A stretch of 43,033 nt of DNA from an uncultured Oscillospiraceae bacterium (GTDB taxonomy: Bacteria > Bacillota > Clostridia > Oscillospirales > Oscillospiraceae), in contig CAKTOJ010000004.1 of assembly GCA_934589665.1 (NCBI GenBank), positions 1 to 43,033 on the forward strand, in the 5' to 3' direction. Below are positions 1 through 43,033 of the stretch, one piece after another (positions within the stretch are counted from its first letter, which is position 1; each line of letters begins with the position of its first letter). The position numbers and the translations under genes are program-made. The notes below the pieces were generated by a model that was not told the DNA's origin, made no database searches, and saw only the letters and a program-made list of their open reading frames with translations.

Positions 1-619
1 CCTGCTGCGGCTCGAGGTGGATATCGCTCGCGCGCTCTTCAAAGGCGCGCTCGATGAGGGCGTTGACGAACTGGATGGTCGGCGCGGAATCGCCGCCGTT
101 GTCCGCCGCCTGCGCCGGCTGGGCGTTCTTGTCCTGTACGACGCTGCCGACGACCTCACGCTTCATCTCCTCGACGATCTTTGCCGTACCCTCGCTGCTG
201 TAGAGGCGGCCGATGGCCTGCTCCGTCGCGCGGCGGCTGGCGATCATCGGGATCACGCGCTTGCGCGAGGCGGCCTTGACCTCCTCCTGCGCGACGAAGT
301 CGAGCGGATCGCTCATGGCGAGGTAGAGCGTGTCGGTCACGACGCGCACCGGCACGACGCAGTATTTCTTCGCAATGTTCTTCGGCACATACTTAGCCAG
401 CTCCACCGGCAGCGTGACCGCCGTGAGGTCAACATACTCCACGCCGAGCTGGAGCTCAAGCGCCTTGATGAGCCTTTCCTCTGTGATGAAGCCGTTCTGG
501 ATCAGCACGTCGCCCAGACGCTCCCGGGTCTCCTTCTGGATGTCCAGCGCACGCTCGAGCTGTTCGTTTGTAATGTCGCCGTCCGCGATCAGCAGATCGC
601 CTAAACGCATGTATGCCAT
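1..619 (-). CDS. pilB: Type IV pilus assembly / type II secretion ATPase PilB (GspE), N-terminal part, cut by window edge
   Basis: This gene runs off the left edge, so only the first 206 residues are visible. The reading frame begins MAYMRLGDLLIADGDITNEQ and continues through a typical MshEN (GspE N-terminal) domain at about residues 5-150, with the repeated G-D-x-L-I...I-T-x-E-x-L pattern. It then enters the ATPase core with ASDIHLEP at about 197-204, the conserved start of the PilB/GspE N2 domain. Walker motifs lie outside the window. The start at 619 is chosen because GAGGTGA lies five bases upstream; a second in-frame ATG at 610 has no such site. PilB hexamers drive pilus extension at the cytoplasmic face of the inner assembly platform. 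The gene sits behind a c-di-GMP riboswitch and terminator, which fits a pilus operon whose expression follows c-di-GMP. GspE of a secretion system is the alternative; both share this domain order. Confidence 0.9.
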   Translation of the reverse strand, partial: MAYMRLGDLLIADGDITNEQLERALDIQKETRERLGDVLIQNGFITEERLIKALELQLGVEYVDLTAVTLPVELAKYVPKNIAKKYCVVPVRVVTDTLYLAMSDPLDFVAQEEVKAASRKRVIPMIASRRATEQAIGRLYSSEGTAKIVEEMKREVVGSVVQDKNAQPAQAADNGGDSAPTIQFVNALIERAFEERASDIHLEPQQ

Positions 620-673
620 GTTCTCACCTCAAATGCCCTGTCCGGCAGGGCGCCGCCTGTGCCAATTCGCAGA

Positions 674-713
674 AAAATAGACTGACCGCGGCGTTTCAAC
701 TTGCGGCCAGTCT
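674..713 (-). terminator. Intrinsic terminator of the c-di-GMP riboswitch
   Basis: On the minus strand an 11-bp stem (AGACTGGCCGC pairing with GCGGTCAGTCT, one G-U) with a 13-base loop is followed directly by ATTTTT. It lies between the aptamer and the pilB ribosome binding site. Its 5' arm overlaps the last helix of the aptamer. Confidence 0.8.
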
Positions 714-790
714 GTCATGTGATGATGCATTTAGACACTATAGCTTTGCGTCCCTGTCTTTCGGCAGGTTTGCCAACATATTCCGTTTTT
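706..790 (-). promoter_or_regulatory. c-di-GMP-I (GEMM) riboswitch aptamer upstream of pilB
   Basis: Read on the minus strand, this stretch contains GGCAAACC (774-767), then CCTG-CC-GAAA-GA-CAGG forming a GNRA-capped stem, then GGGACGCAAAGC (754-743). These are the two most conserved blocks of the class I cyclic di-GMP aptamer, in the right order and spacing. A second stem follows, with GTCT pairing to AGAC across about 19 bases; that AGAC is also part of the 5' arm of the downstream terminator. The two structures therefore compete, and the arrangement predicts that ligand binding relieves termination (an ON switch). Exact aptamer ends are approximate. Confidence 0.85.
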
Positions 791-834
791 CCTTCTAAAA
801 CAGGCTAGGGCCTTTTTCCACTAATATTGGCAGT

Positions 835-863
835 ATACTAACACAAATATTTCCCGATAACAA
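835..863 (-). promoter_or_regulatory. Possible promoter for riboswitch-pilB transcript
   Basis: Minus-strand TTGTTA (863-858), 17 bases, TAGTAT (840-835), each matching consensus at four of six positions, about 45 bases before the aptamer. This is only a candidate. In the rest of the gap up to the LysR gene (864-1023) I see only AT-rich sequence and the LysR ribosome binding site, and no convincing promoter for that gene. Confidence 0.35.
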
Positions 864-1023
864 GACCTTTTCCGCATTTTTTCTATTCATTTTTTAAATG
901 GAACGCGCACGGCGATAGACCGTGTCTCTGCCGCGCCGTCTTGCTCCTTTCTTTTTTTTATGGTATCATGTCGCTGCCGGTCAGGTTTTCGGCCGGATCA
1001 TTTCCATACGGGAGGCCACCGCC

Positions 1024-1953
1024 ATGACGCTCCAGCAGCTGCACTATGCCATTGTCATTTCAGAGACCGGCTCGATGAACAAGGCCGCCGAGACGCTTTA
1101 TATCGCCCAGCCCTCGCTCACCGGCTCGATGCAGGAGCTTGAGCGCGAGCTCGGCATCACCATTTTCCACCGCAGCGGCCGCGGCGTAACACTGACGAAC
1201 GACGGGCAGGAATTCATCGACTACGCCCGTCAGGTCTATCACCAGTATGAAACGCTGGCGGAAAAGTACGCCCGCCCCAACGAATTAAAAAAGAAGTTCG
1301 GCGTCACAACGCAGCACTATTCCTTTGCCGTCAAGGCCTTCGTCGAGATGGCCAAGAGCTTCGATACCTCGAAGTATGAGTTTGCCATCCGCGAATCAAA
1401 AACACGCGAGGTCATCGAGGATGTGAGCACGCTGCGAAGTGAGATCGGGATTCTTTATCTGAGCGATTTCAACCGCAACGTCATCACCAAGATTCTGCGT
1501 GCCAACGATGTGGAGTTCCATGAGCTGATCGACTGCAAATCCTACGTGTACCTGTGGAAGGATCACCCGCTCGCCTCCTGCAGCGAGATCCACGGCGAGG
1601 AGCTGAGCGACTACCCGTTTCTCTCCTTTGAGCAGGGCGGCAACGACTCGTTCTACTTTTCCGAAGAGCTCTCATCCATGAATGACTATTCCCAGACCAT
1701 CAAGGTCAACGACCGCGCCACCATGGTCAACCTGATGGTTGGGCTGTACGGCTACACACTCTGCTCAGGCATTGTGTGTGAGGAGCTCAACGGCGGCGAC
1801 TACCGCGCCATCCCGCTTTCGGACGACAGCTCTATCAACGGTATCATGAAGGTCGGCTATATCGTAAAACGGAACCAGATCCTCAGCGGCGTCGGCAAAC
1901 TCTATATCGAAAAAATTCGGGAATATCTGCAAAATTCATCCCCGGACGCATGA
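1024..1953 (+). CDS. LysR-family transcriptional regulator
   Basis: A 309-residue LysR-type regulator. Residues 1-60 form the winged helix-turn-helix, with the family pattern MTLQQLHYAIVISETGSMNK and the recognition helix around IAQPSLTGSMQELERELG, followed by LF-type IFHRSGRGVTLTNDGQEF. The remainder is the two-lobe effector-binding domain. Start 1024 is preferred because GGGAGG lies nine bases upstream and the family normally begins right at this helix; the frame is open further upstream to 922 but that extension is not LysR-like. The dehydrogenase gene follows on the same strand after 137 bases and is an obvious candidate target. A second candidate, by motif only, is the LysR-type inverted repeat in front of the metQNI operon at 5581-5601. 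The effector cannot be read from sequence. Confidence 0.93.
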   Translation: MTLQQLHYAIVISETGSMNKAAETLYIAQPSLTGSMQELERELGITIFHRSGRGVTLTNDGQEFIDYARQVYHQYETLAEKYARPNELKKKFGVTTQHYSFAVKAFVEMAKSFDTSKYEFAIRESKTREVIEDVSTLRSEIGILYLSDFNRNVITKILRANDVEFHELIDCKSYVYLWKDHPLASCSEIHGEELSDYPFLSFEQGGNDSFYFSEELSSMNDYSQTIKVNDRATMVNLMVGLYGYTLCSGIVCEELNGGDYRAIPLSDDSSINGIMKVGYIVKRNQILSGVGKLYIEKIREYLQNSSPDA

Positions 1954-2011
1954 CATTTCTTCCTCGTTTTCTCTTTTTTCATGCAATTCTTCCTTTTTTT
2001 GCCATTCAGCA

Positions 2012-2058
2012 TTGACAAAAGGCACAAATCGGAATTGGATGTTTCTAATTGAATTTAG
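2012..2058 (+). promoter_or_regulatory. Probable promoter and imperfect palindrome before the hydroxyacid dehydrogenase
   Basis: A perfect -35 TTGACA at 2012-2017 is followed after 17 bases by TTGGAT, a poor -10, which is common where an activator is needed. An imperfect palindrome CTAATTGAATTTAG at 2045-2058 lies at the expected transcription start. No hairpin terminator for the preceding LysR gene is visible. Confidence 0.45.
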
Positions 2059-2090
2059 CTTACTATATCACCTATGTAAAGGAGAACATG

Positions 2091-3041
2091 ATGAAAGCAC
2101 TGATTATCGATAACGTATCGAGCAAGATCGCCGCAACGCTGGAAAAGAACGGCGTGGAGGTCGAGACCCATGTCATGCCCGGCGCCGAGAAGCTCACCGA
2201 AATGATCGGCGATGTGGACATTCTGGTCATGCGTGTGCTGCCCCCGATCAACAAGACGATCCTCGACGCAGCCAAGCAGCTCAAGCTGATCGCTGTTTGC
2301 AGCGTCGGCACCGCCCACATCGATCTGGCCTATGCCAAGGAGAAGGGCATTTCCGTCATCAACGCCCCCGGCGCGAGCGCGAACTCGGTCGCAGAGCTTG
2401 CTCTGTGCAAGATGCTCGAGTTGAGCAAGCACACGGTCGCTGCCCATCAGGAGGTCACCGGCAAGCGCATCTGGGAGAAAAACCACTTTATCGGCCATGA
2501 GCTGCGCGGCCGCACGCTCGGCGTGATCGGCTTCGGCCGGATCGGCAAGCGCGTTGCCCAGCTCGCCACGGCGTTCGGCATGCGCATCCTTGCCTACGAT
2601 CCCTACCTGACTGCCGAGCAGTGCGCAGCTGCCGGCGCTGAAAAGATGGACAAGAAGGAGTTCCTCCAGACCGCGGACATCTTCACGATCCAACTGCCCC
2701 TCACCCCGGAGACCAACAACCTCATCACCTTCGAGGACATCGACCTGATGAAGCAGGGCGCCATCGTCATCAACATGAGCCGCGGCGGCGTGCTCAACGA
2801 GGAAGCCGCCGCGCAGGGCCTGCGCTCCGGTAAGCTCGCGGGCGTCGGCGTGGACGTTCTCTCCGGCGAACTGGCCGACATCAAGGCGAACGCCGCCATC
2901 TCCTCTCCCCTGTTCGAGACGGATGCGGAGTATGTCGTCACCCCGCACATCGGTGCGTGCACCGTTGAGGCACAGGAGGCCATCGGCGAGATGGTCAGCA
3001 ACGAGATCTGCGAGTTCTTTGGCTGGGCCAAGGCGTTCTAA
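2091..3041 (+). CDS. D-2-hydroxyacid dehydrogenase, NAD-dependent (SerA/glyoxylate reductase-like)
   Basis: A 316-residue member of the D-isomer-specific 2-hydroxyacid dehydrogenase family, which reduces 2-keto acids to D-2-hydroxy acids or the reverse with NAD(P). The Rossmann motif GFGRIG sits at 147-152. The substrate-anchoring Arg lies in NMSRGGV (Arg231), a Glu follows in VLSGELAD (where most members have EEP), and the catalytic His is His286 in TPHIGACT. There is no C-terminal ACT domain, so it is not full-length phosphoglycerate dehydrogenase; length matches the short SerA, hydroxypyruvate and D-lactate types. Start 2091 is chosen over 2088 because AAAGGAG ends six bases before it. Substrate is unknown. 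The LysR gene immediately upstream is the likely regulator. Confidence 0.9.
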   Translation: MKALIIDNVSSKIAATLEKNGVEVETHVMPGAEKLTEMIGDVDILVMRVLPPINKTILDAAKQLKLIAVCSVGTAHIDLAYAKEKGISVINAPGASANSVAELALCKMLELSKHTVAAHQEVTGKRIWEKNHFIGHELRGRTLGVIGFGRIGKRVAQLATAFGMRILAYDPYLTAEQCAAAGAEKMDKKEFLQTADIFTIQLPLTPETNNLITFEDIDLMKQGAIVINMSRGGVLNEEAAAQGLRSGKLAGVGVDVLSGELADIKANAAISSPLFETDAEYVVTPHIGACTVEAQEAIGEMVSNEICEFFGWAKAF

Positions 3042-3082
3042 GCTTTTCCCGCCGGTCCGCATGTTTCCATATTCTTTCTAAT

Positions 3083-3121
3083 AAAACAAGCCCCGAAGCT
3101 TCCGACTTCGGGGCTTGTTTT
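3083..3121. terminator. Bidirectional terminator between convergent genes
   Basis: A perfect 16-bp inverted repeat with a 7-base loop, core AAGCCCCGAAG / CTTCGGGGCTT, flanked by A and T runs. It serves the dehydrogenase on the plus strand and the NSS transporter on the minus strand. Confidence 0.93.
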
Positions 3122-3135
3122 TCCATATTGACCGC

Positions 3136-4557
3136 TCAGCGGAAGATATAGTTTCCAAGGCCGGTGGAGGTCAGGAACAAAATGAGCATGACCACCGGCA
3201 CGACATAACGCATCATCACGCTGTAAAGACGCGCACGTCCAAAGTGCTCGCCATTCTTCTCGACCTCGTCGATGATCCACTTCGGACCCACGACCCAGCC
3301 GATAAGAATGCTTGTGAGCAGGCTGATAAAGGGCATGAGGAAGCTGTTGCTGATATAGTCCATCACGTCAAGAAGCTGCGCGACAGAGCCGTTGGGCAGA
3401 GGCAGCTCAAAATAGAGCACGTTATAGCCGAGGCAGATGAGCACCGCCGTGACAAGGGAATAGATGCCGACCAGCGCGCACATCTCCTTGCGGCTCTTGT
3501 GGAAAATCTCCATGCAGTTGGATACCAGCGTCTCCAACACGGACACACAGCTCGTCAGCGCCGCGAAACCGAGCGCGAGGAAGAACACCAGACCGACAGC
3601 GCGTCCCACGCCGCCCATCGCCGCAAAGACCTTCGGCAGGCTGATGAACGTCAGGCTCGGGCCGTGGGCCATGCCCTCGGTGCCGAGGAACACATACACG
3701 GCGGGAAGGATCATAAGACCCGCGAGGAACGCCGCGCCGGTATCAAAAATTTCGATCTGATCGTTGGCGCGGTTGAGGTCCACCTCATCCTTGACATAGC
3801 TGCCGTAGGTGATCATAATTCCCATGCTGACGCTCAGGGAGAAGAAAAGCTGGCTCATCGCGTCAAGCACGACATTCAAAAAGCGCTGGACGGTCATGCC
3901 GGTAAAATCGGGCCTGAGATACAGCACCAGCCCCTGCATACCGGTGCGGGTCACGCCGTTTTCGTCCGTGCGGGAGAGGGTGAGGGAAAAGGCCGCGATA
4001 CCGATGATGAGCAGCAGAAGGCCCGGCATGATATAGCGGGAATACTTTTCAATTCCTTTTTCCACACCGCAGTAGACCACCCAGGCCGTCAGCGACAAAA
4101 AGAGCAGCATGAACACGATCGGCGAGACGGATGAGGTGATAAACGAGGTAAAGAAGCCATCCTGCGCCGCCTGTGTCCCATCCGAGGTGAGGTAGACGGC
4201 AAAATACTTCACGATCCAGCCGCCGATGACCGAATAGTAGGTCATAATGAGCGTCGGCACCAGAAACGTCAGGTAGCCGAGAAACTTCCATTTCTTATTC
4301 AGCGTCGCAAACGCGTTGAGCGCATTCTGCTTGGTGCGGCGGCCGATGGCCACGTCCGTGGTCAGCAGCACGAAGCCGAACGTCAGCACGAGGACCAGAT
4401 AGACCAGAAGGAACAGTCCGCCGCCGTCCTTTGCGCACAGATAAGGGAAGCGCCAGATATTGCCGACGCCCACGGCACTGCCGGCCGCCGCCAGCACAAA
4501 GCCAAGGGAACCGCTGAAGCTGTTGTTCTCTTTCATCTCTTCAAGCTCTTCTTTCAT
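3136..4557 (-). CDS. Sodium-dependent transporter of the neurotransmitter:sodium symporter (NSS/SNF) family
   Basis: A 473-residue integral membrane protein with the NSS hallmark in the first membrane helix, GSAVGVGNIWRFPYL (about residues 27-41), which forms part of the sodium and substrate site in LeuT-type proteins. It has about eleven or twelve membrane segments, as expected for bacterial members. Characterised bacterial relatives take up amino acids with sodium; the substrate here is inferred only as an amino acid or related amine. The start is uncertain: 4557 has no good ribosome binding site, while the in-frame ATG at 4536 has AGAAGAG nine bases upstream and yields the typical MKENNSFSGSLGF beginning. 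It is divergent from an XRE regulator and shares an intergenic region with a perfect inverted repeat, suggesting local control. Confidence 0.92.
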   Translation of the reverse strand: MKEELEEMKENNSFSGSLGFVLAAAGSAVGVGNIWRFPYLCAKDGGGLFLLVYLVLVLTFGFVLLTTDVAIGRRTKQNALNAFATLNKKWKFLGYLTFLVPTLIMTYYSVIGGWIVKYFAVYLTSDGTQAAQDGFFTSFITSSVSPIVFMLLFLSLTAWVVYCGVEKGIEKYSRYIMPGLLLLIIGIAAFSLTLSRTDENGVTRTGMQGLVLYLRPDFTGMTVQRFLNVVLDAMSQLFFSLSVSMGIMITYGSYVKDEVDLNRANDQIEIFDTGAAFLAGLMILPAVYVFLGTEGMAHGPSLTFISLPKVFAAMGGVGRAVGLVFFLALGFAALTSCVSVLETLVSNCMEIFHKSRKEMCALVGIYSLVTAVLICLGYNVLYFELPLPNGSVAQLLDVMDYISNSFLMPFISLLTSILIGWVVGPKWIIDEVEKNGEHFGRARLYSVMMRYVVPVVMLILFLTSTGLGNYIFR

Positions 4558-4583
4558 AATGTATTTTCTGTTTACAAGGGGCT

Positions 4584-4611
4584 ATTGTAACAGAAAGAAA
4601 AATGACTGCAA
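4584..4611 (-). promoter_or_regulatory. Promoter of the NSS transporter
   Basis: Minus-strand TTGCAG (4611-4606), 16 bases, TACAAT (4589-4584). The predicted start of transcription is about 20 bases before the first ATG, so the leader is very short. Confidence 0.5.
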
Positions 4612-4618
4612 GTTTTGA

Positions 4619-4639
4619 AAATTTCGCTTTGCGAAATTT
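4619..4639. promoter_or_regulatory. Perfect 9-3-9 inverted repeat, candidate XRE operator
   Basis: AAATTTCGC-TTT-GCGAAATTT lies between the two divergent promoters, just upstream of the -35 element for the transporter and about 27 bases upstream of the -35 element for the regulator gene. A related half-site, TTTGCAAAT, follows at about 4642-4650. Position and symmetry suit a dimeric helix-turn-helix repressor; it could also form an RNA hairpin, but it has no T run. Confidence 0.5.
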
Positions 4640-4665
4640 ATTTTGCAAATAGTTTCTTAAAAGAA

Positions 4666-4694
4666 TATACTTTTGCTTTTTCCTGTGCTATAAT
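4666..4694 (+). promoter_or_regulatory. Extended -10 promoter of the XRE regulator gene
   Basis: TATACT (4666-4671), 17 bases, then TATAAT (4689-4694) preceded by TGTGC, giving an extended -10 TGCTATAAT. The stretch TTTCCTGTGCTATA recurs almost identically in the RNase J promoter at 29654-29667. Confidence 0.75.
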
Positions 4695-4745
4695 CTTTCT
4701 TACTCTCAGGATTTTTGAAAAAAGGATATTTAATGGAAACAAATC

Positions 4746-5477
4746 ATGGACGACATCAATCGCTTTACCGGTGCTCAAATCCGCAAATACCGCAAGGCCT
4801 GCCGCATGACGCTCCAGCAGCTGGCCGACGCCATTCATAAAAGCCGCGCAACGGTATGCAAATATGAAAACGGCGAGATTTCCGTCGACATCGCAACGCT
4901 TTATGAGATCAGTCAGGCTCTTCAGGTCTCGCTTGCCCGGCTGACAAGCTATCACGCCCCCGCGCCGCAGCCCGCGCCGCCCACCGTCGGTATTGTGCAG
5001 AAAAGCCCGTTCTTTCAGGCCAAGCGGCTCTACTTTTATTTCTATGACGGGCGCTACGAGCGTCTCAAGGACGGCATCATCGACATCCACGCGCGCGAGG
5101 AGCAGCCCGGCACCTATGAGGCCAGCTTCACGCTCTCGTCGATCTCCGGCAACGGCCGCAGCAGCGAATTGTACTTCACCGGCAATGTGCTCTACAGCGA
5201 TATGCTCATCCGCTTCACCTTCGTCAACCAGTTCAACCCGCTCGAAGAGGATCTGCTCTATATCTTTAACCCTCTCGAGATGCGCAACTTCACCGACGGG
5301 CTTCTGTGCGGTATCTCCAGCGCCGACCTGATGCCCTGCGCGTTCCGCTGTCTTGTCACGCTCACACCGCAGCCGCTCGACGAAAGCCTGCGCGAGCGTC
5401 TGCTCTTTTCCCCCGATGAGCTGCGCCGCTGGGCCAAGCTCAACATGCTCCTTGTCGGCAACCGCAGCGAGGGATGA
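4746..5477 (+). CDS. XRE-family helix-turn-helix transcriptional regulator
   Basis: A 243-residue protein. Residues 7-66 are a typical HTH_3 domain: TGAQIRKYRKACRMTLQQLA, then SRATVCKYENGEISVDIATL. A Pro-rich hinge (about 76-84) leads to a C-terminal domain of about 160 residues, rich in aromatic and beta-strand-like sequence (RLYFYFYDGRYERL), which I do not recognise; it may sense a ligand or dimerise. The start is odd: the only in-frame start is ATG 4746, yet the strong Shine-Dalgarno sequence AAAAAAGGA at 4718-4726 is ideally spaced for the out-of-frame ATG at 4733, which opens a 35-codon frame ending at 4840. The gene is divergent from the NSS transporter and is its likely regulator. Confidence 0.85.
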   Translation: MDDINRFTGAQIRKYRKACRMTLQQLADAIHKSRATVCKYENGEISVDIATLYEISQALQVSLARLTSYHAPAPQPAPPTVGIVQKSPFFQAKRLYFYFYDGRYERLKDGIIDIHAREEQPGTYEASFTLSSISGNGRSSELYFTGNVLYSDMLIRFTFVNQFNPLEEDLLYIFNPLEMRNFTDGLLCGISSADLMPCAFRCLVTLTPQPLDESLRERLLFSPDELRRWAKLNMLLVGNRSEG

Positions 5478-5580
5478 ATGCTGCCGCAGGCGGGATACAC
5501 AAGCACCGTGCAGCGTTTTTGGTGAAACAGTCTAATGCCGCCGCTCCGGTCGCAGGTTCGCTCTATATGCCGCGCAGCAT

Positions 5581-5601
5581 GTTATAGTTTCATCCTATAA
5601 C
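5581..5601. promoter_or_regulatory. Inverted repeat resembling a MET-box / LysR-type operator upstream of metQNI
   Basis: A perfect GTTATAG-N7-CTATAAC. Its core TATAGTTTCATCCTATA matches 15 of 17 positions of the MET-box (TATAGTTTSAAACTATA) described for LysR-type methionine regulators of streptococci. It is centred about 65 bases before the predicted transcription start, the usual recognition site for LysR-type activators. The rest of 5478-5580 holds no gene; GCTGC (5481) and GCAGC (5510) followed by GTTTTT could be a weak terminator for the XRE gene. Confidence 0.6.
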
Positions 5602-5620
5602 CTACTATTCTTACGGCGTA

Positions 5621-5650
5621 TTGGACAAATGCCGCACCATCGTGTATAAC
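5621..5650 (+). promoter_or_regulatory. Promoter of the metQNI operon
   Basis: TGGACA (5622-5627), 17 bases, TATAAC (5645-5650); the -35 could also be read as TTGGAC with an 18-base spacer. It lies between the inverted repeat and the leader peptide. Confidence 0.6.
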
Positions 5651-5683
5651 TAACAGCGTCCCAAGCAAAGGAGGTCAAAACCA

Positions 5684-5752
5684 ATGCGAATGATTTGGAA
5701 AGAACGAATGTGTCCGCGATCTTTCCTCTCCCGCATGAGCGGTCGAATGTGA
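5684..5752 (+). CDS. Methionine-rich leader peptide (22 residues) upstream of metQ
   Basis: A short frame with a near-perfect ribosome binding site, AAAGGAGGT at 5667-5675, nine bases before ATG 5684. It encodes 22 residues beginning MRMIWKERMC and ending MSGRM. Five of the 22 codons are ATG (positions 1, 3, 9, 18 and 22), and there is one Cys. The stop codon lies inside a hairpin (5739-5756). A Met-rich leader directly before a methionine importer suggests ribosome-mediated control by charged tRNA-Met, but this is inference: no strong terminator follows, so the effect could be on RNA folding or translation further down. It could alternatively be a relic of another small gene. Confidence 0.6.
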   Translation: MRMIWKERMCPRSFLSRMSGRM

Positions 5753-5761
5753 CCGCGGATC
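5706..5761 (+). promoter_or_regulatory. Direct repeat with mutually exclusive hairpins in the metQ leader
   Basis: Two near-identical copies, GAATGTGTCCGCGATC (5706-5721) and GAATGTGACCGCGGATC (5745-5761), overlap the end of the leader peptide. GCGGTC (5739-5744) can pair with GACCGC (5751-5756). Alternatively GTCCGCG (5712-5718) can pair with CGCGGAT (5754-5760). The two helices share bases 5754-5756 and cannot coexist, which is the usual geometry of an attenuator. The A-rich stretch 5762-5810 before metQ shows nothing further. Confidence 0.5.
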
Positions 5762-5823
5762 ACAGCGAAGCAACTCGTTCAAAAAATAAAATTTAAAGAT
5801 AAAAAGAAAAGGATGATATGATC

Positions 5824-6702
5824 ATGAAAAAGCTTCTCTCTCTTGCCCTTGCGGCATCTCTCGCGCTCGGTATTCTCTCCGGCTGCGGCAGCAAGGATGC
5901 TGCCTCCGACAACAGCGGCGACGCGCAGCAGCCCTCCCTCCAGATCGCCGTTCCCAACGACACCACCAACGAGGCCCGCGCCCTGCTGCTGCTTGAGGCC
6001 AACGGCATCATCAAGCTCAAGGACGGCGCCGGCATCACTGCCACCAAGAACGACATTGCCGAGAATCCCCACAATGTCGAGATCGTCGAGGCTGAGGCCG
6101 CGCAGCTCCCCAACATCCTGCAGGATGTCGACTACGCCGTTATCAACTCCAACTACGCCATCAACGCCAGCCTGAACCCCGTGTCCGACTCTCTGGCCAT
6201 TGAGGGTTCCTCCTCCGCTTACGCCAACATCCTCGCTGTCAAGGAAGGCAACGAAACTTCTCCCAAGACCCTTGCGCTGCTCGCCGCTCTGGAGAGCCAG
6301 CAGGTCGCCGACTACATCGCTGAGACCTACGACGGCGCGGTCGTGAGCACCGTTGACAACCCCGGTGACGGCTATGACGCCTCCGTTGACTACGACGCGC
6401 TCGCCGGCGAGACCATCTCCGTTGCCGCCTCCCCCACGCCCCACGGCGAGATCCTCGAGATCGTCAAGGAGATCCTTGCCGTCAAGGACATCACCCTCGA
6501 TATTCAGATCTTCAACGACTATGTTGTGCCCAACACAGTTGTTGAGGACGGCACGATCGATGCCAACTACTTCCAGCACACTCCGTATCTTGACGACTTC
6601 AATAAGGAGAACGGTACTCACATCGTCTCCGTCGGCGCCATCCACGTCGAGCCCATGGGTCTCTACGGCGGCAAGCAGTCCTCTCTGGACGCCCTGAAGT
6701 AA
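5824..6702 (+). CDS. metQ: Methionine-binding lipoprotein MetQ (NlpA family) with circularly permuted domain order
   Basis: A 292-residue lipoprotein: signal peptide with lipobox LSGC (Cys21), then an Asp/Ser-rich tether to about 37. In ordinary MetQ the mature chain starts with the VAASPxPHAEIL strand and reaches VPNDxTNEARALLLL only after about 110 residues. Here VPNDTTNEARALLLLE is at 43-58, followed by ENPHNVEIVEAEAAQLP and VINSNYA, and YDGAVVS (169-175) marks the canonical C-terminus. An acidic linker (176-197) then leads to ISVAASPTPHGEIL (198-211), DANYFQHTPYLDDF (246-259) and the end at SLDALK. All family ligand-site motifs (VPNDxTN, NxNYA, FQHxPYL) are kept, so function is probably intact. 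Start 5824 fits the AAAGGA spacing better than 5818. It is the first structural gene of metQNI. Confidence 0.95.
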   Translation: MKKLLSLALAASLALGILSGCGSKDAASDNSGDAQQPSLQIAVPNDTTNEARALLLLEANGIIKLKDGAGITATKNDIAENPHNVEIVEAEAAQLPNILQDVDYAVINSNYAINASLNPVSDSLAIEGSSSAYANILAVKEGNETSPKTLALLAALESQQVADYIAETYDGAVVSTVDNPGDGYDASVDYDALAGETISVAASPTPHGEILEIVKEILAVKDITLDIQIFNDYVVPNTVVEDGTIDANYFQHTPYLDDFNKENGTHIVSVGAIHVEPMGLYGGKQSSLDALK

Positions 6703-6729
6703 AAAAGATATGAAAGGAGGAGAAATTCC

Positions 6730-7726
<997 letters not shown>

Positions 7727-7737
<11 letters not shown>

Positions 7738-8434
7738 TCTTTTCTCCCCCAAGTCCATCGCCGAGCTGACGGCGGCTTTGCAAACGCAGTTCCTCCCCGC
7801 GATATGGGAGACCTTCTATGTCACTGTGCTCTCCACTGTGCTGGCAACGGTGATCGGTCTGCCGCTTGGCGTGCTGCTGGTCGCGGGCGAGAAAAACGGC
7901 GTGCTGCCGCTTCCCCGCTGGCTGATGAGCGTGCTGAACGTTATCATCAACCTCTTGCGCTCCATTCCGTTCCTCATCCTGATGATCATGGTCTTCCCGC
8001 TCTCGCGCCTTATCATCGGCACGACCGTCGGCACCACCGCCACCATCGTTCCGCTCGTCGTTGCGGCCTTCCCCTTTGTCGCGCGTCTGGTGGAAAGCAG
8101 TCTGCGCGAGGTTGACCCCAATATCATTGAGGCCGCGCAGAGCATGGGCGCAACGCCCATGCAGATTATCTGCAAGGTAATGATCCCGGAAAGCGTTCCC
8201 TCGCTGCTCCAGAACTTCACCATCGCGCTTACGACCATTCTCGGCTATTCGGCCATGAGCGGCATCATCGGCGGCGGCGGCCTCGGCAAAATTGCCATCG
8301 ACTACGGCTACTACCGTTATAAGTATCTGGTAATGTACGCGGCAGTCGTTCTGCTTATCCTGCTCGTGCAGGTATTCCAGAGCGTCGGTACAAAGTTTGC
8401 CACCCGCTGCGACAAACGTCTCAAGAACCGTTGA
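7727..8434 (+). CDS. metI: Methionine ABC importer permease MetI
   Basis: A 235-residue permease with five predicted membrane helices and the EAA coupling motif EAAQSMGATPMQIICKVMIP (about 144-163), which contacts MetN. The family-typical IIGGGGLGKIAIDYGYYRY follows near the C-terminus. The start overlaps the end of metN by 11 bases, with GAGGTGAG just upstream, and the stop TGA overlaps a possible TTG start of mnmA. With metN and metQ it forms a complete D/L-methionine uptake system of the MUT type. Confidence 0.96.
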
Positions 8435-8451
8435 AAGCAATAAATATCACC

Positions 8452-9537
8452 ATGAACAACAAAGCATTGATCGCAATGAGCGGCGGCGTGGATTCGAGCG
8501 TCGCCGCTCTCCTCATGAAGCGCCGGGGCTACGAGTGCATCGGCGCGACCATGAAGCTCTTTTCCAACGATGACGTCGGTGTGTCCCGCGAGCACTCCTG
8601 CTGCTCGCTCGACGATGTGGAGGACGCTCGCAGCGTCGCCTACACGCTCGGGATGCCTTACTACGTTTTTAATTTCGCTGACCGCTTCCGCGAAGAGGTT
8701 ATTGACCGCTTCGTCTCGGCCTACGAGCACGGTGAAACGCCGAATCCCTGCATTGAATGCAACCGTTTCCTCAAATTCGACAAGCTCTTCCTCCGCGCGC
8801 AGGAGCTCGGCATCGATCATGTCGTCACCGGACACTACGCCCGCATCGACTACGACGCGGAAAGCGGGCGCTGGCAGCTGCTTCGCTCGCTCAATGCCGA
8901 CAAGGATCAGAGCTATGTGCTCTATCCCATGACGCAGGAGCAGCTGGCTCACACGCTCTTTCCCCTCGCCGACCTCACCAAGGATGAGGTGCGTGCGCTG
9001 GCGGAGGAGGCCGGCTTCCTGAACGCAAGAAAGCATGACAGTCAGGATATCTGCTTCGTCCAATCCGGCGGCTATGCTGACTTTATTGAAAGCTACACCG
9101 GCCGGGTGAGTCCGCCGGGCGATTTTCTTGACACAGACGGCCATGTGATCGGCCGGCACAAGGGCATCATCCGCTACACGATCGGCCAGCGCCGCGCGCT
9201 CGGCATCTCATTTGACGAGCCGCACTATGTCTGTGCCATCGATCCGGTGCGAAACACGGTAACGCTCGGACTGGAGCGCGACTTATATGCCCGCACCGTC
9301 TACGTCGGGCAGCTCAATCTTATCTCCGTACCGGAGCTGACCGCGCCCATGCGCGTTAAGGCCAAGGTCCGCTACCGCGGACGCGAGCAGTGGGCCACCG
9401 CTGTACAGGAGGCTCCTGACCGCATCCGGCTCGTCTTTGACGAGCCGCAGCGCGCTGTCACGCGCGGTCAGTCCGCTGTATTCTACGACGGCGAGGTCGT
9501 CGTCGGCGGCGGAACAATCACCGGCAGTGAAACATAA
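8452..9537 (+). CDS. mnmA: tRNA-specific 2-thiouridylase MnmA
   Basis: A 361-residue enzyme that installs sulfur at C2 of wobble U34 in tRNA Lys, Glu and Gln. The ATP-pyrophosphatase loop is SGGVDSS (10-16). The catalytic cysteine pair is Cys100 in NPCIECN and Cys201 in CFVQSGGY; Cys103 is the extra family cysteine. A C-terminal beta-barrel (KAKVRYRGREQWA...) completes the usual domain order. Start 8452 (ATG) gives the normal MNNKALIAMSGG beginning; TTG 8431, overlapping the metI stop, is an alternative, and neither has a strong ribosome binding site, which suggests translational coupling to metI. Placement behind methionine uptake links it to sulfur supply, since its sulfur comes from cysteine. 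Confidence 0.96.
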   Translation: MNNKALIAMSGGVDSSVAALLMKRRGYECIGATMKLFSNDDVGVSREHSCCSLDDVEDARSVAYTLGMPYYVFNFADRFREEVIDRFVSAYEHGETPNPCIECNRFLKFDKLFLRAQELGIDHVVTGHYARIDYDAESGRWQLLRSLNADKDQSYVLYPMTQEQLAHTLFPLADLTKDEVRALAEEAGFLNARKHDSQDICFVQSGGYADFIESYTGRVSPPGDFLDTDGHVIGRHKGIIRYTIGQRRALGISFDEPHYVCAIDPVRNTVTLGLERDLYARTVYVGQLNLISVPELTAPMRVKAKVRYRGREQWATAVQEAPDRIRLVFDEPQRAVTRGQSAVFYDGEVVVGGGTITGSET

Positions 9538-9549
9538 TAACATGGCAGA

Positions 9550-9578
9550 GGCCGCACCCGAAGGGTGCGGCCCTTTTT
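9550..9578 (+). terminator. Terminator of the metQNI-mnmA operon
   Basis: A perfect 10-bp stem, GGCCGCACCC / GGGTGCGGCC, with loop GAA, followed by CTTTTT. Confidence 0.95.
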
Positions 9579-9631
9579 CATCCCGCAAACTGCAAAAATT
9601 CAAAAAATATACAACAATCCTCCCTTTTTCG

Positions 9632-9640
9632 TGCTATAAT
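9632..9640 (+). promoter_or_regulatory. Extended -10 promoter of htpG
   Basis: TGCTATAAT with no recognisable -35 at 17 bases; a TATACA lies too far upstream (21-base gap). I see no CIRCE element or other heat-shock operator in 9579-9672. Confidence 0.65.
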
Positions 9641-9672
9641 AGTCTCAAATAATCCAAAGGAGATGCTGCCTT

Positions 9673-11550
9673 ATGGCAAAGAAACAATTCAAAGCAGAGT
9701 CCAAGCGTCTGCTCGACCTGATGGTCAACTCGATCTACACGCACAGAGAGATTTTCCTGCGTGAGATCATCTCGAACGCGAGCGACGCAATCGACAAGCT
9801 CTGCTACCTCTCGTTGACGGACGACAAGGTCGGTCTGGACCGCGGCGACTTCCGCATCGTGCTCACCGCCGACAAGGACGCGCGCACGCTGACCGTGAGC
9901 GACAACGGCATCGGCATGAGCCGCGATGAGTTGGAAAACAACCTCGGCGTGATCGCCTCCTCCGGCTCCTACAAGTTCCGTCAGGAGGCCGAGCAGAAAG
10001 ACGATATCGACATCATCGGTCAGTTCGGCGTTGGCTTTTATTCCGCGTTTATGGTTGCCGACAATATTACGGTCGTAACGAAGAAATATGGCGAGGAGAC
10101 GGCCTATCAGTGGCAGTCCTTCGGCGCAGACGGCTACACCGTCAGCGAATGTGAAAAGGACACGGTCGGTACCGACGTCATTATGCATATCAAGCCCGAC
10201 ACGGACGAGGAAAAGTATTCCGAGTATCTCGACGGCTACCGTCTCTATGAGCTGGTCAAGAAATATTCCGATTACATCCGCTACCCCATCCGGATGCTGC
10301 GCCCGACACGCAAGATCAAGGATGGCAGCGATCCTGAAAAGCCGGAGTACGAGTACGTTGACGAAATGACGACGGTCAACTCCATGATCCCGCTCTGGCA
10401 GAAGCCGAAGAGCGAGGTTAAGGACGAGGAATATGAAAAATTCTACCAGTCCATCGCCCACGCCTTTGATAAGCCCCAGCGCGTCATCACCGCAAGTGTC
10501 GAGGGCAGCGTGACCTACAAGGCGCTGCTCTTCATCCCCTCTCAGCGGCCCATGGACTTTTACAGTGAGGGCTATGAAAAGGGGCTTCAGCTCTATTCCG
10601 CCGGCGTGATGATCATGGATCACTGCGACGCACTGCTGCCGGACTATCTGCGCTTTGTGCGCGGCGTAGTCGACTCCCCCGACCTGAGTTTGAACATCTC
10701 GCGTGAGCTGCTCCAGCACGACCGCCAGCTCAAGGTCATTGGGAACAATCTGGAAAAGAAGGTGCGCGGCGATCTGGAAAAGCTCCTGCGCGACGACCGC
10801 GCGGGCTACGAGCAGTTCTATGAAAACTTCGGCCGCGCCATCAGCTTCGGCATTGCCGGTCAAGGCGGCGAGACGCGTAGGGAGGCCTTGCAGGATCTGC
10901 TGCTGTTCTACTCCTCGACGGAAAAGAAGCTTGTCACACTGCGCGAGTATGCCGACCGCATGCCGGAGAGCCAGAAGTACATCTACTTCGCCGCGGGCGA
11001 GAGCATCTCGGCCATCGACCATCTGCCGCAGACGGAGCTTTTGAAGGAAAAGAATTATGAGATTCTCTACCTGACCGGTGAGACGGATGAGTTCGCCCTT
11101 CAGGTGCTCGGCAAGTATGCCGACCATGAGTTCCGCTCCATCATCGATGGCGAGCTTGATCTCGACGGCGGGGAAAAGCAGGATATTGACGAAAAGCCCG
11201 AGCTGATGCAGTTCGTCAAGGAGGTCCTCGGCGATAAGATCAAGGAAGCCAAGGCCTCCCGCCGCCTCAAGACGCACCCTGTCTGCATGACCGCCGGCGA
11301 GGGCTTCAGCTTTGAGATGGAAAAATACTTCAAGAACTTCCAGACGCCCATGCCCGTCAAGGCCGACCGCATCCTTGAGCTCAATACCGCGCATCCCGCC
11401 GTTCAGGCCATGGAGCAGGCCATGACGAGTGACCGTGAAAAGGCGGAGGTGTACGCAAAGCTCCTCTATGATCAGGCGCTGCTCATTGCCGGCCTGCCGC
11501 TGGAGGATCCGAGCGAATACACTGACCTCGTTGCCGGACTGATGAAGTAA
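9673..11550 (+). CDS. htpG: Molecular chaperone HtpG (Hsp90)
   Basis: A 625-residue bacterial Hsp90. The N-terminal ATPase domain shows the GHKL motifs EIISNASDAIDKL (Glu and Asn for ATP and Mg), DNGIGM and GQFGVGFYSAFMVAD. The middle domain has FVRGVVDSPDLSLNISRELL with the conserved Arg, and the C-terminal dimerisation region follows to TDLVAGLMK. Length is in the family range. AAAGGAG lies ten bases before ATG 9673. The protein folds or remodels client proteins in the cytosol with ATP. It is monocistronic or co-transcribed with the lipoprotein gene 40 bases downstream, since no terminator separates them. Confidence 0.98.
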   Translation: MAKKQFKAESKRLLDLMVNSIYTHREIFLREIISNASDAIDKLCYLSLTDDKVGLDRGDFRIVLTADKDARTLTVSDNGIGMSRDELENNLGVIASSGSYKFRQEAEQKDDIDIIGQFGVGFYSAFMVADNITVVTKKYGEETAYQWQSFGADGYTVSECEKDTVGTDVIMHIKPDTDEEKYSEYLDGYRLYELVKKYSDYIRYPIRMLRPTRKIKDGSDPEKPEYEYVDEMTTVNSMIPLWQKPKSEVKDEEYEKFYQSIAHAFDKPQRVITASVEGSVTYKALLFIPSQRPMDFYSEGYEKGLQLYSAGVMIMDHCDALLPDYLRFVRGVVDSPDLSLNISRELLQHDRQLKVIGNNLEKKVRGDLEKLLRDDRAGYEQFYENFGRAISFGIAGQGGETRREALQDLLLFYSSTEKKLVTLREYADRMPESQKYIYFAAGESISAIDHLPQTELLKEKNYEILYLTGETDEFALQVLGKYADHEFRSIIDGELDLDGGEKQDIDEKPELMQFVKEVLGDKIKEAKASRRLKTHPVCMTAGEGFSFEMEKYFKNFQTPMPVKADRILELNTAHPAVQAMEQAMTSDREKAEVYAKLLYDQALLIAGLPLEDPSEYTDLVAGLMK

Positions 11551-11590
11551 AGGACCGATCCCCGCAAATTTTATTTTGGAGGACGACGCC

Positions 11591-13288
11591 ATGAAAAAGC
11601 TGTCTGCGCTCCTGCTCACGCTCTCCCTTCTGCTCACCGCCTGCGGCACGGACCAGCCGGACAACGCCGCCACGCTTCCCACCCCAACGGGTGAGGTGCT
11701 GGTGGAGGCTGAGCTGAGGGCCGAGGATCTGCCCGAAATCTGCCGTGTATGGTTTGACATCGCAGATACAGCCGGTGCGGCGGAGAAGAGCGGCACATCC
11801 TCCCGCGCCGCACGTGCCGAGGACGGCGCGTGCGGCATCGTCGCTGTCCGTCTCCCTGACGGCAGCTACACCGATCTCGTCCGTGAGGACGACACCTTTG
11901 CCGAGGGTATGAAGCTCTCAGAGTTCTCGAACGGCGGCGCAAAGCGCTTGAGCTCCTACGATCAGATTCTTTGGAACGGCGAGACCTACGACGCCTGCAC
12001 CATCGAGGCAGCCAACTGCGCCATCCCGAATCTGAGCGCACCTGAGGGCGGCATCCTGCGGCTGAATATTTTCGGCGAGTGCACAGTGGATGGCGGCGGC
12101 ACGGAATATGGTTGCTTTGAGGGCTTTGACTGCGTGCTTATCACCGGCAGCGGCACGCTGACCATTGTCAACACAAGCGGTTTGGACTGCGGCGGCAAAA
12201 GCCTTCCGCTTCCCGCCCTGATGCTTGATGGCAATATGACCCTGCGCTGTGAGAGCATCCGCCTGACACCGGGCGGTGATGCACCGGCACTCGCTGTCCT
12301 CGGCGGAGATCTCTGCGCCGAACAGCTTTGGCTCAACGGCGGCGAGCTGGTTAATGCGGGCGGCTCGGTGCTTGCGCGCAATGTCTTTCAGGCTTCCCGC
12401 GCGGTGCTCCGCGGCGGTACAACCCTCATTGACACGCTTGACAGCAGTGCTGTGTTTCTTCTCTCCGGCGGCGCGGGCCACATTGCGGACACACTTCCCG
12501 CCGGAAGCGTAGTCGAGGGCGGCGCAGGCACATTCTCCGCGCTGGACTTCTCCGATGCGGTCATTCACGACTATTCTGCCGGCGCGGTGCTGTGGGACGG
12601 CGCGGAGGACTCCGCTCCCGCAGCCTCCGGCGCAGGCTATTATTCAACCGCCTACAGCCCCGACTGGGCGGGCGCGGCCACCAACGCCATCTGGGACAGT
12701 TTGACCCTTGCCAATCCCATTACCGACTGCTGGTTTGCCGGCACGCTCACGATGGAAAATGGCAGCGCGCCGGAGCTTCCGGCCTGGGGCGGACTGCATC
12801 TGAAGCTGCGCGGAGAAAATACCATCGATGGTGACCTCGCGGGTACGGGATTGCTCCTCACCGGCGGCGGCTCACTCCGCGCGGGCGGCATCAACGTCTG
12901 GAGCTGGGGCGGCGTCCACGCGCCTTTCCTCGCCGTGTGGGAGGACTGCTCGGTCCGCTGCGACGCGCTGCACATGGGCAGCAGCGCCAGTGAGGAGGGA
13001 ATACTGCACCTCGACGGCGATCTCACAGTGGACGGTGAATTTTGGCTGCAAAATGCACGGCTGGAGATCGCAGCCGGAGAACTGCGTCTCATGGGCGAAG
13101 CCAGCATTGAGCGCGGAGACGTCATCATTTACGGGGGCACCGTCATACTCGAACAGGGCTTGTGGCTTGGCGAGGGCGATATCATTATCACCGGCCGCAG
13201 CGAGGTCATCGTCCCCGGCGGTGAAGCGGGGCTGGTCACGGAAAACGGCCGGGTCGTGCTCAACGGCGGAACGATCCGCGAGCCATAA
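11591..13288 (+). CDS. Secreted lipoprotein with predicted right-handed beta-helix repeats
   Basis: A 565-residue protein with lipobox LLTAC (Cys18), so it is anchored to the outer face of the membrane. After about 150 residues the sequence settles into imperfect repeats of about 20 residues made of short beta-strands ending in Gly-rich or Asn turns, for example LRLNIFGECTVDGGGTEYG, LITGSGTLTIVNTSG and LLLTGGGSLRAGG. This is the look of a pectate-lyase-like beta-helix, often annotated as a carbohydrate-binding domain in gut Firmicutes. No catalytic cluster can be identified. Start 11591 is set by GGAGG eight bases upstream. It follows htpG in the same direction with a 40-base gap and ends at a strong terminator. 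Function is unknown; adhesion or glycan binding is a guess. Confidence 0.75.
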   Translation: MKKLSALLLTLSLLLTACGTDQPDNAATLPTPTGEVLVEAELRAEDLPEICRVWFDIADTAGAAEKSGTSSRAARAEDGACGIVAVRLPDGSYTDLVREDDTFAEGMKLSEFSNGGAKRLSSYDQILWNGETYDACTIEAANCAIPNLSAPEGGILRLNIFGECTVDGGGTEYGCFEGFDCVLITGSGTLTIVNTSGLDCGGKSLPLPALMLDGNMTLRCESIRLTPGGDAPALAVLGGDLCAEQLWLNGGELVNAGGSVLARNVFQASRAVLRGGTTLIDTLDSSAVFLLSGGAGHIADTLPAGSVVEGGAGTFSALDFSDAVIHDYSAGAVLWDGAEDSAPAASGAGYYSTAYSPDWAGAATNAIWDSLTLANPITDCWFAGTLTMENGSAPELPAWGGLHLKLRGENTIDGDLAGTGLLLTGGGSLRAGGINVWSWGGVHAPFLAVWEDCSVRCDALHMGSSASEEGILHLDGDLTVDGEFWLQNARLEIAAGELRLMGEASIERGDVIIYGGTVILEQGLWLGEGDIIITGRSEVIVPGGEAGLVTENGRVVLNGGTIREP

Positions 13289-13300
13289 GCTAATACCGTC

Positions 13301-13338
13301 AAAAGGAGACGCGAACCGACGGTTCGCGCCTCCTTTTT
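13301..13338. terminator. Bidirectional terminator between the lipoprotein gene and feoB
   Basis: A 17-bp inverted repeat with one mismatch, AAAAGGAG-a-CGCGAACC / GGTTCGCG-c-CTCCTTTT, and a GAC loop, with A and T runs at the two ends. The remaining bases up to 13389 hold nothing else visible. Confidence 0.93.
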
Positions 13339-13389
13339 CCATTTCTCGCAACAAATCGTATAAATTCCGCTGTAAATTACAATTTGTAT

Positions 13390-15432
13390 CTAAAGTCCCA
13401 TTATTTCCGCGGCTGCATGCACCAAAAAACATACAGCAATGCCCGCTGCCAGCGGCAGAAAGAATCCAAGGAGCGTCCACTTTGCACTTTTTGTCTCCCG
13501 CGCCAGCGTGAGCATTGTTGTGCCGCACGGGAAATGCAGAAGCGAAAAAAGCATGACACACAGCGCCGTCACATTCGTCCAGCCGTTTGCCGCAAGCGCT
13601 TCCCGCAGTTCGGGGAGCGAGGTGTAATCCATCAGGCATCCTGCCGTGCTGTACCCCATCAGAAGAATCGGCAGGACGATCTCGTTTGCCGGAAATCCAA
13701 GCACAAATGCAAGCAGGATCATGCCGTCCAGTCCCAGCGCGCGGGCAAAGGGATCAAGCGCCGCCGCGCCGTGTGCAAGCAGCGTCGAACCGTTCACCGT
13801 GAGATTCCCCATCAGATAGATGATAAGACCCGCGGGCGCGGCAACCGTAACAGCGCGAGCCAGAACAAATGCCGTGCGATCCAGAAGCGAGCGCACCAGC
13901 ACCTGTCCGATCTGCGGGCGTCGGTAGGGCGGCAGCTCAAGCGAGAAGGCAGACGGCTCACCCCGCAGCACGGTGGACGAGAGCAGGTGCGAAGCCAGAA
14001 GCGTCATCCCCACGGAAAACAGCAGCACGGCAAGCAGTCCCGCCGCCGTGCCAAGTGTACCCGCACCGCCAAAGAAAATGCTCAGGAGCGCAATCAGGAG
14101 CGGAAAGCGGCCGTTACACGGCACAAGGCTGTTCGTCAGCATGGCGATCAGCCGTTCACGCGGTGAATTGATAATCCGGCAGCCCGTTACGCCGCAGGCA
14201 TTGCAGCCCAGTCCCATGCACATCGTCAGGCATTGTCGTCCATGCGCCCCGGCGCGGGCAAAGCAGCGGTCCAGATTAAACGCCACGCGCGGCAGATACC
14301 CAGCGTCCTCGAGCAGCGTGAAGAGAGGGAAGAAGATGGCCATTGGCGGCAGCATCACGGCCACTACCCATGCAAGCGTGCGGTACACACCGTCCACCAA
14401 TGCGCCGCACAGAAACGGCGGCAATGCCCCCAGCGCACCGCGAAGCGGCTCCTGCAGCGAAAACAGCAGCACCGAAAGCAGTCGTGAGGGAACATTCGCC
14501 CCGGCGATGGTCAGCCACAAAATCCCCATGAGAAGCAGCAGCATCATCGGGATGCCGGTGCGGCGTGAGGTCAGCAGGCGGTCAAGCTGCCGGTCACGCC
14601 GCTGCGCACGCGTTTCCTCCCGTCTTTCACAGCGCGCGGCGATCTCTGCCGAGCGCGCGGCAAGTGTGCCGACCAGCGCATCGCGCAGCCGGTCGCCCTG
14701 CAGCTCTTCCAGCTCCGCCTCGGCGCGGCGGCGGCACGATTCGATTCGTTCCGCGGCGAGCGGCAGCAGCCCTGCGCCGAAGCGCGTAAGGAACAGTTCG
14801 TCACCCTCCAGCAGCCGGAGTGCGTAAAAGCGGCTCTGCGCCCCGGCAAATGGTGCAAGCGCCGGCTCAAGCACACGCACTGCCCGCTCGACTGGGCGCG
14901 GATAATCGATTCTCATTCCCTGCCGCCGCTCCTGCTGTACGGCGGCGGCAAGCGCCGCGCACAGCGCTCCAATCCCCTCACCCCGGCTCGCCGCAGTCCC
15001 AACGACGGGAACGTTCAGCTCCCGCGAAAGTGCATCAAGGTCAATCACGATGTCTTTTCCCGCCGCCTCGTCAAGCAGATTAACACAGATTACCACAGGA
15101 ACGTCCACTGCCTCCAGCGTTTGCAGGACAAGGCTCATGCTGCGCTCCAGACAGGTTGCATCGGCCAGCACCAGAACCGCCTCCGCTTCGCCGGAGCAGA
15201 GATAATCCCGCGCGATCTCCTCCTCCGCAGAGTTGGGAAAGAGCGAATAGGTCCCCGGCAGATCAACGAGCGTAAAGCGCTCGCCGCCGTATGTAAGGCC
15301 GCCCTGCGCGGCGGCAACCGTTTTGCCCGGCCAGTTTCCCGTGTGCTGTCTGAGTCCCGTAAGCGCGTTGAATATCGTGGATTTCCCGACATTCGGGTTC
15401 CCGGCCAGTGCGATTGTGTGCGGCCGCTGCAT
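13390..15432 (-). CDS. feoB: Ferrous iron transport protein B (FeoB)
   Basis: A 680-residue Fe(II) transporter. The N-terminal G domain has G1 GNPNVGKS (11-18), switch I around TGNWPGKTV, G3 DLPGTYSL and G4 NLLD in the CVNLLDEA context. The helical GDI region follows, then the membrane part with FGGAGTLGT and the conserved Gly/Cys stretch GLGCNACGVTGCRIINSPRE that begins the Gate region. Start 15432 is set by GGAGGGA six to seven bases upstream; the open frame extends further but through feoA in another frame. FeoA is 19 bases upstream on the same strand. FeoB works in the cytoplasmic membrane under anaerobic, iron-poor conditions. I see no Fur or DtxR box close by. Confidence 0.97.
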   Translation of the reverse strand: MQRPHTIALAGNPNVGKSTIFNALTGLRQHTGNWPGKTVAAAQGGLTYGGERFTLVDLPGTYSLFPNSAEEEIARDYLCSGEAEAVLVLADATCLERSMSLVLQTLEAVDVPVVICVNLLDEAAGKDIVIDLDALSRELNVPVVGTAASRGEGIGALCAALAAAVQQERRQGMRIDYPRPVERAVRVLEPALAPFAGAQSRFYALRLLEGDELFLTRFGAGLLPLAAERIESCRRRAEAELEELQGDRLRDALVGTLAARSAEIAARCERREETRAQRRDRQLDRLLTSRRTGIPMMLLLLMGILWLTIAGANVPSRLLSVLLFSLQEPLRGALGALPPFLCGALVDGVYRTLAWVVAVMLPPMAIFFPLFTLLEDAGYLPRVAFNLDRCFARAGAHGRQCLTMCMGLGCNACGVTGCRIINSPRERLIAMLTNSLVPCNGRFPLLIALLSIFFGGAGTLGTAAGLLAVLLFSVGMTLLASHLLSSTVLRGEPSAFSLELPPYRRPQIGQVLVRSLLDRTAFVLARAVTVAAPAGLIIYLMGNLTVNGSTLLAHGAAALDPFARALGLDGMILLAFVLGFPANEIVLPILLMGYSTAGCLMDYTSLPELREALAANGWTNVTALCVMLFSLLHFPCGTTMLTLARETKSAKWTLLGFFLPLAAGIAVCFLVHAAAEIMGL

Positions 15433-15451
15433 GGGCGATCCCTCCATCATA

Positions 15452-15679
15452 TCAAAATTGAACACGGACGCTCTTCGCGTCCTCCCGCCGCAGCGCAATG
15501 ACCGCGCCGCGCACGCCGTAAGCAACCGGATCGTTCCATGGCGAGGCGTGCAGCGCACGCACGCATGCCCCCGGCACGAAGCCGAGGTCGAGCATCCGCC
15601 GCCGCACATCACCGCTCGCGTCAAGCGACGCGATCACGGCCCGCCCGCCGATCTCCAGTGCGTCAAGTGTCATCTGCAT
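15452..15679 (-). CDS. feoA: Ferrous iron transport protein A (FeoA)
   Basis: A 75-residue SH3-like FeoA: MQMTLDALEIGGRAVIASLD, then RRRMLDLGFVPGACVRALHA and a final strand pair ending ALRREDAKSVRVQF. This matches the family length and the LDxGxxxGxxV pattern. It is a small cytosolic partner of FeoB. Start 15679 is chosen because GGGGAGAGGAAG precedes it; GTG 15703 and ATG 15673 are alternatives. No clear promoter fits between it and the terminator upstream at 15732-15767; TTCACA with a poor -10 is the best candidate, so read-through from the TSUP and liv genes is possible. Confidence 0.93.
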   Translation of the reverse strand: MQMTLDALEIGGRAVIASLDASGDVRRRMLDLGFVPGACVRALHASPWNDPVAYGVRGAVIALRREDAKSVRVQF

Positions 15680-15731
15680 CGGGGCCACTTCCTCTCCCCT
15701 CACAGGGTATGCGCTGCGCTGCGGCTTTGTG

Positions 15732-15767
15732 AAAAAAGAGCAGCCGCCCGAATGGGCGGCTGCTCTT
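15732..15767 (-). terminator. Terminator of the TSUP transporter gene
   Basis: A perfect 14-bp stem, GGGCGGCTGCTCTT with AAGAGCAGCCGCCC, and a four-base loop. On the minus strand it is followed by TTTTTTC. Its first base is the last base of the stop codon of the upstream gene. Confidence 0.93.
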
Positions 15768-16492
15768 CACAGCACATTTTGAAGCACGGTGATCCCACCG
15801 GATAATATCACGTAACAATAGACGATTCGTCTGAGCTGCTCTGCATTGAGCTTACTTCCCAGCTTCAGTCCGAAGCGCTGTCCGCAGACAACGCCCGCAA
15901 TACCGAGCACCGTCAATGGCAGCAAAGGCGGTGTATAGTAGCCATTCAGAACGCGCGTGGTAAAAGAGATCGTATTCGTGCATGCAAAGTTCGTCTGCGC
16001 GTTAGCCAGATAGCTCTCCCGGCTGTCCGTCGCAGCCAGATAATAAATCGCCATGATCGGCCCGCCGACGGAAAACAGGCCGCCGCAGAGGCCAGCCAGC
16101 AGCCCGCACACAATAGTGACTGCCGGCGTGACGCGGATAGCCGCCTTCTTCTCGGTCAGCAGCAGGTAGCTTCCGAGGATCATCAAAAATACGCCGAAGG
16201 CGATTGTCAGCCCGTGCAGATCCATTTTGCCGATGAAGCGGATCGCTGTCACACTCGTTACCGCGTAAAGCAGCGTGGGCGGCAGCGTGATCCGAAGGTC
16301 GGCATTTTTGCGCAGCTTCCATGCCAGCGTCACAGTCAAGCCGAGGCAGATGGATGTAGAAACCGATGGCGCAACCGTCATATCGAAAAAATAAGGCAGA
16401 ATCGTCATCATCACGACCGCGGCTCCGAAGCCGGTAATGGACTGAACAAAGCCGCCAAGCGCCGCACTCAGTGCGACTGCAAAATATACCAT
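15767..16492 (-). CDS. TSUP-family (TauE/SafE) membrane transporter
   Basis: A 241-residue protein with about seven or eight membrane segments. It shows the duplicated family pattern: GGFVQSITGFGAAVVMM near the N-terminus and GLLAGLCGGLFSVGGPIMAI in the second half. TSUP members export sulfite or organosulfonates, or take up related anions; the substrate cannot be told here. Start 16492 follows GGGAGA at good spacing; the upstream extension to 16546 runs into a terminator and is not membrane-like. It lies behind livF on the same strand, separated by a terminator, with only about 20 bases between that terminator and its start, so it has no visible promoter of its own. Confidence 0.9.
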   Translation of the reverse strand: MVYFAVALSAALGGFVQSITGFGAAVVMMTILPYFFDMTVAPSVSTSICLGLTVTLAWKLRKNADLRITLPPTLLYAVTSVTAIRFIGKMDLHGLTIAFGVFLMILGSYLLLTEKKAAIRVTPAVTIVCGLLAGLCGGLFSVGGPIMAIYYLAATDSRESYLANAQTNFACTNTISFTTRVLNGYYTPPLLPLTVLGIAGVVCGQRFGLKLGSKLNAEQLRRIVYCYVILSGGITVLQNVL

Positions 16493-16511
16493 GGAATGTC
16501 TCCCTTTTCTT

Positions 16512-16543
16512 AAAAAATAACCGCCGGCACAAATGCCGACGGT
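16512..16543 (-). terminator. Terminator downstream of livF
   Basis: On the minus strand ACCG-t-CGGCA pairs with TGCCG-g-CGGT (one T-G wobble) around loop TTTG, followed by TATTTTTTA. Confidence 0.8.
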
Positions 16544-16586
16544 CATTTTACGTCAATTCCCGTGCAGTGTCAAGCGCACGAACCGC

Positions 16587-17303
16587 TTATCGATTGCGCT
16601 TTTTGCCGAGATATGCCTCCTTGACCTTTTCATCGGCAAGCAGCGCCGCACCGGTGCCAAACATGGTGATGCGGCCCGTCTCCAGAACATAGGCAAGGTC
16701 GGCGATTTTGAGCGCCATATTGGCGTTCTGCTCAATGAGCAGAATGGTCACACCCTGTTGGTTGATCTCGCGGATGATGTCAAAAATACCCTGCACAACC
16801 AGCGGCGCAAGACCGAGAGAGGGCTCATCCATCATCAGCACCTTCGGACGTGACATCAGGCCGCGTCCGACCGCCAGCATCTGCTGCTCGCCGCCGGAGA
16901 GCGTACCGGAGAGCTGCCAGCTGCGCTCCTTGAGGCGGGGGAAGAGCTCATAGATCCACTCGATGTCCTTTTCGATCTCCGCCCTATCCTTGCGCAGATA
17001 GGCGCCGATCCTGAGATTTTCCAGCACCGTCATATCCGGGAACACACGCCGTCCCTCAGGAACCTGCGCAATACCGGAGGCGAGGATAGAGCTGATGGGC
17101 TTGCCGAGCAGTTCTTCCCCATTATAAGTAATGGAACCGGCCTTTGCCTTGACAAGGCCGGAGATGGTACGCAGCGTGGTGGATTTGCCCGCGCCGTTCG
17201 CGCCGATGAGGGTGACGATCTTGCCGTCCGGCACCTCCATATCGATGCCGCGCAGCGCCTGAATCCCGCCGTAGGCGACCTGAAGGTTCTGAATTTTAAG
17301 CAT
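16587..17303 (-). CDS. livF: Branched-chain amino acid ABC transporter ATP-binding protein LivF
   Basis: A 238-residue ABC ATPase with Walker A GANGAGKST, the LivF-typical IAQVPEGRRVFPDMTVLENL, signature LSGGEQQMLAVGRGL and Walker B VLMMDEPSLGLAP. It pairs with LivG to drive uptake of leucine, isoleucine, valine or related amino acids through LivHM. The start overlaps the end of livG by eight bases, with GGAAGAGG just before the ATG, so translation is coupled. It is the last gene of the core liv operon and is followed by a terminator. Confidence 0.97.
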   Translation of the reverse strand: MLKIQNLQVAYGGIQALRGIDMEVPDGKIVTLIGANGAGKSTTLRTISGLVKAKAGSITYNGEELLGKPISSILASGIAQVPEGRRVFPDMTVLENLRIGAYLRKDRAEIEKDIEWIYELFPRLKERSWQLSGTLSGGEQQMLAVGRGLMSRPKVLMMDEPSLGLAPLVVQGIFDIIREINQQGVTILLIEQNANMALKIADLAYVLETGRITMFGTGAALLADEKVKEAYLGKKRNR

Positions 17304-18144
17304 CCTCTTCCACCCCCAGATAAGCGTCGATGACGCGCTGATTGTTCTGGATCTCCTCCGGCGTACCGGTGGCGATCAGCTCGCCGAAGTCAATGACATA
17401 GATACGGTCGGAAATGTCCATAACCAGATCCATATGGTGCTCAATGAGCAGGATTGTCAGTCCAAATTCGTCGCGGATGCGGCCGATGAACTCCGTCAGC
17501 TCGTCGGTCTCCTGCGGGTTCATGCCGGCGGCCGGCTCGTCAAGCATCAAAAGCTTCGGCTCAGTCGCCAGCGCGCGGGCAATCTCCAGCCGGCGCTGCT
17601 TGCCGTAGGGCAGCGAGGTCGCCAGTTCATCCTTGACGTCCTCAAGGCCTACAATGCGCAGCAGCTCCATAACCTCTTCGCGCTGCTGCGCCTCTTCCCT
17701 GCGGTTGAGGCGGAACGCCGCGGAGAACACATTGCTGGTGCGGCGCATGTGCTTGGCGATGAGCACGTTGTCAAACACCGTCTGCGACTTCCACAGGCGG
17801 ATATTCTGGAACGTGCGCGCCATGCCGCGCCGGGTGATCTTATCGGGCGTGGGGTCAAGCACAGGCAGATGGAGGAACTTTTCCGCCTCCTTGCCCTTAT
17901 AATTTTGCTTCATCTTGCCCTGCGGATAGTTGCGGACAATCGGCTCACCCATAAAGCTGACCTGTCCGTTCGTCGGCTCATATACGCCGGTGATGGTGTT
18001 GAATGCAGTGGTCTTGCCCGCGCCGTTGGGGCCGATGAGCGCGACAATCTCGCCCTCGTTGACCTCAAGACTGAGGTTGTCGACGGCGACGACGCCGCCG
18101 AACTGCATTGTTACATTTTCAAGTCTGAGAACATTCTGGCTCAT
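17296..18144 (-). CDS. livG: Branched-chain amino acid ABC transporter ATP-binding protein LivG
   Basis: A 282-residue ABC ATPase with Walker A GPNGAGKTT, the LivG-typical ITRRGMARTFQNIRLWKSQT, signature SLPYGKQRRLEIARAL (the usual LivG variant of LSGGQ), Walker B LLMLDEPAAGMNP and H-loop LIEHHMDLV. An insertion after Walker A (KMKQNYKGKEAEKFLHLP) makes it a little longer than E. coli LivG. It overlaps livM by four bases (ATGA). It forms the heterodimeric motor with LivF. Confidence 0.97.
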   Translation of the reverse strand: MSQNVLRLENVTMQFGGVVAVDNLSLEVNEGEIVALIGPNGAGKTTAFNTITGVYEPTNGQVSFMGEPIVRNYPQGKMKQNYKGKEAEKFLHLPVLDPTPDKITRRGMARTFQNIRLWKSQTVFDNVLIAKHMRRTSNVFSAAFRLNRREEAQQREEVMELLRIVGLEDVKDELATSLPYGKQRRLEIARALATEPKLLMLDEPAAGMNPQETDELTEFIGRIRDEFGLTILLIEHHMDLVMDISDRIYVIDFGELIATGTPEEIQNNQRVIDAYLGVEEDA

Positions 18145-19256
18145 TCCTTACTGCCTCCTTTCCGGCTGCGGCGGCGAAAGAGATCGGGGAGCTCCTTATC
18201 GCCCATGATGCCCTTGCGGAAGAAGAGCACGACGACCATGATGATAACGGAAACGATGGCCATGCGGAAGCCGTTTTTAAAGATGCCCGGCGCCTTGATG
18301 CCGAGAAACTCGCCCATATCGAGGCCGCGCAGCAGCCACTCAAGCGCCGCAACATAAAGGAAGCTCGTAATGACGCTGCCCGTAATGGAGCCGATGCCGC
18401 CGATGACGACGAGCAGCAATATCTCATAGGTCATGGTGCTCTTGAAGGACATTGCCTGCACCGCGCCCATGTACATTGCCAGCATGCCGCCGCCGACACC
18501 CGCAAAGAATGAGGAGATGATAAAGGCCAGACGCTTGTGGTGCGCAAGGTTGATCCCCATGGCCTCAGCGGCGATCTCGTCGTCGCGGATGGCCTTGAAT
18601 GCGCGGCCATAGGTCGAATTGACCAGCAGAACGATGCAGGCGATGAATACACCGGCGAGCAGAAGATAGGCCGTCGCGCCGGAAAAGTCCGGATAGCCCT
18701 TGAGCAGGTTGGAGGCGTTCGTCAGCGGGCCGATCGCATTCCACTGGATCAGTGTGCGCAGAATCTCGGCAAAACCGAGCGTGGCGATAGCGAGGTAGTC
18801 GCTCTTCAGGCGCAGAACCGGCAGACCGATCAGGTAGGCGAAGAACGCCGCAATCACACCGCCGACCAGCAGAGCGGCGATCATACCGACCGCCGTGCCG
18901 GCCTTATCGCCCAGCACACCGGCGAAGATCTCCGGCAGGGAGAACTTCACAATGCCGCCGTCAAAATACTGATACACGCCCGCGCGCTTGTCCACGGGGA
19001 TGCAAAGGACGGCGTAGGAGTATGCGCCAAGGAGCATGAAGCCCGCCTGACCGAGCGAAAAGAGGCCGGTGAAGCCGTTGAGCAGGTTCATTGAAACGGC
19101 GACGAGGGAATAGACCGACGCCTTCTTGATGACCTTGATGACAATGTGGTAGCTCGGCAGCCGGGCGTCGAGCACCATGGCCGCAGCCAGCACCGCAAGC
19201 AGGATAACTGCAGTGAGGACGGACTCGCGGCTGAGTGTTTTCTTTTTCATCTTCAC
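18141..19256 (-). CDS. livM: Branched-chain amino acid ABC transporter permease LivM
   Basis: A 371-residue permease with about nine or ten membrane segments. It contains the LivM block NLLNGFTGLFSLGQAGFMLL near residues 58-77 and the coupling segment STYGRAFKAIRDDEIAAEAM. The C-terminal tail is basic (FRRRSRKGGSKE). GGAGGGG lies five bases before ATG 19256, and the gene begins seven bases after livH. It pairs with LivH to form the membrane channel. Confidence 0.96.
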   Translation of the reverse strand: MKMKKKTLSRESVLTAVILLAVLAAAMVLDARLPSYHIVIKVIKKASVYSLVAVSMNLLNGFTGLFSLGQAGFMLLGAYSYAVLCIPVDKRAGVYQYFDGGIVKFSLPEIFAGVLGDKAGTAVGMIAALLVGGVIAAFFAYLIGLPVLRLKSDYLAIATLGFAEILRTLIQWNAIGPLTNASNLLKGYPDFSGATAYLLLAGVFIACIVLLVNSTYGRAFKAIRDDEIAAEAMGINLAHHKRLAFIISSFFAGVGGGMLAMYMGAVQAMSFKSTMTYEILLLVVIGGIGSITGSVITSFLYVAALEWLLRGLDMGEFLGIKAPGIFKNGFRMAIVSVIIMVVVLFFRKGIMGDKELPDLFRRRSRKGGSKE

Positions 19257-19262
19257 CCCTCC

Positions 19263-20141
19263 TTACACCTTGTCCGTAACCTTTTCGCCGAAAAGGCCGG
19301 TGGGCTTGACGCACAACACGACGATCAGCAGTGCAAAGGTGAACGCATCGGAGAAGGTGGACTGTCCAACGCCCTTGATGATCTCCTCGCACAGGCCGAT
19401 CAAAAACGCGCCGAACACCGCGCCGGGAATGGAGCCGATGCCGCCGAACACCGCCGCGACGAAGGCCTTCAGACCCGGCATGCCGCCGGAGCTGATGCCG
19501 ACGGTGGGGTAATTCGTAAAGTAGAGCATCGCGCCGACTGCGGCCAGGAAGGAGCCGATGACAAAGGTCATGGAAATGACTGAGTTGATCTTCACGCCCA
19601 TGAGCTGCGCCGTCTCAAAATCCTTGGCGGCGGCGCGCATGCCCATGCCGATCTTCGTTTTCTTGATGAGCGCAACGAGCACGAACACCAGCGCAATCGT
19701 CAGAATCGGCGTCACTACCGTGACGCGCTTGGTGGATTCTCCGAAGAGCATGATCGAGTCGGAGATCCACGGGATCGGCTTCTTGACAGGCTGGGCCAGT
19801 CCGCCGGTGATGTAAAACGCAACATTCTGGATGAGATAGCTCACGCCGATGGCGCTGATCATCAGCGACATACGCGGCGCAGTGCGCAGCGGCTTATACG
19901 CCGCGCGCTCAATGGCGAAGCCGAGAACGACGGTGCACAGCAGCACAAGGGGAATCGCAATGTACATGGGCATTGATGCGGTGGTATAGACCATGATAAG
20001 GCCCGCCACCATAAAGACGTCGCCGTGAGCAAAGTTAATCAGGCGCAGAATACCATAGACCAGCGTATACCCGATGGCAATGAGTGCGTACTGTCCGCCC
20101 GCGGAGACGCCATTGATGAGATACGGTAAAATTCCCTGCAT
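19263..20141 (-). CDS. livH: Branched-chain amino acid ABC transporter permease LivH
   Basis: A 292-residue permease beginning MQGILPYLINGVSAGGQYAL, the standard LivH start, followed by YTLVYGILRLINFAHGDVFM. The coupling motif appears in TKIGMGMRAAAKDFETAQLM. Start 20141 is set by AGGAGG at good spacing; the longer open frame to 20204 passes through a hairpin and is not LivH-like. It is separated from livK by two strong hairpins, which would lower its expression relative to the binding protein. Confidence 0.96.
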   Translation of the reverse strand: MQGILPYLINGVSAGGQYALIAIGYTLVYGILRLINFAHGDVFMVAGLIMVYTTASMPMYIAIPLVLLCTVVLGFAIERAAYKPLRTAPRMSLMISAIGVSYLIQNVAFYITGGLAQPVKKPIPWISDSIMLFGESTKRVTVVTPILTIALVFVLVALIKKTKIGMGMRAAAKDFETAQLMGVKINSVISMTFVIGSFLAAVGAMLYFTNYPTVGISSGGMPGLKAFVAAVFGGIGSIPGAVFGAFLIGLCEEIIKGVGQSTFSDAFTFALLIVVLCVKPTGLFGEKVTDKV

Positions 20142-20162
20142 GGAAAACCTCCTGCTTTCTAA

Positions 20163-20200
20163 GGATATCGCGGAAATCGTTCCGTTTTTCCGCGATATCC
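20163..20200 (-). repeat. 14-bp inverted repeat directly before the livH ribosome binding site
   Basis: GGATATCGCGGAAA and its exact reverse complement, separated by ten bases. On the minus-strand transcript it folds just after the terminator-like hairpin and ends about ten bases before AGGAGG of livH. It has no T run, so it is more likely an RNA stability or processing element than a terminator. Confidence 0.7.
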
Positions 20201-20208
20201 GCACCGTG

Positions 20209-20251
20209 AAAAAACGGGGAAACCTTGGCGGGGCGATTGCCCCGCCAAGGT
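20209..20251 (-). terminator. Terminator-like hairpin between livK and livH
   Basis: A perfect 13-bp stem, ACCTTGGCGGGGC / GCCCCGCCAAGGT, with a four-base loop. On the minus strand TTTCCCCG and then six T follow, so the T run is offset; partial termination is likely. This would keep livK mRNA more abundant than livHMGF. Confidence 0.7.
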
Positions 20252-20277
20252 CGGCTTATCTAAGTCGGTTGGTTCGC

Positions 20278-21480
20278 TCAGTCAATACCCTGAACGGCAA
20301 CGAAGTCCCACTCGCCGGTTTCGGTGTTCGCGGTCTTAATGAACGCGGAGTCACGGTTGGCGTCACCGATTTCGTTGAAGGAGATGTCGCCGGAAATGCC
20401 GGAGTAGGTCACGCCGGGCAGAGCAGCAAGAATGTCGGCGGGAGCGGTGCTGCCAGCGGCCTTGACGGCCTCAAGCGCCACGAAGTAGGCATCGTAGCCC
20501 ATCGCAGTAACAGCTGCGATCATGTCGTTGCCGCCGTTGTTGGTCAGCGCGTCGGGATTGGCGTTCATCCACTCCTTGATGCCGGAGTCGAAGTCGGGCG
20601 CGCCGCCCTCCTGATAGAAGGTGGTGACGTAAAGCTCGGTGTCAGTGCCCTTGGCGGCCTCAACGACCATGTTGCTGTCGAGCGTATCAGAGCCAAGGAG
20701 CGCGCCCTCAAAGCCCTGCGCAGCGGCAGCCTCAACGATCAGCTGCGCATAGTTGATGGAGACGGGGCAGAAGATAACGCCGGCACCCGCAGACTTGGCA
20801 TTATTAATATAGGAAACAAAGTTCGCGTTGCCCTCGGGGAAGTCCTCGGAAACGACCGTGCCGCCGAGCTCCTCAAAGGCCTTGGTGAAGTAGTAGACCA
20901 GACCCTGATCGTAGTCGGAGCCGAGCATAGCGAGCGTATACGCAGTGGTCACGCCGAGCTCCTTATACGCATAGTTCGCCAAAACGGTGCCCTGGAACGG
21001 ATCGAGGAAGCAGATGCGGAAGTAAACGTCGCAGTCGGACGTGACCTGCGGGTTGGTGCAGGTGACGCCGATGGCGGGCACGCCAGCCTCGGCAAACACG
21101 GTGCCGCCGGCCATGGAAACGCCGGAGCCGTAGGAGCCGAGCACGATGCTCACGCCCTGATTGATGAGCTCAGCCGCCGCAGAGGGGCCGTTTTCGGCGC
21201 TGGTGCGGTTATCCACCGTGACCAGCTCAACCTGATATTCCTCACCGTTGATCTCAACAGTGGGCTGAACATAATTGGCATACTGCATGCCAAGCACTTC
21301 CTGCTTGCCGCCGGCGCCATTGTCGCCGGTAAGCGGTTCGAACACACCGATTTTAACAACCTTGTCAGAACCGGTGGAATCGCCGCTGCCATCGCCCGTC
21401 TGCGTGTCGTCCTTGCTTCCGCAGGCGACCAGACCGAGCGCCATGGTGAGCGCAAGAATCAATGCAAAAATCTTTTTCAT
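20278..21480 (-). CDS. livK: Branched-chain amino acid-binding lipoprotein (LivK/LivJ type)
   Basis: A 400-residue type I periplasmic-binding lipoprotein. The lipobox is LVAC (Cys20), followed by an Asp/Ser/Gly linker, then VVKIGVFEPLTGDNGAGGKQ and the family blocks VDNRTSAENGPSAAAELI, VSIVLGSYGSGVSMA and AMGYDAYFVALEAVK. It captures the amino acid outside the membrane and delivers it to LivHM. Start 21480 is chosen because AGGAGG precedes it by ten bases and it gives a classic MKKIFALILALTMALG signal; TTG 21489 is possible but less likely. It is the first gene of the liv operon, under a near-consensus promoter at 21551-21579. Confidence 0.96.
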   Translation of the reverse strand: MKKIFALILALTMALGLVACGSKDDTQTGDGSGDSTGSDKVVKIGVFEPLTGDNGAGGKQEVLGMQYANYVQPTVEINGEEYQVELVTVDNRTSAENGPSAAAELINQGVSIVLGSYGSGVSMAGGTVFAEAGVPAIGVTCTNPQVTSDCDVYFRICFLDPFQGTVLANYAYKELGVTTAYTLAMLGSDYDQGLVYYFTKAFEELGGTVVSEDFPEGNANFVSYINNAKSAGAGVIFCPVSINYAQLIVEAAAAQGFEGALLGSDTLDSNMVVEAAKGTDTELYVTTFYQEGGAPDFDSGIKEWMNANPDALTNNGGNDMIAAVTAMGYDAYFVALEAVKAAGSTAPADILAALPGVTYSGISGDISFNEIGDANRDSAFIKTANTETGEWDFVAVQGID

Positions 21481-21550
21481 AAACCACAATCCTCCTGTCT
21501 TTCTGCCGCAGCACGCGGCTCGCTCGGGCTCTCGCCCTTACGTTTCATGT

Positions 21551-21579
21551 ATTTTATCGGGATACTGATTTTTTTTCAA
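21551..21579 (-). promoter_or_regulatory. Promoter of the liv operon
   Basis: Minus-strand TTGAAA (21579-21574), 17 bases, TAAAAT (21556-21551), leaving a leader of about 65 bases. In 21580-21768, between this promoter and the ftsH terminator, I see no gene, no conserved RNA and only a weak alternative promoter (TTGTCA, 17 bases, TACAGG). Confidence 0.8.
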
Positions 21580-21768
21580 TCGGCGGAATTATCAGAATTT
21601 TCCTCCCGGACAGTGCGCAGCAGAACACTTCCCCATCTTTTTGTGCGTGCATTTGTCCTTTTCCTGTAGACAGCTGCCGTTTTATTGACAATATCTATGG
21701 CTGAATTGTTTTTCTGACATAGACATCCGTCTTTGTTATTTTGCACAATGCTTCCTCTTGAAAAATAC

Positions 21769-21818
21769 AAAAAAGCGGCGCCGGACACGCCCAAAGCCAT
21801 GTCCGGCACCGCTTTTTT
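21769..21818 (-). terminator. Terminator of the gdpP-to-ftsH operon
   Basis: A long stem, GCGG-c-GCCGGACA / TGTCCGGC-a-CCGC, with six A and six T at the ends and a 12-base loop, five bases after the ftsH stop. Confidence 0.93.
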
Positions 21819-21822
21819 CGCT

Positions 21823-23652
21823 TTATGCCGTTTCGCCAGTGATCTTCTCAAATTCCTCCGCCGTCATGCTCTCATTTTGCAGCAGATACTCTGCCACTGC
21901 CGTCAGCGCCGCGCGCCGCGCCGTCAGGATCTCCTCACAGCGACTGTAAGCGCGGTCGATAATGGCCTTGACCTCCTCGTCAATCTCTGCCGCGGTTTTT
22001 TCCGAGTAGCTGCGCGTCTGGCCCATCGTCTTGCCGATGAACACCTCGTCATGGCCGCTTTCAAAGGCGATGGAGCCGAGACGGTCGCTCATGCCGTAGG
22101 CCGTGACCATTTTGCGTGCGATGTGCGAGGCGCGCTCGATGTCATTTGAAGCGCCGGTCGAAATATCGCCAAGCATCAGCTTTTCCGCCGCACGCCCGCC
22201 GAGGAGAGAGACGATCTGCTCCTCCATATAGCGCTTGGACTGGTACGAGCGGTCCTCCTCCGGCAGCGAGATGGTCATACCGCCCGCCTGCCCACGCGGA
22301 ACGATAGTAATGCGGTGGACCGGCTCGTGCGTCGGCAGAGCCTGCATGACCACGGCATGCCCCGCTTCGTGATAGGCGGTCAGCCGACGCTCATGCTCCG
22401 GCACAACGCGGCTGCGCTTCTCCGGTCCAGCGAGCACCTTGATCTCCGCTTCCTCAAAGTCCGCCATGGTGACGAAATGGTCGCCGCGGCGCGCGCTGAA
22501 CAGTGCCGCCTCATTGGCAAGGTTCTCCAGATCCGCGCCGGTAAAGCCGGCGGTTCCCTTTGCGACCTTATTGAGGTCCACATCCTCGGCCAGCGGCTTG
22601 TTGGCCGTATGGATCTTAAGAATATCCTCGCGTCCCCTGATGTCAGGGTACCCGACGTAGACCTGACGGTCAAAGCGGCTGGGACGCAGCAGCGCGGGAT
22701 CAAGGATGTCCGCACGGTTCGTCGCGGCAAGAACGACCACGCCGTCGTTCGTGCCGAAGCCGTCCATTTCGACGAGCAGCTGGTTGAGCGTCTGCTCGCG
22801 CTCGTCGTGTCCGCCGCCGAGGCCGGTGCCGCGCTGGCGGCCGACCGCATCGATCTCATCGATGAAAATAATGCAGGGCGCCGCCTTCTTGGCCTGCTCA
22901 AAGAGATCGCGCACACGGCTCGCGCCGACGCCCACATACATCTCCACAAAGTCTGAGCCGGAAAGGGACAGAAACTCTACATCCGCTTCCCCCGCGACCG
23001 CGCGGGCAAGCAGCGTCTTGCCTGTGCCCGGAGGGCCGACGAGCAGCACCCCCTTCGGGATGCGCGCACCGAGCTCTACAAATTTCTGCGGAAAGCGCAG
23101 GAAATCCACGATCTCACTGAGCTCTTCCTTCTCCTCGTCCGCACCGGCCACATCGGCGAAGGTCGTCTTGCGTCCGCTCTCACTGCCGCGCTTGAACGTT
23201 GCGTTGCCGAACTTCGCCATGCGGTCGCCTCCGCCGCCGGAGGAGCGCATGGAAAGGAAGTACCAGATGGCGATGAGTCCGCCGACCGCCACCACATAGG
23301 GCAGCACCATAGCCAGATAGTTTGGGGAATGGCTGGCGGAAATGTCGTAATCCTCCAGGATCCCCGCCTTTTTCTGCTCCTCGATCAAGCCGCCGAGATC
23401 ATCGTAGAACAGATCAAAGTCGTACAGCTCCTTCGTCAGCTCTGTCCTGCCGCTCACGGGCTCGCGCAGCTTCAGCGTAAGCGTGGTATCGCGGATGGTG
23501 AAGAATTTTACCTTCTCCTGCTCAAAAAGCTGCACCACCTCGGCATACGAGGCTGTCTCCTCCTTCGGGCGCGTCAGAAAGGAGTAGGCCGAAAGGAAGA
23601 GCAGGATACAGGCCATCCAGATGAGATAATTGGGTCGTTTTGTTTGCGTCAA
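21823..23652 (-). CDS. ftsH: ATP-dependent zinc metalloprotease FtsH
   Basis: A 609-residue membrane-anchored AAA+ protease. Membrane helices lie at about 9-26 and 112-134, around a short extracytoplasmic domain. Walker A is GPPGTGKT (206-213), Walker B IIFIDE (261-266), and the zinc site HEAGH is at 428-432. The second region of homology reads [12 protein letters not shown] (319-329) instead of the near-universal RPGRFDR: Ser325 replaces Gly between the Pro and the arginine-finger residues, which are themselves kept. It degrades membrane and regulatory proteins. The start is TTG 23652 with GGAGGG seven bases upstream. It is the last gene of a six-gene operon and follows an attenuator-like hairpin after hpt. 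Confidence 0.97.
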
Positions 23653-23677
23653 GCGTTGTCCCTCCCCTGTTGCGTAT

Positions 23678-23707
23678 GGAAGAAAAGAGGCGACGCGCGC
23701 CTCTTTT
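23678..23707 (-). terminator. Terminator-like hairpin between hpt and ftsH
   Basis: A perfect 10-bp stem, AAAAGAGGCG / CGCCTCTTTT, with a five-base loop; on the minus strand it ends in TTTTCTTCC. As no clear promoter follows, partial read-through into ftsH is likely. Confidence 0.7.
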
Positions 23708-23734
23708 CCTTCTTACTCATAGAATATCAAAAAG

Positions 23735-24289
23735 TTACTTGCTGTAGACCTCGGGCTTGAGCACGCCGATGTAGGGCATGTTGCGGTACTGCTGCGCGTA
23801 GTCCAGACCGTAGCCCACGACGAACTCGTCGGGGACTTCAAAGCCGGCCAGATCCGCCGTGATCGCCTTGGTGCGGCGGGAGGGCTTATCGAGCAGCGTC
23901 ACGATGGTCACGCTCTTGGCGCCCTTGGTGAGGAAATAGTGCTTGAGGAAGTCAAGCGTATTTCCGGAGTCGAGGATATCCTCAATGACAATGATCTCGC
24001 GGCCGGTAATGTCCTGCTGGAGGTCGTGCGTGATCTGCACCACGCCGGACGAGGTCGTGCCGCTCTGATAGGACGAGACGGCGATAAACTCAATGTCGCT
24101 TTTGATCTGGCAGGCGCGGACAATGTCCGCCATAAAAATGCAGCTGCCCTTGAGCACGCCGAGGAACAGAGGATTTCTGTCCTTGAACTGCTCATAGAGC
24201 TCATCGCCCATTTCCTGCACGCGCGCCTTGATCTGTTCTTCGCTGTAGAGTACCTTCAGGATGTCCTGATCCATCATGCTTTTTGCCAT
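23735..24289 (-). CDS. hpt: Hypoxanthine phosphoribosyltransferase
   Basis: A 184-residue purine salvage enzyme that joins hypoxanthine (and usually guanine) to PRPP to give IMP or GMP. The PRPP-binding motif is VIEDILDSGNTL (101-112), and FLGVLKGSCIFMADI (42-56) is the pyrophosphate loop region. VSSYQSGTTSSG forms the flexible lid, and the C-terminus EVPDEFVVGYGLDYAQQYRN is the base-binding segment. Start 24289 follows GAAGGA; the longer frame overlaps tilS and is discarded. The order tilS-hpt-ftsH is a common Gram-positive arrangement, and TilS and Hpt form a regulatory complex on ftsH in Bacillus. Confidence 0.97.
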   Translation of the reverse strand: MAKSMMDQDILKVLYSEEQIKARVQEMGDELYEQFKDRNPLFLGVLKGSCIFMADIVRACQIKSDIEFIAVSSYQSGTTSSGVVQITHDLQQDITGREIIVIEDILDSGNTLDFLKHYFLTKGAKSVTIVTLLDKPSRRTKAITADLAGFEVPDEFVVGYGLDYAQQYRNMPYIGVLKPEVYSK

Positions 24290-24329
24290 AGCTTTTCCTT
24301 CTCCCGTTTTTTTATCATAATTGCGCGGC

Positions 24330-25670
24330 TCATTCCGCCGCTTTTTTGATCTCCAGCACCCAGCACTTTTCCCCGTCTGTGGGAAGAAAGAGCGCATCCG
24401 TTCCGATGCCGTACACCGCAGCGACCGCGCCGCCGCAGCGGATGACCGGCGTGTGCTCCCGCTCTGCCGGCGTGATGCCGTGCTCGGCAAAGAGCCGCTT
24501 GAGACTCCGCGATCCGCGCGAGACCGGCAGCGACATGCTCTCCCGTGCGTCCCATGCGCCGACTGTCAGCGGCTCAGAGGACATGGTATCTCGTAATATA
24601 ATCGTATCGGCAGAACTCTCTGCCGTCCTTTCTGATCTCCGGCAGGTGATCGCATAATCTCCCCAGCGGACCGTTTCGTCCGCGCGAAGTTCAACGCGGT
24701 CCGTCCTGTTCGGTTCCCTGCACAGTGCAAGACACAGCATGCCGTCTCCTCGCTGCGCAGTCACGCCGCCGGGCAAATCAAGCTGCGCGTTTCCGCCGCC
24801 CTCGCAAAGCGAGGCGAGCGCCTCGTAATGCGCCGCCGAAAAGTCCTTCTTCCCCGCGCCGAGCGCGTCGAGCGCAAGGCGCAGCATCCGCGGCTGCAAA
24901 ACCGCCGGAGCCCGTGTAACCGCCGCACAGGGCAGCACCGCCGTGCCCTCCTCCAGCTTCAGCCCCTCCAGCCGTTCAGCGACAAGGGAATTGAGGTACT
25001 CATCCTCCCGCCGCAGCCGCAGGGCCGTTTCGCTGATGTGCTCAACCGCCTGCGCATTGACACGGCAAAGCTTTGGCATAACCTCCGCACGGAGGAAGTT
25101 GCGTGTGAGCGCGGTATCCGCGTTTGTGGCGTCCGTGCGATAGGGCACATGGTGCTCTTTCGCGTAGGCCTCGATCTCCGCGCGCGTCAGGCACAAAAAG
25201 GGACGCGCCAGCTTTCCGCTGCGCGGCGCGATGCCGGCAAGGCCGGTCATCCCCGTGCCGCGGGCCAAATGGAACAGCACCGTCTCGGCATTGTCATTGG
25301 CGTGATGCGCCGTCAGGATGCGCACTGCGCCGGTCTGGCCGGCAGCCGCGTTCAAAAACGCATATCGCAGTTCCCGTGCAGCCTCCTCGACCGTCAAACC
25401 GTGTGTCTTCGCATAGCCCGCCACATCGTCGCCGCCGACGCACAGTGGAATGCGCCGCGCGGCGCACCATGCGCGCACAAGATCCTCGTCCATGTCGGCC
25501 TCTTCCCCGCGTAGATGGTGGTTGAAGTGCGCCGCACACACGCGGTAGCCGTTTTCGTATAAAAAGTCCAGCAGGCACATCGAATCCATACCGCCCGAGA
25601 CCGCCGCGAGCAGCAGCTCATAGCGCGGGAGCAGGTCATGGCGCTGTGCAAAATCCAGTACCTTTTTCAT
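24330..25670 (-). CDS. tilS: tRNA(Ile)-lysidine synthetase TilS
   Basis: A 446-residue enzyme that converts C34 of tRNA-Ile(CAU) to lysidine. The PP-loop is SGGMDS (25-30), followed by HFNHHLRGEEADMDE, LTAHHANDNAETVLFHL and RPFLCLTRAEIEAYA, all diagnostic. A C-terminal substrate-binding domain ends with SRSLKRLFAEHGITPAERE. Start 25670 overlaps the dnaB stop by four bases (ATGA), so translation is coupled. The enzyme is essential in nearly all bacteria that have it. Confidence 0.97.
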   Translation of the reverse strand: MKKVLDFAQRHDLLPRYELLLAAVSGGMDSMCLLDFLYENGYRVCAAHFNHHLRGEEADMDEDLVRAWCAARRIPLCVGGDDVAGYAKTHGLTVEEAARELRYAFLNAAAGQTGAVRILTAHHANDNAETVLFHLARGTGMTGLAGIAPRSGKLARPFLCLTRAEIEAYAKEHHVPYRTDATNADTALTRNFLRAEVMPKLCRVNAQAVEHISETALRLRREDEYLNSLVAERLEGLKLEEGTAVLPCAAVTRAPAVLQPRMLRLALDALGAGKKDFSAAHYEALASLCEGGGNAQLDLPGGVTAQRGDGMLCLALCREPNRTDRVELRADETVRWGDYAITCRRSERTAESSADTIILRDTMSSEPLTVGAWDARESMSLPVSRGSRSLKRLFAEHGITPAEREHTPVIRCGGAVAAVYGIGTDALFLPTDGEKCWVLEIKKAAE

Positions 25671-27013
25671 TCGTCCTCGTACCGCCTCTCCAGCGTGCCG
25701 AAGGTCGTGTACTCCGGCATCCAGCGCAGCTCGACCTTGCCGGTCTCGCCATGGCGGTTCTTGGCCACGATGCACTCGGCAATGTTGTGCTTTTCAGAGT
25801 CCTCATTGTAATAATCGTCGCGGTAGAGGAAGAGCACAATATCCGCGTCCTGCTCAATAGCGCCGGATTCGCGCAGGTCGGAGAGCATGGGGCGCTTATC
25901 GTCGCGCTTTTCGTTCGCACGCGAAAGTTGCGAGAGGCAGAGAACCGGCACCTGCAATTCTTTGGCCATGATCTTGAGCATACGTGAGATATCACTCACC
26001 GCCTGCTGGCGGTTTTCGCCGCTGTAGCTCTTTCCGCCGGCGGAAGTCATCAATTGCAGATAGTCGATGACCACAAGGCCGAGGTTGTCGATGCGGCGGC
26101 ATTTGGCATTCATATCCGCAACCGTCAGGAGCGGATTGTCGTCGATCTTGATGTCCGTGCGGGTGAGCGTCGAGGCCGCCTCGGCAATCTTCACCCAATC
26201 GCTCTCGCGCAGATTGCCGGAGATCAACCGGCCGTTTTCCACCAGTGCCTCGTTGGAAAGGATACGGGTGACAAGCTGCTCCTTCGACATTTCCAGCGAA
26301 AAGAGCGCAACCGCCTTGCCGCTGGATTTCGCCACGTTGAGTGCCACATTGAGTGCAAAGCTCGTTTTACCCATGCCTGGGCGCGCGGCAAGAAGCAGCA
26401 GGTCGGATTTATTCAGGCCGTTGATCTTGTCATCCACCGCACTCAGGCCGGTGGGGAGTCCGGGGATAGTCTTCCCGCCCGCCGCCGAAAGCTCGGCCAG
26501 ATGGTCCAGCACGCTCTGGAGCACCACACCGATCTGCTCCATATTCTGCGCACTGCGCCCTCGGCGCACAGAATAGATCTTCTGCTCCGCCGCGTCGAGC
26601 ACGGCGGAAGCCCCGCCCGTGCCGTCCTGCACCATGCCGGTGATATCGCTCGCCACCGTGGCAACGGCGCGCAGCAGCGCTTTGTCGCGCACAATGTCCG
26701 CATACTCGTTCACATTCGCAGAGGTCGGCGTGACCTCCATGAGCTGTACGAGGTAATTGCGCGTTGTGTTTTCGTCGTAGGTGCCGTTGCGCTCCATCTC
26801 GCCCGCAACGGTTACGCCGTCGATGGGCTTGGAGTAGAGAAACATGGAATAGATCGTCTCGAAGATCTCCCGGTTCTGCCGCAGGTAAAAATCCTCGGGA
26901 CGCAGCTTTTCCATCACATCCTTGATGCAGTTCGCGTCAATTAGCATGGAACCGAGCACCGCCTGCTCCGCCTCAAGCGAGTGCGGCATCTGACGGTAGA
27001 GCAGTTCATCCAT
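25667..27013 (-). CDS. dnaB: Replicative DNA helicase DnaB
   Basis: A 448-residue hexameric helicase that unwinds DNA ahead of the fork (named DnaC in Bacillus). The N-terminal domain begins PHSLEAEQAVLGSMLID. The RecA-like C-domain has Walker A RPGMGKTS (211-218), Walker B in LGLVVIDYLQLM, and the family block LCLSQLSRANEKRDDKRPML then DLRESGAIEQDADIVLFLYR. AGAGGTG precedes ATG 27013. It follows rplI by 33 bases, the standard rplI-dnaB order of Firmicutes. No intein is present. Confidence 0.98.
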   Translation of the reverse strand: MDELLYRQMPHSLEAEQAVLGSMLIDANCIKDVMEKLRPEDFYLRQNREIFETIYSMFLYSKPIDGVTVAGEMERNGTYDENTTRNYLVQLMEVTPTSANVNEYADIVRDKALLRAVATVASDITGMVQDGTGGASAVLDAAEQKIYSVRRGRSAQNMEQIGVVLQSVLDHLAELSAAGGKTIPGLPTGLSAVDDKINGLNKSDLLLLAARPGMGKTSFALNVALNVAKSSGKAVALFSLEMSKEQLVTRILSNEALVENGRLISGNLRESDWVKIAEAASTLTRTDIKIDDNPLLTVADMNAKCRRIDNLGLVVIDYLQLMTSAGGKSYSGENRQQAVSDISRMLKIMAKELQVPVLCLSQLSRANEKRDDKRPMLSDLRESGAIEQDADIVLFLYRDDYYNEDSEKHNIAECIVAKNRHGETGKVELRWMPEYTTFGTLERRYEDE

Positions 27014-27046
27014 CGCAGGGCACCTCTTTTCTGCCTAAAATCCGCG

Positions 27047-27493
27047 TTATTCCTCCGCCACGGTCACGGTGAATTTCCCGCTGACCTCATAGCCGAGCTT
27101 GGCCTTGACCTCATAGCTGCCGAAGGCCTTGATCGGCTCGTCGAGGACGATCTTCTGCTTGGCAACGTCAAGGCTGAACTGCGCCATAAGCGCCTCGGAG
27201 ATCTCCTTGCCCGTGATTGCGCCGAAGAGCTTGCCGTTCGCGCCGCCCTTGGCCGTGAGCTTGACCGTGCAGTTTCTCAGCTTGTCCGCCGTCTCCACCG
27301 CCGCGGCGCGGGCCGCCGCCTCTTCGGCTCGGCGTGCCTTCTCCTTCAGGTTCATGGTATTGATCGCATCCGTCGTAGCCGGAATGGCAAGCTTGCGCGG
27401 CAGCAGGAAATTGCGGGCATAGCCCTCCGCCGCCTCGATCAGCTGACCCTTTTTGCCCTGTCCTCTGACGTCCTGCTGTAAAATGACTTTCAT
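27047..27493 (-). CDS. rplI: Large-subunit ribosomal protein bL9
   Basis: A 148-residue bL9. The N-terminal rRNA-binding domain begins [20 protein letters not shown] with [17 protein letters not shown], followed by the long connecting helix ([20 protein letters not shown]) and the C-terminal domain with [20 protein letters not shown]. Start 27493 is fixed by AGGAGG eight bases upstream. It lies 31 bases after gdpP. Confidence 0.98.
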
Positions 27494-27524
27494 GGTAATA
27501 TCCTCCTGATGATCTATTGATCTG

Positions 27525-29513
27525 TTATTCTTCCAAATACCGGTCAATGGCCTCGATGAGCTGCTCGCGCACCGCGTCCACCGTTCCGTCCGGAACCTGA
27601 CCGCCTGCGGTGGTAGAGTTCCCGCCGCCGCCAAGCTTCTCCATAATAAGCTGCACATTGATCTCGCCAAGCGAGCGGGCCGAGAGGTTCACGCCCGTAT
27701 CATGCTTGAAGAGCACGAACGACGCGCGCACGCCGCGCAGCGTCAGCAGCTCGTCTGCGGCCTTGGCCGCGGTCACGCGGTCGATCTCATCCTCCACCGC
27801 CGCAATGGCAATGTCATTGCGGTAAAGCTCAGCATGGCGGATAATGTCATAGCGTTCGATCATATCCGAAAGGCTGCCCTGGAAAAGGCGCTGCACATCT
27901 GCCGTATCGGCGCCCGCACGGCGCAGCAGCGCAGCCGCCTCAAAGGTGCGGCCGCCGGTGCGCATGGTGAAGTTCTTCGTGTCGAGCACAATGCCCGCAA
28001 GCAGGGCTTCCGCCTCCGCGCGCAGCAGATCGCCGGATTCGACAAGGTATTGCAGCAGCTCGCTCACCAGCTCCGAGGCCGAAGAGGCGTAGGGCTCGTG
28101 AAAGTTAAGGGCAGCAGATTCGATGTAGCTTGCCGCACGGCGGTGGTGGTCAATGACCGCGACACGGTTGCACGCGTCGAGCAGCTGCTCGGACTCGACA
28201 AAATCGGGACGGTTGGTGTCTACCACCACGAGCAGAGCCCCCGCCTGCGCCTTGATGAAAGCGTCGCTTCCGCTGATGAAGGCGTCCTTATACTCCGGCA
28301 GCGTCTCCAGCCGCTTGAGGATCGCCTTGGCGGCGTTATCCTCCATGTCAATGACGATCTGCGCCTTTTTCCCGCGCTTGCGCGCGATGCAGCAGATGCC
28401 CGCCGCCGCGCCGACCGCGTCCATATCCGCATGCTTGTGTCCCATAACAAACACCTGGCTGGCGTCGGAGATCAGTTCGCCGAGCGCGTTGGCCATCACG
28501 CGGGACTTGACCTTCGTGCGTTTTTCAGTGGATTTGGTCTTGCCGCCGTAGAACTCAAAATCAAGGCGGTTGCGCACGACCACCTGATCGCCGCCGCGCG
28601 AGAGCGCCATTTCAATGGATAGCCCCGCGTTTTTAAAGAGCGTCTCGTAATCGTCAAAATCCTTGCCGATGCCGATGGAAAGCGTCGCGGCCACGCCGTC
28701 CTCGGTCACAACCGAGCGCACGGCATCAAGCACACTGAATTTGCCCTCAACGAGCGTTTCATAGCTCTTTTCCGTCAGCAGCAGCAGATAGCGGTTGCGG
28801 TCGTATTTGCACAGCAGGCCGTGGGACGAGCCCACCCATGCGTTGATTTTTTCATCGATCTGCGCAAGCACAGCCGAGCGCGCTGCCTCCGTGCCGGCCT
28901 TCATCAGCTCCTCATAGTTGTCCACCAGCAACACCGCGACGATGGGTCGATTCTCCTCGCTCGCCTTCTTGAGCTGGTCCTGCTCCGTGGTGTCCATCCA
29001 GTATGTCAGCGCCAGAAGCCCGCGCGAGCCGCCGCGCCCGCTCGGGTGCGTGAGGCTGCCAAACACACGGAAATGCCGGCCATTGACCATGACCGTTTCC
29101 GGGCATTCGCTCCGTCCCTCGAGCAGCCACTGGCCGGAAAAGCCCGGGATAACATCCTCAAGACGGTTATTGAACAGGTCCTCCTTCATCCCCGTGAGCT
29201 GCTGGAAACCCGCGTTGCTCCACAGCACCTCCTGCGTGTCGGGGCGGAACACCATCATGGCAAACGGCGCTGAGAGCATGGAGGATTTCCCCGCGCTCTC
29301 CACATCATCCGTCATGTCCTCCACATAACGCCTTATCCCTTCGCGGCGCTTCTGCGCCGTGCGGCGGAAGTAAACATATACCAGCAGCATGACCGCCGCC
29401 TCCGCCGCGCCGAGCACGGGCTTCGCCCACAGCGCCGCGGCGCAGAATACTGCCATCATGAGAAAATAAAGCTTCATATTCGCCTCAGGCAGTCTGGTCT
29501 GTTTTCTGCTCAT
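27525..29513 (-). CDS. gdpP: Cyclic-di-AMP phosphodiesterase GdpP (YybT family)
   Basis: A 662-residue membrane enzyme that cleaves c-di-AMP to pApA. Two membrane helices (about 14-48) are followed by a PAS domain (about 85-150), a degenerate GGDEF domain (about 190-315) and the DHH/DHHA1 unit. The metal motifs are present: [11 protein letters not shown] (358-368), VVDTN and DHH (455-457). In the DHHA1 loop, where family members read GGGGH, this protein has [12 protein letters not shown]: Asn632 replaces the His. AAAGGAG precedes ATG 29513. It heads the gdpP-rplI-dnaB-tilS-hpt-ftsH operon and is divergent from RNase J. Confidence 0.96.
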
Positions 29514-29573
29514 GGATTCTCCTTTCCCCGCAAGGTCGGGACGCTGTTAAAAAGTTATAGCGATAGATAAGAT

Positions 29574-29584
29574 ATTATAGCACA
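29574..29584 (-). promoter_or_regulatory. Extended -10 promoter of the gdpP operon
   Basis: Minus-strand TGTGCTATAAT with only a weak -35 (TGTACG at 17 bases). It is back-to-back with the RNase J promoter, about 60 bases apart. Confidence 0.7.
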
Positions 29585-29640
29585 CCGCCGCCGCAACGTA
29601 CAGCACTATTTTTTGATTTCTATGCCCGGCAAAAAAAGAG

Positions 29641-29669
29641 TATACATTTCCCATTTCCTGTGCTATACT
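29641..29669 (+). promoter_or_regulatory. Promoter of the RNase J transcript
   Basis: TATACA (29641-29646), 17 bases, TATACT (29664-29669) with TGTGC in front, an extended -10. It is 24 of 29 bases identical to the XRE-gene promoter at 4666-4694. Confidence 0.75.
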
Positions 29670-29713
29670 ATAGTGACTGAATTGTATCTGACCGCCCAGG
29701 CGCGGTTTGAATA

Positions 29714-29841
29714 GAGCAAAATTCCATAGCGGGACAGCAGGGCGCCGGAGATGCAGAGGGCTTCGCGGTTACAGGGCGAAGCGCACAGCACGGACGCCGT
29801 TGTTTTCATGCGGCCATTTTCGAATGGAATGGACTTTGCTC
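29714..29841 (+). ncRNA. Candidate structured RNA leader upstream of RNase J
   Basis: The leader of about 210 bases between the promoter and the TTG start shows strong nested pairing. GAGCAAA (29714-29720) pairs with TTTGCTC (29835-29841), and the adjoining ATTCCAT (29721-29727) with ATGGAAT (29824-29830), a 14-bp closing helix with one four-base bulge. Inside are GGCG-CCG (29741-29747) with CGG-a-CGCC (29791-29798), GCTTCGC (29760-29766) with GCGAAGC (29776-29782), and CCATT-TTCG-AATGG (29814-29827, overlapping the closing helix and so an alternative). There is no T-run terminator. I do not recognise a known riboswitch. It may be a site for RNase J autoregulation. Confidence 0.5.
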
Positions 29842-29882
29842 CTCAATTTCATGATTCTGTATTGATTAAGGAGTGTAACAAT

Positions 29883-31544
29883 TTGGCTGAAAATTTAAAG
29901 ATCATCCCCCTTGGCGGTCTCAACGAGATCGGCAAGAACATGACCGTGTACGAGTACGGCGGCGAAATCATCGTCGTCGACTGCGGCATGGCCTTCCCCG
30001 GCGACGATATGTACGGCATCGATCTCGTCATTCCCGACGTGAGCTATCTTGCCAAGCACAAGAACCGCATCCGCGGCCTGTTCATCACGCACGGACATGA
30101 GGACCATATCGGCGCGATCCCCTACGTTCTCAAGCAGGTCAACATGCCCATTTACTGCACCCGCCTGACCGCAGGACTCATCCGGCTCAAGCTGGAGGAG
30201 CACGGACTTTTGAAATCCACCAAGATCGTCACGGTTGAGAGCGGCATGACGGTCAAGGCCGGCAAGTTCAGTGTGGAATTCATCCACGTCAACCATTCCA
30301 TCGCCGACTCTGTGGCCTTTGCCATCCATACCGGCCTCGGCACGGTTGTCCACACCGGCGACTTCAAAATCGACTCCACGCCCATCGACGGCGAGGTCAT
30401 CGACCTCGCGCGCTTCGGCGAGCTGGGCAAGCAGGGCGTGCTCGCGCTGCTCGCGGACTCGACGAATGTTGAGCGCCCCGGCTATACGATGAGTGAGCGC
30501 ATGGTCGGCAAGACCTTTGACCGGCTCTTCGCCGGCTGCAAGCAGCGTATCATCGTCACGACCTTCGCCTCCAATGTCCACCGCATCCAGCAGGTCATCG
30601 ACGCGGCGGCGGCCGTGGGCCGCAAGGTCGCCGTCACGGGCCGCAGCATGGAAAATGTCACCAAGGTCGCCGTCGATCTCGGCTATATGAAGCTGCCGAA
30701 GAACACGGTCACGGACATCAACAAGATCAAGGCGCTCCCGCTTGACAAGCAGGTCATTGTCACGACCGGTTCGCAGGGTGAGGAAATGAGCGCGCTCTAC
30801 CGCATGGCCTTCTCCCAGCACAAGCAGATCGAGGTCGGTCCCGGTGACCGCGTCATTATCTCGGCCTCCGCCATCCCCGGCAACGAAAACACTGTCTCGC
30901 GCGTCATCAACGAGCTCTTCCGCAAGGGTGTTGAGGTCATTTACGACCGCGCGGATATGCTTCACGTCTCCGGCCACGCATGTCAGGAAGAACTCAAGAT
31001 CATTCACGCGCTGGTAAAGCCCAAGTATTTTATACCGGTCCACGGTGAGCAGCGCATGCTCCAGATCCACAAGAATCTTGCCATGTCCATGGGTATGGAC
31101 CGCAAAAATATCGCCATCTGCGAAAACGGCGACGCGGTGGAGATCACCGCGCGCACCATGAAGCTCGTGCCGGGTCTTGCGCCCGCCGGTGAGGTATTCG
31201 TGGACGGCAGCGGCGTGGGCGACGTCGGCGCCGTGGTGCTGCGCGACCGCAAGCATCTGGCCGAGGACGGCATGGTCGTGGTCGTGCTGCCCGTTTCCGC
31301 GCACGACGGCTACATGCTCGCCGAGCCGGAGATCATTACGCGCGGCTTCATCTACGTCAAGGAATCCGAAGAGCTGATGAACGAACTCAAAACAGTGGTC
31401 ATGTCCGCCGCCGAAGGCGTGCTCGGCCGCCGCAGCCGCGACATGGGCGAGCTCAAGGGTGCAATCAAGTCGAGTGTGAGCAACTATCTCTTCAAAACCA
31501 CCAAGCGCAGCCCGATGGTCATTCCGGTCATCACCAAGCTCTAA
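29883..31544 (+). CDS. rnj: Ribonuclease J (metallo-beta-lactamase/beta-CASP)
   Basis: A 553-residue RNase J, a 5'-3' exo- and endoribonuclease of mRNA decay and rRNA maturation. The zinc motif HGHEDH is at 70-75, with further ligands in HVNHSIADSVA, HTGDFKID and the C-terminal HVSGHACQEEL and IPVHGE. The C-terminal domain ends FKTTKRSPMVIPVITKL. The start is TTG 29883 with AAGGAG nine bases upstream, giving the family-typical AENLKIIPLGGLNEIGKN; the open frame back to ATG 29751 runs through the structured leader and is not protein-like. A SpoU methyltransferase gene follows 17 bases later. Confidence 0.97.
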   Translation: MAENLKIIPLGGLNEIGKNMTVYEYGGEIIVVDCGMAFPGDDMYGIDLVIPDVSYLAKHKNRIRGLFITHGHEDHIGAIPYVLKQVNMPIYCTRLTAGLIRLKLEEHGLLKSTKIVTVESGMTVKAGKFSVEFIHVNHSIADSVAFAIHTGLGTVVHTGDFKIDSTPIDGEVIDLARFGELGKQGVLALLADSTNVERPGYTMSERMVGKTFDRLFAGCKQRIIVTTFASNVHRIQQVIDAAAAVGRKVAVTGRSMENVTKVAVDLGYMKLPKNTVTDINKIKALPLDKQVIVTTGSQGEEMSALYRMAFSQHKQIEVGPGDRVIISASAIPGNENTVSRVINELFRKGVEVIYDRADMLHVSGHACQEELKIIHALVKPKYFIPVHGEQRMLQIHKNLAMSMGMDRKNIAICENGDAVEITARTMKLVPGLAPAGEVFVDGSGVGDVGAVVLRDRKHLAEDGMVVVVLPVSAHDGYMLAEPEIITRGFIYVKESEELMNELKTVVMSAAEGVLGRRSRDMGELKGAIKSSVSNYLFKTTKRSPMVIPVITKL

Positions 31545-31561
31545 GCGCAAAGGAGGCCGCC

Positions 31562-32392
31562 ATGCCGAACATTATTGAGATCTCCGATCTCTCTGCGCCG
31601 GAGCTGGACGCCTACGCCCGCCTGACAGAAGCGCAACTGCGCAATCGGCTGGAGCCGGACAAGGGCCTGTTCATTGCCGAAAGCCCCAAGGTCATCGCCA
31701 CGGCGCTCGATGCAGGCTGCGAGCCGATCTCACTGCTGATGGAACCGCGGCACATCACCGGCGACGCGCAGCCCATTCTTTCCCGCTGTGGAGATATTCC
31801 GGTCTACACCGCGCAGCGCAGCGTGCTCGCGCGGCTCACGGGCTTTGAGCTTACGCGCGGTGTGCTGTGTGCCATGCGCCGCCCAAAGCTCGGCAGCGTT
31901 GAGAACGTCTGTCGGAACGCACACCGCGTCGCCGTGCTTGAGGGCATCGTGGATCACACAAATGTCGGCGCGATCTTCCGCTCGGCGGCAGCTCTCGGCA
32001 TTGACGCAGTGCTTGTCACGCCCACCTGCTGCGACCCTCTCTACCGCCGCGCCGTCCGTGTGAGCATGGGGACGGTCTTTCAGGTTCCATGGGCGCGCAT
32101 CGGTGCAGAACCCGCAGACTGGCCGCGTAAAGGCATCGAACGCCTGCATGCGCTCGGCTTCAAAACAGCAGCCATGGCGCTGACCGACGAATCCGTCAGC
32201 ATCGAAGACGCACGGCTGCTCGCCGAGCCCCGGCTCGCCATCGTGCTCGGCACAGAGGGCGACGGGCTCTCATCGCATACCATTGCCGCCTGCGACTACA
32301 CGGTGAAAATTCCGATGGCGCACGGCGTTGACTCACTCAATGTCGCCGCGGCCAGCGCTGTTGCTTTCTGGCAGCTACGTGCAGAAAGGTGA
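31562..32392 (+). CDS. SpoU/TrmH-family RNA 2'-O-ribose methyltransferase
   Basis: A 276-residue SPOUT methyltransferase. An N-terminal substrate-binding domain (RLEPDKGLFIAESPKVIATA) precedes the knotted catalytic domain with motif 1 DHTNVGAIFRSA (131-142), motif 2 RLAIVLGTEGDGLS and motif 3 IPMAHGVDSLNVAAASAVA. Asn134 and Arg140 are the usual catalytic positions. It uses SAM to methylate a ribose in rRNA or tRNA; which base cannot be told, so RlmB or TrmH should not be assigned. The start has AAAGGAGG seven bases upstream. It is co-transcribed with RNase J. Confidence 0.93.
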   Translation: MPNIIEISDLSAPELDAYARLTEAQLRNRLEPDKGLFIAESPKVIATALDAGCEPISLLMEPRHITGDAQPILSRCGDIPVYTAQRSVLARLTGFELTRGVLCAMRRPKLGSVENVCRNAHRVAVLEGIVDHTNVGAIFRSAAALGIDAVLVTPTCCDPLYRRAVRVSMGTVFQVPWARIGAEPADWPRKGIERLHALGFKTAAMALTDESVSIEDARLLAEPRLAIVLGTEGDGLSSHTIAACDYTVKIPMAHGVDSLNVAAASAVAFWQLRAER

Positions 32393-32398
32393 TAAAAT

Positions 32399-32433
32399 AA
32401 AAGGTTCCCGCTTATTTGAGCGGGAACCTTTTT
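32399..32433. terminator. Bidirectional terminator between the methyltransferase gene and pepD
   Basis: A 14-bp stem, AAGGTTCCCGCT / AGCGGGAACCTT plus A-T pairs, six-base loop. T runs follow on both strands, the stronger on the minus strand (TTTTATTTTATC). Confidence 0.93.
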
Positions 32434-32441
32434 CTAATTTC

Positions 32442-33890
32442 TTACCTGCTGCGCTTAAGGACCTCACGCACAAGCTCGTAAACGCGCTCCGTAGAGGGAA
32501 CATTCAGCTTCTCGCGTACAGAGTGGACATCGTGCAGCTCGGGGCCGAGAGAGATCGCATCGAGGCCGGGGATCTTCTCGATGAACAGTCCGCACTCCAA
32601 GCCGCCGTGTGTCGCTTCGATCCTGCCGTCCGCACCGGTGATGTCACGGTAAGCGTCAAGCACCAGCTCGCGGAATCTGGACTCGCGCGCATACTGCCAG
32701 CCGGGATAGGAGCTGCGCTCCGTAACCGTTCCGCCGGCAAATTCCACGATAGCATGGACGCGCTGGGCAAGCATCTGCTTCTGCGAGGCAATGCAGGAAC
32801 GGATGGAATAGGTGAAATGCAGGCCATCCTCCGCCAGATGGATCACGCCGAGATTGAGCGAGGTCTGCACCAGACCGGGAAAGTCTACATTCATGGCCTC
32901 CACACCATGCGGGAGCGCAAGGAGCGTGTGGAGCATAACGGAGGTCGTCTCCGCGCTGACAGCGCAAGATGCCTCACTCTTCGCGCACTCGACCGTTACA
33001 CCGTCGTCGCAGCCTGCGTACTCGTTTTTGAGCGTTGCATCAAATTCGCGGATGAACTGCTCAAACGCCGCGCCTTGATCCGCCGAAACGGCAGCCTTGG
33101 CCTCGCAGCGCGAGCAGATCACATTGTCGAATTTTCCGCCATCAATCGCTGCGAGGCGCAAACCGGGGAACTTTTCCATTGCGGAATAGAGCACACGGCC
33201 CATGAGCACATTCGCGCTGCCGCGGCCCTTGTTGATATCAGCGCCGGAGTGACCGCCCTGAAGGCCGGAGATTGTCACGCTGTAGCACGCCTCGCCGCTG
33301 AGCGGCTCCGGCTTGCCGGGCAGCGTGCAGTCCGCGCGCATGCCGCCGGCGCAGGACACCGTGAATACTCCCTCCTCCTCCGAGTCGAGATTCATCAGCT
33401 TTCTTCCCTTGAGGTCGGAGCAGTCAAGCGCGAACGCACCGTCCATGCCGACCTCCTCGTCCACGGTGAACACCGCTTCGATCGGCGGATGCTCAAGCGT
33501 TTCGTCCGCAAGGAGAGCGAGGATCATCGCCACGGCAATGCCGTTGTCGCCGCCGAGCGAGGTCTTGTCCGCCCAGATCCATTCGCCGTCGGTTCTGAGG
33601 TCAAGTCCCTCTTTCGCCATATCCTTCGTGCAGTCGTCCGTCTTGGCGCATACCATGTCGATATGGCCCTGAAGGATGATCGGCTCGGACTTTTCGTAGC
33701 CCCTGGATGCATCCTTCCAGATGATGACGTTGTTGCACGCCTCCTGACGGTACTTGAGCCCCAGCTCCTTCGCAAAGCTGACGCACAGATCGCTGACCTG
33801 CTTCGTGTTGCCGCTGCCATGCGGCACGGAACAGAGCTTTTCAAAATACTCAAACACCTTCTCGGGCTTGAGTCCGGTCAAAACAGCCAT
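32442..33890 (-). CDS. pepD: Aminoacyl-histidine dipeptidase PepD (M20 metallopeptidase)
   Basis: A 482-residue M20C dipeptidase, the beta-Ala-His (carnosinase-like) type with broad specificity for Xaa-His and other dipeptides. Metal and catalytic residues are His76 and Asp78 in GHIDMV, Asp115 in GGDNGIA, and Glu145-Glu146 in DEEVGMDGA, with the distal ligands ATHGGLECGLF and GPELHDVHSVRE. AAGGAGG precedes ATG 33890. It is the last gene behind a DUF3798-type ABC transporter on the same strand, separated by 69 bases with a hairpin, so the transporter may supply its substrate. Confidence 0.95.
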   Translation of the reverse strand: MAVLTGLKPEKVFEYFEKLCSVPHGSGNTKQVSDLCVSFAKELGLKYRQEACNNVIIWKDASRGYEKSEPIILQGHIDMVCAKTDDCTKDMAKEGLDLRTDGEWIWADKTSLGGDNGIAVAMILALLADETLEHPPIEAVFTVDEEVGMDGAFALDCSDLKGRKLMNLDSEEEGVFTVSCAGGMRADCTLPGKPEPLSGEACYSVTISGLQGGHSGADINKGRGSANVLMGRVLYSAMEKFPGLRLAAIDGGKFDNVICSRCEAKAAVSADQGAAFEQFIREFDATLKNEYAGCDDGVTVECAKSEASCAVSAETTSVMLHTLLALPHGVEAMNVDFPGLVQTSLNLGVIHLAEDGLHFTYSIRSCIASQKQMLAQRVHAIVEFAGGTVTERSSYPGWQYARESRFRELVLDAYRDITGADGRIEATHGGLECGLFIEKIPGLDAISLGPELHDVHSVREKLNVPSTERVYELVREVLKRSR

Positions 33891-33913
33891 AATGGTTCCT
33901 CCTTATTCTATGC

Positions 33914-33944
33914 GTACAGCCCATGCGCAGAGCACGGGCTGTAC
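33914..33944 (-). repeat. Hairpin between the small membrane protein gene and pepD
   Basis: GTACAGCCC / GGGCTGTAC pair perfectly over nine bases, with three more pairs inside. No T run follows on either strand, so an RNA stability element or weak attenuator is more likely than a terminator. Confidence 0.55.
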
Positions 33945-33959
33945 TGTGATAGTGATTTG

Positions 33960-34472
33960 TCAGCCGGCCGTCGTGCCGTCTGCAGCGGTATCGTCCATGC
34001 CAGCGTCACCAAGGCCGAACTCATCGTCAGAGGTGGGTTCCTCTTCCACAGGCTCCGCATCGGGCGAGGGGATAAACTCACTGAGATAAGCGTCTTCACC
34101 AAGGCCGGCAAGATAGGCGGGCAGATTGATGATGATGCCATCCATATTTCTCGGCAGGGAGAGCGTATAGACCTCGGTCGTCTCGCTGCCGCCCTTCTGC
34201 TGCGTGATCTCCAGCGTCAGGGTGAGCTTCTGGCCAATGCAGGTCGTGCTGCCGCGTTCACGGTCGTAGAGCTTTGCGATCTGCTCGCCGTCCTGATAAA
34301 CGACGACCTTATAGGGCGTATCGTAGGTCTGGCCGTTGTACTCAAGCTTTTTGTTGTCGAGATATACTGTATGGCCGCGGCCAATGATCGTCATGACATA
34401 GGCGATCACAACCAGAACGACGACCGCCGCGAGCTGAATGATCAGTGTGCGCTTGGAGGCTTTATTTTTCAT
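33960..34472 (-). CDS. Uncharacterised membrane-anchored protein of the DUF3798-type ABC operon
   Basis: A 170-residue protein I do not recognise. A basic N-terminus (MKNKASKRTL) and one membrane helix at about 10-31 are followed by an extracytoplasmic beta-rich domain (HTVYLDNKKLEYNGQTYDTP to about 115). The C-terminal tail is acidic and disordered (PSPDAEPVEEEPTSDDEFGL, then Asp/Thr/Gly). Its start overlaps the stop of the second permease by four bases (ATGA), so it is translated with the transporter and probably belongs to it, perhaps as an accessory that contacts the binding protein or permease. That role is inference only. Confidence 0.8.
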   Translation of the reverse strand: MKNKASKRTLIIQLAAVVVLVVIAYVMTIIGRGHTVYLDNKKLEYNGQTYDTPYKVVVYQDGEQIAKLYDRERGSTTCIGQKLTLTLEITQQKGGSETTEVYTLSLPRNMDGIIINLPAYLAGLGEDAYLSEFIPSPDAEPVEEEPTSDDEFGLGDAGMDDTAADGTTAG

Positions 34473-35614
34473 TTTGCTTTCTCCTCCTCTTCCGCCAGCT
34501 GTTCAGCGGCAAGCTGAAGGCCGGCCGCGCTCTTGGCTTTGCGCTTCTTCGACTCATACATGACCAGTGCCAGCGTGATAACGGCATAGGATACAAACAC
34601 GCGGAAGTATTCGCCGATCATCGAGTCTCCGGTGATGGCTGCGCCGGTTCTGGGCGCCACAATGAACATGGTGTGGAACAGAATGATCCCGAGGAACACA
34701 TTCTTGATGCTGGCCTTGTCCACGCTCGCGCCGCCGACGAGCAGCGCCGCGATGGAGAACATGCCGATCTGAGAGTGCGCCGAATAGGTCGGGAAGTTGC
34801 CGACGTTCTGAAGATAGATGATCATGCCGAAGCCCGCAAACACGGTGGAGATGACCATGGAGATCACGCGGGTGCGCTCGACATCAATGCCAGCATCGCG
34901 TGCAACCTCCATATCCTGACCGACCGCGCGCATGTCCTGACCAAGCTTGGTCTTGCGGAACCAGAGAATGAAGAGGCATGCAATGGCGATGATGATAAGC
35001 GTGAGCACCGGGATTTTCACGCCGCCGACGCTAAAGGCCAGCAGGTTATCCACGCTCTGGCGCATGCTCAGCAGGCTGACCGTGTTGCGGATGCCGTAGC
35101 CGCGCGGGAGCTTGATGGAGTCGTGGATGATGGGAATGATGGGGCCCATCATAAAGAGCACAATGAACTGATATACGCCGTTCATGGTAAACGAGATCAT
35201 GTAGCTCGTGATCATCTCGCGGCCCTTGGATTTGTTGAGCAGTCTGCCGATCATCACGCCGAGCAGGATCGAAATGGGAATGGAGATAATCGCTGCAAGG
35301 ATCAGGCCGGGGATGCCCCACACCTGCCAGTCCGCCGCGAAGATCAGGCCGATCTCGCCGGCCATTGCACCGAGCGTCATACCGAAGTTCATGCCCATAC
35401 CGGCCATAACAGGGATGAGCAGGCTCAGGATCAGGAACGCATTGCGCCCCAGACGGGTCATAACCTCGTTGAGCAGATAGCTCCATGAGAGATCCGCACG
35501 CGGGATGCAGAACGCGCAGATAAGGACAAACATGATGGGGACGGAGTTATCACGGACGAATTTCAGGATGAGCTGACCGAAGCTCTGGCCGCCGGACAAA
35601 TTTTTCTTCTTCAT
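34469..35614 (-). CDS. ABC transporter permease (BPD_transp_2 / RbsC-like), second permease
   Basis: A 381-residue permease with about nine or ten membrane segments and the family features FGMTLGAMAGEIGLIFAADW near residues 75-95 and AAIISIPISILLGVMIGRLL. The cytoplasmic coupling segment TKLGQDMRAVGQDMEVARDA is followed by ALLVGGASVDKASIKNVFLG, matching sugar, nucleoside and BMP-type importers. The C-terminus is charged (QLAAEQLAEEEEKAK). The start is uncertain: ATG 35620 overlaps the previous stop as ATGA, but ATG 35614 has better spacing to GGAGGG. It forms a heterodimer with the permease encoded upstream. Confidence 0.92.
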   Translation of the reverse strand: MKKKNLSGGQSFGQLILKFVRDNSVPIMFVLICAFCIPRADLSWSYLLNEVMTRLGRNAFLILSLLIPVMAGMGMNFGMTLGAMAGEIGLIFAADWQVWGIPGLILAAIISIPISILLGVMIGRLLNKSKGREMITSYMISFTMNGVYQFIVLFMMGPIIPIIHDSIKLPRGYGIRNTVSLLSMRQSVDNLLAFSVGGVKIPVLTLIIIAIACLFILWFRKTKLGQDMRAVGQDMEVARDAGIDVERTRVISMVISTVFAGFGMIIYLQNVGNFPTYSAHSQIGMFSIAALLVGGASVDKASIKNVFLGIILFHTMFIVAPRTGAAITGDSMIGEYFRVFVSYAVITLALVMYESKKRKAKSAAGLQLAAEQLAEEEEKAK

Positions 35615-35616
35615 GC

Positions 35617-36699
35617 TCATTTCCCTCCTTCCGTCTTACGGGTCAGCGCGTAAACGATCATACCGTTGGAAACGATGATACGGATGACCTCGCTGATATC
35701 CAGATGGACCATGGCGTTCATCACGGTCGGCGTCATGGTGACAAGGCCCTGATAGAGGAACGTGCCGATGATGACGTTGGTGATGCTGGCCTTGTTGACG
35801 CTCGCGCCGCCGATGAGAACTGCTGCGACAGCAGGGAACGCCATATTGAGCGGCGCCATATAGAGCTGCACGAAGCCGAAGCCCTGCTCATACATCAGGA
35901 TGCCAACTGCGCCCAGCCAGGTGGAGAGCACAACGGACAGGAGGCGCGTCTTATCGATGTTGATGCCGGCCGCCTTGGCAAAGGCGGGGTTGGAGCCGAC
36001 GGCGGTCATGGCCGTGCCGGTCTTGGTGTGCAGAAACGCCCACATCAAAAACGCGAGGAAGGCGAAGAAGAGCAGGCTGCCAGTCGGAATGACAAGATTG
36101 ATGCCGAGCGGATTGAGGTCGATGGCGAGGAAATTCGCCAGAACCTTATCATAAAAGCCCTCCAGCGAGATCGTGGTACGAAGGCCCTTGCCGGCAAAGC
36201 CCCAAACCATCGTGGGGCTGTGGTACGGCAGTAACAGCCACATCATACACATAAAGGAAACGGACGAAAATCCGACATAGGTGGCGACCATCATTTCGCC
36301 GCCCTTGATCTTGTTGAGCATCCAGCCGTAGCCGCCGCCGAGGATCAGGGCAAAGGGTGTCGCAATGACGATGGCCATGACAAAGCTCATTGCGCCGGTA
36401 AAGCCGAACTCAATCGAGAGCGTGGCGCCCAGCAGACCGGAAATGATACCCAGCGGCAGTCCGAAGTTCAGACCGCAGCCGGAATGGATCATCGGAACCA
36501 TAGCCAGCACCATAACGGCATTCCAGCTGAAGCGGTTGATAACATTGGTGATCTGTGTCGCAAAGTCCACGCCGGCGATCGGCGCGAGAATGAACATCAG
36601 CATCAGGAAACCGGTGATGATCAGGCGCGGGATACCGTAGCTGTCGATCATCCGGCGGAGCCTGCTCTTATCGGCAAGGCTGTTTGTTGTATTACTCAT
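35617..36699 (-). CDS. ABC transporter permease (BPD_transp_2 / RbsC-like), first permease
   Basis: A 360-residue permease homologous to its neighbour: NFGLPLGIISGLLGATLSIE, then TGTAMTAVGSNPAFAKAAGI as coupling segment and AVLIGGASVNKASITNVIIG. About nine or ten membrane segments. AAGGAGGG precedes ATG 36699. It lies 11 bases after the ATPase gene. Two different permease genes plus a fused two-domain ATPase is the layout of nucleoside (BMP-type) and some sugar importers. Confidence 0.93.
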   Translation of the reverse strand: MSNTTNSLADKSRLRRMIDSYGIPRLIITGFLMLMFILAPIAGVDFATQITNVINRFSWNAVMVLAMVPMIHSGCGLNFGLPLGIISGLLGATLSIEFGFTGAMSFVMAIVIATPFALILGGGYGWMLNKIKGGEMMVATYVGFSSVSFMCMMWLLLPYHSPTMVWGFAGKGLRTTISLEGFYDKVLANFLAIDLNPLGINLVIPTGSLLFFAFLAFLMWAFLHTKTGTAMTAVGSNPAFAKAAGINIDKTRLLSVVLSTWLGAVGILMYEQGFGFVQLYMAPLNMAFPAVAAVLIGGASVNKASITNVIIGTFLYQGLVTMTPTVMNAMVHLDISEVIRIIVSNGMIVYALTRKTEGGK

Positions 36700-36710
36700 A
36701 CCTGCCCTCC

Positions 36711-38300
36711 TTACTTTACCTGACTGACCATCAGCGCGCCGAATGCCTCGGAGGATTCGGTGGCCGGCAGGATGCCGGCGATCCGGCCGCCGGAAACGAT
36801 GGCGATGCGGTCGCAGGTCATGCGCAGCTCCTCCAGCTCGGACGAGATCATCACGACGGTAACGCCGCTTTCACGGTTGAACTTCTTGAGCGCATCCAGA
36901 ACAAGGGACTTCGCGCCCACGTCAATGCCGCGGGTCGGCTCAGAGACAAAGAGGAACTTGGGCTCGAGTGCAAAGGCCTTGGCGAGGCACACCTTCTGCT
37001 GGTTGCCGCCGGAGAGCTCTCTGGCCTTCTGCTTCGAGCCGGTGCACTTGATCTTCAGCTCGTCGATATACTGCTCGGTCACAGTGTGGATGGCCTTTTC
37101 GTCACGCCATTTCACCAGACCGCCGAGATAGTTCTTGAGGAACTTATCGTGGATCTGCATGGCCGGGAAGGAGATGTTCCACTCCAGCGACTCGTCGAGC
37201 AGAAGGCCCACGCCGCGGCGATCCTCCGAAACGAAGGCAAGCTGGGAATCAAGGCACTTGCGCGGTGCGTTGAGCGGAATGGGCTTGCCGTCAAACTCGA
37301 CCGTGCCGCCTGCCTCGTACAGGCCCATGATACCGTTCGGGATGCCGAGCTTGCCCTGACCGGCGAGGCCGCCGATACCAAGGATCTCACCCTCCTTGAT
37401 GTCAAGATCGACATTGCGCACGATCTCACCGGGCATGTCCACCCACAGCTTGCGGATCGACATGATATTGCGCGCATCGGAGTGGTCGACCACATCCTGC
37501 GCGGCACTGAGGTCGACATTGCGGCCGACCATCCACTTTGTAATATCGGATACGTTCGTCTCACTCGCCGGCGTGTCCTTGACCACATAGCCGTCGCGCA
37601 TGATGATGACCTTATTGCACACGTCCAGAATCTCCTGCAGACGGTGCGTAATGAAGATCACAGCGATGCCGCGCGCGGACATGCCGCGGATGGAATCGAG
37701 CAATGCCGAGGCTTCTTTCTCGGTCAGCACGGCGGTCGGCTCATCGAGAATGAGCAGCTTGAGCTGATCCTTGCTCAGCTCACGTGCGATCTCGGTAAAC
37801 TGCTTGTGGCCGACCGGCATATCGCTGATGACCATGTTCGCGTCGATGTGGACGCCCATCTTTTCGATGGCCGCCGCGGCGCGGGTATCCATTTCCTTAT
37901 AATCGAGTGTGTTCATGCGGCTGCCGAACACCTCGGAGATGACGTTTTTCTTCTGGGGCTCACGGTTGAGCAGAATGTTCTCCGTTGCCGTGAAGCCGGG
38001 GATCAGAGAAAACTCCTGATGCACCATGCCGATACCGGCTGCCAGTGCGTCAAAGGGCGTATTAAACGTGACCTTTTCACCGTTGATCAGCACGTCGCCG
38101 CCATAGCCGCCCGTTTCGCGGATGACGTCCATGCCGAAGAGAATCTTCATCAGCGTGCTCTTGCCCGCGCCGTTTTCGCCGACAAGGCCGAGCACTTCGC
38201 CCGCTTTGAGCGTAAAATTGATATCGGTAAGGACCTGATTGCCAAAGAAGTCCTTTTTGATGTTGCGCATCTCCAACAGAGGAGCGTTGTTATTTTCCAT
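36711..38300 (-). CDS. ABC transporter ATP-binding protein, two-domain sugar/nucleoside type
   Basis: A 529-residue protein with two fused nucleotide-binding domains. Domain 1 has an intact Walker A (GENGAGKST, about 41-49) and Walker B (LLILDEPTAVL) but a degenerate signature (MPVGHKQFTEIAREL). Domain 2 has an intact signature (ELSGGNQQKVCLAKAF) but a degenerate Walker A (GLAGQGKLGI) and a Walker B in which Asp is replaced by Ser (FLFVSEPTRGIDVGA). Only one composite ATP site should therefore hydrolyse, as in RbsA/MglA-type proteins; the Ser substitution is an added step. The upstream gene encodes the DUF3798-type binding protein, which makes sugar transport far from certain. Confidence 0.93.
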   Translation of the reverse strand: MENNNAPLLEMRNIKKDFFGNQVLTDINFTLKAGEVLGLVGENGAGKSTLMKILFGMDVIRETGGYGGDVLINGEKVTFNTPFDALAAGIGMVHQEFSLIPGFTATENILLNREPQKKNVISEVFGSRMNTLDYKEMDTRAAAAIEKMGVHIDANMVISDMPVGHKQFTEIARELSKDQLKLLILDEPTAVLTEKEASALLDSIRGMSARGIAVIFITHRLQEILDVCNKVIIMRDGYVVKDTPASETNVSDITKWMVGRNVDLSAAQDVVDHSDARNIMSIRKLWVDMPGEIVRNVDLDIKEGEILGIGGLAGQGKLGIPNGIMGLYEAGGTVEFDGKPIPLNAPRKCLDSQLAFVSEDRRGVGLLLDESLEWNISFPAMQIHDKFLKNYLGGLVKWRDEKAIHTVTEQYIDELKIKCTGSKQKARELSGGNQQKVCLAKAFALEPKFLFVSEPTRGIDVGAKSLVLDALKKFNRESGVTVVMISSELEELRMTCDRIAIVSGGRIAGILPATESSEAFGALMVSQVK

Positions 38301-38323
38301 AAGCTATACCCTACCTAAAGAAG

Positions 38324-38352
38324 CAGGGAGGGAGGCTTTTCCTCCCCCCCTG
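38324..38352 (-). terminator. Attenuator-like hairpin between the binding-protein gene and the ATPase gene
   Basis: On the minus strand a 12-bp stem (CAGGGGGGGAGG with CCTCCCTCCCTG, one G-U) and five-base loop is followed by CTTCTTT. Partial termination would leave the binding protein in excess over the membrane parts. The plus strand also reads into six T. Confidence 0.7.
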
Positions 38353-38382
38353 TTTTTTGATTGTCGCAAGTGGAAATCCAGC

Positions 38383-39612
38383 TTACTTGACCGTGAAGTA
38401 CTGCTCGGGAACCTCAACGGAGGTGGAGCCCATGTACCAGCCCGGATCGCCCATGATGTAGGTATCCTGATACACCAGGAAGACGTTGTCCGCCTTGACA
38501 CCGGTGGTGGCGTTGGTGTAGTTGGAGCCGTTCCAGGTCGCGTCAGGAGAGAACACCTGATAGGCCTTGGCGATGTCGTCGATGTCGGCAAGCTCGCTCT
38601 CGCCGTTGATGACGTTGAGCGCGTGCTGAGCAAGGCCGGCAGAGGTGGTGTAGCCGTAGGAGTAAGCCCAGGTGCCGAAGCGGCCGGCGCCGCCCTTTTC
38701 GCACACAGCCTCTTCAACCTTGGCGAGGATCTTCTGGAAGTCGCCCGCCTCAGCGGTCAGATCAATACCCAGAGCGCCGGGATAGCCCAGCAGCGGGGAG
38801 GGCAGGTCAGCCTCGATGAAGTAGCCGCCGTACTCGAGCAGCTGCTTGAGCAGAGGCTCGGTGTGCGCGTCGTTGGTGCAGAAGTAAGCGGCCTTCTCGC
38901 CATAGGTATTGACCCACTCGGGAACCTTTTCGAGGATGTAGGCCTGCGCACCGGCAACGCCGACGTCAGAGGTGGGGTCGGGAGCGGTCTCCATCACGAA
39001 GTTGATGCCGAACTCCTCGCAGGCAGCCTTCATGACGGCGATACGGCGGCTCATGGTCTCATACGCCAGATGGCGCGGGAAGGAAATGTGAACGAAGGTG
39101 TCGCAGTCCAGCTCGTGAGCAGTGCGGATGATGAGGTAGCCGCGGGCAACAAAGTCGTTGTTGCACACGAGGTCGGCGGCGGAGCCGATCTCAGGCAGAT
39201 CCTCGTGCGCCTCACCGGCAATGCAGAGGATGTCGGGGCGGCGCTCCTTGATCTTGCGGAAGGCCTCGGTCGTGCCGGGAACACCCTGGTTGACGATGAT
39301 CGCCTTCATGTCAGGGTCATCGGACAGGTTGACGATGGTCTGGATGGTGGTTTCCAGCTCTTCAGTGAAGTTGTCGGGGTAGATCGCCAGCGTGACGTTC
39401 TCCTCGCCGTAAAGAGCCTGGAAGGCCTCAGCGCCGCGGCGGTCGTCCTCGGACTGAGAAACGGAGCCGGTGACAATGCCGATGTGAACAGCGCTTTCCT
39501 GGCTGTCAGAATTGTCGGGGGTATCGGGAGTTTCGGGGGTGGTCTTGTCGCCGCAGGCCACAAGTGCAAGCACCATGACCAGAGCGAGCAGGATGCTCAG
39601 AAATCTTTTCAT
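38383..39612 (-). CDS. DUF3798-family substrate-binding lipoprotein of an ABC transporter
   Basis: A 409-residue lipoprotein with lipobox LVAC (Cys20) and a Thr/Pro/Asp-rich tether. The mature part begins HIGIVTGSVSQSEDDRRGAE and contains YPDNFTEELETTIQTIVNLS, KAIIVNQGVPGTTEAFRKI, ILCIAGEAHEDLPEI and VHISFPRHLAYETMSRR. I recognise this as the DUF3798 family, which is functionally uncharacterised and has a periplasmic-binding-protein-like fold. GGAGG precedes ATG 39612 by six bases. It is the first gene of the operon with the ABC ATPase, two permeases, a small anchored protein and PepD. The ligand is unknown; the dipeptidase makes a peptide or amino-acid conjugate a reasonable guess. Confidence 0.88.
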   Translation of the reverse strand: MKRFLSILLALVMVLALVACGDKTTPETPDTPDNSDSQESAVHIGIVTGSVSQSEDDRRGAEAFQALYGEENVTLAIYPDNFTEELETTIQTIVNLSDDPDMKAIIVNQGVPGTTEAFRKIKERRPDILCIAGEAHEDLPEIGSAADLVCNNDFVARGYLIIRTAHELDCDTFVHISFPRHLAYETMSRRIAVMKAACEEFGINFVMETAPDPTSDVGVAGAQAYILEKVPEWVNTYGEKAAYFCTNDAHTEPLLKQLLEYGGYFIEADLPSPLLGYPGALGIDLTAEAGDFQKILAKVEEAVCEKGGAGRFGTWAYSYGYTTSAGLAQHALNVINGESELADIDDIAKAYQVFSPDATWNGSNYTNATTGVKADNVFLVYQDTYIMGDPGWYMGSTSVEVPEQYFTVK

Positions 39613-39663
39613 ACGTAACCTCCAGTTTAATTTTTTGCAAGAGCATTGCAGGGATGTTTAATT

Positions 39664-39692
39664 ACTATATACAAAATTCAGTGCCTTGTCAA
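39664..39692 (-). promoter_or_regulatory. Strong promoter of the DUF3798 transporter operon
   Basis: Minus-strand TTGACA (39692-39687), 17 bases, TATAGT (39669-39664), 11 of 12 consensus positions. The leader is about 45 bases. Confidence 0.88.
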
Positions 39693-39745
39693 CCTCGGGA
39701 AGACAAAAAGCGCACAAAATTTCCGCCGCCGGCATACGTTTGCCG

Positions 39746-39779
39746 AAAAAAAGAAAGCGTGAATCGATTCACGCTTTCT
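39746..39779. terminator. Terminator of the NhaC-family gene
   Basis: A perfect 28-base palindrome centred on AATCGATT, arms AGAAAGCGTGAATC / GATTCACGCTTTCT. On the minus strand it runs into seven T; on the plus strand into CTTTTT. Confidence 0.92.
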
Positions 39780-39803
39780 CTTTTTCGGACTTCCAGCAAT
39801 TAT

Positions 39804-41309
39804 TCAGGCCGCTCTGCTGCGCTGGACAGAGCGAATGACCAGCAGCGTTCCGACGGTCATGGCCACGCCGATGGCAAGGCTGATGAACACATTGCGGATA
39901 AATGCGGCAAGAATATAGTTCACAAAGCAGATGGCGGCCACCGTAACGGCATAGGGGATCTGCGTGGAAACGTGCTCGATGTGGTTGCAGTTCGCACCGG
40001 CGGAAGCCATGATGGTGGTGTCGGAGATGGGGGAGCAGTGGTCGCCGCACACCGCGCCGGCAAGGCACGCGGAGATACCCATGATCTGAAGGTCGGGTGC
40101 AGCGTTGAAGATCGGCAGAACAATGGGGATCAGGATGCCGAAGGTGCCCCAGCTGGTACCGGTAGCGAAGGCCATGAGCGCCGCCGCGACAAAGATGATG
40201 GCGGGGAGCATATTAAAGAGCCCGGCCGCCGCGTGCTTCATCAGGCCCTCCACATATACGGACGCACCGAGCAGGCTCGTCATGTTCTTGAGGGAGACGG
40301 CGAAGGTCAGAATCAGGATGGCGGGCACCATGGCGTTGAAGCCCTTGGTCATGCAGGCCATGGCGTCCTTAAAAGTAATGACACGGCGCGCGCAGAGATA
40401 GAAAATGGAGAGCACCAGCGCGATCAGCGCGCCCCACGGCAGGCCCACAAAAGCGTCCGTATCACCGAAGGCGGCGATGAAGTCGCCCGCGTTCGTCTCG
40501 GGGTCCCAGAAACCGCCGACGTAAACAAGGCCGATGACGCAGAAAATAATGAGCATGAAGATGGGAATGAGCATATCCCACATATTCGCGCGGGAGGAGC
40601 CCTCCTCCTGCGTTTCGCTCAGTGCGCCGTTCTCGCCCTGCGCGGCCTTGAGCTCTGCCGCGGCCATGGGGCCGTAATCCACACCGAGCACGACCATAGT
40701 GATAACAAACACAATGGTGAGGAGCGAATAGAAGTTGTAAGGGATCGCTTCGATGAACAGCTGGATGCCGGACACGCCGGTGTCGAGCTTCGCGGCTACG
40801 CCGGAAACGGCGGCGGCCCACGAGGAGATAGGAGCGATCATGCACACAGGCGCGGCAGTCGCGTCGATGAGGTAGGCAAGCTTGAGGCGGGAGACCTTCT
40901 GGCTGTCAGTTACCGGCGTCATGACCGAGCCGACGGTAAGGCAGTTGAAATAGTCGTCGATGAAGATAAGCACGCCGAGGGCAAAGGTTGCCAGCAGCGC
41001 GCCGGCCTTGGAGTGAATGTGCCCCGCAGCCCAGCGGCCAAAGGCAGCAGAGCCGCCGGTGGCATTGACGAGCGCGACCATCACGCCGAGCATCACAAGG
41101 AAAAGAAAGATACCGGCATTGTCTGCAATCGCGGCAGTCAGACCGTCATTGATAATGGTGTCGAGCGTGCCGACGGGGCTGAAGCCGGTCGAGAGCAGAG
41201 CGCCGACGAGAATACCGACAAAAAGGGAGGAATACGTCTCCTTCGTCAGCAGAGCCAGTCCGATGGCGACGATTGGGGGAACGAGCGACCAGAATGTGTT
41301 GACAAACAT
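39804..41309 (-). CDS. NhaC-family transporter, probably for lysine
   Basis: A 501-residue membrane protein of the NhaC Na+/H+ antiporter superfamily with about eleven or twelve membrane helices. Conserved stretches include GVLIFIDDYFNCLTVGSVM (two Asp in a membrane segment), APISSWAAAVSG, FATGTSWGTFGILIPIVLP and GAVCGDHCSPISDTTIMASA. AAAGGAG precedes ATG 41309. A plain name would be Na+/H+ antiporter, but the transcript begins with a lysine riboswitch and terminator, and NhaC-type proteins under such switches have been predicted to be lysine transporters by comparative genomics. I therefore infer lysine uptake. It is monocistronic. Confidence 0.9.
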   Translation of the reverse strand: MFVNTFWSLVPPIVAIGLALLTKETYSSLFVGILVGALLSTGFSPVGTLDTIINDGLTAAIADNAGIFLFLVMLGVMVALVNATGGSAAFGRWAAGHIHSKAGALLATFALGVLIFIDDYFNCLTVGSVMTPVTDSQKVSRLKLAYLIDATAAPVCMIAPISSWAAAVSGVAAKLDTGVSGIQLFIEAIPYNFYSLLTIVFVITMVVLGVDYGPMAAAELKAAQGENGALSETQEEGSSRANMWDMLIPIFMLIIFCVIGLVYVGGFWDPETNAGDFIAAFGDTDAFVGLPWGALIALVLSIFYLCARRVITFKDAMACMTKGFNAMVPAILILTFAVSLKNMTSLLGASVYVEGLMKHAAAGLFNMLPAIIFVAAALMAFATGTSWGTFGILIPIVLPIFNAAPDLQIMGISACLAGAVCGDHCSPISDTTIMASAGANCNHIEHVSTQIPYAVTVAAICFVNYILAAFIRNVFISLAIGVAMTVGTLLVIRSVQRSRAA

Positions 41310-41336
41310 GATGTGTCTCCTTTCGCACAGCCGTGC

Positions 41337-41375
41337 AAAAAAATTTAAGTCATGATGTTTCCATCATGACTTAAA
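41337..41375 (-). terminator. Terminator of the lysine riboswitch
   Basis: A perfect 14-bp stem, TTTAAGTCATGATG / CATCATGACTTAAA, with loop GAAA, followed on the minus strand by seven T. The start codon is about 28 bases further on. Confidence 0.95.
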
Positions 41376-41398
41376 CACAACACACCTTTTGCAAGCGC

Positions 41399-41587
41399 AA
41401 CGCAGGCTGCGTCCAACCATGACAGCTCTCCGCCTTCCGGCGACAGTCCGACGGGTGTTCCCCTCCGGCCCGGTAAACACACGCACAGGAATCCGCGTGT
41501 CCCCTCGGCGGCATCCCCTTTCGCTCCCCGGTTCCTGCCGGTCATCCGGAGCTACTCTTGTCAGCCGCGCCTCTATCAAGACTTATT
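41399..41587 (-). promoter_or_regulatory. Lysine riboswitch (L-box) upstream of the NhaC-family gene
   Basis: The minus strand carries the L-box blocks in order: GATAGAGGCGCG (41577-41566), CAAGAGTAGC, GGGAGCGAAAGGGGATGCCG then CCGAGG, a GC-rich arm, GGACTGTC, and GGAGAGCTGTC (ending about 41421). GATAG pairs with CTGTC to close helix P1. This matches the lysC leader of Bacillus block by block. A terminator follows, so lysine should switch the gene OFF by premature termination. Aptamer ends are approximate. Confidence 0.93.
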
Positions 41588-41600
41588 TAAAACAGTATGC

Positions 41601-41628
41601 AGTATACACCACATGCGAAAAATGTCAA
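41601..41628 (-). promoter_or_regulatory. Promoter of the lysine riboswitch transcript
   Basis: Minus-strand TTGACA (41628-41623), 16 bases, TATACT (41606-41601). Between this and the carboxypeptidase stop (41629-41693) I see no hairpin terminator. Confidence 0.88.
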
Positions 41629-41693
41629 TAGAATTTGTGAATTTTCTGTGACATTGGCACACAATTTCTTGTTTTCAGCAAAAGTACGGTGTT

Positions 41694-42833
41694 TTATCCC
41701 CCGGCACTGCACAGCCCCAGCGCAAGGTACCGGCGGAGCATCTGTGAAAAGGTGACGTGCCCCACGTCCTCTCCCGCTATCAGCGGCAGCTCTGCGACTG
41801 TGGTTCCCTCCGCATCGCGCACCGTCAGCGTGCCGAGCACATCGCCTGCATAAACGGGTGCGGCGACAGATTCCTCCAGCACCGTCTGCGTGCTCAGGCC
41901 GTTCACGCGCGTCTTTTCCACCAGCAGGGTATGCTCCGGCGGCATGACCGACTGGACCGTCGGGCGCACGCCGAGCGTCACCCCGACCGGTGGGAGCGCC
42001 TCATCGGGCGAGACGCTTACCAGCGTCCACGTCGAAAAGCCGTAATTCAGCAGGCTCTTTGCATCCGCAAAGCGCTCGTCGCTCGTTTTTCCCTTGAGGA
42101 TAACCGCGATGAGCTCCATCCCGTTTTTCTCCGCCGTGGCGCTCAGACAGTAGCCCGCCGAAGCGGTCGAGCCGGTTTTCAAACCCGTCGCGCCATCGTA
42201 AAAGCGAATGAGCTTATTCGTGTTCACCAGCATGGACTCGCCGCCGCGCAGCGAATCCATCCACACGGTCGTAAACTGGCGGATATCGGGGTGGTTGAGG
42301 ATCAGCTCGCGCGACATGAGTGCGATATCGTAGGCACATGTAAGATGCCCCGCCGCGGGCAGCCCTGTACAGTTGACGAAGTGCGTGTCGTTCATTCCCA
42401 GCTCCTGTGCACGCCTATTCATCCGTTCGACAAAGGCCTCCTCACTGCCGGCAAGATGCTCGGCAAGCGCAACGGCGGCATCATTGCCGGAAACGATGCA
42501 GACCGCCTTGAGCAGATCGTGCACCGTCATCCGTTCGCCCTCCTTGAGCCAGATCTGACTGCCGCCCATGCCCGCCGCATGCGCCGTGCCCGTCACCAGG
42601 TCGTCATAGGACAGTGCCCCGGAATCGATGGCCTCCATCGTCAGCAGCAGTGTCATGATCTTTGTTACGCTCGCCGGCTCGCGCGGCGTGTGTTCATCCT
42701 GCGCAAAAAGCACCGTGCCGGTCTGCTTTTCCATCAGCAGCGCGCTCGGAGCACTGACCGCCGGGCCCTCCGCTGAGGCCGGCAGACACAGCCAAAACAC
42801 CGCGAGCAGGGCTGCCGCCGCAAATCGTTTCAT
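41694..42833 (-). CDS. Serine-type D-Ala-D-Ala carboxypeptidase (PBP5/DacF type)
   Basis: A 379-residue secreted or membrane-attached penicillin-binding protein that trims the terminal D-Ala from peptidoglycan stems. The signal peptide is MKRFAAAALLAVFWLCLPAS with cleavage near AEG. Active-site motifs are SVTK (Ser55, Lys58), SGN (115-117) and KTG (219-221). The C-terminal PBP5-type beta domain (about 270-360) is followed by a short hydrophobic tail. Start 42833 gives the clean signal peptide; GTG 42851, with GGAG eight bases upstream, is a real alternative that adds six residues. It is divergent from the tRNA-Gly gene. I see no strong promoter for it in 42834-42961. Confidence 0.95.
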   Translation of the reverse strand: MKRFAAAALLAVFWLCLPASAEGPAVSAPSALLMEKQTGTVLFAQDEHTPREPASVTKIMTLLLTMEAIDSGALSYDDLVTGTAHAAGMGGSQIWLKEGERMTVHDLLKAVCIVSGNDAAVALAEHLAGSEEAFVERMNRRAQELGMNDTHFVNCTGLPAAGHLTCAYDIALMSRELILNHPDIRQFTTVWMDSLRGGESMLVNTNKLIRFYDGATGLKTGSTASAGYCLSATAEKNGMELIAVILKGKTSDERFADAKSLLNYGFSTWTLVSVSPDEALPPVGVTLGVRPTVQSVMPPEHTLLVEKTRVNGLSTQTVLEESVAAPVYAGDVLGTLTVRDAEGTTVAELPLIAGEDVGHVTFSQMLRRYLALGLCSAGG

Positions 42834-42920
42834 ACAAACGCCCCCATTCACAATCTTTGCTCCATCCTATGCCCCCGTCCGCGCGTCCATGCGAAAATTC
42901 CCCTCCCGGCAAATTTCGCC

Positions 42921-42949
42921 TTGCATTGCGTGGAACAATCTGCTATAAT
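42921..42949 (+). promoter_or_regulatory. Extended -10 promoter of tRNA-Gly
   Basis: TTGCAT, 17 bases, TATAAT preceded by TGC (42941-42949). It lies 12 bases upstream of the tRNA. Confidence 0.8.
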
Positions 42950-42961
42950 AGCATATACTTT

Positions 42962-43033
42962 GCAGGGTTAGTACATCGGTAGTGCATCGGCTTCCCAAGC
43001 CGAGAAGGCGGGTTCGATTCCCGTACCCTGCTC
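42962..43033 (+). tRNA. tRNA-Gly (anticodon CCC), cut at the window edge
   Basis: A full cloverleaf can be drawn: acceptor GCAGGGT / ACCCTGC, D stem GTAC / GTGC, anticodon stem TCGGC / GCCGA with loop TTCCCAA (anticodon CCC), T stem GCGGG / CCCGT (one G-T) with loop TTCGATT, discriminator T at 43032. The window ends one base later, consistent with an encoded CCA. Confidence 0.93.

Follow-up and report, generated by a model that had tools for sequence, protein, structure and literature searches.

The window analysed here, a stretch of 43,033 nucleotides from an uncultured Oscillospiraceae bacterium (contig CAKTOJ010000004.1), carries a metQ-like gene whose two halves stand in exchanged order, followed directly by metN and metI (Table 1). 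The gene is read as an open reading frame on the forward strand (5818-6702) encoding a 294-residue lipoprotein. A second ATG at 5824, the start used by an earlier sequence-only reading of this DNA, is better spaced from the Shine-Dalgarno-like AAAGGA than the ATG at 5818. The motif ILSGC, matched by eye, is taken by us to be a putative lipobox. Upstream of metQ lies another forward open reading frame (4746-5477), which by eye resembles a helix-turn-helix regulator.

Table 1. Features of the permuted metQ operon (all positions are those of the window)
Feature	Position	Strand	Basis or remark
Shine-Dalgarno-like AAAGGA	5808..5813	+	Sequence; 10 bases 5' of the ATG at 5824
Putative signal peptide ending in ILSGC	5818..5886	+	Sequence, by eye
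Predicted lipidated Cys, residue 23	5884-5886	+	Sequence
MetQ C-terminal half, now first (residues 42-177; PF03180 profile 99-234)	5941..6348	+	Profile search
Linker from old C-terminus to old mature N-terminus (residues 178-196)	6349..6405	+	Profile search, PDB comparison, alignment, AlphaFold2 model
MetQ N-terminal half, now last (residues 197-294; PF03180 profile 1-95; ends SLDALK)	6406..6699	+	
metN, ATPase with NIL domain, TTG start	6730..7737	+	PF00005 and PF09383
metI, permease	7727..8434	+	PF00528

Exchanged order of the two halves

As a whole, the protein matches Pfam family PF03180 in two separate stretches (262 bits, E 4.1e-78, gathering cut-off 27). This is its sole Pfam match at E ≤1, and it is not a member of the MglB sugar-binding family. 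Searched apart, the piece 5938-6345 matches profile positions 99-233 at residues 42-176 (E 4.1e-46) and the piece 6370-6699 matches positions 1-95 at residues 200-294 (E 3e-32), so that along the chain profile 99-234 stands before 1-95. The protein is a permuted form of MetQ/NlpA and not a canonical member, strict membership failing on order alone. The sequence-only reading had proposed exactly this, a C-terminal half placed before the N-terminal half with the cut between SLDALK and VPND, and had suggested matching the segments separately; each segment matched the half of the profile foreseen for it, which excludes the canonical order, and the cut lies where it had been put. In 22 of 22 PDB relatives the stretch given sits at its canonical-order position, and in three of the alignments both halves are swapped relative to the window protein. 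Each NCBIfam MetQ model likewise matches in two pieces, at 167 bits against a cut-off of 374 and 162 against 229, scores that are expected to fall short because the match is split.

A genome scan returned 159 relatives, from which 79 distinct loci were kept; since these were picked by likeness to the window protein, their proportions are no frequency. The C half precedes the N half in 74 of the 79, in separate species genomes, and the order is canonical in five (L075-L079). Together with the half-wise E-values, this shared order excludes a chance match. It also disposes of an assembly join within the gene, which the sequence-only reading had named as a possible refutation, and answers its call to look for the same order in related genomes: the arrangement is widespread, with some gut bacteria among its carriers, rather than peculiar to the window genome. 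The permuted genes fall into a supported clade and have in common a linker that is conserved in part, and Vescimonas fastidiosa MM35 has one on an 861-kb replicon in a metQ-metN-metI operon, annotated simply as MetQ/NlpA family. Among the best 20 of 183 plasmid records, that of Vescimonas covers most of the operon and the other 19 cover 4-6% of the query. What speaks for a false join mimicking a permutation is that database proteins made of three parts hint at assemblers being able to join MetQ genes where their sequence is conserved; with the agreement among genomes set against it, its probability is practically negligible.

These three-part proteins number 24 of the form C-N-C (e.g. P0010, P0026) and 23 of the form N-C-N (e.g. 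P0006, P0028) among 291 database proteins. In 44 of the 47, all but P0010, P0016 and P0026, the parent cluster has no contig as long as 10 kb. The conserved VPND...NEARALLLL stretch holds the joint or lies close to it, and certain third segments turn up again behind other first segments, in one group of 5 and one of 4. On these grounds we do not take them as intermediates of a duplication. They are probably chimeras in which assembly joined canonical to permuted genes, and possibly real recombinants.

Fold, contact residues and signs of function

The AlphaFold2 model of the window protein is confident and aligns to MetQ entries one half at a time, and it suggests that the new chain order closes into the usual two-lobe clamp. 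The acidic linker of about 22 residues described in the sequence-only reading is present, with a length nearer 20, and it is more than a loose spacer: the model predicts an ordered segment (pLDDT 98 over residues 181-200), and D184, G185, Y192, L195 and G197 are conserved in at least 90% of 56 permuted sequences.

PMC6739813 places the methionine contacts of Neisseria MetQ at R156, N213 and N238 in one lobe and at Y81, F98, H100 and Y103 in the other. Assigned by motif and spacing, not through alignment to the Neisseria protein, these seven correspond in the window protein to R54, N112 (or N110) and N137, in the C-terminal half, and to Y235, F252, H254 and Y257, in the N-terminal half. The equivalents are invariant across 56 aligned permuted proteins and kept in 16 of 16 Coriobacteriia rows; among 200 rows of the main group every site is conserved in 199 or 200, the exceptions being one K for R and one row gapped at the four N-half sites. 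With the order swapped and the contacts kept, the lobe holding the amino and carboxyl groups of methionine would come first and bear the anchor, and the lobe holding the thioether would come last.

The dN/dS values between the window metQ and eight of ten relatives lie at 0.125-0.239 (the remaining two comparisons are saturated), which supports purifying selection on the gene. The putative signal peptide with its lipobox-like motif, the downstream metN and metI and the low dN/dS together favour the view of the sequence-only reading that this is a working gene in a normal operon. The gene product is very probably a working MetQ in circularly permuted form: the methionine-binding lipoprotein that serves a MetNI ABC importer, its two lobes in exchanged order. 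Such a protein would bind methionine and pass it to MetNI while tethered through the lobe that was formerly second.

That the protein might instead bind another ligand, or act apart from MetNI, seems improbable to us. Such a role could be read from the NCBIfam scores below cut-off, which extend to the window MetN (348.6 bits against 499.7 for TIGR02314) and, just barely, to MetI (204.8 against 212 for NF008049). It could also be read from the lack of a known regulatory RNA, methionine-responsive or other, between positions 3000 and 10000, where a His_leader at 3081-3203 (E 0.59) is the only match and is at chance level, and from genome G712, in which a second permuted copy (L085, beside L084) lacks any metN or metI match within the surrounding 7.6 kb. 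Against it stand the retention of every methionine-contact equivalent, the position of metN and metI directly downstream, and the finding that no second PF03180 protein occurs in 12 of 14 permuted genomes (G003 and G009 also have canonical ones) or in any of the 19 permuted genomes of an order-wide draw.

Distribution and possible recurrence of the permutation

In even draws of genomes, permuted genes were found in 19 of 295 from the order of genome G001 (82 with any PF03180 match), in 20 of 250 from its family and, at E ≤1e-30, in 3 of 398 from its phylum, G001 included. In the order of G012, on the Eggerthellaceae side, an even draw gave 13 of 197. The counts for the Treponema family, at least 7 of 195 (G011, G403, G413, G414, G420, G467, G492), and for the order of G010, at least 2 of 148 (G010, G607), are minima, as follow-up was confined to genomes that looked split. 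Immediately 5' of its permuted metQ-metN-metI operon (L109), and on the same strand, genome G009 of Treponema has two metN-metI-metQ sets of canonical type. At L104 (G548) there is a 232-residue MetQ-like frame that matches model positions 1-48 and then 95-239, the middle of the N half being missing.

For the trees, 89 and 90 rows were chosen from 368 aligned. Set aside were 48 rows with matched spans totalling more than 275 columns (mainly three-part proteins, but also the permuted MetQ L048); for the 90-row tree 19 rows were dropped by name, including L102, and 20 canonical rows were added. Many deep forks are unsupported either way in both trees, and the tests under LG+G4 were run with a shortened search.

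The permuted proteins of Coriobacteriia (L070-L072, L080-L092) are cut as in the window MetQ, have different linkers and, where metNI was found, stand in the order metN-metI-metQ; they are perhaps of independent origin. The alternative, a single permutation at this cut followed by gene transfer to Coriobacteriia and replacement of metQ in place, draws on the identical cut and on tree tests that do not reject one clade (AU under LG+C20, p 0.224, and 0.166 in a second test; SH under LG+G4, p 0.070). AU under LG+G4 rejects one clade (p 0.031), however, and the Coriobacteriia permuted proteins cluster with the canonical Coriobacteriia L137 and L138 (100/99, 90-row tree), as their MetN and MetI do with canonical Coriobacteriia operons (SH-aLRT 99). 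Given also the differing gene order and linkers, we consider transfer from a single origin rather unlikely. In the MetN and MetI tree, a quick one with SH-aLRT values only, the permuted operons of Coriobacteriia fail to come together (3 changes; canonical L137 falls among them, 96); L048, which bears a canonical label in that tree, is permuted.

A second type of permutation occurs in Erysipelotrichales (L100, 3354-4226 on the forward strand; L101; proteins P0172-P0234 and P0236-P0238). Here the chain opens with NPHGYEIV or a similar sequence and closes some 40 residues beyond VPND, and in 68 of 68 rows T stands in place of contact H100. This group forms one side of a branch in the 89-row tree (97/59), but not in the 90-row tree (2 changes, fork 91/10). 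A divergent MetQ-like protein of Erysipelotrichales, about 30% identical (L102, 3268-4074 on the reverse strand), is cut as the window MetQ is and has a longer linker; it is placed among long branches in the 89-row tree. MetQ seems to have undergone permutation on more than one occasion in evolution. Because the lobes of the clamp are alike in topology, cutting at their boundary does no more than swap which lobe leads and carries the anchor.

Two proteins of canonical order, P0131 (one Pfam stretch, 1-234) and P0127, are candidates for a reversal of the permutation, a reading that rests on their nested position, the identity of both halves and a linker scar. Their C-terminal ends, VVENPTDGYDASVDYDALSAQ in P0131 and VVENPTDGYDDSVDYDALTAQSAQ in P0127, consist of the permuted linker plus a tail resembling the LDALSAQ that ends the permuted P0047. 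P0131 is 80-88% (N half) and 82-93% (C half) identical to six permuted crown proteins, as against 57-67% and 60-68% to four canonical ones; the values for the permuted P0083 are 85% (N) and 93% (C), and the best of the four canonical ones, L076, gives 67% and 68%. P0131 and P0127 both fall within the permuted clade, at a 99/87 fork with P0083 in the 89-row tree and at an unsettled fork in the 90-row tree, and a position outside that clade is not rejected by the tree tests (p 0.263; 0.40 under LG+G4). The P0131 cluster has 22 members on 28 contigs, the longest of 234 kb; its host genome had no match in sets of 250, 197 and 6 genomes. Taken together, we lean slightly towards a MetQ that has been permuted repeatedly and perhaps reversibly, with separate same-cut origins in Clostridia, Coriobacteriia and L102, a type II origin, and a return with a linker scar in P0127 and P0131.

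Origin of the permutation and its relation to known systems

The permuted gene probably goes back to a metQ that was duplicated in tandem. The C-terminus of the first copy would then have fused in frame with the mature N-terminus of its neighbour, and with both outer halves lost the chain would begin and end at the lobe boundary, where SLDELKDG and VPND had been continuous. Relatives carry linkers of the kind that such a fusion predicts, an old C-terminus followed by an old mature N-terminus. That of the Coriobacteriia protein L087 has GTVVPLF, resembling the GAVVPLF in which canonical L075, L127 and L132 end, and then a stretch that runs into TITVGASP; that of the type II protein L100, GAVIASFIDADGKDIAS...DDNVIKVGAT, resembles the C-terminus (GAVIPSFVDAKGNPVK) plus the mature N-terminus (SEDDKVIKVGAT) of canonical P0240. 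The linker of the main clade is unrecognisable in all 15 canonical C-termini compared, so that fused ends are argued for the window gene by analogy. The duplication and loss put forward by the sequence-only reading is in this way supported in the relatives, and by analogy suggested for the window gene.

Circular permutation of binding proteins is already known. OpuAC, ProX, the molybdate-binding proteins and CysB are related in this way among two-lobe binding proteins, according to PMC2395249, but this was seen by structure at less than 24% identity, whereas the MetQ case lies within one orthologous family and operon type. Another case is TpMglB-2 (Tp0684; "Type Ic / Cluster Bc"), a naturally permuted, lipid-anchored binding protein of a type reported in treponemes and gut Gram-positives; it has a Type I sugar-binding fold rather than PF03180, and its permutation requires a fourth crossing between the lobes (PMC4990184). 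The natural permutations described in these two papers had been recognised structurally at low sequence identity (PMC4990184, PMC2395249). To MetQ/NlpA itself (PF03180; solved as 4ib2, 4k3f, 4yah and 6cva) the window protein is alike in both profile halves, the contact residues, the metNI partners and a putative lipobox, and its identity to canonical L076 reaches 65% in the N half and 69% in the C half; it differs in its exchanged halves, in the linker of about 20 residues that joins the old ends, and in its new ends at the lobe boundary. We found no report of a permuted MetQ or NlpA among the papers listed from open-licence PubMed Central, in keeping with the sequence-only reading, to which no described natural permutation in this family was known, and no permuted MetQ was among the at most 50 matches listed in fold searches. 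The MetQ case is unusual in its high identity to canonical kin and in its apparent recurrence.

In E. coli and Neisseria, the lipid at the MetQ N-terminus is important for how the protein contacts and stimulates MetNI (PMC8416018), and Brautigam and colleagues considered the permutation of TpMglB-2 a possible adaptation to anchoring (PMC4990184). The canonical L076, L127 and L132 stand in metQ-metN-metI operons whose MetNI is close to that of permuted Faecalibacterium and Oscillibacter. With permuted and canonical orthologues about 65% identical in like operons, the effects of lobe order and of the anchor-bearing lobe become directly measurable, and permuted MetQ makes the idea of an adaptation to anchoring testable. 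More generally, rearranged proteins can stay hidden under domain-based annotation, as the MetQ/NlpA label of the Vescimonas gene illustrates.
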